Part shown: positions 1 to 64,000 of the stretch, one piece after another | Position numbering within the stretch: position 1 is the stretch's first letter | Layout of the letters: every line of letters begins with the position of its first letter | Origin: Phytophthora quininea | Taxonomy: Eukaryota > Oomycota > Peronosporomycetes > Peronosporales > Peronosporaceae | NCBI GenBank assembly: GCA_011947345.1 | Contig: JAAVTG010000693.1 | Span: 186,001 to 250,000 of the forward strand | Length of the DNA: 64,000 bases | Direction: 5' to 3' | The notes under the pieces: model-generated | Told to the model about the DNA's origin: nothing | What the model saw: only the letters and a program-made list of their open reading frames with translations | The model's database searches: none | Made by a program: the position numbers and the translations under genes

Positions 1-1
1 C

Positions 2-121
2 ATTGACTTGCTCACAGCGCTTGGTGTGTGCGTCAGCAGCAAGAGGCAGATCCGCTGCAGTAGCGTCTTGGAGCTGACGCGGACCTTTCGAGCTCTGCGC
101 GATATCGAGTCCAGCAGCTGA
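2..121 (+). CDS. 3' end of a gene cut by the left edge (unrecognised)
   Basis: An open frame with no start runs from base 2 to a TGA at 119-121 and would encode 39 residues ending in RALRDIESSS. It has balanced composition (Leu, Arg, Ser, two Cys) and could be the C-terminus of a protein whose body lies left of the window. No domain can be recognised. A reverse-strand frame covering 33-254 is Ser/Cys/Arg-rich and looks like a shadow. This call rests only on an open frame at the edge. Confidence 0.3.
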   Translation: MDLLTALGVCVSSKRQIRCSSVLELTRTFRALRDIESSS

Positions 122-569
122 TGGACGTTCTCCGAAACGAGTCTGCACAGCGCAGCGAGCTGGTCCAGAATCCACCGCGAGCCAGACAGCAGACCACAAT
201 GCAAAAGCTACGAACGACAGTCAGAGAGCGAGTTGGCGTGTAGGGCGAGGACACGCACCATGAACGTCGGCCGTGTGCTTATCGGGCCTCAACGTAGGCC
301 TCAGCGGTGCACTTTTGAGTCTGCTCTATCCTTTAGTCTGCCTGCTGCAGCGGGGAGGTAGGTGCTCGCAGCTATAAAGCCCAGGAGCTTGACGTCCTTT
401 CCCAAAAGTTGAAGTGCTGAATCTGTGACGTGTGAGCGCTCAACCGTCGATGCTTGTCAAGATGGTGCCCCATCTGCATGGAAACCAATGCCACTACACC
501 AAGTTGCCCTCCGCGAATAAAATAGTTACTTGTTAGTTCTACCTTCTACTTGATTGTCGATCCTCTTCG
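122..569. other. Intergenic, nothing recognised
   Basis: I see no convincing coding frame, RNA gene or repeat here. It lies between the possible 3' end at the left edge and the 3' end of the minus-strand DUF1772 gene, so it probably contains both 3' untranslated regions. Confidence 0.5.
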
Positions 570-1082
570 CTATGCCTTGAGCGCAGGCGTCCGGTCACCT
601 CCGCAGGCCATGGCCAGCAGCATCCCAGAGAACGCCAAGACACTGGCGCCCGCCCGTACAGCGTGCAGCTTTCCCCACCGCTTGAGCATCTCCTGCATCC
701 ATGAGTGGCCGCGGTGCACGCAGCGCTTCGAGTCCACGAGCTTGTCGTTGAGCGCCAACATCTTGAGCAGTGTGAAGGGCACGATGCCCGTCATGAGGCA
801 GCCACAGCAGAGCCAAAGCCGTGGTGAGCCGGCGCTTGGGCCTCGCCGCTTCTGAAGCACCGACACTAACACGGCACTCACACCGCTGCCTAGCGCCACG
901 GGCCCCTGCATGCGTGCGGCGTAGAAGTACATGCGTCTGAAGAAGGGGGCTTGGAAGACCAGCGCGTCCGTCTCCAACAACGCCGGGTGCTGGGCCACGC
1001 TGATGAACATGGCAGCACCGGCGAAGATGCCTGCCAGGCCGGTGGCGGCCAGCTGAGCCAGCGCCTCCGCGTCCACAGCCAT
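570..1082 (-). CDS. DUF1772 (anthrone-oxygenase-like) membrane protein
   Basis: Single-exon gene of 170 residues. The start is placed at the ATG at 1082 (MAVDAEALAQLAATGL), because upstream in-frame codons look non-coding. The protein has three to four hydrophobic helices: residues ~8-27 (TGLAGIFAGAAMFISVA), ~58-76, ~88-108 and ~145-163. The first helix followed by QHPALLE matches the N-terminal pattern of DUF1772 proteins, where a GxxAGxAxYIxxxxHPA segment is typical. DUF1772 includes fungal anthrone oxygenase-like proteins; the substrate here is unknown and the reaction should not be assumed. The gene is divergent from the TPGS1-like gene, with only 110 bp between start codons. Confidence 0.7.
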   Translation of the reverse strand: MAVDAEALAQLAATGLAGIFAGAAMFISVAQHPALLETDALVFQAPFFRRMYFYAARMQGPVALGSGVSAVLVSVLQKRRGPSAGSPRLWLCCGCLMTGIVPFTLLKMLALNDKLVDSKRCVHRGHSWMQEMLKRWGKLHAVRAGASVLAFSGMLLAMACGGDRTPALKA

Positions 1083-1192
1083 GGGGCACGAGTGGATGGA
1101 CCGAGGTGTTCTTACACCAGCGGGATAGTGCGCGGTTGCTTTGCAGGTCAACGGTTTCAAAAATAGCACGTCTTAGACGGACATGTGAGACG
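1083..1192. promoter_or_regulatory. Short bidirectional promoter region
   Basis: Only 110 bp separate the start codons of the divergent DUF1772 and TPGS1-like genes, so both must be transcribed from this stretch. I see no clear oomycete initiator match. The assignment rests on geometry alone. Confidence 0.4.
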
Positions 1193-2320
1193 ATGTTTAG
1201 AACACCTTTTGGAGCGGTGGACCACTTCAACATGAGCGACGGCTTGAGCCGCGCGCAGGCGGAGAGGCTCATTGCCAGCGCGTACCGGATCCCACTGGAT
1301 GGGAGTAGTGGCGTGAAGCCTGCAGAGAGCGCTCCGAAGCTGCGGGCTCTCACACCACTGCCGCCACGGGGCTTGACGCCGCTTGTGGCGTCGGCCAGCG
1401 ACTTTTACCTGCAGCAGTCGGGCGTCCAGTTCTATGTGGAAGATCTGGTGCAGCAGCTGCAAGACAAACGGCCGGAGAACGCCGCACAGTTCATTGCCAA
1501 CTACTTTGCCGCAGTGGTGAGAGGCGTCAACATTAAAGGGAGAGTCTTTGAGTACGTCAACGGCTGTCTGCAGAACCGCATCGCCTTCCTCTCGCAGCTG
1601 CAACGGAGTTACGCCAAGATCGACCAGAGTATGGGTGAGAAGACGGGAATTGTTACCAGATAGCGCAGTTTGGATGCTTATGATTTCTTTATTGCAGCTC
1701 TCTCGGTCGGGGATTTCACGGAGATGCTGTGGTGTCAATGCAGAGACTTGCCGCCGCAACTGGTGAAGCAGGCGACGTGCCATTTACCGATGGGTGAGGA
1801 CGGACAACGGCGCGCTCCATTACGGACGCTGCTGGCGGTGTTTAGTGCCTGCTTCTTCTATAATGGTAGGACGATGCTGTTGCTGCACAGAGCATTGCAG
1901 CTGACACTTGATTGCTGGCAGAGTTCTTGAACAAGACGTTCGATGTCTACAATGACAATACGGCGTCCAGTGCTAACACCGTCACTACCGACCGCATCGT
2001 TGCTCGACTACGAGTCGTATCCCAGCAGAACACGTACGTGAAACTTCAAAACATGTGAAAAAAAAGATAGCTAACACCTTCGTGATAGCTTCAACATCCC
2101 GCCCATGGTCCAAGTCGAGCAGATCGTCGCCAAGAGCCCCAATTTCAACGAGGTTTCTCATCCTAATGCCCATTGTTCCGAAGATGCATTAACGACATGG
2201 TGGTGTCCACAGTTCTGCCGCCAGTTCTACGAGAACCCCGAAATCACCGCCTCCATTGTCAATCTGCAACTTGCCTTTCAAAACTCGCGCCATCTGTTAA
2301 GTAAAAGTTTTTTATTATAA
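1193..2320 (+). CDS. TPGS1: Tubulin polyglutamylase complex subunit 1-like protein
   Basis: Spliced gene starting at ATG 1193. Supported introns are 1635-1697, 1866-1921, 2034-2088 and 2153-2212, all GT-AG and frame-preserving; the stop is at 2320. Residues ~70-110 (FYVEDLVQQLQDKRPENAAQ and following) form an RII-alpha-like dimerisation/docking helix pair of the kind found in TPGS1, which helps hold the TTLL1 polyglutamylase complex that adds glutamate chains to axonemal and basal-body tubulin. The rest (FLNKTFDVY, QIVAKSPNFNE, FYENPEITASIVNLQLAFQ) fits the family's helical C-terminal part. Oomycetes have flagellated zoospores, so an axonemal role is plausible. The alternative is another docking-domain cilium protein. 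The exact use of the last intron is less certain. Confidence 0.6.
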
Positions 2321-2356
2321 TTCCTACTATTTGCCCAAAATCGTCATTCCTCCAAG

Positions 2357-4406
2357 ATGTTCAGCCGTCCTGGCGACCGCTTCGGCGGGCGAGGCTCCTC
2401 CTTGCGCTCGGACGAGAACCGCCGCCCCAACTTCGCGCGCTCGCCGTCCCCGGCCGTCGATGTGGATATGAAGGACGCCATCACCTCGTCCAACCGCTTT
2501 CAGCGCCCGTCTCCTGCCACGTCGACGTCCTCTGCCTCCACCTTCGGCTTCCAACGACCGGCACTAAGAGAGCGACCTGCCAGCTACAGAACGACAGCCC
2601 CCAGTACATTAACATATTTGAAATTTGCTTATCTAGAGAGGTTAAACTAACGCTGCTGTGACTGCAGGTCGGTTGTTGGCGCCGACGGCATCATCATTGG
2701 CACACCGGAAGGCCCCAGTAACCTCTACAACTGCAGGATCAACAGGCTCTACTGCGTCCTATGCTAGACCGACTTATAGTAGCGGAGCTGGCAAATTCCA
2801 ATCGAGAGTTCCATCGCCAGCGAGCAGGTTCCAATCGTCTGCAGGCTCTACGTCAAAGACGGCCTCTAGAGCTGGTTACAGTGGGGCTAATAGGTTCCAG
2901 ACAGGAGCTACGTCGACACATCGGACTTACGGACAAACACAGCAGGATACACCACCAACTCCCCAACAGATGAGGACACGGAGATGGAAGCGACTCCACC
3001 TCCGGCTCCGATGGAAACTGATCAGCCGCAGCAACGACAACCCCCGAAGGCGTGGAGTCTGGACGATTTTGAAATTGGACGCGAATTGGGGACGGGCAAG
3101 TTCGGACGAGTGTACCTTGCTAGAGAAAAGAGCTCTCACATGGTGGTGGCACTGAAAGTACTGGTGAAAGACCAGTTGAAGACAGCAGGGTGGCGCATCA
3201 GCTGCGCAAGGAAGTGGAGATTCACTCTCGTATTCGCCACGAGAATATATTGCCGCTGTATGCTACTTTCCAAGATACTACTCGAGGTAAGCTAATTCAT
3301 TGGAATGACAAGGCACAAGACTTACGCACTGACTTGGTACTGCAGTGTACCTTGTGATGAAGTACGCTGGAGGTGGTGACTTGTATAAGAAGATGCGAAA
3401 CATGCCTGGAAGACGGTACGCATTGCTCAGGCAACGAATACTATTTTCTTTTCTTTGCACTTATAGATGCCACGCTTTGATCTTAGCTTTCCCGAACGGC
3501 AGGCTATGCTGTACGTTTCTCAACTTGTCAGGTAAGAGCTGTTGGATATAGTGTCTTGTACGGTGCGTAATGAGTTTAACAAGCATTTATTATGCCTTTG
3601 TGTAGTGCATTGGAGGCGTGTCATCAGCAGCACGTTGTCCACCGCGACATTAAGCCAGAAAACCTACTCTTGTCACAGGAGGTGCGTGCTGTTTGAGTTT
3701 AATTGCTGCTTGTTGCTGACTTTGCTATCTACATATCAGGGTACTATTCAGCTCGGCGATTTTGGCTGGTCTTCAGCCAATGTCACTCCAGCGTGAGTTA
3801 CGAGATGTCCGAATACTCGGTTGCGAGCTGGAATGCTAATTTCTTATCTGATAGGAGCCGCCGCGATACCCTTTGCGGCACTTTAGATTATTTGTCTCCA
3901 GAAATGATTCGGGTATCGAGAAGCCTGCTGGCCTTCGCTTTGTTGCGCTCTCAGACTAATGTTCGTGTTTCGTTTTGTGCAGGGAGAGAAATACGACGAA
4001 TCCGTGGACATTTGGGCTGTCGGAATCATCATGTTCGAACTCCTGGTCGGCAAGCCACCTTTCGAGGCCCCGGTACGCCAGCTCCATCTTTATTTGATGT
4101 CTTCAGATTACCAACGTGGTGTGCAAATTACTCGCATGACAGGGCCAAAGCGAGACCATTGAGCTCATCACTGAGGGCCAGCTCTTCGTGCCCCCTTCTG
4201 TATCCCTGCCTGCCAAGGACTTGATCCAGCGGGTGTGTGTGTCAAACGCTGTACTGTGGTTCATGTCCACCTCGTTAATGCCGTCTTCTTTGCTGTGATA
4301 GATCCTTCAGAAGCTCCCGCAGAAGCGTCCTTCCCTACAGGAAATCAAGACGCACCGTTGGTTCGCCCCGCTCGCCCTTCGTCAGCGATCTCGACGCGGT
4401 CTTTAA
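2357..4406 (+). CDS. AURK: Aurora-family serine/threonine kinase (frame breaks)
   Basis: Mitotic kinase with a Ser/Thr-rich basic N-terminal extension and a full kinase domain. The P-loop [13 protein letters not shown] lies in the exon ending at 3286. Later exons carry [15 protein letters not shown], the activation loop [17 protein letters not shown] with its phosphorylatable Thr, and the C-lobe. Clear introns: 2604-2667, 3287-3345, 3532-3605, 3682-3739, 3793-3854, 3913-3982, 4073-4142, 4233-4301; one more sits at about 3416-3466. The reading frame breaks near 2962 (C run), near 3189 (G run, in the N-lobe between the beta-3 Lys strand and helix C) and probably at the 3415 donor. Each looks like one missing base, and the kinase motifs on both sides are intact, so sequencing error is likelier than decay. 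The RRDTLCGT loop and DFGW favour Aurora over Polo or PKA kinases. Confidence 0.88.
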
Positions 4407-5039
4407 AAACAACCTTCCCATTAACGCCTGGTACAACATACAACAGCAGTCCAGGCAGCGTGGCTGTAGTGGTTCGTTGCCGTTACCGTTGCCTCCTTGC
4501 GTACTCAATACATGTTGCATTTTCACAATCGTTCTGCCTCACGCAACCCCGATTTCCATGCTCCCCTGCTACACCCGTAATTCAGCCCCCAAAACATTGC
4601 ATTCTTAGGCCCAGTTTTTCTCGGGCTCTACGCATCGAATAGAGACGATTCTTGCGTGTACCAGCAGCCCCGATGCGCTTGAACGTATAGTAGGGCTTAA
4701 CGCACCGCGTGCGGACCCTCCCTGTACGCAACAGGCGCCGGAAGACAGCGCGGAGCGCGCCATCACTAGTGATGCTTTTCAATTGTGCTCGAGTTCCCAA
4801 AATCCGGTATGCCGATCGAAAACACTTCACCGTGTTTTAGCATTGCGTCTCATCACTTTGATTGGTTTTACTATCGCGCCGTATGCTAGAAATCCGCAGC
4901 CCACCTGCTTCTGGCACGCATTTTGGCTCAGTGTAGAAATCGCTGGCCCCAGCGCCCCGCCTTCATACCATGCCGGCAGAAAAAGCGTGAAGAGAAGGAA
5001 GCCCTCAGTCCCCGTGGATCCAGCCCGGCCGCAGCCGCC
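4407..5039. other. Intergenic, no gene supported
   Basis: This holds the Aurora 3' region and the SIZ1 5' region. A minus-strand frame (4582-4830) rich in Arg (ALRAVFRRLLRTGRV) faintly recalls small basic mitochondrial proteins but has no family match I can defend. The sequence just before 5040 is GC-rich and fits a 5' untranslated leader of the SUMO ligase gene. Confidence 0.4.
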
Positions 5040-7409
5040 ATGAACGACCCGGCGCACCTGCAGCTGCGCGGCATCCGCCAGCGCCTCAACATGCTGCGCA
5101 TGCCGGAGCTGCGCAACATCCTCATGGACCTGAACCTGGCGCGCTCCGGCCGCAAGTCGGAGCTCGTGGACCGCATCGCGTTGGAGCTCGAGGTGCGTCC
5201 GCCATGCTACTAAACATATTGAAATAACGTTAATATTTCTAACTATCTGACAGTCGTTCGCGGACAAGTCTCGCGGCTCCAGCTCCGCCGCCTTCTACGC
5301 CGAGCGACTGGCCGCCGGCATGCTCAGTATCGACCGCCAGTCCAACCCGAGACACGCGCCCTTGCCGCCGTCGCCCAGAACGCCCCCAACCAAGTTGTGT
5401 ACCACAACCACATGCCGCAGGCGCAGGTGGTCAACCGATACGCGCCTCCCCAGCCGAATAGGATGCCGCAGAGACCAGTGGCCACGTACACCAGGAACAT
5501 CCCGACTAGTATGCCCTACGGGGTGAATGCTGTTGCCACTGCTAATGGAGCAGGAGTAATCCCACTTAGTGGAGTGGATTTGTATAATCCAAGGAAGAGT
5601 GCGGCGCTGGGAGGAGCGAGGTGCTTCTGTCCGTCGCAAAATGTCACCGGGAAGGTGGTGACGTGCATTGATTGTGGAGTCGGCGTCCATGCCAAATGCC
5701 ACCAATTGATCACGGTAAGATACGGCTAAATGTCAACTTTGGGAGGATAGGAACTAATGTTTTTGTTTGATTGCAGCTTCTTGGAGACTGGTACTGTGAA
5801 CTATGTCGGGCCAAGACCTACGACCCGTTCTATCGCGTACAGAAGACGGTCATGCCTGCAAACTTTGTGCGGTTTGCCAAGTCCACGTGCTCCTTCCGGA
5901 TAGAATACTACGTCACGGACAATGACCTGAACAGCATGTATGCCAAGCGAGACCCGAAGCCTGGAGCGATGACACCGGGCTCGTTGGAGCTACAACTGCG
6001 ATGTTTCGCCTTGAAGGAGGATCTCGGAGCAGGCCACTGCTGGCCAGCGTGCACACAACTAACTGTGAATGGCTTTGGCGTCCCAATCACACAACGTGCG
6101 CCACCCGGACACGCCAACCCGTCCAAAGTGCTTCGAGAACTGCCAGCGAATATCTTTCAGTACACGAGGGTTGGACGAAACGTGATTGATATTCGAACAA
6201 ACGAGAATCCGAGTGTGTTTGGATTCTTGGTGCAGATCGTGGAGACGCGAAACATCAACGATCTGATCAACGAAGTGAAAGAGGCATCGAAGCACTTGAC
6301 GTACGAGACTGCAAAGCAGGAGGTCATCAAGTCTTTTGGCAGCGAGGATGATGACGATATCGTCGCCACATGCACAATGCTGTCCGTCCGCTGTCCACTG
6401 GGCTTGTGTGTGATTAACCTCCCTGCGCGAGGCGTGCACTGCAAACACTTGCAGTGCTTTGACCTGAAAACGTTTATGATGTTCAGTAAGAAGGCGCGAT
6501 CCAAGGCGTGGCGGTGTACAGTGTGTCATCATGTACGCAACGTTGCTCCGTTGATTGTTTATACTTGCCTCGACTAACGCATTGTTATGATCCTCAGTTT
6601 ATCAAAGTAGCAGACTTGCGCATTGATCCTTATTTAAAGAAGCTTCTGGCGGAGGTTGCAGGCGAAGACGAGTTGGAGGAAGTCGAGATCTTCCCAGACG
6701 GCTCTTGGAAACGGAGGGAAGATGGCGAGACTGTACCGGAGCCTCCTACGAAGAGAGTCAAAGCCGAGCAAGCGGTGGTAGGCACACCTGCGACGAATGG
6801 AACACCGGTAGCTGCAGCGTCCACACATCATGAGGAACCTGGGTCCAGCACTTCAGCTCCAGTGATTGACTTGCTTTCCAGCGACGATGAAGACGACGAC
6901 GACACACCCACAAGTGCCGCGCCAACGTCGTCTTCACCAATCTTGCTCGACGATGACATCGACATTTTGACGGTGAACAGCGACGCGTGGGATACGCCGC
7001 CAGCGTCCGCCGCGGGGGCTGCAAACACTGCCAACGGCGACGGTAATTGCGGTGAGTACTTCCCGTTCCCCTTGGACGAGAATTTATTTCCCTCAAATGG
7101 CTCGGCAGCGAATAACAACGGTGGCTCGTCGTGGATGTACTCAGTGCCTGTGAGTACGATCGTCAGCAGCATGCCGCCGCCAAGATCGACTGGGGGTCAA
7201 GTGCGTCGACCATCTCGCCGCCGCAGGAGGTCATGAACGCGTCCGAGTCAAATCTGGCCTCGTCGATGGCGAGTCTGTCGAGGAACCACCCCAACGTGAG
7301 CAATCCGTTCGACCAGCGCCAGCGACGCCAAGCACGGCCACCGCCCAAGCCCCAGACAATGCCCAACGACATGGATATCATTTGTTTACTGGACAGCGAT
7401 AGTGACTAA
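5040..7409 (+). CDS. SIZ1: PIAS/SIZ-type SUMO E3 ligase (SAP-PHD-PINIT-SP-RING)
   Basis: SUMO ligase with the plant SIZ1 domain order. Exon 1 (5040-5192) encodes a SAP helix pair (RQRLNMLRMPELRNILMDLN). A PHD finger follows (CFCPSQNVTGKVVTC...CELC), split by the intron 5715-5776. Next comes a PINIT region (~5830-6300) and an SP-RING (CPLGLCVINLPARG, CKHLQCFD, WRCTVC) just before the intron 6533-6597. The tail has two acidic SUMO-interaction motifs, VIDLLSSDDED and DIICLLDSDSD at the very end. The SP-RING recruits the Ubc9-type E2; SAP binds DNA or chromatin; PHD domains of SIZ1 read histone tails. After intron 1 the frame is reached either by a 135-bp intron (5193-5327) or by an intron ending at 5253 plus a one-base break. 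Another frame change near 7150 precedes the last 80 codons. The product is presumably nuclear. Confidence 0.87.
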
Positions 7410-7577
7410 TCGAGTTTGCAACGAGCTTAATCGGACTGTAGTGTGTTACCGCTTGATTCAGCTTGCAGTAGTTGCCGTCAAGTGGTCACTTTTGTGGTGT
7501 ACGGTACATTAAAACACACAAATAATTAGGACCAGTCGCCAATTTCGTTGGAATCGAGGAGGCTCAAGCTTGGGGCC

Positions 7578-9468
7578 ATGTCGTCCACCGTGTTGGAGCA
7601 GCTGCGTGCCGAGCACGAGGAGATCGAGTACCTGGAGAGAGCCGTGGTGGCCACACTCAGCGAGAAGCCCCGCAATGTGCGTGCATTACTGCGGTCGAAG
7701 AGCGTCTCAACAAAGAGCTTCGTGTGATCATAACGTTTGTACACTCTTTTTGGACCATGTAGCATCGCGGCCGCGTGTTGCACAACCACAAAGTGAGCAA
7801 CTTGCTCAATGAAGTGACCAAGCGCAGCGCGCACGTCAAGGAGCTCTACGACGATGAGGACGGGTGCGTCTCTGTTGCCCTTCAATAAATGGGTTTGGTC
7901 TCTAATTTTATGATACTACAGGATGTTTGCCGAGGAGACGGAGCACATGCGTGGAAGAGCAGTGTTCACTTCATTCTATGAGCAGCTGAAGGCTGTTCGC
8001 TCGTTCCACCGCAAGTATCCGAACGCGACGGTCTCCCACGAGCCAAACTTGGAGGAAATTCTAAACCCCAACATCCAGGTATGAAGATTATTTTATTTTA
8101 CATTTGTTATCGTATATTTTTGTTATTGATTTTTATGATTATGTGCTTTAGTTTTCAGGCGAGGAGCATTTCGGCAAGTACGTGGACTTGAACGAGTTCT
8201 ACATGCGGTTTCTGAACATTCCGGAGTTCAAATGGTGCGTTTCACAATAAGCAAAGGCTTCCTTGTTGTGTTACGATGTTAATGTTTGTTTGTTAGGCAA
8301 GCGCGTAAAACGCAGGAGGCTTTGGGCAAGCGTAGTAGGACAGGGAGAAGGAAGCAGGCGGAGAAGGCCTCGATCGATTACTTAGCCTATTTGGCCTCCT
8401 TCTCTGACTTTTCCGCGATTCCTGCGGCGCAAAAGGCGAAATCGACGCCATACCAACAGTATCTCAAGGACCTGAAGGAATATTTGCTGGATTTCTACCG
8501 TCGCACGCAGCCTCTGGTGGACCTCGACGATGTGATCGAGGAGACGTCCGCGAAATTCGAAAGGCAGTGGGCAATGCACGAAGTCACTGGTTGGGATCGA
8601 AAGGAAAACGGAAATGCGAATGCGAGCGACAACAGTGCTAAAGCGCACTTCTGCGAGCTTTGCAGCAAGCAGTTCAGCTCGGAAGGTGTGTTCAACGGTC
8701 ATCTGAATGGCAAGAAGCACAAAAAGTTCGCCGCTGCTGCAGCAGCATCGGGAAAGACTGCTGCTCAGAGCAACAACGCGGCGAACGATTCAAAGAAGGA
8801 GCTAGAGGCCAAGCAGAAAGCTATCGCGTTCGACGAGGTGTTGATCCGAAGGCTCTACGAGCTGTTGACTGAGGTTGTACATGCTACAATTTCTTACTTG
8901 GAGTTGAAGCAGACGCGCACCCACGAGGAACTGCAAGCGGAAATCGAGGAGGAGGAGGAAGGTGCCTTCTCCGATGTGGACGTTGAGAACGAGAACGAAG
9001 ACGTTGATGACGAGGAAGAGCAGTTCTATAACCCGCTCAATTTGCCCCTGGGCTGGGACGGAAAGCCGATTCCGTACTGGCTGTACAAGCTGCATGGCCT
9101 TGGCGTCGAGTACAAGTGCGAGATCTGCGGCAACCACAGCTACTGGGGACGCCGTGCGTTTGACCGCCACTTTCAGGAGTGGCGCCACGCCTTCGGTATG
9201 CGTTGTCTGAAGATCCCGAACACGAAGCACTTCCACGACATCACGCTGATGAGAGACGCTATCCAGCGTGAGTATTTACTATTTTCTGCAACGCTACTGT
9301 ATCTATAGAATTAACTGGCTTGTTGCGTCGACAGTGTACGAGAAGCTGAAAGACCAAATCGATTCCGAGAGCTGGAATGCTTCCAACGAAGAAGAATTCG
9401 AGGATTCCGAGGGCAACGTCCTCAACAGAAAGACGTACGAGGATTTGGCGCGCCAAGGGTTGCTGTAA
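7578..9468 (+). CDS. SF3A3: Splicing factor 3A subunit 3 (SF3a60/Prp9)
   Basis: Component of the U2 snRNP SF3a complex, needed for prespliceosome assembly at the branch site. Six exons join in frame without breaks: 7578-7676, 7763-7863, 7922-8078, 8152-8234, 8297-9267 and 9335-9468. Family landmarks are the N-terminal helical region, FSGEEHFGKYVDLNEFYMRF, the C2H2 zinc finger CELCSKQFSSEGVFNGHLNG, an acidic linker (EEEEEGAFSDVDVENENEDVD), and the C-terminal matrin/U1-type finger CEICGNHSYWGRRAFDRHFQ within the highly conserved PIPYWLYKLHGLG...KIPNTKHFHDI block. Length, about 510 residues, is normal. The acceptor for exon 4 is set at 8151 because this gives FSGEEH in frame; the AG at 8158 does not. 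All landmarks are intact. Confidence 0.95.
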
Positions 9469-9579
9469 GTGGAACTCCTTAGTGCAGGATAAAAGGTGAA
9501 GAGCCACACAATTTGCCACCGTGGAAGCCCATGAGATCACTCATTCAGGTTGTTTGTATTGCCTTTAGCCAGGTGGTGG

Positions 9580-11111
9580 CTACCGCTTCACCAGCTCAAT
9601 GCCCTGCTCTGTGTTGTATCCGTTGGGGCAGGTTCGCTGCTTGTACTTGACCATGGCCTGGTTGACAATTTTTGTGGTGGAGCACTCGATCCAGACCTCG
9701 TGCCGTTTGTGCACAATCGTCTCGATTGTTGTCGTATTCTCGAGTGTATCCCAGTCGGACGATGGAGGCACCATGAGCAGCGGGCTATCGCAGTTGACGA
9801 GCGTCTCTGGTAGGTCGTACTTGTAGTAGTAGTGACCCTTGTGGTCTCCTTCGACGAAGCCGTATTTCTGACAGTAGTGGATGCCTACAGGCGGGTCAGA
9901 TGGCATGACCACTGCTGAAGAATCGGTGCACGGGTTGGGCAGCGTCTCATCGACAAAGTCCCAGTACTCACGCTCGCCAATTGCCAACTTCGGGTGCGTG
10001 GGGCCCAAATGTGTCAGCAGCGTGTGCTTAATGTCATGGTTCGCTGCTGCCAACGTGTACGCGAACATCTCGACCATCCAGCCGTTGTCTACCTGACGAC
10101 CACGTACCACAAAGTCGCAGTAGTCGTCGATCATCTTCTCCATATCGTGTCTAGTCATGATGTACGGCGGGCCTGTGCTGGAATAGTATTCTCGGGCGTC
10201 TTCTCGACTCACATTCATGCACGGCTTGCCAGCACACACAGCTTCCAGTTTCTGACGATGTTGCTCCGCGTACCACCCGGAATTGAGATAATTGAACCAA
10301 TCTTGCGCAATGGCGACGCCGTCCGTGACCGTATCATTGACCAAGCCAAGATCCCGAGTCCCGTGGTAGTATTTAGTGACATCGCGTCCGGTATTCACCT
10401 CCAACGGCTTGAAGAAGACCATGTCTCCGTCGATGAGTGCGATGATTTCGTGTTGAACAGGTGGCTGTGCATTTTGCAGAAAGTGACGCAGCGCGAACGG
10501 TTTGTTGTACGGTGTGTAGTGGTCCGTCACGTTGGGTTGTGGGTGCGGCGAGTAGACGGCGTGAAGTGTCTTCGGAAGTCGTAGTAGAGCGTGGGTTCGC
10601 GCATGACTTCTTGGCGCTGGGCGTCCGAGCAGCCCGACAGGATCTGGGTGATCGGGCCTCTCTGTCCGACCGCGACGGCCGAGTATTGCAAGATGGTCTG
10701 CAGCGGCACTCGTCGGCCTTGGCTGCAGCTCATGCTGAAGACGATGTGCAGCTCGCTGCGGTCTTCGTCGCCCTGGTAGATGCTGCGAAGCGACGGTTGT
10801 TGTGGTGACGCTGCAGTAGAGCTCGGGGTGGTGACTGGTGCAGGCGCAGCGATCGGTGCGGTGGTGTTGTCGACAGGTTGGTGGTGGTTCTGCTGCTGCT
10901 TGGCCAGTAGTAGAGTGATGAGCTCGTTGACGATCTTGGAGTCTCTTTGCTGCTGCTGCTGCTGCTCGCTGGCTTGGTCGTAGTATGCGCTGGAGAGCAG
11001 GCCGCGGTAGTTGAACACACTCACCAGTGCGAACGACGTGAGCAGCAGCGCCAGCAGCAGCCAGAGCTTGTGCACGTGGGTCGAGCCTCGAGATTTCGAA
11101 GACACTCGCAT
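9580..11111 (-). CDS. HPAT/serine-galactosyltransferase-like glycosyltransferase
   Basis: Type II membrane glycosyltransferase, about 510 residues. The start at 11111 (MRVSSKSRG) puts one transmembrane anchor (LWLLLALLLTSFALVSVF) at residues ~15-32, followed by a Gln-rich stem. The catalytic part starts with ELHIVFSMSCSQGRRVPLQT and contains NKPFALRHFL, EIIALIDGDMVFFKPL (metal-binding acidic motif), YLNSGWYAEQ and NGWMVEMFAY. These match the layout of hydroxyproline O-arabinosyltransferases and peptidyl-serine alpha-galactosyltransferases, which act in the Golgi on secreted hydroxyproline-rich proteins. Sugar and acceptor cannot be told from sequence. The frame breaks once near 10565, where one missing base would explain it; homology continues directly on both sides. 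An upstream Met at 11144 is possible but less likely. Confidence 0.75.
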
Positions 11112-11144
11112 TGCCGGTATTGCTGGCAGACAGCTACGCGGCAA

Positions 11145-11431
11145 GAATGCGAATGACGCCGACGTCGATCAAGCGCTTCATTGTCCCTAACCCGCTCGAA
11201 TACTATCGCTAGTCGAACAGTCAGCAGACGGTTTAGTGGTAGATGCCACTAAATTGTCGTCATTAGAAATGAACTCACTTATTTTGACATGTTCCAATAC
11301 TGTAGGAGTTTAAACTGTGAGTTGTCTGGAGGTACATCCTGTCGTATCCCAGACGGAAATCTTGCTGGTGCATGCTTCGACGGACGCGGCTCGCCGGACT
11401 CCTTCGCCCTCAGACTGCTCGCTTCTCCACC
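11145..11431. other. Shared promoter region of divergent genes
   Basis: Divergent intergenic region between the glycosyltransferase and DJ-1. No coding frame or RNA gene is supported. Start codons are about 320 bp apart, so it probably contains both promoters; I could not identify specific elements. Confidence 0.4.
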
Positions 11432-12053
11432 ATGACGACAGCTCTCATCCCCATCGTATGGCTAAAGACCGACTGAACCCCGTCGATTCTTCTAATGCGT
11501 TTCTCCCTCCTAGGCGGACGGCTCCGAAGAGATCGAGGCCATATCCCTGGCCGACGTGCTGGTGCGCGGTGGTGTCGACGTCACGCTGGCGGTGGTGGGC
11601 AACAAGAAGGACAACGTCGTCACCATGTCGCGCGGCGTCAAAGTGCAGGGCGACGTGGCCATCGAGAGCTGCGCGGGCAAAAGCTTCGACCTGATCGTGT
11701 GCCCCGGCGGCATGCCCGGCGCCGAGCATCTGCGCGACTCCAAGGAGCTGGTGGCGCTGCTGCAGCAGCAGAAGCAGAGCGGCAAGTTCTATGGAGCCAT
11801 CTGTGCCGCCCCCGCGGTGGTGCTGCACACCCACGGACTGTTGGAGCCCGGCGCCGCCACGAGCTACCCGAGCTTCGAGCCAAAGATGACTGGTGCGGAC
11901 TACAAACACGAGGCGGTGGTGGTGAACGGGAAATGCGTCACCAGTCAGGGCCCCGGCACGGCCATGGCGATGGGCGTCAAGCTCGTGGAGCTGCTCTGCG
12001 GACAGGAGAAGGCGCAGCAAGTCGCCCAGGGACTGCTCACCCCGGCTCCGTAG
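11432..12053 (+). CDS. PARK7: DJ-1/PARK7-family protein
   Basis: Two exons: 11432-11455 (MTTALIPI) and 11514-12053, joined by a 58-bp intron, giving about 188 residues, the normal DJ-1 length. The conserved Glu is in ALIPIADGSEEIEA. The nucleophile Cys sits in the elbow GAICAAPAVVLHTHG. The C-terminal SQGPGTAMAMGVKLVE is typical of DJ-1 rather than of longer PfpI proteases or Hsp31. DJ-1 proteins are redox-sensing, with reported glyoxalase/deglycase-type activity; which applies here is not known. All family residues are present and the frame is clean. The last 142 bases of the gene and its 3' flank are duplicated at 14576-14888. Confidence 0.92.
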
Positions 12054-12226
12054 CGTGATGGCGGAAACGGTGGTGGATATGGTGAAAAGCCAGCAATCGT
12101 TGTATGACAGTGGTGACGGAAATCTATTTCTCACATGAACTGAGCTTTGGAGTTATTGATCCGACTGTCATCGCATTCGATTGCCAGACCAGTGTCTGCC
12201 ACGGTCCAGAACGATGTCTTCTCCAT
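11912..12226 (+). repeat. Direct repeat copy 1 (DJ-1 3' end and flank)
   Basis: This 315-bp stretch covers the last 47 codons of DJ-1 plus about 170 bp downstream. A nearly identical copy lies in the same orientation at 14576-14888. The two copies bracket the CRN gene. Identity is near 100% up to about 12195 and then falls off. Confidence 0.9.
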
Positions 12227-12336
12227 TCCCTCATAACCATTGGTCAGGATATGCCTTTACTTTTTGACCAATAGTGGCCCGTTACAGGAACAGGTTCTTC
12301 TTCTTCTCATTCGAGAATCTGCCGCCTGGAGGAAAG

Positions 12337-14466
12337 ATGGCGAAGCTCTTTTGTGCGATTGTTGGTGCGCAAGGAAGCGTTTTCCCGGTAGTCATCGATG
12401 AGAGCGAGTCAGTGGGGGACCTGAAGGAGGCGATTCAGAAGAAGAAGCCCGGCACGATCAAGTGTGAAGCCGACGAGATACAGCTCTTCCTGACGTGGAC
12501 GGAGAGCGACAGGTGGCTGCAGTCCCGCTCGGAAGACGCGAAGAAGCTCAAGAAGGGAGAGAAGACTGATTTAATCGAAGCGCTATTACACGAAGACAAA
12601 GAGTTGCAGGGGAGGATGGCCTTGCAGACGTGTTGGAGGATATGGACCCGCCAGCCACTGGTCAAATCCATGTACTGGTGGTGATTCCGGAGGGTTCTGA
12701 ATCAAAGCGTTCAGCAGAAGATGAACGTATTGGCGATGTCCTGAAAAATTGCGAGTTATGGAACCCAAGTTGGAAGCTATCAGTGCTTTCGTGCCCAAGA
12801 TGGAAGCTATCAGTGCTGTCGTGCCCAAGATGGAAGCTATCAGTGCTTTCGTGCCCAAGATGGAAGCTATCAGTGCTGTCGTGCCCAAGATGGAAGCTAT
12901 CAGTGCTGTCGTGCCCAAGACGCTAAACGACTTCAAAAAGTTATCTGTAAGTGAGAACGAGTTCAAACTCGACAGTCTGTCCACGACACATCAAAGTGAT
13001 AGCCCAATTGTCATGACACCTGGTTTGCACGAGTTTTGGAAGGGATTCGGTGAATTCCCCCGAGCTATTTCGTTCGGATGGAAGAAAGTGTGTTCTGGAA
13101 GGTGACGAAGGAACTGCTGTTCGCCAAGGATCGCGTTGTGATTATTGGCTCGCCGGGTGTCGGAAAGTCCTGCTTTCTGATGCTGATTGCATTCTATCTG
13201 GCGTGCATCGACCACAAGGAGGTGCTTGTCATACGTCGCTTGAAACAAAGGGATTTGGGGAACGTAGTGGTGTTTTTGATGGACGAGGATCGTACGCACG
13301 ACTGACGAATCTCTCACCGAGTGATCTGTTCGCCATCCGCGCCCAAGTTCGGGGTGCAATTGTTCTTGTTGATGGTTTTAATCAAAGCGACGTGAGCAAC
13401 CTGGGGAGCGGATATATGCCTTTCGATTTCCTTGCAACATCGTGCCAGTTTGATGCGAAACACGACGACAGTTCACGCATTGTGGTTTTGCCGGCGTGGC
13501 GCGATGTTGACCTGGTGAATTACGCCAAGTCAACTAACTGGGTGATCGAAACTGGATTGCGCAAGACCAAGAACTTGAAAGATACAACGTGGCCAAAACT
13601 TGTTAAGGAGCAGTACTACTACAGTGGCGGGAGTTTGCGCGAATTCTGTAAAGAACGGGAAGTGCTGAAGTCGCGAGTAGCTAGAGATTGTCGTTCCGTG
13701 AATAAAGCCCAAGCGTTTGATTTGGTGTACAACTATGGTGGGGGACAAAACCAGAGCCAAGTGGATCGACTGCGGCGTCACTATATCACTGACCGGCACA
13801 ATGAAAAGCACTACCATGACTCTAGATGGTGGAAACTATGTGTGGATTCAGGATATGTACTGAGCGAGTTGGGGCGGATTGTTGACATGGACAAGCAGCT
13901 AGAGTTTTTCAAGTATGGCAAATCTGTTGGTGCCGGTTTCTATGGCGTCGCATACGAACAATTGCTTCACAACGCCGTTCGTTGTGCATTCGCAAAACGT
14001 AAACCCATTGTGCTGAAGATGCGGGAGGGCTCAGCGTACGAAAAGATCGAAATTCGGGTGCCCCACGTTGTTTGCCAGGGCGAAGGTGAAGAGACGTGCT
14101 ACTCTTGCTTGACCACACTTGGAAAGGACACTTACTGGTACCCCAACTACCCGTTCTTCCCTTTCATCGACGCAGTGACCACGTGTGAAGCGTTCCCAAG
14201 GGAAGCAAACGTTCCGAAACAATCGTGGCTTACATTCAGGTGACAATTCGAAGCGAGAAAAAGTTCAAGAAAAAAGACTGCGTCGGCTGAACAAAGAGCT
14301 GGATAAAAACCAATCGCTGAAGGACATGAAGCGCGCGTTTTTGGTAGTAGGTCCTGACTCCAGTGTCTGCGAGAGATTTAATCTCCACGATGCGCCAGAC
14401 CCTAACACGTTTCTAGCGATGGTAAGCTGCTTCAACCCGGAGCAGCTGGAGCCTAAAGCAAGCTGA
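12337..14466 (+). pseudogene. CRN: Crinkler (CRN) effector gene, frame-broken
   Basis: CRN proteins are secreted oomycete effectors with a ubiquitin-like N-terminal LFLAK domain and variable C-terminal domains that act in host nuclei. The N-terminus begins MAKLFCAIVGAQGS; the LFLAK motif is degenerate (LFLTW), and a HVLV motif follows near 12670. Next come five 10-residue repeats, then a P-loop NTPase (GSPGVGKS near 13155) and a long C-terminal region whose end has the spacing of a restriction-endonuclease-like fold (acidic residue in FIDAVTTCE, then a Gln/Glu-x-basic strand). No signal peptide is obvious, which is common in CRNs. As given, the frame changes near 12615, 12745, 13062, 13275, 14218 and 14275, so no single long protein is encoded. 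These could be true decay or sequence error; homology resumes at once after each break. Confidence 0.85.
12770..12919 (+). repeat. Five tandem 30-bp units inside the CRN gene
   Basis: Five perfect-length units encode MEAISAFVPK or MEAISAVVPK (the first unit starts with Leu). Units differ by T or G at one codon, in the order Phe, Val, Phe, Val, Val, suggesting growth partly by 60-bp steps. It lies between the N-terminal CRN domain and the P-loop domain. Confidence 0.95.
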
Positions 14467-14575
14467 GATGCTTGTCGGTGAACTGAAAATGCATTGAGTT
14501 ATGATGTTTTCCAATATCTGGACTTTACCTGCATATGAATGTTTCGCTTTTTCGCGGTGTTGACTGCAAGCACTT
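14467..14575. other. Short AT-rich spacer after the CRN gene
   Basis: A 109-bp spacer between the CRN stop and the duplicated DJ-1 segment; no feature seen. The right-hand breakpoint of the duplication is at about 14575/14576. Confidence 0.5.
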
Positions 14576-14717
14576 GGCGGTGGTGGTGAACGGGAAATGC
14601 GTCACCAGTCAGGGCCCCGGCACAGCCATGGCGATGGGCGTCAAGCTCGTGGAGCTGCTCTGCGGACAGGAGAAGGCGCAGCAAGTCGCCCAGGGACTGC
14701 TCACCCCGGCTCCGTAG
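14576..14717 (+). pseudogene. DJ-1 3'-end fragment (duplicate)
   Basis: Encodes the last 46 residues of DJ-1 (AVVVNGKCVTSQGPGTAMAM onward) and the same stop codon, with no 5' part of the gene. It is a truncated copy created by the 315-bp duplication. It lacks the catalytic Cys and cannot be a functional DJ-1. An in-frame ATG at 14535 in unrelated sequence would give a 60-residue product but there is no sign that it is used. Confidence 0.9.
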
Positions 14718-14888
14718 CGTGATGGCGGAAACGGTGGTGGATATGGTGAAAAGCCAGCAATCGTTGTATGACAGTGGTGACGGAAATCTATTTCTCACAT
14801 GAACTGAGCTTTGGAGTTATTGATCCGACTGTCATCGCATTCGATTGCCAGACCAGTGTCTGCAACGGTACAGACGATGTCTTCTTCA
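14576..14888 (+). repeat. Direct repeat copy 2 (DJ-1 3' end and flank)
   Basis: Second copy of the segment at 11912-12226. Its right part overlaps the 3' end of the minus-strand six-cysteine gene, whose last ~30 codons lie in the repeat. Read backwards, copy 1 therefore also carries the tail of that gene, suggesting DJ-1 and the six-cysteine gene were originally convergent neighbours. Confidence 0.9.
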
Positions 14889-15298
14889 TGACGGCAGCTC
14901 TTGGAATGGGCGAGTCCTGCTAACGCTGCGACCAGCACCATGCCTGCGAGACAGCCACTGATGATCCCGTTGAATTTCCTGTACCTGGCTGGATCTGCGA
15001 TCTTGATCTGTGGTGTCGTGGCGCCTCTGAAGGATAGGACTGCTACGTGCGGGGACGAAGTCGTTATGCTGCCGCAGGTTACCAAGTGCTCGCTTTGTTC
15101 AGTCGACCACTTCTGGCAGTATCGGCAGGTGGTATTCGAGAAGCAGTCGGCGTCTTGAATCGAGCAGGAGGCGTCTTCAATGGCCGAAATGCCCATGAGC
15201 TGCTCGCTTAGAGTCACTTGTGTTTCACAACTAGAAGCTGCCGCCACTCCGATCCAAACGCAGGCAACAGCGAGCCACGTGACGCCAACGCAACGCAT
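14795..15298 (-). CDS. Secreted/membrane protein with one six-cysteine module
   Basis: Single exon, 167 residues, start at 15298 (MRCVGVTWLAVACVW). A signal peptide covers residues ~1-22. One module follows, from CETQVTLSEQLMGISA to SEHLVTC, with six cysteines in the spacing C-x20-C-x6-C-x5-C-x2-C-x13-C, including CRYCQKWSTEQS. A single transmembrane helix (GIISGCLAGMVLVAALAGLA, about residues 111-130) precedes a short tail, giving type I topology with the module outside. The module recurs in the genes at 15653-16753 and 18029-18487. I do not recognise the family. Asn-Thr-Thr offers an N-glycosylation site. The last ~30 residues fall in the DJ-1 direct repeat. Confidence 0.72.
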   Translation of the reverse strand: MRCVGVTWLAVACVWIGVAAASSCETQVTLSEQLMGISAIEDASCSIQDADCFSNTTCRYCQKWSTEQSEHLVTCGSITTSSPHVAVLSFRGATTPQIKIADPARYRKFNGIISGCLAGMVLVAALAGLAHSKSCRHEEDIVCTVADTGLAIECDDSRINNSKAQFM

Positions 15299-15652
15299 TT
15301 CGTCGATCTTGTGCAATCCGAAAGTGGTTTTGCAAAGCGATATAAAGCTACTACAGCGAAACCGCGAGAACTATGCGATTGTGTCAATCAACATGCGATC
15401 GAGCAAAAGTCAAGTGGCTGGTGGCACCGGCCTGATGGAAACTGAACGGCAAGATTTTGGCGGCGAATACCTTGGTCACTAACGTACAAGGCAGAAAGCA
15501 ATGGCATGAATGAGCATGTGAAAGCGGAAAAGAAATCAACTGAATGGAGAAAATGTCGAAGTGTATTCACGTATGTACTCCAGAAGGAGCAAGTCAAATG
15601 TTTGGGCTGTGCGCTCTACTTTACAGACTTCAGCAGCTCCGAATGAACAAGT
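15299..15652. other. Intergenic between six-cysteine genes
   Basis: A 354-bp stretch with no coding frame I can support. It should hold the promoter of the gene ending at 14795 and the 3' region of the gene ending at 15653, both minus strand. Confidence 0.45.
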
Positions 15653-16753
15653 TTAAAGTGTGGCGATGGACGATTGACTGACGACCATGACAAGTGAGCC
15701 GTGTCGTGGCGTCGGGAGGCGGTCGTGGGGAGTCAAGAGGCTGTTCGGGCCCTCGTTGGGCGTCATGATGTCCGGGTAGGTGGGATTGTATCGCTTGTAG
15801 ATGTACATGGCGCTCATGATGACGGCAGCAATAATCCCCGCGAAAACAGCCGCAACTGTGGTCACACTGATGGCAGAAGTATCTTTGGCTGCATCATTGA
15901 TAGTTTGCAGCTCTTGGGTTTTGGCCGTCATCTTGACCGCTGAGCTCTGGCCGATCACAGCGTTCGTGGTCGAGTCGATCTTGGCCGCTTCCGCGTTAGC
16001 TGGCGCACTTTCAATTCCCATGGACTTCAACACTTTGCAGCTGACGAGGAACTGGTTGTTTTCGTTCTTGTAGTTGCGGCACAGTCGGCAAGACGTACGA
16101 GCCGAGCAGCCCAGCAAAGTCGGATACCCCACATTGCAGCGGCTATCGGAGACATACGAGATCCCATCCAGTCCGGCACTGGCCACCACCGTCGAGCAAC
16201 TGGTGCTGGTCGACGCCACCGTCGCTGTAGGAGTAGTGGTGGAGGTGGAACTTCCTCCAAGAGTCGAGCACTTCATGAAGGCGCCACTCTGCGGGGTCGA
16301 CCATTTCTGGCAGAACCGGCACTGACCGTCCTTGAAGCAGCCCAAGCCGTTGGTGGAGCACGACGGACTCGATCCGGAGACTGCTGAAATACCAACACCA
16401 GAGTCGCCAATCGAGACGAGCGACGCACAGTCGACAGCACCCGCTTCAGCCGATTCTTTCGTCCCATTTGTCGACGAATTGGACGAGTACGTAGCTGACG
16501 GCAGCACTTCGGAGCACGGAAGCAAGTGCTCGCTCTCGGTGGTGTTGACCACCTTGCAGAATCGGCATTCCTCACCACCAGGGAAACATCCCAAGCCTCC
16601 GGAGACACAGGTAGCATCCTCCACCGCTGAAATGCCGCTACATTGGTCTCCAGTCGACACTCTGCTCGCACACGTGGTGGCTGTGACCAAGTTGGTTCCT
16701 GCATTGATCATGACCAGCGCAAGGCAGACACTGGAAAGGTGAAGAAGTTGCAT
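15653..16753 (-). CDS. Type I membrane protein with three six-cysteine modules
   Basis: Single exon, 366 residues, start at 16753 (MQLLHLSSVCLALVMINAG), chosen because a signal peptide follows at once; the upstream in-frame sequence looks non-coding. Three modules stand in tandem: residues ~28-80 (GISAVEDATC, GCFPGG, CRFCKVVNTTES), ~105-160 (GISAVSGSS, GCFKDGQCRFCQKWSTPQS) and a diverged one at ~185-240 (GISYVSDSRC, CRLCRNYKNE). Each has six cysteines with the shared spacing; the first has one extra. Ser/Thr-rich linkers with potential O- and N-glycosylation lie between modules. A transmembrane helix (VAAVFAGIIAAVIMSAMYIY) leads to a ~45-residue Pro-rich cytosolic tail. Looks like a cell-surface receptor or adhesin-like protein; the family is unrecognised and the function unknown. 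Confidence 0.75.
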   Translation of the reverse strand: MQLLHLSSVCLALVMINAGTNLVTATTCASRVSTGDQCSGISAVEDATCVSGGLGCFPGGEECRFCKVVNTTESEHLLPCSEVLPSATYSSNSSTNGTKESAEAGAVDCASLVSIGDSGVGISAVSGSSPSCSTNGLGCFKDGQCRFCQKWSTPQSGAFMKCSTLGGSSTSTTTPTATVASTSTSCSTVVASAGLDGISYVSDSRCNVGYPTLLGCSARTSCRLCRNYKNENNQFLVSCKVLKSMGIESAPANAEAAKIDSTTNAVIGQSSAVKMTAKTQELQTINDAAKDTSAISVTTVAAVFAGIIAAVIMSAMYIYKRYNPTYPDIMTPNEGPNSLLTPHDRLPTPRHGSLVMVVSQSSIATL

Positions 16754-17064
16754 CCTGTTGCTGAAGGTTGTAAACGACGGAGAGATCTCGAGGCTGTGGA
16801 GCCTGCTGCTGACGGTTGTCGAGTAGGAAGTGGACTGCCAATTGGCGAATGATCCACACCGCAAGCCAATGAAGGATCTCTTCAATGCAGGCGAGACATA
16901 GCAGTAGGGACATCTCGAAACGAATGCAAGCGGATCAATCCCAACGAGCAATTTTAGGAGGAACATTCCTCGCTTCAACGTCACGTCAACGAGTCCTAGT
17001 GACTTGGTGTTCAGCGTTTGAAACGATTTCAATGCAACGGATGCCCGCCCCAACGCAACAATAG
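16754..17064. other. Intergenic, promoter of the three-module gene
   Basis: About 310 bp. Open frames here lack coding character and no conserved motif is seen. Confidence 0.4.
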
Positions 17065-17904
17065 TCAATGGCACCACCCGATCTCATGCCCATTTGCCAT
17101 TGGGGGCTCCAGGAAGCCCCGGAAAGTGAGCGTCTCGGCATCCCATCTAGCTCCGTAGCCGAGTTTGTTCCTGATCTCCATCGTCGCATGACCGTGAGGC
17201 AGACTGTGGATGTTCTTCCAAGTGGCAGTTCTCAGCAGCTCGTGGACTTTGCGGTCGGCCTGAGCATTCTTAGCCGCGTCGTTGCCTTTGAGCTGGCCCC
17301 ACCATCCACTGGAGCTCCTAGCGCAATGCTTGCTGAAAGCTCGGGCGCCGACAGTCAGTGGTTCGCTTGGAGTATGGCGCTGCTGGAAGGCGGCAAGACA
17401 CTGACGACGAGTGAGTGGGGCCAGCGTCCGACTCCCCACCGTCTGCTGGAAGCCGAGCAGCGTCAACAGTCCACGAGCACCACCCAGACAGTCCACAAGT
17501 GACTTAGTAGACTCAAGAACTTGTTCTTTCGAGCTGGTAGTAACTGCAGCGACGAACGCGTGAATGGTGTCGATAGAGACGTCCAGAACTCGGTCTCTGC
17601 TGGAGGACTCGGCGGTGACGCCGTCAATTGTCGAGGCTGGAGGGGTCCCTGTTTCTTCTGTGGTCGACGATTCCAGTGGGTTCGTTCCAGTTTGATGCCA
17701 AGTATCAACCACCACCGCTAGCTGAGTCACGTAAGACGCGTCTGCTACACTCCCCAGAACTTGGTGGACTGTCACGAGACTGTCCTCGGTGGCTTGCAGT
17801 ATCTGCGTTCGGAATGCTGCTGGGTCTTCCGCGTCTTGCACGGAGAAATCGCTGGCTAAATACTCGCGGAAAGCAGTCTCAATGCATGCCAAAGAAGAAA
17901 TCAT
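17065..17904 (-). CDS. Unrecognised protein, ~279 residues
   Basis: Uninterrupted frame from ATG 17904 (MISSLACIETAFREYLASDF) to the stop at 17065. It is mostly helical by eye: an N-terminal amphipathic part (TEDSLVTVHQVLGSVADASY), a Ser/Thr-rich middle (ESSTTEETGTPPASTIDG), a helical block (DTIHAFVAAVTTSSKEQVLE) and a distinctive C-terminus (KNIHSLPHGHATMEI, GYGARWDAETLTFRGFLEPP, HEIGWCH). The Gly/Trp/His-rich C-terminus looks like a conserved motif rather than random sequence, but I do not know the family. No signal peptide or membrane helix is seen with this start; a start at 17970 (MYYLLSLLCHASLHSY) would add a hydrophobic leader. It lies between two six-cysteine genes on the same strand. 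No function assigned. Confidence 0.55.
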   Translation of the reverse strand: MISSLACIETAFREYLASDFSVQDAEDPAAFRTQILQATEDSLVTVHQVLGSVADASYVTQLAVVVDTWHQTGTNPLESSTTEETGTPPASTIDGVTAESSSRDRVLDVSIDTIHAFVAAVTTSSKEQVLESTKSLVDCLGGARGLLTLLGFQQTVGSRTLAPLTRRQCLAAFQQRHTPSEPLTVGARAFSKHCARSSSGWWGQLKGNDAAKNAQADRKVHELLRTATWKNIHSLPHGHATMEIRNKLGYGARWDAETLTFRGFLEPPMANGHEIGWCH

Positions 17905-18028
17905 GGCCAGGTCTCTGCAAATGTAGGAATGAAGTGACGCGTGGCAGAGCAGTGATAAAAGATAATACATTTTGTGTCTGACGGCTTCATGGCGTTTGTT
18001 GGAGCTCTGTCTTGAACTTACGTTGGTC

Positions 18029-18487
18029 TTAAGCAATAGTTAGCTCGCAGTCGTCCGAGCTGGTGTTGGTCGTTGGTGCAACGGTGGGTGCCCTGGTTGT
18101 AGGGACTGGTGTTGGAGCCACACTTGGTGCTGTAGTGGTGGGTGCCCTGGTCGTAGGGACTGGTGTTGGAGCCACACTTGGTGCTGTAGTGGTGGGTGCC
18201 CTGGTCGTAGGGACTGGTGTTGGAGCCACACTTGGTGCGGTGGTGGTGTTGCACGGGATAAAGTGGGCGCTCTGTGTCGTGTTCCACGCTTTGCAAAAGC
18301 AGCACTGCGAGCCATCGCCAAAGCAGCCCAAGCCACCAGCGGTGGGGCAGGTTGGAGAGGCCAATGCCGAGATGCCAACACCTTGGTCGCCCAACGACAC
18401 GCGGTCCGCACAGGAGAGCGCGTTGGTCACGTGAATGTCCGTCCAAAGAAACAGCAGAGCCAAGCTGGTGACTTGAAGCACACGCAT
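18029..18487 (-). CDS. Secreted six-cysteine module protein with Thr/Pro repeats
   Basis: Single exon, 152 residues, start at 18487 (MRVLQVTSLALLFLW) giving a signal peptide of about 24 residues. One module (CADRVSLGDQGVGISAL ... GCFGDGSQCCFCKAWNTTQS) has the six-cysteine spacing plus one extra Cys (CCFC). It is followed by three 18-residue units of TTTAPSVAPTPVPTTRAP, a mucin-like stretch likely to be O-glycosylated, and a short tail ending DDCELTIA. No transmembrane helix or clear GPI signal is visible, so the product may be soluble or wall-bound. A downstream exon cannot be excluded. Confidence 0.68.
   Translation of the reverse strand: MRVLQVTSLALLFLWTDIHVTNALSCADRVSLGDQGVGISALASPTCPTAGGLGCFGDGSQCCFCKAWNTTQSAHFIPCNTTTAPSVAPTPVPTTRAPTTTAPSVAPTPVPTTRAPTTTAPSVAPTPVPTTRAPTVAPTTNTSSDDCELTIA
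18084..18245 (-). repeat. Three 54-bp tandem units (Thr/Pro mucin-like)
   Basis: Three nearly identical 54-bp units encode the Thr/Pro/Val/Ala-rich 18-residue repeat in the small six-cysteine protein. Differences are one or two bases per unit, so array length may vary between strains. Confidence 0.92.
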
Positions 18488-18972
18488 CTTGTCGATTGAC
18501 TTGGACGGTGTTGGGTAGATGGCCAATTGAGTAGGGATCTTCCACCACCACCACTTGTCATCCTATAGTTATCGGATACTTGGATCATCAGACCGTGAAG
18601 ACGCTCACCACCGTTCCCCTCAAAATACCAAGTCCATCGCGTCATGAGCCAACGATCTCCCAAAGTTTCTCTTCGTTGAGCACGATCAAGCTCAGGCGAA
18701 AACATCCAGCAGCACATATGACGACCATCTTGGTTCAGATGAGCTGTTGAGCTGCCTGCAGACAGGCAAGTGGCAGACTTGAAACCTCTGGCGTAAGTAG
18801 CCCATACTGTGCTGGTCCGCCCCGCCGTCTTCAAATATACTTGAACAGCGTCGTGCAGACACACAACTGCCAGTCTCGGTCACCCTTCGCCGTTGCACTC
18901 GTGCTGATCGGACCGCAACGCCGTTATCACCACCGGTCACCTCCTGCTGGCCACGCTGCCTTTTTCCTTGCA
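18488..18972. other. Divergent intergenic region, nothing recognised
   Basis: Divergent region between the small six-cysteine gene (minus) and the MAP2K-like gene (plus). Several short frames exist but none looks coding. Probably contains both promoters. Confidence 0.4.
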
Positions 18973-20277
18973 ATGGACTCGGCCCACCCGTCAGCACGGC
19001 TGGAGCTGGTGCTTGTCGACGAAACGTCTGCCAACGGAGGGGCCAGTAGAGCAGCTACTTGAGCTGTTGAAGGCTGGTGTGGCACCCCGACGACCCCGGC
19101 GCACAGACTTGAGCCCCTTGGCCTTGGAAGAGACGCGCTCTCAGATCCCAATCGACCTCTTCCTCCGCACGACTTCTCCCAGCACCAACACTTCATGAAC
19201 AACCTTGAAAACTCCTTCATCGCCGGGGCCGGGGCCTACGTCAAAGGCCGGTACGCCATCACCTCCACGGGCGTGGTCCGCAAAGGCACCGGTCGTGCTT
19301 TCAGCGTCGTCCCAGAAGAGCTGGAATGGGGCGGTCAAGTCATCGGCCGCGGCGCGAGCGGCTCCGTGCTGCGTTCACGCCACCGACCTACCAACACGCC
19401 ACTGGCCTTGAAGATGATCAACATGTACGACAAGACCAAGCGCGAGCAGATTATCCGCGAGATCAACGCGTTGTTCGACTCGAAATGTCCCTGTCTGGTC
19501 ACTTTCTTCGGTGCCTTCCTTCGGGACGGCGCGGTGGTGCTCGCTCTCGAGTACATGGACGGCGGGTCGCTTGAAAATGTCATCAGCCAGCTCGGCTCGA
19601 TCCCGGAGCATGTGCTGGCCAGCGTGGCGTTCCAGATCCTGCACGCGCTGTCGTACCTCAAGACCAACAAGCGCGTCCACCGTGACATCAAGCCCCCAAC
19701 ATCCTGCTCAACAGCCAGGGACAAGTCAAGCTCTCGGACTTTGGCATCGCCACCGAACTAGGCAACTCCATCGGTGAGTCCAGCACTGACAAGCATCCTC
19801 TTCATCGTCACTTACCTTGTCTTATCCTGCAGCCATGTGCGGCACCTTCGTCGGCACGTTCCGGTACATGTCGCCCGAGCGCATCCAGCACACACAGTAC
19901 AGCTACAGCTCCGACATCTGGAGTCTCGGACTTGTACTCATGGAGGCTGCCACGGGCGTCTACCCGTACCCGAAGCACAAGACGTGCATTGAGATGCTGC
20001 AGAGTGTCTTGGAAGCGCCGCCGCCAGCTCTCTCGCCAAAGTATTTCTCGCAAGAGTTCTGCGGCTTCTTGCAACAGTGTCTGCAGAAAAACCCGCTCGA
20101 CCGAGCCTCGGCGGATACGCTGCTGGAGTCGCCCTGGTTGCAGCGGTGTGGAGCCGTCAGTACGTCAGCAACTTGTTGTGCGATGCGGTTGAAGCAAATT
20201 CTTACCTTCTTGCGTGTCTTGCAGACCTTGAGAGCTCGATCGGCAACGTCCGGCATTGGATCGAGTCGCTCCAGTGA
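18973..20277 (+). CDS. MAP kinase kinase (MEK/STE7-like)
   Basis: Kinase domain from about 19320: VIGRGASGSVLRSRH (P-loop), TPLALKMINMYD (beta-3 Lys), GAVVLALEYMDGGSLENVIS (hinge), HRDIKP, then after one frame break NILLNSQGQVKLSDFGIATELGNSI, and after the intron 19774-19832 the loop CGTFVGTFRYMSPERI. The MSPERI and the short Ser/Thr loop after DFG are hallmarks of MAP2Ks, which phosphorylate MAPKs on Thr and Tyr. The last intron (20160-20224) gives an end of NLESSIGNVRHWIESLQ. The break at about 19693 is in a C run. The N-terminus is unsure: an ATG at 18973 reads MDSAHPSARLELVLVDE but needs one extra and one missing base before it meets the kinase frame; a conservative start is the ATG at 19195. 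Confidence 0.82.
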
Positions 20278-20424
20278 CCTACACGAGATAGACAGCCACA
20301 CTCATTGTCTTTCGCTTGTATATTTACAGTTCATCATTAAATAATCTGCCGATGGAGGCTCCTTCGGCTCCTGTTATGACCACGATACTTCACACGGAAG
20401 ACTGGACTCAATCACGTAGATCAC

Positions 20425-21921
20425 TCACTTGCACTCAGCTTCTTCCGAGCATTCCTTGGCCATGATGTAGCCCATGGCGGCCTGCAGACAGGCCAGGTAG
20501 TAGGCAGCCTCAGATCCGTCCTGGGACTCATCAATCGCGTACTGCTCCATCAAGTACACCTGCGAGTGCAAGTGGGGCAGCTCGCAGCGGCTAAGCACGT
20601 ACACCAGCAGCGGTAGCAACACGTCGGCCGAGATGCAGCTGCTTTCAAGGCCCAAGACCTCCTTGGCCTCACCGTACAGCGTGCACACAGCACGCATAAA
20701 GGACGCCAGCACAGTGGCAGGCACTAAGTGTGGCAAGCGGTTAAAAGCCGCGATCGAGTCGGCGAACAGCTCCTGCTGCTTGGCCTCTTCAGGCACCGGA
20801 ACGGGCAGCCCCACTTGCTCCAGATTCTTCTCGCTCATCTTGGCCGACTGGTCACGCCACGAGGCGTTGAGATCGTCTAGGTCGGCGGCGGTGCTGCGGT
20901 AGCACGCGCAGGCCAGGCGGCTGAACACCATGTGCTCTACAAACACCCTCAACGCAGGCATTTGCTGCTGCTCCACCATGGCTTCGGTGGCAACAGCGTC
21001 GACGATCTCCTGGACTAGAGACTGCATAACATCGCGAGCCTCTCTGTCGTCAAAGACCGTCTGAGGTCCGGGCTGGCTGCTCGGTCGCGTAAAGGACTTC
21101 ATGGTATCCAAGCAGAGTCTGTCCAGCGCCTTCTTCAGTTCAGGCTTGAGCAGCTTCTGACGACTCAGCAGCTTCTCAAACTTGACCAGTAAGACACAAG
21201 GCTCGTCCTTGACGGTCTTCAGCGTCTCCACTTGGTCCAGCACCTCCTGCAGCGTCACGCCGCTCACGTGCATGGTCTTGTCGCCGTGCAGCGTCATGAG
21301 TTTGCCCAGATACGAGGCTTGCAGCTGCAGCACATGACGCATCCAGTCCTCGGCCAGTGCACGATCCGACTGCTCGATGCCGTCCAGCAGCGTCTGACTA
21401 GCAGCGAAACTGCCACGACGGTGCGCCGTCGCGTCCTCTCCGTCCTCCATGGCCAGCAGCGTGCGCATGTCGCTAAGCACTGCAAGCGAGCGGTTGCCTG
21501 TAGCCACTTCGGCCACCAACTGCATCTGCAGTAGAGCCACTTGGTCTCTGCGGCTGCTGCTGAGCCAGCTCTTGACGCTGCGGAGCAGCTCCCAGCGACG
21601 GGACAGCCTGGCCTTGCGCTTGAGCACTTGCTGGCTCTCCTCTTGGATGCGCTGGGTCAGCAGCTTGAGCGTTGACGCGGCTGCGCCGTCGTCCACGCAG
21701 GCGTCGAAGCTACGCCATCGGCGCTGTGCAGATTGGTCGGTCGGGATGGCGTGGTCAACCCCGCCAAAGGTGAACGTGCTGGGGATGGAAGTGCGACGGC
21801 GCAGCGCTTGCGCTTCCGTCTCCACGAAGCTGGACAGCGACACGGCAGGCTGCTTGTCTCCCACGGCCCGCTCGGCATCGCTGGCGCGCGCTGAGGCGAC
21901 GCTCACGTCCTCCAGACCCAT
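20425..21921 (-). CDS. VPS9-domain Rab5-type GEF
   Basis: Single exon, 498 residues, start at 21921 (MGLEDVSVASARASDAERAV). The frame stays open further upstream to 22647, but that part runs into a GC-rich inverted repeat and looks non-coding. The N-terminal half is helical and basic (RIQEESQQVLKRKARLSRRW). The C-terminal ~130 residues carry the VPS9 signature: a helix with PHLVPATVLASFMRAVCTLYG, then ISADVLLPLLVYVLSRCELP, LHSQVYLMEQYAIDESQDGS and EAAYYLACLQAAMGYIM. VPS9 domains load GTP on Rab5/Rab21-type GTPases in early endocytosis; the Asp in SADVLLP and the Tyr/Leu in AAYYL are the functional positions. No other domain such as SH2, RA or ankyrin is visible. No frame break. Confidence 0.88.
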   Translation of the reverse strand: MGLEDVSVASARASDAERAVGDKQPAVSLSSFVETEAQALRRRTSIPSTFTFGGVDHAIPTDQSAQRRWRSFDACVDDGAAASTLKLLTQRIQEESQQVLKRKARLSRRWELLRSVKSWLSSSRRDQVALLQMQLVAEVATGNRSLAVLSDMRTLLAMEDGEDATAHRRGSFAASQTLLDGIEQSDRALAEDWMRHVLQLQASYLGKLMTLHGDKTMHVSGVTLQEVLDQVETLKTVKDEPCVLLVKFEKLLSRQKLLKPELKKALDRLCLDTMKSFTRPSSQPGPQTVFDDREARDVMQSLVQEIVDAVATEAMVEQQQMPALRVFVEHMVFSRLACACYRSTAADLDDLNASWRDQSAKMSEKNLEQVGLPVPVPEEAKQQELFADSIAAFNRLPHLVPATVLASFMRAVCTLYGEAKEVLGLESSCISADVLLPLLVYVLSRCELPHLHSQVYLMEQYAIDESQDGSEAAYYLACLQAAMGYIMAKECSEEAECK

Positions 21922-22483
21922 TGGATATGCTCGAGAGACTTGGGCAGCACGCGGTGAAAGCAACACTGCCAGCTTGCTCGGCCTTTGCACAGCCAAACAC
22001 TGAGCGGGATGGACTGAGCCGGTTGGACGCCAGAAATGCAGACGGGCCAGTTCTCGCACGCACTTTTGGCGTGGCGGGACTCGGCACGGGTACGGATAAA
22101 GGATAGAAATAGTCGGGGTTGTATTAAGCCATCCGGATACGGATTTTGGACAGGATCGGGTCGATTTGCAGCTGGCGTGCCACGGCGGAAGCTCTTGGCG
22201 ATGAGGTGAAATCGCGTTTTGGAACGGCCAATCGCTGCGCTTAGAAGGCTGCGCAGCTGGAAAATCCTCGGCAAACTCGCTATTTCGCGGCGTGGATGTC
22301 ATCTGCACGCTGCTCTCTCGGCGCCGTGTGTTGGCGCTGCGGCAGCGCGTGACTCGCAGTCCGCCCCAGACGTTCACCTGTGTTTCAGCCCTCGGCGGCA
22401 ACCTGCTGCGGCCAGTATCAAGCGGCCAAGAAGCCGTCAGTTGCTCCTCCAGTCCAGCTGGGTGATTATCGCCTCGCAGATAG
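21922..22483. other. VPS9 gene upstream region
   Basis: 562 bp of unique sequence between the VPS9 start and the left arm of the inverted repeat. No gene supported; likely the VPS9 promoter and 5' leader. Confidence 0.45.
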
Positions 22484-23070
22484 TTTGAAGCAGAAATCGA
22501 GCCAAACATGCTCGGAGCGACCTGCTGCTTGGTTGTCGCCAGAGGCTGGTGGGTGGGGGCTCTGCTGCCGGTGCCTGGTGCGCGGCGGCGGCGTCGCAGT
22601 GCGGCCGTCGCAAACCAGGATTTTCCCAACAAACCAAAAATCTCCAATTGTCCGCTCGAGCTCCGGACGCCGGCGAGAAACCAGCCACGGGCTGCTTTTT
22701 ATCGCGGACTTGAGCCGCGGCGCCACAAATGCCTGCAGCTCACCAAAAATCGCGCGCGGGCTCTTCTGAAGACGGCCATCGCTCGCTGCTCGGCCAAAGA
22801 CCGGCCCCGAACGCGATCCGAGACCAATCGCGCGATGGCCGAGGGAGGGCAACACACTGTGCGCCGATGCGGGCGGCAGTCCCGCGCTGCTCTTTCGTGG
22901 CGCAAGTGGCCGCCGCGAGTCGCGACCGCACGCTGTTAAAGAGAGCGGCGGCCAGAAGACCGCGCGGGCTTCGTGGCGGACTGCAAGTCCAAGGCGGTCC
23001 TCCCATGAATCGACAAGCAGACTTGCGTTTTGCGCGGCACCCCACAAGATCTGCGAGGGCAGACGCAACG
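22484..23070 (+). repeat. Inverted repeat arm, left (587 bp, GC-rich)
   Basis: The reverse complement of this segment recurs at 23881-24466. The arms differ by only a few changes that I can see: three C/T transitions and one A in an A run. Both ends of the match are sharp. The sequence is very GC-rich with no convincing coding frame. A TATA-like TTTTTATCG lies near 22697. I see no target-site duplication around the outer ends. Confidence 0.93.
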
Positions 23071-23880
23071 GCCGCGAGGGCAATCTGCAGAACGGAAGTG
23101 GTTGGTGGGCAGCGCTCGATGGCTCGAGCCGAGCGAAGTGCTGCGGGCCCCGTGTTAGGTGCAACTCGGCTGGCGACCGCAGTGGCGAGCGGAGAGCTCC
23201 ACCTTTGTGACGCGTCTCTGCTGCCGAGGAGCTCGCTCGCAATATGCAATGCCCGATGGTATTTCGCGCGGAGGGAGCCGACTCTGCTAGAGCGCGGGCG
23301 TGGCGGGCAGGACCGCTGCTCATCGGGCGGCGCCGTGCAAGACCCACTGCCGCGAGGACGCATACGCCGGTTGACGTCCGGCTCGACGATCAGCGGGGGA
23401 TTGCACTGTGACCGCGGGCGGAGCGCTATCGGAGCCTGTCGACAGCGCCGACACACCGCGTCACGTTGGCCGAGGAGGGGCCTGACGTCCGGCGTTGCGG
23501 TGGCGGCGGGAAACCGCTGCAAGATCGCGGTGTCGAGGCGAGTTTGGTCGTCACAGCCGAGTTCAAGGAGGAAGCGGGTCGACAGTTCACGTACTTGCTT
23601 GCTCGTGATTGCCTGTTGTAGACGACAGTCTGTAGTCGTTTAGGGATGGAAACGTGAGCATCTGCTGCTCCTGTGGCAAGCATCCGTTTGGCTAGCAAGG
23701 CTAACGCACTCGTCGCTGTTGAGCCGAGCACATGCATGAAGCGATGCTGCCATCGTCAACATCTTGCTGCCAGTTTGAATAAAACTTATTTCGAAGTGGA
23801 TTTTATTTTCTCATTTCCACACTCTTTTCTACACCTGTCTAAAGCTAAATTTAAATCTAAAAACATTTTTCTCAACAGGT
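23071..23880. other. Spacer of the inverted repeat
   Basis: 810 bp: GC-rich up to about 23640, then AT-rich with TTTTATTTTC-type runs next to the right arm. No gene, RNA or further repeat recognised. Long frames on both strands here follow from high GC content. Confidence 0.45.
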
Positions 23881-24466
23881 CGTTGCGTCTGCCCTCGCAG
23901 ATCTTGTGGGGTGCCGCGCAAAACGCAAGTCTGCTTGTCGATTCATGGGAGGACCGCCTTGGACTTGCAGTCCGCCACGAAGCCCGCGCGGTCTTCTGAC
24001 CGCCGCTCTCTTTAACAACGTGCGGTCGCGACTCGCGGCGGCCACTTGCGCCACGAAAGAGCAGCGCGGGACTGCCGCCCGCATCGGCGCACAGTGTGTT
24101 GCCCTCCCTCGGCCATCGCGCGATTGGTCTCGGATCGCGTTCGGGGCCGGTCTTTGGCCGAGCAGCGAGCGATGGCCGTCTTCAGAAGAGCCCGCGCGCG
24201 ATTTTGGTGAGCTGCAGGCATTTGTGGCGCCGCGGCTCAAGTCCGCGATAAAAAGCAGCCCGTGGCTGGTTTCTCGCCGGCGTCCGGAGCTCGAGCGGAC
24301 AATTGGAGATTTTTGGTTTGTTGGGAAAATCCTGGTTTGCGACGGCCGCACTGCGACGCCGCCGCCGCGCACCGGGCACCGGCAGCAGAGCCCCCACCCA
24401 CCAGCCTCTGGCGACAACCAAGCAGCAGGTCGCTCCGAGCATGTTTGGCTCGATTTCTGCTTCAAA
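23881..24466 (-). repeat. Inverted repeat arm, right (586 bp)
   Basis: Reverse-complement copy of 22484-23070, about 99% identical. It lies just downstream of the 3' end of the minus-strand ketoacyl-CoA reductase gene. The near identity implies recent duplication or ongoing conversion between arms. Confidence 0.93.
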
Positions 24467-24658
24467 TCACTTCAACGAATTCAACATGTGACGTGATCGC
24501 ACCGACAAATTAAAACTTATGATCGACGCGGAAGTGAGACTCGTGTTTTTGACTGCACTTCGAGGAAGGCGAGCAAGATTGTATGAATATACTCCTGCCA
24601 TTGTCGGCTATTGGAGCTCAAAACTCACACAAACCTGGGCGGCATCGGTACCCGAGAC

Positions 24659-25723
24659 TTACTGGTTCTTCTTGGCCTCCAGCTTCTTGAGTGCGCGCTT
24701 GCGCAGCGATAAGTGGGTCATCATGGCGCCCTACAATACAACCAACAAGCACACCAAATATTCAGATCAGACTCTATCCCCGCAAGACAAGCACAACCAG
24801 TTTGTTACCTTGCTCAGAAGCCACGTGGGGGCGCTCTCGTACAGCCAGATCTGCAGCGCGTGCGGCCAGTAGGGCGAGATGAGCGTGTCGTAGCCCAGCG
24901 CAGCCACCGATGTGCGGGCGTACGTGGCGGGCGACGGCACCATGAAACTCGCGTGGCGGATCTTAGCCAGCTTGGTGGACACGAACATGGGCACGTGGCA
25001 CTGGACGTGCACGTTCTTGGCGCGGAACTCGGCCGCCAGACACAGCGTGAACTGCTCAATGTACTTCTTGGTGGCGCTGTACTCGCTGAGCAGCGGCACG
25101 ACCATGCGGCCGGATCCAGAGCTGACATTGACGATAGCACCGCGCTTGCGCTGCGCCATCCCAGGCAGCACGAGCTTGGTCATGATCGTGGAGGCCGTCA
25201 CATTGAGCTTAATGAGGCTGTCCACACGGTCCTCCGGGAGCTGGTCGAAGAACTCGGGGAAGTCGTAGGACACGCCCACGTTGTTGAACAGCACGCCGAC
25301 GTCCTTGACCTCGTCCAGCTTCTTCTGCAGGGCCGCACGCACGCTGGGCTCGTCCACCTTGTTAAAGTCCACGGCGAGGATCTCCACCTGCACGTTCGGG
25401 TACTTGCCCAGGATCTCTGCACGGGCATCCTCCAGACGTTGCTGGGTGCGGCTCATGAGCACCACGTTCATGCCCTTGCGCGCCAGCTCCATGGCCAGCG
25501 CCTTGCCGATGCCGTCGGTGGCGCCGGTCACGACACCCCATTGGCCGAAGCTCTTGAGGTTCTTGGCCGGACGCAAGAAGAACGTGTAGAGCGATCCTAG
25601 CAGCTGCAGTGCCAAGCGACCTAGCACCAGCGCACCCACAGCAGCAGAGATCTTGACGGCGAGCGGAGACGCCGCCAGGGCCGCCTGCACGGGCGCCAGA
25701 GCTTCGAGCACGCGGTCGGCCAT
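24659..25723 (-). CDS. HSD17B12: Very-long-chain 3-oxoacyl-CoA reductase
   Basis: Two exons, 24809-25723 and 24659-24730, joined over a 78-bp intron; about 328 residues. It belongs to the ER short-chain dehydrogenases that reduce 3-ketoacyl-CoA in the fatty-acid elongase cycle (KAR/Ifa38/HSD17B12). Visible features: an N-terminal membrane segment (SAAVGALVLGRLALQLLGSLYTFFL), the NADPH-binding TGATDGIG, FNNVGVSYDFPEFF, the catalytic Ser in NVSSGSG, and the Y-x-x-x-K pair in YSATKKY. The second exon encodes a basic tail ending KKNQ, which fits the KKxx ER-retrieval signal; without splicing the protein would end in unrelated residues. The frame is intact. Alternatives within the 17beta-HSD type 12/3 group act on steroids, but the membrane leader and KKxx favour the elongase reductase. 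Confidence 0.92.
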
Positions 25724-25734
25724 GATGCAGGGGG

Positions 25735-25744
25735 AAGAATGAGT
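25735..25744 (-). promoter_or_regulatory. Possible initiator just upstream of the reductase start
   Basis: Read on the minus strand, ACTCATTCTT lies about 12 bases upstream of the ATG at 25723 and resembles the oomycete initiator core (TCAYTYY). Such elements usually sit 50-100 bp upstream of the start codon in Phytophthora, so this one would give a very short leader. Confidence 0.35.
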
Positions 25745-25986
25745 TGCTCGTCAACCACAGGATACTCTTGGTACCAGTCTTTCGGCACCAATGACTCACT
25801 GGTGTGGTACACATAAGTATAAGCAATCTTTCAACATCGTTTAGTGGCGCGTCCCATCTATGCGCACTGTGCGTCCCGTCCATTGGTTATAAATAGCGGT
25901 CGGATTCAGTGTCCTTCGAGTCAATCGGTCTGGCTATCGACGACAACATCGAGCAACTGCAGGTTGCTTGCTGTTCGTTATCGACC

Positions 25987-26642
25987 ATGGGGAAGCGGCG
26001 GGCGGTGCGCAACATGCTGACCGTGTCGGACGGCTACTGGGGGTTCGTGCACCAGAAGCGCCTCTACCGCTGGGCGTACGCGTCGCTGACGTTCTTCGCC
26101 ATCTTCGCCGTGGTCGTGGCCTTCTTCGACGTGGGCGCCGGCACGACGTACGCCGCGAGCTTCGTGGCCAGCAAGTACACACAGGGCGAACTGGACGAGA
26201 ACGAGCGCCTGCTGCAGTGGATGTACGTCTTCTACCCGACCCCTTAATCTTCGCCTGGTTCCTGGTCTACTTTGCCAAGTTCCTCTTCTGCTGGAAGATC
26301 AAACGGCTGCGCAAGGCGCGCAACTACAAGTACAACCTCATGCTGGCCTCGCTGGTGGTCGCCATCTTCTACGCCATCGTGCTGCGTGGCGTGCTCAAAA
26401 TGACGCTCTACTCGGGGCCCAAGCTGCGCAGCGCCGTCGTCATCGGGCTCTGCGAGCTCGGGCTTGTCGGCATTGAGGTCTTTGACGAGCGCAAAGAGCG
26501 CAAGGAGCGACACGAACGCAAGAGGATGCTACGCGAGCGGCGAGCCGCAGAGCAGCAGGTTTACCGTCAGCACAACAAGTCGGACGCAGCTTCCCAGCAG
26601 CAATTGGCCCGCGCCAATGCAGACCCCGCCAACGTGCTGTAG
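25987..26642 (+). CDS. Four-TM protein of unknown family (one frame break)
   Basis: Start at 25987 (MGKRRAVRNMLTVSDGYWGF). Four hydrophobic helices: WAYASLTFFAIFAVVVAFF, PLIFAWFLVYFAKFLFCW, LMLASLVVAIFYAIVL and SAVVIGLCELGLVGIEVF. A highly charged C-terminal helix follows (ERKERKERHERKRMLRERRA), then a Gln-rich end. The reading frame ends at 26246 just before helix 2 but continues in another frame; a single missing base in a C run near 26240 explains this. The short loops and basic tail suggest an endomembrane protein. I do not recognise a family and assign no function. Confidence 0.6.
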
Positions 26643-26771
26643 ACGAATATTTAGACGATGAAATAGAAGCGCAAGTTGACCCTAGAAAAGGTATGTACCT
26701 ACAAAAGTGCTAGCTACACTCGAAAAATCCTGGCTCTATACTGAAACCAAGTGACCGATTTTCGAAGCACT

Positions 26772-26788
26772 TTCATTTCTCCATTTTC
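26772..26788 (+). promoter_or_regulatory. INR/FPR-like oomycete core promoter upstream of RGLG
   Basis: TTCATTTCTCCATTTTC, 8-24 bases before the ATG at 26796, resembles the fused initiator plus flanking promoter region of Phytophthora (TCATTYYN then CAWTTT), with one extra base between the halves. Transcription would start within it and leave a very short leader. Confidence 0.45.
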
Positions 26789-26795
26789 TTCTGCC

Positions 26796-28266
26796 ATGGG
26801 CAACGAGCAGAGTCGGCAGCGCCGCAGCGGCCACCAGTGCAAGCGCGACACCCAGACGGGCCCGCGCCCCATCGCCGGCCGCTCCGAGGAGCTGACGCAG
26901 ATGATCCCCGACCAGTTCTCGGCGCTGCCGCAGGTGACGGCGGCGCTCCGTCGCAGCGGCCTCGAGAGCTGCAACCTCATCGTCGGCCTGGACTGTATGC
27001 AGAAACTATTATCAGATTTACCATTTTATGCATAACTGTTTCTTACATGATTATAACTGTAACCAGTCACCAAGTCCAACGAGTGGAGCGGCAAGCGCAC
27101 GTTCGGGGGCAGGAGTCTCCACGAGATCGACGACCCGACTCGGAAAAACCCGTACGAGGATGTGATCGAGACCATTGGCCGAACATTGCAAGACTTTGGT
27201 AAGTAACTTCCTTTCTATTTTAGATTTTTTTATTATGTTGAAGTTGTTCCCAATCTCTTCCCATTTGCCATGTCTTGTTAGATGAGGACAACATCATCCC
27301 AGTGTTCGGCTTCGGCGACGAGTTGACGTGCGATCGCGCGGTGTTTACGCTCGCACGACAGGAAGAGCAAGAAGGCTTCCCTCTGGAGAGTATCCGCTCT
27401 CGCTATCGAGAAGTCGTCAAGAACGTGGTGATGGCCGGCCCCACGTCCTTCGCGCCGATCATCAACCAAGCGGTCAACATCGTCAACCGCACGGGCGACT
27501 ACCATATCCTGGTCATTATTGCCGATGGACAGGTCACGCGGTCGGTGGATATTCCGCCCCACGCGGTCAGTAAGAACGAGAAGGAGACGATCGACGCCAT
27601 TACGTACGCCAGCAATTTTCCCCTGAGTATCGTCATGGTAGGCGTAGGCGACGGACCTTGGGAGAGCATGATCTACTTTGATGACTATCTAGTGCACCGC
27701 AAGTTCGACAATTTCCAGTTTGTCGAGTACCACAAGATTATGTCGCAGTTCGGCGACCCGCAGATGAAAGAGACGCAGTTTGCACTGCAGGCCCTGATGG
27801 AAATCCCAGACCAATATCGCACGATCAAAGCCATGAATTACCTGGACAAAGGGCCGTTCCGAGTGCGCGCCGATCTGCCGCGCGTGGACGTTTTCCCGGC
27901 ACCACAAACCGTTGAGATCGTCCACACTGACAATTATGGTGCATATCGCCCGCTTCAGCGGCAGCAGACGACGACAACGACGCAGTATAGCCAAAAACAG
28001 AAATGTCACCATCAGCGCCGCTCTTCGGGTCGGCATACGATGTGCAGGCTGGATCGGCGCGGTCGACGCTACAGCATCGCTCATCGCATGCTGAGCTGGA
28101 GCTTGCCCGATTGCAGGAGACGTTGGTGTGCCCCATCTGCGAAGAGCGAAAGAAGGACACGGTGTTTCAATGCGGCCACGAGACGTGTCAAAAGTGCGGT
28201 GAGTTCCTCTCGCACTGCCCGCTGTGCCGGCAGCAGATCCAGGTTCGCATCAAAAGATATGGTTGA
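26796..28266 (+). CDS. RGLG: RGLG-type copine-RING E3 ubiquitin ligase
   Basis: Starts MGNEQSRQRRSG, an N-myristoylation consensus (Gly2, Ser6) as in plant RGLG ligases, so plasma-membrane attachment is likely. The copine-type von Willebrand A domain spans exons 26796-26994, 27067-27198 and 27282 onward: NLIVGLDFTKSNEW (metal-site residues), NPYEDVIETIGRTLQDFDED, IPVFGFGDELTCD, NIVNRTGDYHILVIIADGQV and SNFPLSIVMVGVGDGPW. A low-complexity linker follows, then a C-terminal RING (CPICEERKKDTVFQCGHETC, CPLCRQQIQVRIKRYG). The frame changes once in an A run near 27998, between linker and RING. RGLG ligases control receptor and hormone-signalling turnover in plants; a homologue in an oomycete suggests ancient origin. 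The alternative is a copine with an added RING, which is the same architecture. Confidence 0.9.
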
Positions 28267-28702
28267 AGAATTGGCATCATTGAACATGTTGAACCAAGGT
28301 GGTTACCGAGCTCGGCAGCGACGTGGCAGATAGTGCGAGCGGTAGAGTATAATGGCCCGATGCGCAGCAATCTCGCGCTCCTCATTTTGTTTATATATTT
28401 TCTGGGAATTTACTCTTGCCATGCAAGTTGTCTTGTGCTACGCAACGGACTTGAAATCTCGGTCAGTGGTTGCAAGCTTCGCTTCGCTTGCAATCCTAAT
28501 CGATCCGTTGGTGCAGTACAAGACAACTTGCATGGCACATTGGGCGCCGAAAAGTTTTATCTGGAAGGGAACGAAACAAGATGTATTGCAGCTACTTCCG
28601 TCGGTAACCACACTGACGTCTCTCTCATTCCAGAGGTGTTCGACCTCTTTCGTCTCACTTTGAGCTCAGCCTTTTGGTAGCCTTGCTCAGCCTCGCCTCC
28701 GC
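28267..28702. other. Convergent 3' region holding a long hairpin
   Basis: Lies between the convergent 3' ends of RGLG and the WRKY19-like gene. Contains the stem-loop at 28417-28537; no coding frame is supported. Confidence 0.5.
28417..28537 (+). repeat. 121-base nested stem-loop
   Basis: The outer stem pairs TGCCATGCAAGTTGTCTTGT (28417-28436) with its exact reverse complement at 28518-28537. After an internal loop a second stem pairs CAACGGA (28443-28449) with TCCGTTG (28504-28510). At the tip TTGCAAGC (28470-28477) pairs with GCTTGCAA (28486-28493). Three nested stems make one long imperfect hairpin. It could be a miniature inverted-repeat element, a small-RNA precursor or a 3'-end element. 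Confidence 0.85.
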
Positions 28703-29692
28703 CTAGGGCGACGTCGACGGGTGGTCGCGCTTGGCGCCGTGACGAATGCACACGCCGTTGCGGACCGCACCCTTGTTGCAACCTTCGGCCTGGCAGCGCT
28801 TGCCACCTCCATGAGAGACGCACAGCGTCCCGCCCACGGCGCTTTTGCCGCAGCCCTCGACCTGGCAGCGCTTGCCGCCTCCATGCGCGATGCACAGACC
28901 ACCTTGTAGTGCTGTCTTGGTGCATTCTGGCGTCTTGCACTTACGGCCACCGCCGTGCGCGGAGCAGAAACCTCCGACCAACGCCGATTTCGTGCATCCT
29001 GCTTCGTTGCAGCGCTTGCCACCGCCGTGCGAAATGCACAAACCGCCTTGTTTGGCGGATTTGGAGCAGTCCGGGTGGGCGCAGCGCTTGCCGCCGCCGT
29101 GGGAAATGCAGTATCCGCCGGTTTTCGCCGACTTGGAACAGCCCTCGGCACGACAGAAGCGGCTCTGCTTGTGGTACTTGCAGAACGTGCCGCTCGGACC
29201 GCGGATGGTTCGGTAGCAGTCGGGCTTGGCGCACACCGTGTTCAGCATGGACGACAAGTCGAAGCCACCGCGCGAGCTGCCGCCGGTGCTGCTGCTGCTG
29301 TCGTCATCGTCCACCGGCGGCTCCTGGCCGGCGTGCTCCATATCGCCGTTGATAATGAAGCTGAGACTCATGGCGGCGATGCCGCTGGCCGCTTCGCCAT
29401 CACCGTCGTCAGAACTTCGAAGAGGCGAGGCCGCAGCGCAGGCGTCGGCGAGGCGGAACCTGTTGCTGCGGTCGACGTTCTCGTCGTCGTCACTGGACGT
29501 ACCGGAGTCGAAGCGGCCGGCCATGGCGTGCGCTATGGTGGGCAACTTCAGGGGCGCGGCGCCCGGGCGGGCCAGCGGCTTGGTCAGCGGCGAGTGCAAG
29601 TGCAGAACCTGAGGCAGCGGGCAGCTTGAGAGCGGGGATCTTGGCGGGTGGTCGCTAATAAATGAAGGGAAGGTACTCGAGTTCGTGTCCAT
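28703..29692 (-). CDS. WRKY19-like zinc-knuckle repeat protein
   Basis: Single exon, 329 residues, start at 29692 (a second Met, MAGRFDSGTSSDDDE, lies at 29521). The N-terminal half is Ser/Asp-rich and disordered. The C-terminal ~190 residues consist of an entry motif (CAKPDCYRTIRGPSGTFCKY) and six ~25-residue repeats of the form C-x4-C-x-K-x(3-5)-GG-x-C-x2-HGGGK/R, such as CAHPDCSKSAKQGGLCISHG. This Cys2-Cys-His arrangement matches the zinc-binding repeats found beside the WRKY domain in plant WRKY19-like proteins, and is abundant alone in oomycetes; there is no WRKY domain here. Its target, nucleic acid or protein, is not known. A shorter relative of this zinc motif occurs in the duplicated genes at 34.2 and 39.0 kb. 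Confidence 0.8.
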   Translation of the reverse strand: MDTNSSTFPSFISDHPPRSPLSSCPLPQVLHLHSPLTKPLARPGAAPLKLPTIAHAMAGRFDSGTSSDDDENVDRSNRFRLADACAAASPLRSSDDGDGEAASGIAAMSLSFIINGDMEHAGQEPPVDDDDSSSSTGGSSRGGFDLSSMLNTVCAKPDCYRTIRGPSGTFCKYHKQSRFCRAEGCSKSAKTGGYCISHGGGKRCAHPDCSKSAKQGGLCISHGGGKRCNEAGCTKSALVGGFCSAHGGGRKCKTPECTKTALQGGLCIAHGGGKRCQVEGCGKSAVGGTLCVSHGGGKRCQAEGCNKGAVRNGVCIRHGAKRDHPSTSP

Positions 29693-31796
29693 TAAACGAT
29701 CGCGGAAGCTACGAGTTGGGGGTGGGAAGCTGCGGCGGAGGCGAGGCTTAGTGAGAGAGGTGGGGGTATACGACGCTGAGTCGTGGGGGGCGCGAGGTAG
29801 TAGGATTCCGGGACGGAAGAGCTACTGGAGCGGTTGTATCTCTCGCTCCGGTGTTACGCGGGACGAGTAGATGGGGTGGAGATAAATCTCGAATGACCAT
29901 ACTGCTGCACCGGCCGGTTTGGTCCCCCTCCGGCCGGGGCGTGCATGGGGAGCCGGACGCTTTTGTGCAGAGAAAGAGACGGCCCCGGCAAGGTGTGGGT
30001 CTCCGCTACGCTCTCCAAAAGGGGCAGAGGCTTCCGTTGAGGCGGCTGGTTGGAGGATCGGCACCGCTTTGGGGCCGGGGCCGTCATGGCACGGCCCGTG
30101 TCGGCCGAGCGACTGCGGTGGCAACAAGTTTGCGCGCGGCGTTCCGACCAAATTGACGACCACCGCTACGAACTAGCAAGACGCACGAGCGCCTTCACCT
30201 GCCAGCTGAATCCTGGACACGACTTGACGTGGTTTGTTTGGCGCACGCCGCGTCTGCGCGACTGCTGCGTGCGAGCATGCTCGTGGGCCCAGTAGCAGGT
30301 CCGAGCGATCGACCCAAGCGCAGAGTCTCATAGAGCAGAGCTCCGGGCTCACGTGGACGCAGAACTGGAGCGAATTTCCTGGTTAGCCGGCCGTGAAACA
30401 TGGTCTGTCGATTGCTGAGCTTGTGGCGCCCCGCTGGACCGCCCGTGTTCTAGTGCCCCGGCCGGAGCCACACGTTGGTCCTCGCGTGACCGACGTTGCA
30501 GCACCTCGTTCTTCCGCCCCCGCGGCTCTGTTCGGCCGTGGAGTCATGCCTGGCTGCATCACTGGCTTTTTGCCGATGCCGTGAATCGTTCGCGGTCTCG
30601 CGCTTCAACCCGGTGCCAATGCCAAGCCCCGGAGCTGCTCCGGCGAGAACTTTCTCCCGGAATCGGCACCGGCGTCGGCGACGGGGATTCCGGTCGGTCT
30701 GTCGGTTTCCTCGGCGGCATCGGATCGACTCGCAAGAAATTTATAACAGCGCGCGAGCGATGAGTTTGACCGGGCACTTTACTCGACGGGCATTGCGGGC
30801 GTAGGCTAATGCTCACTTGCTCGTCTTTATGATCGCGAGTTTGTTGCAGGATTTCTTATTCCTGCGGCTCGCGGAACAGCGGCGACGGGGCCATTTGTTT
30901 CCCAGCGTCCGTTGGAATCACGTGGCTGTCCCCGGTCCGCAAGCCGCGAAAGCCTCAGGCAGCGCGATTGAGTCCCGGCTCGTCAAGGGGAAAGGCGACT
31001 GCGGAGCGATTAAAAGCCGGGGTCCCCGGCACGCCGGTGTTGCGACGACTTCTGGTGTGTGCCTGAGGTGCTCTCACGCACGCAAGTCGCTCGTGGGGCT
31101 GCAATCGCACGAAGCGATCGGCTCGAGTCGCGACGGTGGTCATCGTCAGATCTGCGTCATGTAAAGAAGGCCGAGGCGGGGAGGATAGTGCAGCCCTGGG
31201 GTTCTAGAACAATTCGTCGTCGCTTGGGTGTCAAAAGCATTTGGCCGTCCTCACGCCTCAAACTCTGCAGAGCCCGAGCCGAGCCTCGATCTTCGACTGA
31301 TTCCTGCTGCATGTTACTAACATCAACCGTGACTCATGTCTAATGGTGCTTGTCGAACACATGTCGAGACTGAGTGATCGAGTGCCCTCTAGGTCACGCA
31401 GTGTCGGCCGAGGGTGGTCAGACTACGCTCGAGAAACAAAGCGCAAATGAGCAGATACCTGAACATCAGCCTGACGAGAGCTTTCCTTTCGTGCATAGAG
31501 CACAACGGGGTCTGCCAAAGCCTTTGCGAGAGAAATTGGCCTCGCGTCGGCCGGGACGCGAAATATTTGCTAATGCTGCTTGGTTCGGGGCTGTGATTGA
31601 TGAAACATTTCTCTTCTACATGAAATTCCAATATTCACATTGAGTTTACAACAAGATCACATGGCGCGCTGCAACACCCATGGTCTCGATGCGAGCTGCG
31701 TCTATCACGAGCATTCCGATTGATTGCTCAAAAGTGACGGCGGAGCTGATCTACAGCCGTCTAGAGACGACTCTCTTGGTCATTCACTTGGCTAAC
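29693..31796. other. 2.1-kb GC-rich stretch without a recognised gene
   Basis: Rich in CCGGCC/GGCCGG-type blocks from 29880 to 31170 and AT-richer toward 31700. Short frames on all strands reflect base composition; none shows a domain. No tRNA, rRNA or tandem array recognised. The left end must include the WRKY19-like promoter and the right end the PGK 3' region. Confidence 0.5.
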
Positions 31797-33082
31797 TTAG
31801 GCGTCCGTCAGGGCTGCAACTCCAGGCAGCACCTTGCCCTCGAGTAGCTCCAGACTGGCACCGCCACCCGTGGAAATGTGGCTCATCTTGGAGCCGAGAC
31901 CAGCCTGCTCAACAGCGGCCACAGAGTCGCCACCGCCCACGATCGTGGTCACGCCGCTGTCCGTGCTCTCAGCCAGGCCTTAGCCACGCCGAAAGTGCCC
32001 TTGGCGAACTCGGGGAACTCGAACACGCCCATGGGGCCATTCCAGACGACGGTGCGGCACTCCTTGAGCTCCTTGGCAAACGTGGCCTGCGAGTCCGGGC
32101 CAATGTCCAGGCCCAGCCAGTCGGACGGGATGGCGTTGGCCGACACAACCTTCGCCTGGGCGTCGGCCTCGAACTTGTCGGCGATCACGACGTCCGTGGG
32201 GAGCACCAGCTTGACGCCGCGCTGCTTGGCCTCTTGCAGGATCTCCTTGGCGAGCTCAACCTTGTCCTCCTCAATGATGGACTTGCCGACGTCCAGGCCT
32301 TGTGCCTTGTAGAACGTGAAGATCATTCCTCCACCGATCATGATCTTGTCGCACTTTTGCAGCAGCGACTTGAGCACGGGGATCTTAGTAGACACCTTGG
32401 CGCCGCCGATGATCGCGCCGAGCGGACGCACGGGGGCGTCCACCGCACCAGACAGGTACTTGAGCTCCTTCTCAATGAGGAAGCCAGCGACGTTGGTCTT
32501 AATGTAATTGGTCACGCCCTCCGTGGACGCGTGCGCGCGGTGGGCCGTGCCGAACGCGTCGTTGACGTACACGTCGGCGCCGTGGGCCAGCTTCTGCGCG
32601 AACTCGGGGTCGTTCTTGGTCTCCTGCTTGTAGAACCGCACGTTCTCGAGCAGCACGATCTCGCCGTCCTGCAGCTTCTCAATGTCGGCATCCACCTCGG
32701 GGCCGACACAGTCGTCGAGCTTCTTGACCGGGGTGGCCAGCAGTTCACTGAGTCGGGCAGCCACCGGCGTGAGCCGCAGCTCGTCCAGAGCTTCGCCCTT
32801 GGGGCGGCCCAGGTGCGAGCACAGCACCGTACGGGCGCCGGCGCTCTGCAGCAGCTTGAGCGTGGGCAGCACCGCGCGGATGCGCGTGTCGTCCGTGATC
32901 TCGGCCGGCATCGTGTTCTTCTTGAGCGGCACGTTGAGGTCGGCGCGCACCAGCACGCGGGCGCCCTTGAGGCTTTGGCGCTGGGCCAGCTGCTCCAGAC
33001 TGAGCTTGGACGTGCTCATGGCGCGCGCCATGGCGGCGGTGGGGCGCGTGAGCGGCTTGCTGAGGCGCTGGAGGCGGAGCAT
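31797..33082 (-). CDS. PGK: Phosphoglycerate kinase with mitochondrial-type leader
   Basis: Transfers phosphate from 1,3-bisphosphoglycerate to ADP, making ATP and 3-phosphoglycerate. Start at 33082: [20 protein letters not shown], a basic, Ser/Arg/Leu-rich leader as expected of a mitochondrial presequence; oomycetes keep part of lower glycolysis in mitochondria. The body has [63 protein letters not shown] and [10 protein letters not shown]; the last part, with [10 protein letters not shown] and [14 protein letters not shown], continues in another frame after a break near 31979. That break removes one base in a C run within otherwise perfect PGK sequence and is probably an error. Its product is the substrate of the PGDH-PSAT fusion encoded 2.2 kb away on the same strand. 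Confidence 0.94.
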
Positions 33083-33539
33083 CGTGGAGGGGACTGGGGA
33101 CTTGCGAGCAAATGCGCGAATGCTGGCGGCTGCTTGGTGGTGAGCCGCACACCAAGCACCAAAATGGCCGGGATTTGCTGAGACCGACTGTAAACTTAAT
33201 AGACTGGTGAATAGCCTGAAACGACCATAATAAATATAGGTGTATTTATAGGTATGAAGGATTTTCATAAATGGATACCCGCTATAGACGATGTGGCTCG
33301 TAGATGTCGTGTTTAGAAGGGATCGCGGCTCCAACGCGTATCTTTGCAGATTGATCATGCGGGCAGTTTGATGTCTTGCGGCGGCGCGTCGGATACGCGG
33401 GCTTGATGCACGCACGATGGGCAATGGCCGCCGCCAAGTCGATCAGGTGCGGTCACTGCGAGGAGTTGGCGGGTTCTGCTGCATTTTGCGACTGTGTTGG
33501 CAGTCGGCGAGGTATCGTGGCACGATGATGTCCGGGTGG
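33083..33539. other. PGK upstream region
   Basis: PGK promoter side; AT-rich between 33190 and 33300. No gene seen. Confidence 0.4.
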
Positions 33540-33605
33540 CCGCAAGGAACTTGAACCAGCTCGAGTTCTCGGCCGCAAAGCCCTCCACGACGTTGAGGTT
33601 GGCGT
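33540..33605 (-). pseudogene. Fragment of the PSAT coding region
   Basis: About 66 bp strongly similar to 35541-35606 in the PGDH-PSAT fusion gene, same orientation; read on the minus strand it encodes NVVEGFAAENSSWFKFLA versus [18 protein letters not shown] in the intact gene. No start or domain remains. It lies 340 bp outside the left arm of the 1.3-kb inverted repeat. Confidence 0.8.
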
Positions 33606-33940
33606 CAGAAGCACCAGGTTTCAGAGCGCCATGCAGCCCGTGTCGAGGATCCAGGAAAATCGCTCTATTGCGACCAAGAGTATGAAGATGACGCGGCAAG
33701 GTCGTCCGCTGGGACTGGAAGCTCTGCGTGACAAGAACAAATCGGCATTGCAAGTCCAAGTATTGACGGATCAAAACTCGTGGTGCTGCCCACAGGTGCG
33801 ATCGGGAAATGCCAAGTCATACAGTAGTATTTTTTTAGCGCTACAAGTATAATGTATATATTTTTACAGCTTTGAGCTAGCTGCTCGGCAATAATGGTTG
33901 CTGCTTTTGCTGCCCAGTGTCCACTTGTAGTTTGTAAGAC

Positions 33941-35251
33941 TATCGCCAAGAGGTGTTTATCTGTCGTACCGCTTCCTTGCACATTGCCTCTGCTACAAGA
34001 CGCTTACCCGTCAAGGAGCTTTGCAGAGAGACAAAACGTGAAACCCTCGCTCCCGAAACACAAGCAGAGCACACAGCAGACGACCGTCGTGACAATCCTG
34101 TCCGCCTCGTGATTCATCACGACACTGACGAGCAATTTGCTGCAAGGTCAGCTCTAGCCTACAGCCTCTCTAGGCTGAGCCTCTAGCTGAGAAGAAATCC
34201 AAACGGATATGATACGTCGCTTAGCTACGGTACACCGTCACTTGGAGCTGGACAAACGTCGACCACCGACAGAACACCACCGTGGTCCCATGTCCAACCA
34301 AGGGTACGCGGACGCCAAGCAGTCCGCAGGAAGTTGGCCGCCAGCGCCGCCTCCAGGTAGACTGGAGGTCACTGGCCGTTCCCGCGTATACACTGACGGG
34401 ATCCTTGAACAGATCGGGCCATGCCCTTGGCACCGCAAGACAACCTACTAGGCTACCTAGTGCCCTCTCCGCAGGGCAACCGAGCCTTCGAGCCAGCTCG
34501 TATGCTGGCGCATCCATACCGCGTCGCCGCTAGGGACAGACTGCACATCGACTCGACGATGAGGCCCCAGCACGACGACCCGAGCGGATACTATCCGTCT
34601 CGCTACGCTCGGATGGAACCCGACCGCTGTACCGAGGAGTAGACTACCAGCCTACGACGTACGCTGCACGAGTTCGGCCTTTGCAGTCGAGCCAGGACAG
34701 CAACTCGAGTGGGAACTCGTTGGAGACGCAGCAATGGAGTGACGCTGTGAGTGCATTGCAATGGGGCTGAGACGATATTGTGCTAAGTGTTGGTGATAGG
34801 ATGGACACTACCGTGTGCCGTCGACCCAGTCCGAGACCAGCCCGGCTCCACAATTCGAAGGGACTTGTCGAGTGAGCTGGTGCGGGCACGCAGCCAAACG
34901 CCACGGACTCTGTTGGGCACATGGCGGCGGTACGTTTGTCCCCGACCAAGCCTTCAACACAGCACGACTAACAGTTTTCTTTCATCTCTCCAGTCAAGAA
35001 GTGCTGCCACCGCAACTGCCCCAAGATCGCCGCTGGAAATGGCGAATTCTGCTCCATCCACGACCGTGAGGTTACCACCAACAGCTTCTGATTGAAAGCG
35101 TGGGGAGCAACACGCCGATAGCGTCGCTTTCCGGTTGTAAAAAGGTGTCTGAAATGTGGAGTTGATATTGTGAACAGCAGCCCAGCAAGAGGAGTTTATT
35201 TTCTTCTTGTTATTGGCAACATACAAGCGGAGAGGACGCTTTCCCTCTTGG
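33941..35251 (+). repeat. 1.3-kb inverted repeat arm, left
   Basis: Reverse complement of 38869-40180. About 98% identical, with scattered substitutions and one 2-base length difference near 34794. It contains a zinc-knuckle gene. The outer end begins TATCGCCAAGAGG. No target-site duplication seen at the outer ends. Confidence 0.95.
34209..35091 (+). pseudogene. Zinc-knuckle protein gene, left copy (frame-broken)
   Basis: Begins at 34209 (MIRRLATVHRHLELDKRRPP), has introns 34747-34799 and 34930-34993, and ends at 35091. The last exons encode a WRKY19-like zinc motif, CRVSWCGHAAKRHGLCWAHG, followed by a second one, CCHRNCPKIAAGNGEFCSIH. The N-terminal ~150 residues are polar, with Pro/Arg/Tyr-rich segments (MRPQHDDPSGYY). 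The frame changes near 34420 and near 34625, both also present in the right-arm copy. Because the breaks are shared, they either predate the duplication or are the same systematic sequencing error made twice. Function unknown; possibly nucleic-acid binding. Confidence 0.6.
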
Positions 35252-35294
35252 CTTGTGGTTGGCAATGCGAACACTGCCCTTCGCATGCTGTGGT
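35252..35294. other. Short 3' flank of the fusion gene
   Basis: 43 bp between the inverted repeat and the stop codon of the PGDH-PSAT gene. Confidence 0.6.
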
Positions 35295-38228
35295 TTACTC
35301 CTCGGTACTCTCGCGGGCGCTCTTTACCTCTAGATAGGCCCACTTGATCCAGGGCAGCAAAGCCTCCAAATCCTTGGTCTCGACGGTGGCGCCGCACCAG
35401 ATGCGCAGTCCTGGCGGTGCGTCGCGGTACGAACCAACGTCGTACGCCACCTGCTCGCGCTCTAGCAGCTTCTGCATCTCCTTGACCTCGTCCTTCGAGA
35501 GGCCGTCGATCAGCAGACACACCGACGTGTTGGAGCGGATCGCCTTGTCGGCGGCAAGGAACTTGAACCACCTCGAGTTCTCGGCCGCAAAGTCCTCGAC
35601 GACCTTGAGGTTGCGCTGCGAGATCTCCATGAGACCGTCCATGCCACCCACGCTTTCCGTCCAGCGGAGAGCGTCCAAATAGTCTTCCACACACAGCATC
35701 GAAGGCGTGTTGATGGTGCTGCCTTCGAAGATGCCCTTCATGAACTTGCCGGTGGTAGCATTCACCATACGGAAGATCTTGGGGATCGGACGACCTTCAG
35801 GAACGAACGACTCGAGACGTTCCACGGCGCGAGGACTCAAGATAATGACACCGTGAGCACCTTCACCGCCAAGAACCTTCTGCCAGCTGAACGTGCACAC
35901 GTCGATCTTGTTCCACGGCATCTCCATGGCAAACGCAGCGGACGTAGCATCGTTAAAGATCAGGCCCTTGCGGTCGTCAGGAACCCAGTCGGCGTTCGGC
36001 ATGCGCACACCACTGGTCGTGCCATTCCACGTGAACAACACGTCGTGGTCGCAGTTGACCTCCGACAGGTCAGGGAGCTGACCGAACGGTGCGCCGAACT
36101 CTCGTACGTTCTCGAGCTTGAGTTCCGTCGTAACATCCTTGAACCACTGCTTGCCAAACGATTCCCAGTAACACACGTCAACGGGACGCTCGCCCAGCAT
36201 GGACCACATGGCCATTTCAAAGGCGCCTGTATCCGAAGCTGGTACGATGCCGAGGTGGTAATCCTTCGGGAGCTTAAGGATCTTCTTAGTGCGTACAATC
36301 GCTTCCTCCAGCAAGCCCTTGCCCAGCTTAGAGCGGTGACTGCGACCCAGCGCAATCTCGGGGATGGCAGCTAGCGAGTACCCGGGACGCTTCTTGCAAG
36401 GACCCGAGCCGAAGTTGGGCGAGGCAGGCTTCACACGTGGCTTCGGGTGGCGAACAATCTCCACGCCAGCCTCACTATCTCCAGCTTCAGTCTCAGCCAC
36501 GCTAGCATCCTTGGGCTTGAGAAACTTCTCCCAGATACCACCAGAGAGGGCTGTGTTGAGCTCCAGCAAATTGACACGACGAAGGTTCGTGAGCATGCCC
36601 AGCTCCTCCAGCTCTTCGATCACATCGTCAGGAATTGCCTCATCCACGTTCAGCACGCTGACTGCAGCGGCGCCTGACTCGTCACGGGCGAGACCGAAGC
36701 AACCGATGTTGATCTTGTGTTTGGCCAACACCGACGTGACCTTGTGCAGCACGCCAGGCTGGTCAGTGTTGTTGAACAGCAGCATCGAGCCGCTTGGGAT
36801 GGCATCCATTGGGAGATCATCAAAGGCCACCAGACGCAGTTGGTTCTTGCCGAACACTGTGCCCGTGATCTTCTTGGACGTGCCGTTCTCCTTCTCGAAG
36901 ATAACAGTCAGCTGGTCCGAGAAGCTGCTGCCTGATGCCTCGTCGTGCTTGTGCTCCACGGTCTGGATGCCCATGACATCTGCAAGTTGCTTGGCGTTCG
37001 TGAACGTCACTTCTTCCTCGAGCATGTGGGACAGCAGTCCCTTGAGCACGCCCTTCACAAGCTGACCTGAGAGCTCGGACGACGTGACCTTGGGGCCCTC
37101 AGCAATCACCAAAACTCGCGAAAGGCGGCTGTCATCTAGCAACTGAGCTTGCATGCTACCGAGCTTTTCCGCGAGCGACAGCAGCGGCATAAACTCCTCA
37201 CGTTTGCCAAAGTCGATGTTGGGGGCGTTCAGCACTCCCTTGAAGGACTTGCCAGCCAACGCGTCGTTGACCTTGTACGCCAGATCCTGCGCCACCTTAT
37301 GCTGCGCGTCTTTGGTAAGCGCGCCAATGTGCGGGGTCACAATGACGTTCGGGTGTTGCACCAGTTTCTTCCACGTGTCGGACGCCGGGGACGGCGCGTG
37401 GATGTCAAAGGCCATGCCGGCCACCTTGCCGCTCTCAATAGCTTCTAGTAGCGCCGGGTGGTCGATGAGACCGGCGCGTGCACCGTTAACAAGCTTCACT
37501 CTGTCCTTGCAGGTGGCCAGCCTCTCGGCATTCACCAAGTGCTTGGTGTTGGCGTTCAGCGGCACATGCAGCGAGATGTAGTCGCTGCGGGAGAACAACT
37601 CCTCGAGTGGCACCGGTTCAACGCCGTGCGCTTTAGCACTGGCGTTGGAGAGGATGGGGTCGTAGCCGATCACGTTCATCCCGAAGGCGTTGCACCGTGT
37701 GGCCACCTCCCGGCCGATCCGGCCGAGGCCGACGATGCCGATGGTCTTGCCGTGGATCTCGGAATGACGCACGGCCGACTCGGCGTGGCCGATGCGGGAC
37801 ACAGCCGTGATGAGTCCCAGCGTGAGCTCCGCCGCCGAGATGGTGTTGCCGAAGGGTGTGTTCATGACCAGCACGCCCTGCTTAGTGGCGTTGACCATGT
37901 CGATGTTGTCGACGCCGGTGCCGGCGCGGCCGATGAGCTGCAGCTTCTCGCCGGCGTCCAGCACTTGGCGGTCCACTTGGGAGCCGGAGCGCACCACCAG
38001 CACGTCGTAGTCGGGCACTGCAGCCACCAGTTCCTCGTGCGAGAGTGCGGCGGGGCCGCACGTGACGTCGTGGCCCGCAGCCCGCAACAGGTCAGGGCAC
38101 ACGGGGTCGATGGGGTCGGCGCACAGGATGCGCGCCATGGCTGGAGACGCACGGTGGAAGCTGCGGACGGCCGGCGACTGGTGCTGAAGCAGGCGGGAGC
38201 CGCTGGTCCACAGGGCGCGACGCAGCAT
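35295..38228 (-). CDS. PGDH-PSAT fusion (SerA-SerC), serine biosynthesis
   Basis: One uninterrupted frame of 977 residues carrying two consecutive steps of the phosphorylated serine pathway. Start at 38228 ([20 protein letters not shown]), giving a mitochondrial-type leader. Residues ~30-340: D-3-phosphoglycerate dehydrogenase, with [22 protein letters not shown], the NAD-binding [13 protein letters not shown] and the catalytic His in [12 protein letters not shown]. Residues ~345-590: the intervening domain and a C-terminal ACT domain ([20 protein letters not shown]), a likely serine-binding regulatory site. Residues ~620-970: phosphoserine aminotransferase of the SerC_2 type ([29 protein letters not shown] Lys in [14 protein letters not shown]). 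Together they would turn 3-phosphoglycerate into phosphoserine. An alternative start at 38291 adds 21 residues. Confidence 0.95.
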
Positions 38229-38742
38229 GGAGCTGAGGAGGATGGAGGGGCCGCCGCGACTTGGACAGTTGAGCGAATGGGCAGCAAGCAAATCGCTCCA
38301 CCCAGCAAAGATACCCGCTAAGGTACGACTTGTCCATTTTCGTGTTGCGCCGATCGGCGTGTCGACGCTCGACTGGAGCGGTAATCGCGTCGATTACTCG
38401 TGGTGAGGTTGCTGTGAAGGACGTGAAAGAGTCCATGCCGGCGCGAGATCATACCCAGTTTTGCATCGGAAGGAGCACACGAGTCTTCGGCTTGAGTTCT
38501 AGTAGGTCGCGGCAACGCATCTTGGGAATGCTTACGAACCTTGATCGATCGCGACGAACCAGAGTGAAAGGAAACCTCCACGACAAAGTGTTGTCTCCGC
38601 AGCAATCACTTTACGATTGAGGACCCGCCCGACAGGCATCAATTGGTATTGCACTGTTGCTATCTTCTTGTCCGGTCCGAGACACTTCAACATCGTGCTA
38701 GCTGTCCACAGAGAAGCGACTCCGATCTCTCGTCGCTATGCT
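38229..38742. other. Fusion-gene upstream region
   Basis: Promoter side of the PGDH-PSAT gene; no other gene recognised. Confidence 0.45.
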
Positions 38743-38863
38743 GACCTCTAGATGCCCTTGGTTTATACGATGGTGCCGCATCAGATGCGCAGTCCTGCAT
38801 CTCCTTGACTTCGTCCTTGAGAAGCCGTCGATCAGCCGACACACCGACATGTTGGAGCGGATT
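38743..38863 (-). pseudogene. Internally deleted fragment of the PSAT 3' region
   Basis: Pieces similar to 35331-35535 (the end of the PSAT domain) with an internal deletion: CGCATCAGATGCGCAGTCCTG is followed directly by CATCTCCTTGACTTCGTCC. Same orientation as the intact gene. It ends a few bases before the right arm of the inverted repeat, so PSAT fragments occur near both arms. Confidence 0.8.
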
Positions 38864-38868
38864 TCCAA

Positions 38869-40180
38869 CCAAGGGGAAAAGCGTCCTCTCCGCTTGTATG
38901 TTGCCAATAACAAGAAGAAAATAAAATCCTCTTGCTGGGCTGCTGTTCACAATATCAACTCCACATTTCAGACACCTTTTACAACCGGAAAGCGACGCTA
39001 TCGGCGTGTTGCTCCCCACGCTTTCAATCAGAAGCTGCTGGTGGTAACCTCACGGTCGTGGATGGAGCAGAATTCGCCATTTCCAGCGGCGATCTTGGGG
39101 CAGTTGCGGTGGCAGCACTTCTTGACTGGAGAGATGAAAGAAAACTGTTAGTCGTGCTGTGTTGAAGGCTTGGTCGGGGACAAACGTACCGCCGCCATGT
39201 GCCCAACAGAGTCCGTGGCGTTTGGCTGCGTGCCCGCACCAGCTCACTCGACAAGTCCCTTCGAATTGTGGAGCCGGACTCGTCTCGGACTGGGTCGACG
39301 GCACACGGTAGTGTCCATCCTATTACACCAACACTTAGCACAATATCGTCTCAGCCCCATTGCAATGCACTCACAGCGTCACTCCATTGTTGCGTCTCCA
39401 ACGAGTTCCCACTCGAGTTGCTGTCCTGGCTCGACTGCAAAGGCCGAACTCGTGCAGCGTACGTCGTAGGCTGGTAGTCTACTCCTCGGTACAGCGGTCG
39501 GGTTCCATCCGAGCGTAGCGAGACCGATAGTATCCGCTCGGGTCGTCGTGCTGGGGCCTCATCGTCGAGTCGACGTGCAGTCTGTCCCTAGCGGCGACGC
39601 GGTATGGATGCGCCAGCATACGAGCTGGCTCGAAGGCTCGGTTGCCCTGCGGAGAGGGCGCTAGGTAGCCTAGTAGGTTGTCTTGCGGTGCCAAGGGCAT
39701 GGCCCGATCTGTTCAAGGATCCCGTCAGTGTATACGCGGGAACGGCCAGTGACCTCCAGTCTACCTGGAGGCGGCGCTGGCGGCCAACTTCCTGCGGACT
39801 GCTTGGCGTCCGCGTACCCTTGGTTGGACATGGGACCACGGTGGTGTTCTGTCGGTGGTCGACGTTTGTCCAGCTCCAAGTGACGGTGTACCGTAGCTAA
39901 GCGACGTATCATATCCGTTTGGATTTCTTCTCAGCTAGAGGCTCAGCCTAGAGAGGCTGTAGGCTAGAGCTGACCTTGCAGCAAATTGCTCGTCAGTGTC
40001 GTGATGAATCACGAGGCGGACAGGATTGTCACGACGGTCGTCTGCTGTGTGCTCTGCTTGTGTTTCAGGAGCGAGGGTTTCACGTTTTGTCTCTCTGCAA
40101 AGCTCCTTGACGGATAAGTGTCTTGTAGCAGAGGCAATGTGCAAGGAAGCGGTACGACAGATAAACACCTCTTGGCGATA
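38869..40180 (-). repeat. 1.3-kb inverted repeat arm, right
   Basis: Reverse-complement copy of 33941-35251; with it, this arm encloses 3.6 kb containing the whole PGDH-PSAT gene. Confidence 0.95.
39028..39912 (-). pseudogene. Zinc-knuckle protein gene, right copy (frame-broken)
   Basis: Mirror copy of 34209-35091 with the same exon layout, the same two zinc motifs and the same two frame changes. Three replacements stand out in the second segment: Val/Ala, Ile/Val and Pro/Arg. Which copy is ancestral cannot be told. Confidence 0.6.
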
Positions 40181-40303
40181 GGTACTTTTACAAACAGCAT
40201 GCTACCGGTATCTGATTCTGCTGGCAATTTAGAACAGGCATTTTTAAAAGTGTTATTCATTTTCTAAGTCACACTCGTCGCATTCGCCACAACCAACGGT
40301 GCC

Positions 40304-43300
40304 ATGCGCGGCGGTCGCAGCAACTGGGGCCGCTACCAGCAGCAGCCTCCACGCGGCCAGCAGCGCTACTACCAGGCCCCACTGCCTCTACCCGTCGCCA
40401 ACAGCGGTCATGTCCAGAGAGACGTCGTGGCCTTCATCGAAGGCTTCCGAGCCGAGCGCTCGAGCCTCTCAACGCCTCCCAACGCCATCAGCATCGACGT
40501 CATCGTGCGAGCCATTTGCAGTCACTTCCGTACGTGGCTTAAAGTCCTTTTCTTCCTACAAAGTATAGTTATTATTATTTATTTGCAGGCGTCAATGCGT
40601 TCGAAGAGCTCATGGGGACAAGTGCACTGCAGTTGCCAGTGCTGAGACAGCTGCACACTGTCAACCAGCGAGTCTGGACCTTTGTGACCTGCTTCATGCA
40701 GAGTCGACGCGTCAACACCTTGTTCGAGTGCCAGCAAGCTTTCCTGCAACACGAAGGCGTCCGGTCTTTCCACGAGCTGAAGATCGGCAATTCGTTTCTA
40801 CATACTGAAGCTGTGCAGACCTTGTACCACTCGCCAGTGGCAGTAATGAACATCTCGACGAGAGAGGTGCTGGCGTGTCTGAAGCAGTTCGAGACGATGC
40901 TCGGCCACGACGCGTTCCGAGCCTCTTCGCACATTGATCTGAACGAGTTCCTGCAGTTCTTGGCGCAGCAATATCGACAGCCAAGTGCACAAGCGATGGG
41001 GGTAGTAATAGACCCGAACGGGTTTGGAGTCTACGTGGGAATGCTGCGACGTGTGGCGAACCAGGAGATGAAAGAGATGAAGAACCTGGAGCAGGAATTC
41101 CAGCGAGAAGTGGCCGAGAAGGTCTTCCAGCTGACAAAGGAGAAGTTTAGTACGGACAATCGACAGCAGGCATTGGAGGATCTATTGGAGCAGACAAATG
41201 CTCGCTCACAGCAAGAAGAGGAGGTCAAAGGTGCTAAAACTAAGGGCGGCGGCAAGAAGGGCATCATGCAGTCGCTGTCGCTCGACATGCTGAAGCGAGT
41301 GACCGACGTGGACGTGTATTTGGACAACGTGCTGCGTCGGAAAGCTGCGACAGACGCCAAGAGCCCGAACAAGTTCCGAAGACCGATTTCGTCGCAGGAG
41401 ATCGCCGAGACAGACACGAAGCTTCGCAACCAGCTTGCGCGCTTTCTCGTGTCATCACAGAAAAGCAAACATCACTCGAGACTCAAGGTGATAACCTGGG
41501 TTATTTGCAGTATTATGGCCAAGACGTATGCTCTTCTGTTGAGTGACGACAAACTACCTGACGAAGAAGCTGAAGGTGTTGCCGGAGCAACAACAGCTGC
41601 AGACGAAAGTGACAAGGAAGAGTGCGATTGTTGCTGTGTGGGTAAAGAATCGTGTACCTGCTCGTGTTCATGTTCATGTCACGTTGAGTTCAGTGACGAA
41701 GAAGACGATGAAGACGCTGAGGAGGACAGCAAAGACACAAAGACGGATAAATCTGCCACTCCTCACGAGCTTCCTGTCCGGCCAAGCCAGGAATCGAGTA
41801 CAGCAGCGCCTGCAACGGTGGAGATACCGCTGGAAAAAGTCGAAGCTGTGATCAAGGACTTTCTGGTATCGCAAAGCGAGAGTCCACAGACTGCAAAGGA
41901 TGTACTGCAGACTCTGTCTTCCCTGGAAACACATTTGACCGAAACGTTTTCAGTGAAACCTGGGTCTAAGATCTGGGCAGGAAGGGAATCGCTGTTGCAC
42001 TTATTAAGGGATCTCGTGAGTGATACAGATAGCAGCGACGTTGACGCTGTAGGACTGCAGGTGGCCAGAATGATGGGGTCGCTCAATGAAAATCGCGCGG
42101 ATCACAGAAGCTACAAGCGCGAAATCGCGCTGGAAAAGGAGGTGCTGCCGTTTATTCGCGAGTGTAGGGCTGTGGTGGCTTCATCGCCGTCGCTTTCATC
42201 ACTAGCAACAGAGAAACAACAGCAGTGGATTGCGCGACGTCTCTCTCTTCAGTTTGGCTGCTCAAGTGTTGAAGATTTTGGAGTTTCTACGATGGAGGAG
42301 TTGCTCAAACTTGGGGACATGGAGCTAACGACTGGCAAGCTTCTCAGTCGTCGTCGATCCTGAAATATGCCAGCGCAGTGGATGTCACCCGCGATGAGTT
42401 CGACACAGCTACTCCGGAGGAGGCAACAGGTAAGTCAGCGCAGCTGAAACTATTGACGGATGAAGCACTGGCGAAGCTACGCCAGTGTCCGTGCTTAGTG
42501 GATGTGTCATTGTTCATGAATTGGCAAGAGCGGTATGCCCCGTTGTGTGGGCCATTGCGCTTGTTTATTCGGATGCATGAAATGATTCTACTTGATCATG
42601 CATCGTCATCAAACACCTATATGTTTGTGTGCTGTTTGAACGGAACGATTCTGCGTGTCAACGAGAAGTCGACGCCATCAGACTTGGAGCTGCTGCTCGC
42701 GCGAGCTCAACAAGCAAACGCCATTGTAGCTCCGAGCCAGGTAGCTGTTCTCCTGGTGTCTATGATCGTGACGTGCAGGGGCCAATCCAACTTCCCGAAG
42801 CAACTCGTCCAAGCTCACTTGCGGGCGTATTTAGTGCAGACGTCCAAGAGATTGGCAAGCAGCCATAAGAACAAGAATGCAGACAATTATGCGGCGCGCT
42901 TTGTGCTGGAGGTTCTTCAAGAGACTCCTGCCGAATTTGCAGCTTTTGTACTGGAGGTGTTTCTGGACATACTCGCGACTGCTGCAAACAGTGCTGCTGC
43001 TTATCGGGCTGCGGATAGTATTTGGGCCGCGTGCAGGACGGATGTGGAGCGAAAAACGTTAGCGTTGATTTCGAAGCAAAGCTCGTTGGCAGTGTGGACG
43101 GAACAAACAGAGGCATGGTATCGCTCAAGGGAGGATCTGACTGGTGCTCATGAGTGTGACGAAGTTTCGATGGTTGATGTGGAGAGCGGCAATGCAAAAC
43201 CCGCACCTGCTACTGGAACGACCGACGCCAATATTCAGGAAGGAAGCAAAGCTATCTCAGCCGACTTTGCAGATTCCAACGCGCCGCTAGCAGTCTTTTC

Positions 43301-46300
43301 GAGCGAGGAATTTAACTCAAACGGTGCTGAGCTTGCCCAAATAGAACCACAGGACACAGGCTCGTGCCGCTCATTTATTGACGATCTGCGCAGGAAGCAA
43401 TTTGGCGTTGGGCTGGAGATTCCGGACGAGGCGACGACGTCGGTTCTACTCATTCAGCAGCAGCGCTTAGAGCGTGCGCTAAAGCGGCTCAGCGATGAGC
43501 TGTACAGTGAAAGCACGCACTTCGTCCTCGAGTTGCTGCAGAACGCAGACGATAACGTGTACGACAGTTCTGTGGTCCCTCGTGGCGAATTCACGTTGAC
43601 CGGAAACCACGAAATTGTGTTTCACAACAACGAGCGAGGGTTTTCACCGGAGAATATCCAGGCAATCTGCGATGTTGGCGCGTCGACTAAGGCTGCAGTT
43701 GGTTCGGAAGCAAGCATTGGCAAGAAAGGTATCGGCTTCAAGAGCGTGTTCAAAGTATCCGATAACCCTCAAGTGCATTCGAACGGATTCCACATCTGCT
43801 TCCACGCGAAGAATGCTCAGCACGGCAATGGCATGGGGTACATTCTGCCGTACTGGCTGGATGATGCCACGCAATGGAAGCTCAAACGCGGGACGACGTT
43901 TGTTCTGCCGCTAAACGACGCATCTGTGCCGCGACTCGGTGAAATTTCACAGGCGCTCATGACGTACGAGCCGTCTGTTCTACTGTTTCTCCGACGGATC
44001 CGCGAGCTTCGGTTGCGCGATGAAAGTCAGGGCCGAGGACTTCACTTCCTCAAAAGGAAAACATTATTCAGACGGATGTCTACGTCGTTCAGCTATTCTC
44101 TCGACAGAATGTGGACAACGCGGAAGTCGAACAGCAAAAGTGGCTGGTGGTGAAGGACAAGCTGGATCCGCCGTCAATGTTAGAAAGAAACAATCCGACG
44201 GAGATTGCACTGGCGTTCCCATTTGATGTGGCAAACGACGACTCCAGCGACTCGCTTGATCGACCCCTCTGCAGCAAGTATTCGCATATCTACCGCTAAG
44301 ATCGTATGGCTTCCGCTTCATTTTACAGGGAGATTTCGAAATCCAAGTTCTCGAGAGGCCATCACGAATGGAAGTGAGTGGAACGAGTGGCTCGTGTCCA
44401 AGTTCCCAAAGCTGGTACGAACTGCTGTAAGCAGCTATATTGCTGGGGTGACAAGCGTGGGTGATGACAAACAAGAAACCAGCGACGTGGGGAAACTGAC
44501 CGAATCATCACGGCGATTTCACACTTGGTCTCGCTGCTTCCGTATGAAAACGAAGTGCAGGCTCCTTTCCGACGGATCGTCCCAGAGATCATGAGCGAGC
44601 TCCGACAAGTTCGATGGTTGGCTTGTGCTTCCTCTGTCCCATCCTCGGAACTGCTGAGGCCCGTTGAGCTGCTTGACTGCACCGAGCTCACAAGAGGCGA
44701 CGTCAGCGACAACATGGCCGTGCTTTTAGAAGCTTTGAGCGAGAAAACTCTGGCGTCAACCTTCAACAAGCGTTTCCTACACCCAGTTCTCTCTCGGAGA
44801 ATGCCACCGTTGCTGAAAAGTCAGCTGCGTATCGAGCAGCTTCATTCGTCTCATATCATGCGAGTGTTGTGTCTGTCAGAGGAAAGAGACGACATTGGTT
44901 GGACTATGAAAATGTTGACCCTACTGGCCAAGTTGTGGAGGAAAGACCGCCATTTTAGCTTACTACTCCAAGAGTTGCGGCTGATAAAGTGCTTCCCATT
45001 ACAACGCAAAGTCGGTAGTGATAAAACAATGTGGGTGTCGCTAGCTGATGGACACGACTCCCTCTTTGTGACTTCTGTTCACGCTGGTAGTGGCGATGGA
45101 GTGGATAAGGAATTGCATTCTGGTGGCCAGTCGTACGAATTCTTGGGCGACTTGCGCATCCTGGACGACGACTTTACGAAGGCTATCAGCACGAGTGTGA
45201 AGTTGCGCAGCTTCTTGATGAGCGACGTGGGTATTCACGTGATGGCAGATCACGACTTAATTCGCCATCACCTTCTACCGAAGATGAACGTGCTGCGCTC
45301 TGGTTCGAGGGACACAATGACTGACAGAGCAGCCGACGAAGATCTTCAGGCGGCGATGGAATATGGACGATTCTGTCAGCCCATTTGGTACGTTGTCAGC
45401 AGTGCTCGATGCAAGCTGATATTAAGGCCCACATGGTTGTGGCGACAAGTTCCGGAACTGTTGTTGGAGTGCACACCACGGACGTGTTCGTCGTCTTGCC
45501 ATCGACATACAACACAATGGCTGAATTGCTTTCGTGGCTGACGGGCAAAATCAAGGAAGATGGCCAGAAAGACAAGCATCTGAACATTTTGTCAGGCGAA
45601 TACTTTGCAAAGCAGACTACTGGCAGCGGCAAAGCGTATTCGAGATCGCAAGATGCTCCATGGGAGCGATTGCTCGTGGAAGTTTGCAACCTTCCACTAT
45701 TGTTTGAGGTGGAGTCGACTAAGATTGAGCGTTCAATCTCTGGTTTAGAGCAAGTTTTGAAGTGGATCGAGCTGGTGGACGACGTATCGGTGAAGCGGAG
45801 CGTTTCAAAGCTGTTGGCGCAGTATTTCGACAAACATTGGAGCGTTGGCGACGAGGATGCCAACATGGACATTCCGAGTGACGACCACAAGACAAGCTGG
45901 GCTTTTGGAGAAAGTATCAGTGGCTGGAGGGATCTGATAAACAGTTCCACTGCTCCACCGATCTGTGGCTTTCGGATGAGACAGTCACACGGTTGTTTTC
46001 TGCCGGCTTGGTGACGTACACCTCAATTGTATGGAGCAATGAGGCCTTTTCTAGACGTGTATTGGGTATGAAATGCGTGCCAGAGTGGAAGGATGTGCTT
46101 CCAGTCATCTCGAGCCTGTCGGTTGATTCAACCTTGGTCCCGAATCTGGAGACTAGTCGCATGGTCCGCATGTATTCGTTCCTGTGGGAAGAGAGCCAAC
46201 GCTCGGATACATGCCGAGCGGAGGTTGCCATGGCTTTCTCACGTAAAATGCTGATCTTCATTCCGTCCGCGCAAGAGAATGACCGTCGCTTTGTTGGCGC

Positions 46301-48571
46301 AATGCGTGTGGTGTGGTCCTCGACAGCATACAACGGCAATCTGGCGGCGTTGGACACGATCTATCCGAAGCATTTGAGCGACTTCTTCACTGACGTCTGT
46401 GGCATCCAGCGAAAACCATCGACGTCAATTCTGTGTGAGCTGCTCAAGGGGCAACTAGAACGACACGATGGCCAACATGCCAACGCAGCGGAGCAGAAGA
46501 AATCGTGGAAGAAGCATGTGCTGCCGATTCTAAGCGCCCTCTCCAAGAAGACTAAAAAGCGATCACTACCCAAATCCGAATCTCGAGAGATCAAGAAAAC
46601 ACTGAAAGCTGTGCAGTGGATCCCAGTGCGAAGCCTCAGTGGTGTGGACGGTGGTCTATCGTTCTGCTGCGCTAAAGACCAGCCAATTCGATCTACCACC
46701 GAAGAAGATGAGAAGCTGTTAAAGCTACTGGTGGCGCTTTCTAAGAGCATCTCGCCAGTCAGCGAGAAGAAGAAACGCACAGATGCAGATACCATCAACA
46801 TCCTCCAGCAAGATGGTCTTTTGGGCGATGGCGAGTTGATCTCATTGTTCGATTTGGTAAAGATTCCGACGCTGTCGTCGCATTTAGTAGCACACGCAAA
46901 CACGTGGTGCAATCTGCTAACTAGTTATGCCGCCAAGATTGACAACAAAAGGGCAAGAAGAAACTGGTGAAGGTCGAGCAGTTTGTGGTGAAAGTGTGGG
47001 CTAAGGCATTCTCCGACGCCGCATCCTTTGGCGACGGTGAAGCCCAATTCCAGCGTACGATCCAGCGCTTGAAGCTCTTTCCAACAATCGACGACGGTTG
47101 TCGATGCGCACAAGCTACCGACATGTACATTAACGACCAGTCGGAGCTTCCTGAAAGTGACTTGCGAACAGTGGAAAGGCAGCAACTCGGACATTTCAGC
47201 ACTTGGTCTCTTTTCGTGGAACTACTTCGCAGAAGATGACAACCACGAGGCGATTCGCGCTCAAACGTTCCTGGAGGATTTCTGCGGCATGAAGTCGCTG
47301 AAGAAACACTTGCAGCATGAAGTCAGTGTTCTCAGCACACAACGCGCTGCCAGTGAAGCATTCCATAGCAAACTGCGCAGTTTGTTGGGCCTGGCCCAGC
47401 GAGTCCTGTTTCACAACCATCGGCGAGTATTTGACCAACTTGAGCACGACAAGATCGCCGCGTTGGCAATGCAGTTGCGGTGCGTCTTGGTAGATGGGCA
47501 GGATGGCTTTCAAGTGGTTTACCGAGTTGGGAGCTTGTTTAGTCTTCGACGCGGAGCCGAGACGCTTTCGCAGTGCTTTCTTGATGTGTCATCGTGCACT
47601 TTGTACGTGCAGGTGGTCACGGGCGATGAGGAATCGAGTGGGCTGTTCCAGGTACTGCTGGAGGTCTCACGCAAGCTCTTTGGCACCAATGTGGCGTCGA
47701 ACGTCGCGAATTTGCTGTATCTGAGTTCGTTGCAAGCGAACTCGGTCGCGAGAGAGCAGTGGCTTGTGCATACGCAGAAGTTGCCGCCAGTGTCCGCCAA
47801 AGAGGTCGGGAAGTTATGGGTGGAAGTATCTGAGGACGCAGAGAGGACAATCGCGAGACTGCGCGGGTGAAACGCGACTCTCTTGAGTGTTTGGAGGACG
47901 GCGAGATCGCAGGAGAAGAGTTGCCGACGAAGAAGTTCCACGCAGCACCTCCAAGCGCTGATGATCAAACAGTCCAAGCGCAGACGGCTAGCTATCCGCC
48001 GTTGCCGCCTTCCAACAATTACAACCACGGAGCTATTCCCAATGGCTCAAGCTACGGCAACCAAGCTCAAGCTCCGTACCCACCACTTCCACCGCAATCA
48101 TATAACACGATTGAAGACTCGTCTTATCCTCCACTACCCGCATCTAGTCAGGGACTGCCAGCACTGTCATTGACGAACGCGATGACGAAGGAGGAGCGAG
48201 AAGCTATCGGCCGTTGGGGAGAAGAATATGTGTTCAACCAGCTCAAGCAGCAACATGCCGAAGAGAAGACAGAGTTGGCGGTGGAATGGGTGAACGAGAA
48301 AGAGGAGTCTGGTCTTCCGTATGACGTGACACTGGCATTGGGAGGCAGAGTGGTGGAGTACATCGAGGTGAAGTCGACGCGCACGATGGAGAAGGGCGTG
48401 TTTGAGATCAGTATGAACGAGCTGGACCAAGCAGCCATCCACGGCTCGACGTACAGCATCTATCGCGTGTTCAACGCTGGCAACCCGTCGCTGTGCCGGG
48501 TCATCCGCATGAAGAACCCTGTGTCGTTAGTGCGTCAACGCAAGATCCAGTTGGCTCTGGTGATGCAGTAA
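40304..48571 (+). CDS. NOV: NO VEIN-like giant GHKL-ATPase/DUF3883 protein (many frame breaks)
   Basis: Very large gene of about 2,730 codons; exon 1 40304-40529, intron 40530-40588, then one long exon. The N-terminal third is helical with an acidic Cys-rich patch (CDCCCVGKESCTCSCSCSCH). At ~43500-43950 lies a sacsin/Hsp90-type ATPase: FVLELLQNADDN, ICDVGASTK, SIGKKGIGFKSVFKVSD. Just after it, FRFILQGDFEI and SSREAITNGSEWNEWL match the plant NOV extension. The last ~130 residues form DUF3883 (GRWGEEYVFNQL, VEYIEVKSTR), a nuclease-fold-like domain. Arabidopsis NOV is nuclear and needed for vascular cell fate; the biochemical role is unknown. The frame shifts near 42355, 44075, 44265, 44340, 44520, 45395, 46010, 46960, 47200 and 47849. 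Nearly all are equivalent to one missing base, and homology continues across them, so I annotate one gene rather than ten. Confidence 0.85.
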
Positions 48572-48646
48572 ATCGACGTATTTCACGCTGAGAAGCTCAG
48601 TCTAAAACTTCGTGTGAAAGCCGCGAATAAATTGACATATCTATCT
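48572..48646. other. Convergent 3' spacer
   Basis: 75 bp between NOV and the minus-strand membrane-protein gene; contains AATAAATTG-type sequence suitable for polyadenylation. Confidence 0.4.
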
Positions 48647-49611
48647 CTAAAACTCGTACGTGAAGGACTTCTTGGCGACCATCTCGGTCGGCTCTTTCTC
48701 CACAGAGCTATTGGGGTCTAACATAGCGATGAATTCGCTGTTGATGGCGGACGGAGATTGATTCTGCTCCCGTTTTCCTTTGCGCGACAGACCCATCCGT
48801 CGTCGACTCCCAGGCTTGTTCGTAGCTCCAAACAACGGCGCCGGCGGGCCTTGCTTCGGGTCTGCCTGTTGTTGCTGCTTTTGAGGGAATTGCTGCGGTT
48901 GATCCTGAACTGGCACCTGCGCACTCGGTTGTTTGTACGCTTGCCACGGCTTCTTCGGAGGTTGCTCCGATGCATTGCTGCTGATCACATGCACCGTGTA
49001 ATTCTCTTCCTGGTTCTGGTGTTGATAATTCCGCTGCTCCGGCTCAATTGGGGATTTCTGCGGTCGATAATTCTGCTCGATGTCGTCTTCATCTTCCGAA
49101 TCCAAGTGCGGCGGTCGGTCTCCAATGAACGAGTTGCCGTAGTCGTCCACTTCCACCTCCGTCAAACGCTTCATGTCCATCACAAACCGCCCCACATCTG
49201 CCACGCAAAGAGCGCCGAGACGCCTAAGGACGGCCCTGTCTTGACGACCATGTCCTGGTCCCACACGAGGAAGCACAGCGCGTAAATCCACACGACGATC
49301 TTGCCGTGCAGCATGTTCCGCTCAAAGTTCTCGGGCGACGGGAAGATGGTTCTGGACAGTTTGGGGCCGTACACGAGCATCACAGACAGAACCAGCGGCA
49401 CCCAGGCCAGCGTGTACAGCGTCTGCAGTTCCTGCTCGTCCTGCATCGACTCGTCCGGGCACTGGAAGAAGGACGCCACCAGCGACGCCGACAGATAGAA
49501 CTCGAGACCGCAGACCAGCATGGCCTTGAGCGAGTTCTCGTACAGCTCGTTGAGCCCCTTGAGCGGCTGGTCCACCAGCTCGCGCACAGCAGTCACAGGC
49601 TGGTCCAGCAT
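48647..49611 (-). CDS. Four-TM protein with Gln-rich tail, unknown family (one frame break)
   Basis: Start at 49611 (MLDQPVTAVRELVDQPLKGL). Four hydrophobic helices: LKAMLVCGLEFYLSASLVAS, LAWVPLVLSVMLVYG, GKIVVWIYALCFLVW and GVSALFAWQMWGG. After helix 4 the frame changes near 49185 (G-rich run) and continues FVMDMKRLTEVEVDDYGNSF, then a long polar tail with Glu/Asp and Gln/Pro-rich low-complexity sequence, a basic segment (SRRRMGLSRKGKREQ) and the end EMVAKKSFTYEF. It looks like a membrane protein with a long disordered cytosolic tail. No family recognised. Confidence 0.6.
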
Positions 49612-49744
49612 GAGCGTTACTTGGTCTGACTACTTGTGTCAAGTAGTCGGTGCTAAACGTGTTCTAATCCTAAATCTGTATCTGTTGCAGTTAATCTTTG
49701 CAGAGAAGATTTTTATAATATTTTGTCATAAAGCATCTTTTGTC
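49612..49744. promoter_or_regulatory. Bidirectional promoter region
   Basis: 133 bp between divergent start codons (49611 minus, 49745 plus). No defined element recognised. Confidence 0.4.
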
Positions 49745-51383
49745 ATGGAGTGGGGACCTCTGCAGCCGCTGCTGGCGCTCGTGGTGGCCGAGGACAGCGA
49801 CAATGTGGATCGCAAGCAGGCGGATCTGGCCGTGGCCTCGGCGCTGAGCGGAGACGACCTGACGCCCGCTATCAAGGCCGCTTCGATCGCCCAGATGGAC
49901 GTGGCGCTGGCCCACGACGCGCTGGCGGTGGACCGCAAGCCGCTGAGCTTCCTTCTGCTGCTGTACGTGATGACAATGATGCTATACATAATTTAACGAT
50001 TTATAACGTGATTTTCTTATTTCTTATGATGTTCAAACAGAGCTGCCAAGACGCACAAGATGGAGATAACGCTACGACACGAAGATCTGGGCGTGGAGGC
50101 TCGCGGCCGTCTACTACTGCAGATCTCCCAGTTCTTCTACCAAGTACCGGCAGCAGCAGCTGCTAAAGAAATCAAGAAAGGTGGGAAGAAGCATTTTTGG
50201 GTTGAAATACTGCACGGTTACGACATTTTCTGATGGTGATTTATTTAATTTCTAGTGAGTGTACTGTGCGACCAGTACGCTCGACTGTCTGTGGATATGC
50301 GTCAGAGTATCAAGACGATCTTCCCGCTTAAGTCCTTCTTGAAGCGCTTCCACCAGCAAGGGAACGCGGTGCTCACGCCGCTGCACGCGCAGTTCTTTTA
50401 TTTATGCCTGCACGCTAAGTGCTACTTCGCGGCCATGGAGATTCTGGACCAGTATGAAGAAGTTTTAGGAGTTTTGTTGGTTGATTCGCTTCTTTCTTTT
50501 AACGATTTTTTGTCTGTTGCTGCCAGACCGCTGATGGAGATTCACCCGCAGCCGCATCTGATCAGCTCGGTCGATTTCTTGAGCTACGCATACTACGGAG
50601 GCCTGCTGTACGTGGGGAGAAGCGGTACCAAGAAGCGCTCGACTTTTTCCAGCTAGCTATCACGGCTCCTGCGGTTTCTCTTAGCGCCTTCGTGGTCGAG
50701 TCATTCAAAAGATGCTGTTGGTGTCGCTCATCTTGCGCGGTGAAGCTGCGCTGCTGCCAAAGTACACACCATTCGTGGTTACGCGTCGCATTGAGAGCCA
50801 TTGCACGGCGTACACGGATCTCGTCAGCGCTTTCGTCGTGGAAAAGACGCTGGCAGCTGTGCAAGAAGTAGTGGGAAAGTATGAAGCACTTTATGTAGAG
50901 GACGGCAACTGGGGACTTGTGAAGCAATGCGTGCAGGCATTCCAACAGCGGAAGCTGCTGCAGCTCACGCGCACGTACGCGACCATCGAGCTAGCAGAGA
51001 TCGCGACTGCAGCGGGTATGACCAGCAGTGATGCTGTGGCCGCCGAGAAGATGCTGCTCACGTTGATCTCGACCGACCAGATGGATGCTGTCATCGACAA
51101 GCAGAAGGCGATGGTTCGCTTCGTGCTTGAGGACGAAGATGGCGGTGCTTACCAGGACGAACTGCAGGGCGAGGCCACCCGACAGCTTCAAGTTGAGATG
51201 GAAAAGCTCGTCCGAGTTGCGGACCAGCTGCGATTCATGGACGTGGAGCTGGTTACGAGCTCCAAGTTCCAGTCGCGCTTGCAAAAGGACAAGGAACGTC
51301 GGATGCGGATGAATATGCAGAACCAGCAAGGCGAGGAGCGCATGCTTGTCGAAGGTGGCACTGGTATGGACACGATGGAGTAG
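49745..51383 (+). CDS. CSN3: COP9 signalosome subunit 3
   Basis: PCI-domain subunit of the COP9 signalosome, which removes NEDD8 from cullin-RING ubiquitin ligases. Exons 49745-49962, 50041-50180, 50256-50451 and 50527-51383. CSN3 landmarks: LTPLHAQFFYLCLHAKCYFA, LSYAYYGGLLYVG, YQEALDFFQLAITAP, MLLVSLILRGEAALLPKYT, NWGLVKQCVQAFQQRKLLQL and the winged-helix part ending KAMVRFVLEDEDGG. A charged C-terminal tail follows. Two frame changes, near 50617 (G run) and 50710 (A run), interrupt an otherwise colinear match to the family; each is equivalent to one missing base. Length is about 460 residues, slightly above animal CSN3. Confidence 0.9.
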
Positions 51384-51408
51384 AATCCGAAGAACACTGC
51401 ATGACAAG

Positions 51409-52551
51409 TCAAGTTGTGTCCGCGATTAGATGCAGTTTTGAATTCTTGCTATCGTCCACCAGAGCCAACTGGATCTTGCGTTGACGCACTAACGACACAG
51501 GGTTCTTCATGCGGATGACCCGGCACAGCGACGGGTTGCCAGCGTTGAACACGCGATAGATGCTGTACGTTGAGCCGTGGATGGCTGCTTGGTCCAGCTC
51601 GTTCATACTGATCTCAAACACGCCCTTCTCCATCGTGCGCGTCGACTTCACCTCGATGTACTCCACCACTCTGCCTCCCGATGCCAGTGTCACGTCATAC
51701 GGAAGACCAGACTCCTCTTTCTCGTTCACCCATTCCACCGTCAACTCTGTCTTCTCTTCGGCATGTTGCTGCTTGAGCTGGTTGAACACGTATTCTTCTC
51801 CCCAACGGCCGATAGCCTCTCGCTCCTCCTTCGTCATTGCGTTCGTCAATGACAGTGCTGGCAGTCCCTGACTAGATGCGGGTAGTGGGGGATAAGACGA
51901 GTCTTCAATCGTGTTATACGATTGCGGTGGAAGTGGTGGGTACGGAGCTTGAGCTTGGTTGCCGTAGCTTGAGCCATTGGGAATAGCTCCGTGGTTGTAA
52001 TTGTTGGAAGGCGGCGACGGCGGATAGCTAGCCGTCTGCGCTTGGACGGTTTGATCATCAGCGCTTGGAGGTGCTGCGTGGAACTTCTTCATCGGCAACT
52101 CTTCTCCTGCGATCTCGCCGTCCTCCAAACACTCAAGAGAGTCGCGTTTCACCCGCGCAGTCTCGCGATTGTCCTTCTCTGCGTCCTCAGACACTTCCAC
52201 CCATAACTTCCCGACCTCTTTGGCGGACACTGGCGGCAACTTCTGCGTATGCACAAGCCACTGCTCTCTCGCGACCGAGTTCGCTTGCAACGAACTCAGA
52301 TACAGCAAATTCGCGACGTTCGACGCCACATTGGCGCCAAAGAGCTTGCGTGAGACCTCCAGCAGTACCGGGAACAGCCCACTCGATTCCTCATCGCCCG
52401 TGACCACCTGCACGTACAAAGTGCACGCTGACACATCAAGAAAGCACTGCGAAAGTGACTCAGCCCCGCGTCGAAGACTAAACAAGCTCCCAACTCGGTA
52501 AACCACTTGAAAGCCATCCTGTCCATCTACCAAGACGCACCGCAACTGCAT
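51409..52551 (-). CDS. Truncated NOV C-terminal copy with DUF3883 domain
   Basis: Open frame of 380 residues, nearly identical to the C-terminal part of the NOV-like gene (47467-48562) and inverted relative to it. It begins at a Met internal to NOV (MQLRCVLVDGQDGFQVVYRV), keeps the Pro-rich linker (AQAPYPPLPPQS) and the whole DUF3883 domain (IGRWGEEYVFNQLKQQHAEE, VEYIEVKSTRTMEKG), then diverges after LALV to end DDSKNSKLHLIADTT. It lacks the ATPase. Unlike the original it has no frame break: at the position matching 47849 it has GAGAAGGAC where the original has GAGAGGAC. Replacements are few. Whether it has a promoter is unknown. Confidence 0.75.
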   Translation of the reverse strand: MQLRCVLVDGQDGFQVVYRVGSLFSLRRGAESLSQCFLDVSACTLYVQVVTGDEESSGLFPVLLEVSRKLFGANVASNVANLLYLSSLQANSVAREQWLVHTQKLPPVSAKEVGKLWVEVSEDAEKDNRETARVKRDSLECLEDGEIAGEELPMKKFHAAPPSADDQTVQAQTASYPPSPPSNNYNHGAIPNGSSYGNQAQAPYPPLPPQSYNTIEDSSYPPLPASSQGLPALSLTNAMTKEEREAIGRWGEEYVFNQLKQQHAEEKTELTVEWVNEKEESGLPYDVTLASGGRVVEYIEVKSTRTMEKGVFEISMNELDQAAIHGSTYSIYRVFNAGNPSLCRVIRMKNPVSLVRQRKIQLALVDDSKNSKLHLIADTT

Positions 52552-52553
52552 TC
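51457..52553 (-). repeat. Inverted duplicate of the NOV 3' end (1.1 kb)
   Basis: Reverse-complement copy of 47467-48562, about 98-99% identical. The arms enclose the minus-strand membrane gene and CSN3. The copy is one base longer, matching the extra A. Boundaries are sharp at LALV and at the internal Met. Confidence 0.95.
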
Positions 52554-53489
52554 CCTCTAGGTTCCCTCATTTGAACAAGCAATAAGTGAAGACAATGGTC
52601 AACACTCGCTCTGTAGATATTCGCAGTTTGCCGATAGCTCACTATGTTGATAGCGTATCTCCCAAGACACCGTGGATGCTACAGTACACTTCAAGCCATG
52701 AAAGACCTTCGCCGACTTGTACTACCGATTTACGCGGATCTTCAATTACGGTTGAGTTGAAAGCTGTTTTCCACTCGGTCGCATTTTTGGTTTCTACTGC
52801 GCTTATGGGTTCAACTTTTGAGACCGAGCGCCGTTTTTTTAATTGTCCTCTGGCAGCGGCCTTGTGACAGCTTCTCGAGACGGATTGGAATACGCTTCTA
52901 GAGGCAATCTCGTGGGATCTCTTTTGTCTTCCGACAGAGTCCACTTGGGCTACACGAACCGATAACGACGAATTGATAGCATTTTGGACAATTTCTCGTG
53001 TTGTCATGATACACGTGATTTGGACAGCCCGCAATAAGCACCGATTAGAAGGTCACCTCCCCTTTGGACGTGTCCAAGGGGATATATGAAGTCAATGCGA
53101 TTTTCAGCGCCCATTGCCGCTCGTTGCTACGCTATGCAAACAACAGCTCTAGATCCCAATTGATTAGGAGCCTCGGTCGATTCTCTTCTGGCTCTAGACT
53201 ACGAAGTTACATGACATCACATTCGCGTCTATTTGTTTATCGACAGCAAGCCAACGTTCTGTCTCGCGACATTATGCTGCAGGCACCTCCTCCCCACGAG
53301 GTTGGCCCTCTAGCTACTGCATCTAAAGACTAGTATTGTAGAGTAGACTAATAGCAGGTTGTAGTTGCTTATCAAGAATTCCTGGTAACCGTTAACACGT
53401 TACGGCCACGGTATCGCCCCCCTCTCCCTCCTTCTCTACCAGGCATCTATTGTGGTCACGCCACTTGACTATGGATAAAAACTGCAAGA
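52554..53489. other. Intergenic, no gene recognised
   Basis: Nearly 1 kb with stops in all frames and no domain. Might contain eroded transposon sequence, since a gag-like reading frame begins just after. Confidence 0.4.
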
Positions 53490-54559
53490 AAACTGTTAGA
53501 TATCCGAAAGACCAAAGCGGAGACACTCATCGAGTTCAACAAGCGCTTCCAGACACTTGTGCGGCTACAACCCACTCACACTGAACTTAGCCAGCAGTCC
53601 AAGATGGCAGAAGATGCCTTGTGTCAGCTCTACAAGCGTGGACTACCAAACGACTGGTAGAACAAATATGGCACCAACAAACAAGTCATCTCAACGGGAA
53701 CACTTTTGTTCCTTACTTCGAGGGAATCGAGCAAGGCGAACATCGTTTGCAGAACCACAGCCACGGTAGTGAAAATAAGCGTGGTTCGCGCCAAGATAAC
53801 AGCAACAGGGGTCGTGGAAACCGCGGAGAAAAAAACAACGGTTATGACGACCACAAGAGCAATAACCAGCGCAATTATCAGCGGCGCAGCAATAACCGCG
53901 GTGACAAAATCGGTACGAACGCCTACAATGGGAACAACAGCGGCCATAAATACTGCACCTTTCATCGTACGACATCGCACTCGACCCAGGAGTGCCGTAC
54001 TTTGAACAATCGAAATCATTCGGAAGAGTACCAACAGGCTGACCGGCGGCAGTCTCGCAGCACGCGTCAACACGATAACTGAGGTAATACCAATCAACGA
54101 ACTCGCGTGGAACAACACAACCATCACGACGATAGCAGCAGTGACGAAGAGTATATGTTTGTGGGGCTCTACGGACAGCCACCCGCTGCAGAACATCCCA
54201 TGAGAATCGTGGTCAAGTTGGAACACGGCAAAGAGCGCTTCCGCGCAATGCTCCACTGCTGTTGCTTCCGTATCGTTGTCCGTGCAAGCTTTGCACAACT
54301 TGTCATGGAGCAGGGCACCTCGATCCAAACCTCTGGCGTCTCCTTTGATTTGATCCAAGGCAGCACTGCAGGCGACAACACCGTATCAGTTCGTTTCCGC
54401 ATCTCACAACTCAAAAGATACTCTATTATCGTTCACGATTTTGAAATTCTACCAACTCTTCGAGATGAAATGGCGATCGGCCGCGATATCATGTCCCGCT
54501 TGGACACACAATGGATTTGCGTCCGTTCACCATATATTCGTATCCGATTATACATATAG
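53490..54559 (+). mobile_element. Ty3/Gypsy gag-protease remnant, plus strand
   Basis: 53510-53660 reads as retrotransposon gag (LIEFNKRFQTLVRLQPTH, LCQLYKRGLPNDW). 53621-54082 encodes an Asn/Arg/Gly-rich nucleocapsid region with a zinc-knuckle-like YCTFHRTTSHSTQECRTL. 54107-54559 is a retropepsin-like domain (RFRAMLHCCCFRIVVRASFA, TLRDEMAIGRDIMSRLDTQW) in which the catalytic Asp position appears replaced (LHCCC). The parts are in different frames. No reverse transcriptase or LTR is recognised after it, so this is a dead fragment. It differs in sequence from the minus-strand Gypsy element at 56-60 kb. Confidence 0.75.
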
Positions 54560-55786
54560 TTATGTGTGCCACACTAATTTGTGTGACCTCGTTACATTCA
54601 CGGTCTCTTGGCGGCCATTATTGTATAGCAATTGTCGTATCCAGCGGACTGTCATATCCAGCAAGCTAACCCAGCCAATCGTATTGATTTGCCTCTCCGA
54701 AATCGTCGTATCAAGGGGTGTTTTCGAGATGATTTCCCCGCCACACCAGTTTTTATGCCTCGGTTATGCCGGGTTGTCTACTACAAGTACGCCTCGACGT
54801 ACTATAATTTAAGGCGTCCAGTGGTAACGCTCTTAGCTACTCGCTCTAATGACACCCGTGGATCACAGTTTTGATTGTAATGGCCCACAGCTCCAAAATT
54901 TCTACATGCTACGACTGATCTACAAGGACAGCTCTTCTCCATTTATCACAGCTACGAGCTTGTTGAGAATTCCTCAAAGTAGCAGGTAGGTGAAATAAAA
55001 ACTCATGGAATTTCAACTCATTGTGTTACTGTAAACTGAAATGAAGATTTTTCGGGGCAAGTTACTTCGCCAAAACGTGCGCTCATAAATGTAGCACCAG
55101 TGCTCTAATTAACCAAACCTATGTTCAAATTATAGGTAAACTTGCACACGCTCAACGAAGTCCTTCTTGGTATTCGTGTCGTTTTCATAGAGAACCATTA
55201 CCGCCTCATGGTTGCACTAATCTTCCAGCTATACCCTACCTGTCTAGGACGACACAAGACAGCATGATAGCTCCTGCGCACGGCAAATGGGCTCCAAATC
55301 GACACGTCCGTCGAATTCGGCCACGACTGGAAGTCAGGACAGGTGAAACTCAAACTTGCGACGAAGCTCATGCAGTTGTTAGGTCGGTTTCTTGCTGATT
55401 ATAGGGCCTGAGATCCCTCATGTTCGCACGTTTGGAGCGAAATGCACTAGTCATATAGCTCGTTCCACAAAGAAGTCAACTCACAAAATTGACGAGAAAG
55501 ACATTGTTGTCAGCATCGGAGATATTGAAATTAGTGAAGCAACAACAATAACAACCTCCTTAAGTTACAGAAACGCTGCTTTTCAATCACAAATCTAACC
55601 TCGTACATGAGGCTTGATGACGTGACATATTCATTCACTAGGAGAAAACATTAAAATGGACTGCCAACTCTGAATATCGGACAAACACGCATTTGTGTGT
55701 TGCGACACTTTTCATATTGTGATTACGGCGGCACGTAGCATGTGGCGAGAACAGATAGTAAGTTCTAACATGTTGTATGACAGGTG
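54560..55786. other. Degenerate, AT-richer region
   Basis: 54632-54874 encodes RNRRIKGCFRDDFPATPVF and similar, which may be eroded retrotransposon sequence. The rest is AT-rich with no recognisable frame. Confidence 0.4.
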
Positions 55787-55984
55787 AAAGGAGCTCATTT
55801 CCGAACGCGCCAAGAAGCAGGAAGCAGGACGGAAGTCGCCGACATCCGCGGCAAGAGCGGGGGCGAGGCCTGCCAATAAGATATACCCGGATGGTGCTGT
55901 GAAGAAGGAGTTGGCGAGAGAAGCCGCGACGATGCTGAAACTGTTCCAACCTGCAAAGAGCGTGAAAAGAAGCGTAAGCGCCTG
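55787..55984 (+). other. Short Lys/Ala-rich coding-like fragment
   Basis: An open stretch reading ELISERAKKQEAGRKSPTS ... KELAREAATMLKLFQPAKSV with coding-like composition, ending at a TGA. Preceded by an acceptor-like TATGACAG. It has no start codon and no recognised domain; possibly an exon or transposon piece. Weak. Confidence 0.3.
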
Positions 55985-56217
55985 AAACCAGTCAATAATC
56001 CGTAGGGGTTCACGCGGTCGCGGAAGCCGCGCTACAAAAACTAAAAAAGCCCGTTAAAACGTCAACAAGATGCACAAAGCGCGTAACATGAAAGACGTGT
56101 TCATGAAATTGTTCCTGCATCTGCCTGGCGTGGTCGTTAATCGGGAGAATCATGATGTCACCAGCAAAACTTGGCAAATTAATATTGCACATCTAGCACT
56201 TCAGTTCGAGCACATCT

Positions 56218-57010
56218 TCAATCTTTGTGGCCATTAACGTTGTTGGCGAACCTTGACGCAGGCTTTACGGCGTGCTCACTCAAGGTCGAATGACTTGAGA
56301 GAGTCGGCACTTCCTGGTCGAGCGAGGAGGTTGGCGGCAGCGCCACGAACAACTCCATGGGACATTTCCCTGCCAGCGAGCGAGTTGGAGTCTGGTTCAA
56401 ATTGGCCTGCACCACCGGAAGCAAATATGGCCACTCATGGTGGTCCAGCTTGTACTCCATCAGCATTACTCGGAATACCTGGAGTACATCTCTGTTGAGC
56501 CGCTCCACCGTGCCACTCAACCAAGGGGAATACACCGGTGAGAAGCGCTGCTCGATTTTCAAACGGGAGCAAAGTGTCTTCACCATCTCATTGCGAAAAT
56601 AAGAACCTTGGTCTGACATGAGCATGTCAGGGCAACTGTATCGCCTGTGTCACGAAAGAAGAGCATCGGCGGCGGTGCCTGCGCTTGCACTACCGCAGGC
56701 AAAGAGCCCGCAGAAGTGAGTCAGCGAATCCTTAAGCACTAGCACGTACCGATCTCCACTGAATCTGTCACCCAGGTACAAGAAATCCCAGTGGAGTATT
56801 TCATTCCGCTTCGTCGCAGTGTATGTCGGGCCATATACACGCGTGACAACCCCGGTCCTTTAACACGCTTGCAGAGCAAGCAAGAACCGACAAATCGCTG
56901 CACTTTTTGGCGCAATTTGGCAACGTGGAAGCGGTCGTTTAGCACTGTGAGGACGGCCTGTTCACTACGATGGCCACTTGACCCGCGATGAGCGACTATC
57001 AGCAGCCTTG
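56218..57010 (-). pseudogene. Retrotransposon integrase
   Basis: The HHCC zinc domain reads AHRGSSGHRSEQAVL ... FVGSCLLCKRVKGPG. The catalytic core continues in 56625-56218 with LMSDQGSYFRNEMVKTL (second Asp) and YSPWLSGTVERLNRD (catalytic Glu). The part between them, with the first Asp, is in a broken frame around 56640-56780. The C-terminal region beyond 56218 is eroded. Confidence 0.8.
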
Positions 57011-58043
57011 CCAGCAGTTCCCGTGCAGAGGATGGTATCCAAATCTTGTCTGCCACCATGACTACGCCGTCCACAACACTGTACTGTTCACCAATGTCCT
57101 TGAGCTCCTGCTTCGCACTGGTTTGTGCTCGCACGATGTCGTCTAGGCCAGGGAACTTGAAGTCCTCGTCCGACAGCGGACGCAGTTCTGACGTAGCAGC
57201 TTGGCCTCTGGTCCGTACTGCAGCGATCTTTACTTCTGGTGCTCTCCATCTTGAGACTATGTCAGCCCAAATGTTCACTTCGCCAGCCACATGCTCGATG
57301 TTGAACCGAAGACCGCAGAGCCGCATCGCCCATCTTTGTAAGCGGTCGCGCGCATGCTTCTTGAGTTCCACGTTGGGGGCGAAGATGTAAATGAGGTTAG
57401 CGTGATCACAAAATAGGTTGAAGCCACGCTCCCGTTGCGAGAGGTACTCCAGATCGGTGCATGCTTTCACAATGGGGAAGGCTTCCTTCTCCACGATTGC
57501 CCAGTTTAGTTGAGAGTCCTTGAATGTTCCCCCTTGCACAGCACCATCCGGTGCTGCTGCTTTCCGCGGGAAGGGAGGGGTCCCATGTCTCCACTCCCGT
57601 GATGATGATACTCCATCCTAGCAGTGAAGCGTCCGTCATAACGCAGAGTTCCGACGATGGGTTCGGGAACGCAAGAGGTACTGGAGTCTTGATCAACTCT
57701 TTCACCGACTGGTAGCACTCAATCTCGGTTTCCGTCCACGAGGTTGCTACGTTGAGAGCGTTTTTGTTGCGCTTACCAATTCGCTTTTCTCCACATTCAG
57801 CTTCTCCTGCATAGGAGCAACAACACGCGAATAGTCCGGCAGTGACTCGTGGAGCCAATTGCTGGCGCAGACAAAGTATTGCAACTCAGCCACAGTAGAT
57901 GGAAGCGGAAGCGCGGTCAGGGCGTCGACACGTTCTGGGTCATGACGGATACCATTGCCAGAGATCAATTTGCCACACCAGAGCGCTTTCAGCTGGAATA
58001 GCGAGCTCTTGGCGGTGTTCAGCTTTAGACGTCGATCCTGCAA
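57011..58043 (-). pseudogene. Retrotransposon RT thumb/connection and RNase H
   Basis: 58043-57747 continues the RT (GNGIRHDPERVDALTALPLP). 57858-57406 holds the first RNase H Asp in CVMTDASLLGWSII. From 57539 the frame has LNWAIVEKEAFPIVKA (Glu), FNLFCDHANLIYIFAP (Asp) and FNIEHVAGEVNIWADIVSRW. The stated region is split over three frames. Confidence 0.8.
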
Positions 58044-58743
58044 GATGATAAAAATTCCTTCAGTGCATGCAGAAATTCATCCACCGTTTTCCCAAATACA
58101 ATGACGTCGTCGACCCAGACGAGTGCGTTGCGCTGCAGCATCGGTGCCAGCGCGTCCTGTATTTGCGTCTGGAAGTGAATTGCCGAGTCAACGGCGCCTT
58201 GAGGTACCCGCGTCGGCGTGTAGACGGCATCCTCGGTCATGAACGACATGAGCTCCTGGCTGTCGATGTGGAGGGGTAGTTGCCAGAAACCTTTGATCAT
58301 GTCGAACTTCGCGAAGCATACAGCACCTTTGACAGCCTTCGTAGCCACCGCCAGGTTAGGCATCGGTACAGTGAGCATATTGACTGGTCTGTAGTCAATT
58401 GCGATGCGAAATTCTGTCTTGGACCCAGGTTTCCGAACTGGTACAGCTGCACATGCCCATTTAGCGGCATAGTTCTTCCGAATGAAGCCACGTTTCTCTA
58501 GTTCAGCGGTATACTCTCGAAGAAAAGCGCTTTGGGGCGGGGCGTACTTCCGTGGTTTACATCGGAATGGCACTGCGTCATCCACCAATGCCACTTTGAG
58601 TGGTCCAACCAGTGCTGGGGGTCATCCTCGAGATTTTCACGAAAAATGTCTCCAAGTTGACGTACTAAAACTCGTAGTTGGTCCTCATACTTGGCCTCCA
58701 TACCGTTTTCCACGGCGGACGCCACCAAGCGGTCGATAACCAC
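58025..58743 (-). pseudogene. Retrotransposon reverse transcriptase
   Basis: 58594-58025 encodes PFRCKPRKYAPPQSAFLREY, EFRIAIDYRPVNMLTVPMPN, AKFDMIKGFWQLPLHIDSQE, TPTRVPQGAVDSAIHFQTQI and LVWVDDVIVFGKTVDEFLHA. These are the canonical RT blocks, with the catalytic pair in VWVDD. The segment 58743-58498, overlapping in another frame, holds the linker from the protease. Domain motifs are intact. Confidence 0.88.
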
Positions 58744-58752
58744 GTCGAAGTC

Positions 58753-59267
58753 TCAGCCATCAGTACCATCGTGAATAGCAGAGTCTGGCAGCGAATCGCC
58801 CACGGGGAATTCATCCTGCTCTTCATCCAGCAGGTTCGCTCCGGCGAGCTGCTCAAGCATCCGCTCTACATAGATGCCTAGTGCCTTCATTGCATCGTTT
58901 CCCAGGAGAAGTTCTTCCACGTCCCATTCCAACACCAAACACTTCACACTCCTCATGTGGACAGATCCCGCGGCTGTGACCAGCTCCAGCGCCACGGTGA
59001 CCTGTTCCACACACTGCGTGCTCCTGCCATCAGCCAAGTATACTCCACCGGTCGCTCCAGCTCCTCCACGTCTAGGTTATCGTCCAGGCCTAGTAGCGAC
59101 GTGGCAACCACACGCGGAATCATGGTACGATCAGCACCACTGTCTGGAATATAGGGTACTTCAGTCACCCCGTTAATCCTCACCGTGTTCGTGCGTGCCG
59201 CAACAAACACGGCCTTAGCCGACTCCGTCGCCGTCCGTGCAATCTTGGCCTCCCGGAACTTCGCCAA
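58753..59267 (-). pseudogene. Retrotransposon aspartic protease
   Basis: Encodes VRINGVTEVPYIPDSGADRT, with the retropepsin DSGA active-site motif, and then in a second frame EWDVEELLLGNDAMKALGIY, the usual ILGNDxL-type C-terminal segment. Both halves fit one ~130-residue protease interrupted by a frame change near 59010. Confidence 0.75.
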
Positions 59268-59392
59268 AGCTCCCGCCCGCTGTTAGGCTGTTGCAGTAGG
59301 ACACTCGTCGAGCCAATGGGAGCCTCGACAAACCAAGCAGCCATCGCGTGGTGGAGCTCGGGGCTTCTTGTCCGCAACTGGCGCCACGGGCT

Positions 59393-60091
59393 TCACGGAT
59401 TTCGGGTTCTTCTTTGCCTTTGCTGTGGCGCTTGGCCACGCACTTGAGGAGCTGCGCGCTCCACTCTTTGCACATGGAAGCGATGTTGTAGCCGTGCGTG
59501 CTCCAATATCAGATCGAAGAGGGCTGCGTCATCCATCTTGCTGTCGCGCCTCTCGTACTTGATCAGTCGCTCAATCTGCTCCTTGAGCACGACAGACTGG
59601 ATGTTCTCCACGAGAATTGCGCACCGAGCTTTCATTCGATCCTTGTAGTCAGGGCTGGTGGCGTTGCTACTACCTATCAACGCCTGTAGACCATTGTCTT
59701 CCACAACCTTTGTGAAGGACTGGAAATACTGGAAGACTCGTGCGTCACAGTCGTCTACTTGCATATCCATTTTCAGTGCCTTACGAAATAAAGTACTGAT
59801 ATCAGGGATGAACGCATTCTTGAGACTCCTGCAGCGCTTCTGCACTTGGCCCAGGATCTCTGCGTCCCCCACGTCCTCCATTCATTTCTTCAGCACGTAC
59901 GTGGCTAGTGTCTCCAGCACGGCGGGTTCCACCGAGCCTTTCACCGTAGCCACAACCCCTTCGAAGTTCTCGCCAGTCACACTGCAGCGATGCCGAATCT
60001 TCGTCAGGTACTGCTCCCACTCGCGGTTCCACACGATAAAGGAAGCCTGGTCCCAACTGGACAGTTTTGGCGCCTTGATGAACTCGTACAC
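59393..60091 (-). pseudogene. Retrotransposon gag (split frame)
   Basis: 60091-59882 encodes FIKAPKLSSWDQASFIVWNR ... TLATYVLKK and 59881-59393 continues MEDVGDAEILGQVQKRCRSL ... HARLQHRFHVQRVERAAPQV, ending in a basic Gln/Arg-rich region. Just after, near 59280-59350, a zinc-knuckle variant (CLVCRGSHWLDEC) is encoded in another frame. Typical helical gag layout. Confidence 0.75.
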
Positions 60092-60250
60092 TGGCTGGGG
60101 GCGTGCTCGTCTCTACGTCTCTATCCAGGTCAACACCGTAGCGAGTTCCATTGCCGTCGCCTTGAATACACCGAGCGTCGAGCTGTCTTGTCCTTGCCCG
60201 GCGGTTAACAAAAGCTCTTCGGGAAGAGGTGTAAAGTTAACTTTATCGCG

Positions 60251-60605
60251 ATATCCGGAATTGTGCTCGAAGTAGCAAATTTATAAATGAGCAAAATGGA
60301 ATGGAGCTGCCGCAGCAGCAGCTACGCAGTCACCTGAACAAACTAATGGCTCTCGTACGCCGAGCACCCTGCCGCATCAACACTACGCTGAAAAAACTTA
60401 CCCCGTAATCCTCGCACTGCATAAACATCGCCGCATAATCTTCTGCGAGTCCTGGGAATTGTTGCAACTGCATGCTGGTGTTCAGGCTTGGCATCAACTG
60501 GCGACACCCCTACAGAGCTAGCATGTCTCCAGGCTTGATCCGGATCCATTCACCACTTCTTTTACATGTAAACAATAGCTCCACCATCCCTCGGACATTG
60601 TCACT
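60251..60605. other. Between the Gypsy element and the MULE, nothing recognised
   Basis: No coding frame, RNA gene or LTR recognised in these 355 bp. Confidence 0.4.
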
Positions 60606-60614
60606 TTCGTAGAG
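60606..60614. repeat. 9-bp target-site duplication, left
   Basis: TTCGTAGAG directly before the left terminal inverted repeat; identical to 62630-62638. Confidence 0.92.
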
Positions 60615-62629
60615 GGATATGTATTGGCTGGGCCCTCAAAAGGCGCAATAAAGCTTGAGACGTCCCTCAAAAAAGGAGGCACGTTGAAGGCGAAGACTTC
60701 CGAAACAAGCTGCGCTGGTGCCTCGGGCGACATGCGCAGTAGTTAGGCGACGTGCAATGGCTAAAGAATGTCGATGTGTCGCTGACGCGTTGCACAGCAG
60801 TTGCTACGGCGTCTACCGACACTGGTGAATGCGCGAGGTTGGCGTGCATGTATGGCACTTCACAGTAACACCGAAGTTTGGTGGAGCTGGGCAGGGAACG
60901 CGATGGGAGTGAGGAAAGTTGAAGTCGGCGCAAAGGTGATGTAGCTACAGGACCAAGACCAGTTTGGCTGACAGATCCTGCTTGTGGCCGAAGTCGTTTG
61001 CAGACCGCTTCCGTGCATCTGCAGCACAAGTTCTGTTAGAGGTTATGGATGAAAATAGCATGGATGTCAACGACAACATCGAATCATTCGACACTTAATT
61101 TCGCCTTCTAGTCTACCCCGTTCAGCTCTCTTTAGCATCGCCATGGCCGCTCCCAGGATTGACATGCTTAAGCTGTACGGTCGATGCGAGCTAACCGAAA
61201 ACGTACATTTTCCGGACGTGATTATTTCCAAGGAGTTTGTGGAGGATTTCGCGTTGAATGCTGGTTTTCAGGTCCGCCTAAAGAAGGCTGGTACCTACCG
61301 GAAGATGTGTTGCCTTGGTTGTCGCGATAACGATGACGGAAGCAAAGCCGCGTGTGCTTGGTATGTTTGCTTTTCGATGAAGCGGCCGTCGCAAGCAAAG
61401 CCCACCAGCAAGCCGCGTCTTACTGAACGGGCGCACATTCCCGCCGGCGCGTGGTACATCTGTAAGATGAACTTAGAACATATTCAAGGATGTTCCAGTC
61501 TTGGTCGTCCAAACCCGAACGATCGTCAGATTACCCAGATACGTGGATTTAAGGCGGCAATGCAGGAAGGTCTTCCTTCTTCAAAAATTCGTGTTGAACG
61601 CAGTGTAATGGAAATCGATGGCATAGATATAAAAACCAAACGTGCTATGGTTTATCGTGCCATGACGACTTACAGAACCAATTTTAAGAGTTGCGGAGCT
61701 ACAGAATTCGACTTACTCCCCAGTTTTTAGGCAACTTCGCGATGAAAAATCAAGACTCCCGTGTTTGTCTCCAATTGGATTCAAAGGGACGGTTTTTCAG
61801 ACTTTTCCTCTCATTAGGCAGTGTTGTGGGAATTCAGGATGAGCTGTTGCCTGTTTGGGAGTGTGATGGAACGTTTATGCTACATTCTGAGTACAATGGA
61901 GTGTGTTTGACCCTATTTGCGAAAGATGGAAATAAGAATATTATTCCCGCTGCTGTTGCATATATTCACAAGGAAACCGTGGATAATTTCGCCTGGTTCT
62001 TTAGCAATTGTGTGGCGAGTGGTCAACGTCTATGTTCCAGATGAAATGGATTCATACCTCGACTCGCTAATATCTTCACCTACGAAACACAAACGTCGTG
62101 AGTATCGGTGCAGCAAGTGTGGCGAAGTTGGTCATAACGCACAGACCTGTCGAGTAACACATCTTGATGTGGAGGCACCAGACGAACCGATAGAACCTGG
62201 AGAGTATGTTCTTGGAGGCTGTCCATTCACAGCATGCAACAGGTATCTGTCCACACACAAGTCTACATCTTAGACCTTTACCAGAACTATAAACAAAATA
62301 TTCATGCACATGAAGAAAATGCCGGGCCTCGTGGGTTTATCCTGCTCCTGCTCCGTATGAAGTGCCAGGCCAGCGCTACGGCCGGTAGTCGCTTGGACAA
62401 CGTCCATCGACACGCGAAGCCGGGCGGCGCCTTGGCTCGTGGACAGGTCTCTGTCGTAGCTATCGATACTCGGAACGCGGGTGAAAGTGGTGATCTCATT
62501 AAACTCCCGCAGGTTGGTCGAACGGCAGCTTCAACGTGCCTCCATTTTTGACCAATCCCAGCGCAGGATTCTTTTGAGGGACGTCTCAAGCACTATTGCG
62601 CCTTTTGAGGGCCTAGCCAATACATATCC
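60615..62629. mobile_element. Mutator-like element (MULE), 2,015 bp
   Basis: Delimited by terminal inverted repeats and a perfect 9-bp target duplication, the hallmark of Mutator-like elements. The left TIR is 60615-60689 and the right 62529-62629; both begin GGATATGTATTGGCT when read inward and match at about 95% over the outer 58 bases, the left lacking about 26 bases present in the right. Inside is a shortened MULE transposase gene on the plus strand. The intact target duplication means the element has not been disturbed at its ends. Confidence 0.92.
61143..62273 (+). pseudogene. MULE transposase, internally deleted
   Basis: 61143-61730 encodes an N-terminal DNA-binding region with Cys/His ligands (MCCLGCRDNDDGSKAACAWY, HIQGCSSLGRPN), like the FLYWCH/WRKY-GCM1-type zinc domains of MULEs. 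After a frame change near 61715 the DDE core begins (ELLPVWECDGTFMLHSEYNG with the first Asp, then GNKNIIPAAVAYIHKETVDN and FAWFF). At about 62020 the sequence jumps to a C-terminal CCHC knuckle (CSKCGEVGHNAQTC); the middle of the core with the remaining catalytic residues is missing. The copy should not be able to mobilise itself. Confidence 0.85.
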
Positions 62630-62638
62630 TTCGTAGAG
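62630..62638. repeat. 9-bp target-site duplication, right
   Basis: TTCGTAGAG directly after the right terminal inverted repeat, identical to 60606-60614. Confidence 0.92.
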
Positions 62639-63214
62639 TTCGCGATTGCACTCCGAATGCCATCTGCGAATAAATTCTGGCCAAATGGTGATCGCTAAGC
62701 CGACTCCGACGAACAAACATCCAATCTTCATTTCGCTGCAACTTTTAGACTGAATGCGTTTGGCTGCCGGCCCACGAAACTTTAGACATCATCCGCTTCA
62801 ATATCAATTCACAAAAGACTCCTTAAGCCAAAATGAACATTAATTAATCTGCGATTAATCCGGAACCAACAACCATCGAAAATCCGAGCTTCATCTCCTT
62901 CTTCATCTACCCAGACGACTTCGTCCAGCGCTTTACTTCGGCCTGCTTTGTGGAGAACCCAGACTCCGCGTCTACGGCAAGACACGCAGCTACAATAGAC
63001 AGCTGCTGAGTCCTCGACCGCGTCATTAATCTTGTCACCTGTGGCTGTGAAAGTCTGGGGTTATACTGCCGCTCTTGGTCTGATTTCACCGGTGCAATTC
63101 ATTCTGATGGCCAACGACCACTATGCCTGGTCAACTTCGATCAGTCAAAGAAAATTCACGGATCATGTTCTTTCGACAAGATTCTCCCCACATATCAATT
63201 TTTCAGTCGTGAGA
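62639..63214. other. Intergenic before the CRN-like gene
   Basis: Nothing recognised. An open frame from 63032 leads into the CRN-like domain but its first ~60 residues do not look like a CRN leader; TTTTTCAG at 63199-63206 could be a splice acceptor. Confidence 0.4.
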
Positions 63215-63634
63215 ATGCTCTACGGGATTATCGTGGGACTTGGCCGTACATTTGCGGTGCACTTCCGTGAAGGTATGACCGTGCTGGAGCTGCTGACGAG
63301 GATTGGCGACACCTGTGTGTACAAGTGCGCTGCTGACGACTTGACAGTTTTTGTGGCCAAAAGGAATGACAAATGGCTGCGAAGATGTGACCCCGAATTC
63401 AATCAGATGTCAGCGTGTGGCGTCCCGGACGATTCAATGATGAATGAAAGCACCAGAATGCGTTCGGATAGCCGCCTGCGAGACTACGGCATACGAGATG
63501 ATGACGAAAACCCCAATGGGGACATCACTTTCCTCTTGGAAATACCAGAGGAAGTTGCCATGAAGCAGTTCTTGGACCTTGAGGAGATGCAGCACAATTA
63601 CAGGGAGTGGATTGGTAAGGCCACTCGATACTAG
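63215..63634 (+). CDS. CRN-like N-terminal domain protein without effector domain
   Basis: The frame from ATG 63215 encodes about 139 residues resembling the ubiquitin-like N-terminal domain of Crinklers. MLYGIIVGLGRTFAVHFREG matches the beta hairpin; LTVFVAKRNDKWL stands where the LFLAK motif is expected; ITFLLEIPEE stands where the HVLV/P motif is expected. Both motifs are diverged. It ends EWIGKATRY with no C-terminal effector domain; a GTAAGG at 63616 could be a splice donor to an exon further on. Divergence from the CRN at 12.3 kb is large, so the two are not recent duplicates. Possibly a decayed or specialised CRN-like protein. Confidence 0.55.
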   Translation: MLYGIIVGLGRTFAVHFREGMTVLELLTRIGDTCVYKCAADDLTVFVAKRNDKWLRRCDPEFNQMSACGVPDDSMMNESTRMRSDSRLRDYGIRDDDENPNGDITFLLEIPEEVAMKQFLDLEEMQHNYREWIGKATRY

Positions 63635-64000
63635 CACGCACAAAATTCTCGCCACGTAGTAACCAAAACAAATGTGACTCTGAAGCACCGGAAGCGCCAG
63701 CTTGGAGACTGCATTGTCAAGCCTGGAGCAGAGGTATCTGCGTCTAACATCGTTCATGTCAGCGCCATCGACTTCGCCCAAGAAGAATGTGTGAGAAATG
63801 CCAGCGGAGCAATCCCCATGCAACGCAAACGTAGCGCCGTCGAAGCCAGGTCCAAGTTCTGTAGATAACACAAAACGGCTAGCGGAGCAGTAATTCTTCA
63901 GGTCGCGATATCCATAATATAAATTCTGCATCATCATTCCTTCGTCGAATGCAGCATCAGCTCCACGTATAGCCTTTGCCAGAGATATATAATACGCCTT
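63635..64000. other. Right edge, no gene recognised
   Basis: 366 bp. Short frames on both strands without recognisable domains; could include a later exon of the CRN-like gene but this cannot be shown. Confidence 0.35.

What the first reader, a model, noticed from the sequence alone, without database searches (positions are those of the whole stretch)
14795..18487. Cluster of surface/secreted proteins built from an unrecognised six-cysteine module
Three neighbouring minus-strand genes encode signal-peptide proteins with one, three and one copies of the same module. All five copies fit C-x(19-22)-C-x(6-9)-C-x(5-6)-C-x(2)-C-x(13)-C, with GIS(A/Y), GCF and CRFC-like cores. The same domain appears as type I membrane protein (one module), type I membrane protein (three modules) and soluble mucin-tailed protein. 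I cannot match it to any family I know. It sits beside a CRN effector, as expected of a fast-evolving host-facing or adhesion family.
Basis: partly seen in the sequence, partly recalled or inferred. Interest (0 to 1): 0.8.

Follow-up and report, generated by a model that had tools for sequence, protein, structure and literature searches.

The report
Oomycete surface proteins, uncatalogued cysteine module
Three neighbouring genes of a water mould encode apparent cell-surface or secreted proteins built from a small cysteine-rich building block that we could not match to any named protein domain; related proteins found in other water moulds range from single copies to eleven-copy giants and include one membrane protein kept across distant lineages.

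Summary
Five copies of one six-cysteine module lie in three intact minus-strand genes (14795-18487). A profile built without window modules finds these five (35-63 bits); the next-best place in the window scores 7.4 and random controls at most 14.7. The module looks like an uncatalogued extracellular domain: nothing over cut-off in Pfam or NCBIfam, no significant PDB-sequence or Foldseek match; AlphaFold gives a fair model (pLDDT 86). It is a family: 73 further proteins were found, and all 52 that carry an organism name are oomycete, with up to 11 modules. The same genome has further clusters, one with a nine-module membrane protein. 'Fast-evolving, host-facing' is not supported for the three-module protein: it has orthologues down to Globisporangium and Albugo, a strongly conserved third module and a conserved tail. 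The one-module membrane protein is a counterpart of a two-module P. sojae protein and lacks that special module. Best reading: spore-stage, membrane-anchored modular mucins for adhesion or matrix anchoring; function is inferred. The closest described family, PPMUCL mucins, could not be compared.

The parts
14795..15298 (-). P0001: one-module type I membrane protein, 167 aa, stop included; counterpart of the two-module P. sojae protein P0026
15074..15229 (-). module of P0001
   Evidence: 55.6 bits with the window-free profile
15653..16753 (-). P0002: three-module type I membrane protein, 366 aa, stop included; orthologues through Phytophthora to Globisporangium and Albugo
16514..16672 (-). module 1 of P0002 (7 cysteines)
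   Evidence: 63.0 bits
16268..16429 (-). module 2 of P0002
   Evidence: 53.6 bits; modelled
16037..16198 (-). module 3 of P0002, the NQ[FY]L subtype, with counterparts down to Albugo
   Evidence: 35.0 bits; clade of 29 modules, support 0.954
15656..15706 (-). conserved C-terminus of P0002 (residues 350-366), predicted cytoplasmic
   Evidence: 89.0% mean pairwise identity among Phytophthora-type orthologues
15789..16038 (.). peak of difference between the two contig copies: mainly stalk and membrane segment of P0002, 44 of 250 columns differ
   Evidence: only two copies of the stretch found in the genome
18029..18487 (-). P0003: one module plus Thr/Pro-rich tail, no membrane segment by hydropathy, 152 aa, stop included
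18251..18412 (-). module of P0003 (7 cysteines)
   Evidence: 49.4 bits

Best explanation
The locus encodes three members of an oomycete family of modular surface glycoproteins. The unit is a roughly 50-residue secreted domain, predicted as short helices and a small sheet, presumably stabilised by three disulfides. Modules are strung on linkers that are often Ser/Thr/Pro-rich and probably O-glycosylated, and are anchored by one membrane helix with a short cytoplasmic tail, or released (P0003). I think they coat the spore-stage cell and hold it to its own wall, matrix or a surface: modules bind, linkers give reach. In P0002 the conserved third module would bind a conserved, probably non-host ligand, and the conserved tail (R-x-x-S-hydrophobic, then an IA-containing hydrophobic end) would dock a cytoplasmic partner under kinase control. 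Shown: the modules, the architectures, the family, the conservation pattern. Inferred: disulfides, glycosylation, surface location, stage, ligand, tail partner.
For: Module reality and controls. Family and distribution. 288 complete distinct modules have all six cysteines and one lacks C2 alone; two modules of P0041 lack C2 and C3 together, weak evidence for a C2-C3 bond. Fair module model; three better-predicted modules with low-confidence linkers and a helix at 300-322 in P0002. Ser+Thr+Pro: 74% in P0002 linker 2, 60% in the P0003 tail, 41% between modules against 20% inside modules for the nine-module protein. Modules and tail end conserved, linker 1, stalk and membrane segment not. R-x-x-S-hydrophobic in the tails of 26 of 27 aligned orthologues. 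Database names with 'sporangia induced' for P. infestans, P. megakarya, P. palmivora and Albugo relatives.
Against: No expression, localisation or binding data for any member were seen; 'sporangia induced' is only a database name. The passages that I saw in papers on spore transcriptomes, secretome and adhesion do not mention these genes. Linker 1 (39% S/T/P) and the stalk (23%) of P0002 are not strongly mucin-like. For the window's P0002, linker 2 is as close to the orthologues (64.1%) as module 1 (63.6%), so conservation is not confined to modules. Database names of other members point elsewhere: 'RxLR-like' (P0046) and 'TKL protein kinase' (P0067, no kinase domain listed).
Confidence: 0.55

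Rival explanations
1. P0002 is a receptor or co-receptor: module 3 senses a soluble cue in the spore stage and the tail passes it to a kinase or scaffold.
For: Module 3 is the most conserved module (82.4% pairwise) with several positions invariant in all 27 aligned sequences including Albugo, and the tail end reaches 89.0%; the subtype is one clade.
Against: No catalytic domain found in P0002; the tail is about 50 residues and low-confidence in the model; no partner known; the tail end falls to 37.0% against Globisporangium and Albugo.
Confidence: 0.22
2. Host-facing adhesin or secreted effector family shaped by the host.
For: Multi-copy clusters with near-identical tandem modules; relatives without a membrane segment by hydropathy, some perhaps partial models; a Crinkler gene next door; one Plasmopara member is named RxLR-like in a database; dN/dS near 1 between the copies of P0001 and P0002.
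Against: Orthologue in Albugo, relatives in Pythium insidiosum and P. oligandrum; modules of P0002 conserved and nearly identical between the two copies.
Confidence: 0.18
3. The family is a branch of the already described PPMUCL mucin-like family of Phytophthora parasitica biofilm.
For: Both are oomycete and mucin-like; the PPMUCL paper's title calls its family oomycete-specific (reference lists), and a citing paper says that the products accumulate on the biofilm surface (passage).
Against: PPMUCL is recalled as one conserved N-terminal domain plus a mucin domain, not repeated six-cysteine modules; no name shown for the relatives found contains 'mucin' (names are cut short there). The original paper is not held, so the comparison was not made.
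Confidence: 0.15
4. Open frames without meaning, or decaying copies.
For: Some relatives elsewhere in the genome lie in frames that break.
Against: The three frames are intact in the window and in the C167 copy; module scores far above controls; orthologues.
Confidence: 0.01

Closest known systems
PPMUCL1/2/3 mucin-like proteins of Phytophthora parasitica (Larousse et al. 2014; title and citing passages seen, paper itself not held)
   Same: Oomycete-specific by its title, mucin-like, on the biofilm surface according to a citing paper.
   Different: Recalled as a single conserved N-terminal domain followed by a mucin domain; here repeated six-cysteine modules and often a membrane anchor. Sequences not compared.
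CAR90 and other repeat-containing proteins of P. infestans (named in a passage)
   Same: Repetitive, mucin-like, thought to serve adhesion.
   Different: Their repeats are recalled as short peptides without a cysteine module; not compared here.
TNFR cysteine-rich domains (UniRef names several orthologues 'TNFR-Cys domain-containing')
   Same: Small cysteine-rich extracellular modules in type I membrane proteins (recalled); two weak Pfam hints of TNFR type: 15.5 bits against a cut-off of 24.9 for P0001 and E 0.044 for 1 of 33 modules.
   Different: Both hints are below significance; the recalled PROSITE pattern fits 0 of 77 proteins.
Sushi, PAN, EGF, elicitin and PcF/SCR proteins of oomycetes
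   Same: Secreted, cysteine-rich, some adhesive (passages).
   Different: No Pfam hit to these families for 33 modules or for the 13 family proteins scanned (3, 10).

Membership tests
The oomycete module family described here | Six cysteines with C-x2-C and x13 spacing plus GIS-, GC- and CRFC-like cores, above profile controls | tested here: met
TNFR-Cys | Pfam TNFR-type score over cut-off | tested here: not met
   only sub-threshold hints
   0 of 77 proteins
PAN/Apple, elicitin, PcF | Pfam match | tested here: not met
   no such family listed at E up to 1 for 33 modules or up to 10 for the window proteins
PPMUCL mucin-like family | Conserved N-terminal domain of PPMUCL1-3 (recalled) | not testable with these tools
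   paper not held
Membrane-anchored mucin-like proteins | Ser/Thr/Pro-rich stretches outside the folded modules | tested here: met
   strong in the P0003 tail, P0002 linker 2 and the nine-module protein, weak in linker 1 and the stalk of P0002
Membrane-anchored mucin-like proteins | Single C-terminal membrane segment with short tail | tested here: met
   P0001, P0002 and many relatives by hydropathy; nine-module protein; not P0003
Membrane-anchored mucin-like proteins | O-glycosylation | not testable with these tools
   sequence only

The most novel reading that the evidence does not exclude
The three-module protein is the conserved core member of an oomycete-specific domain family with an undescribed fold: a spore-stage receptor or anchor whose third module recognises an oomycete-internal ligand and whose conserved tail is switched by a basophilic kinase, beside which multi-module surface mucins expanded.
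Probability: 0.25. Interest if true: 0.75.

Novelty: new variant of a known kind. Interest (0 to 1): 0.5.

Why it matters
Oomycete adhesion and wall-matrix proteins are mostly described by a few domains and repeats (Sushi, CBEL/PAN, mucin-like repeats; passages). A module that the searched libraries lack, with a member conserved across Phytophthora, Globisporangium and Albugo, gives annotation a new domain model, and a defined ectodomain and tail that can be tested for a role in spores.

Tried and rejected
Rejected: chance open frames; TNFR, EGF, PAN, elicitin and PcF membership by Pfam or recalled patterns; a viral counterpart by fold (BFVD, best E 3.9); gene conversion of the divergent stalk and membrane segment from a third locus (only the two copies found). 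Profiles against PDB sequences gave only chance rows (zinc-finger fragments at E 0.1-0.2, a sodium-channel subunit at 0.97).

Led nowhere: own-genome search with PF00954, a first probe (rang nowhere, controls included, so uninformative about that family). The alignment search A2 scored the 7996 candidates sharing most words and gave 8 hits. My loose elicitin-like pattern matched 23 of 77 proteins but spans two modules and means nothing. Literature searches for locus tags and 'TNFR-Cys' listed no paper. Short orthologues of P0001 and P0003 (under about 200 aa) could not appear, because the protein searches admit only certain lengths; their absence is not claimed. No Saprolegniales among the named hits, which does not prove absence.

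Full report
What is there. The window is part of an 87.2 Mb genome in 993 contigs (C687:186001-250000); the protein relatives and the neighbouring Crinkler gene mark it as an oomycete. Three minus-strand open frames lie at 14795-18487: P0001 (167 aa), P0002 (366 aa) and P0003 (152 aa). Between P0003 and P0002 lies another frame, P0004 (323 aa), without Pfam or NCBIfam match. P0001 and P0002 each have one C-terminal hydrophobic segment followed by a short tail; P0003 has none and ends in a Thr/Pro-rich tail.

Is it more than chance. A profile built from 23 modules, without the window's five and five from Phytophthora relatives, recovers the five at 35.0-63.0 bits; the next-best place in the window scores 7.4; 30 Markov windows give at most 14.7 and 200 residue shuffles of the three proteins at most 12.6. 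The 23 modules were themselves found through P0002, so this is a strong but not an independent test.

The family elsewhere. Three protein searches gave 73 proteins besides the window's own (P0005-P0077). By my hand count of those tables 52 carry an organism name (one, P0061, only a code that I read as P. capsici) and all 52 are oomycetes: Phytophthora, Nothophytophthora, Plasmopara, Pythium insidiosum, P. oligandrum, Globisporangium and Albugo laibachii; 21 are unnamed. In some searches only about 8,000 candidates sharing most words were scored, and length limits apply, so the lists are lower bounds. Relatives carry up to eleven modules (P. nicotianae P0040). Of 330 distinct module rows, 288 were complete with all six cysteines, one lacked C2, and 41 were partial or unaligned at one or more of the six columns; among these, two modules of P0041 lack both C2 and C3, which weakly suggests that these two pair.

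The same genome. Searches with P0002, P0032 and P0003 found further members on C167, C197, C278, C571, C117 and C126 (some weak low-complexity matches to linkers elsewhere were set aside). C167 matches the window over 5,977 aligned bases at 97.9% including flanks; C278 matches C197 (98.1% over 4,391 and 95.4% over 826 bases); C117 and C126 match stretches of C571 mostly at 93-99%, and C571 itself holds an inverted pair of 2.9 kb at 99.6%. I read the small contigs as second haplotypes, though duplications are not excluded. One C197 frame of 895 codons holds nine modules and a C-terminal hydrophobic segment. Several copies on C278, C117, C126 and C571 lie in frames that break. In the frames selected by pattern, 74 module instances were scored, haplotypes and overlapping frames counted and P0003 not included.

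Orthology. In 27 aligned sequences P0002 has counterparts from Phytophthora to Globisporangium and Albugo (P0005, P0025-P0028, P0031, P0032 and P0036-P0039 were left out as different, partial or fused architectures). Among the 19 other Phytophthora-type sequences mean pairwise identity is 72.0, 77.2 and 82.4% for modules 1-3, 36.1 and 62.4% for the linkers, 44.2% for the stalk, 54.7% for the membrane segment and 89.0% for the last 17 residues, over the pairs with enough coverage. The window's P0002 against these: modules 63.6, 64.4, 75.9, linkers 27.0 and 64.1, stalk 26.9, membrane segment 23.6, tail end 89.5%. Against Globisporangium and Albugo: modules 35.0, 45.8, 53.4, tail end 37.0%. The tail motif R-x-x-S-hydrophobic occurs in 26 of 27; P0030 lacks it. 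In a tree of 285 modules the P0002 modules lie nearest their positional counterparts, and the 29 modules with NQ[FY]L form one clade (support 0.954; midpoint rooting).

P0001 and P0003. P0001 aligns with the P. sojae two-module protein P0026 from signal region through module 1 (45% over 84 residues) and again over stalk, membrane segment and tail, but has no second, NQFL-type module; whether it was lost here or gained there is open. In the module tree P0001's module sits on a long branch whose six nearest neighbours do not include P0026, so the orthology rests on the full-length alignment. P0003's module lies nearest P0002 module 2. In the P. megakarya entry P0005 a three-module and a two-module part lie in one protein, and the two P. 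sojae relatives P0018 and P0026 come from contigs of equal length, so the pairing of the two genes may be old; not checked at DNA level.

The two copies. Between window and C167, P0002 differs by two non-synonymous and no synonymous changes in 161 module codons and by none in the tail, but heavily in stalk and membrane segment (44 of 250 columns differ at 15789-16038); overall dN/dS is 1.06 for P0002, 1.21 for P0001 (five changes only) and 0.36 for P0003. The P0002 ratio comes from the stalk and membrane segment, not from the modules. No third copy of that stretch was found.

Structure. The module model has mean pLDDT 85.8 and pTM 0.70, in the order helix-helix-strand-helix-strand-helix, all elements short. 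Foldseek against the PDB found nothing better than E 8.9, the second aligner nothing among the 2 chains it was given, BFVD nothing better than E 3.9. The P0002 model has mean pLDDT 63.5 and pTM 0.28, with the modules mostly at 59-92 per ten-residue block and linkers, stalk and tail low; PDB searches gave nothing (best E 5.9). Small disulfide domains are hard for these searches, so this does not prove a new fold.

Known families. Among 33 modules Pfam gave only single-member hints (best E 0.044, one of them TNFR-type); the window proteins had only sub-threshold hints, one of TNFR type at 15.5 against a cut-off of 24.9 bits. Ten relatives had the PT disordered-repeat model (over its cut-off in P0045) or chance hints. 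UniRef's 'TNFR-Cys' name is not borne out by the recalled PROSITE pattern (0 of 77). In ten searches of the PubMed Central library I saw no description of this module; I saw listings with abstract starts, and passages, not whole texts, of PMC3091767, PMC5322657, PMC3597505, PMC7409359, PMC7718214, PMC10351607, PMC7355776, PMC5434524, PMC5268404 and PMC4111850. Supplements and most subscription papers were out of reach. The PPMUCL family (Larousse et al. 2014, recalled plus citing passages) is the closest described one and could not be compared.

Function. The names with 'sporangia induced' in P. infestans, P. megakarya, P. palmivora and Albugo entries point to the spore stage but are names only. 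Architecture, linkers, anchor and conservation fit spore-stage surface anchoring or adhesion. The conserved third module and tail leave a receptor role open. The host-facing reading is the weakest of the three for P0002 but stays open for the multi-module expansions, which show near-identical tandem modules.

Noticed in passing
11892-12226 and 14556-14889: A direct repeat of 335 bases at 96.7%. The second copy includes the last 95 bases of the P0001 gene and a piece like the end of the DJ-1/PfpI gene; the first overlaps the end of that DJ-1 gene. The Crinkler gene lies between the copies, as if a duplication bracketed it.
   Followed up: partly
12274-14243: Crinkler N-terminal domain (PF20147) in the plus-strand frame 12274-12684, with a further long frame at 13050-14243 without Pfam match.
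   Followed up: partly
15789-16038: Sharp peak of difference between the two contig copies, mainly in the stalk and membrane segment of P0002, with little difference on either side and no third copy found in the genome.
   Followed up: partly
12749-13105: Repeated peptide of the type PKMEAISAVV in a frame next to the Crinkler domain.
   Followed up: no
L037 (C197:279759-282443): One open frame of 895 codons with nine modules and a C-terminal hydrophobic segment; the C278 copy is split over two frames.
   Followed up: partly
L043 (C571:359505-361202): Relative with a tandem repeat of about 123 bases in a Thr/Pro-rich linker; by eye the C126 copy looks different in repeat number.
   Followed up: no
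17065-18036: P0004, a 323-codon open frame between the module genes without Pfam or NCBIfam match.
   Followed up: no
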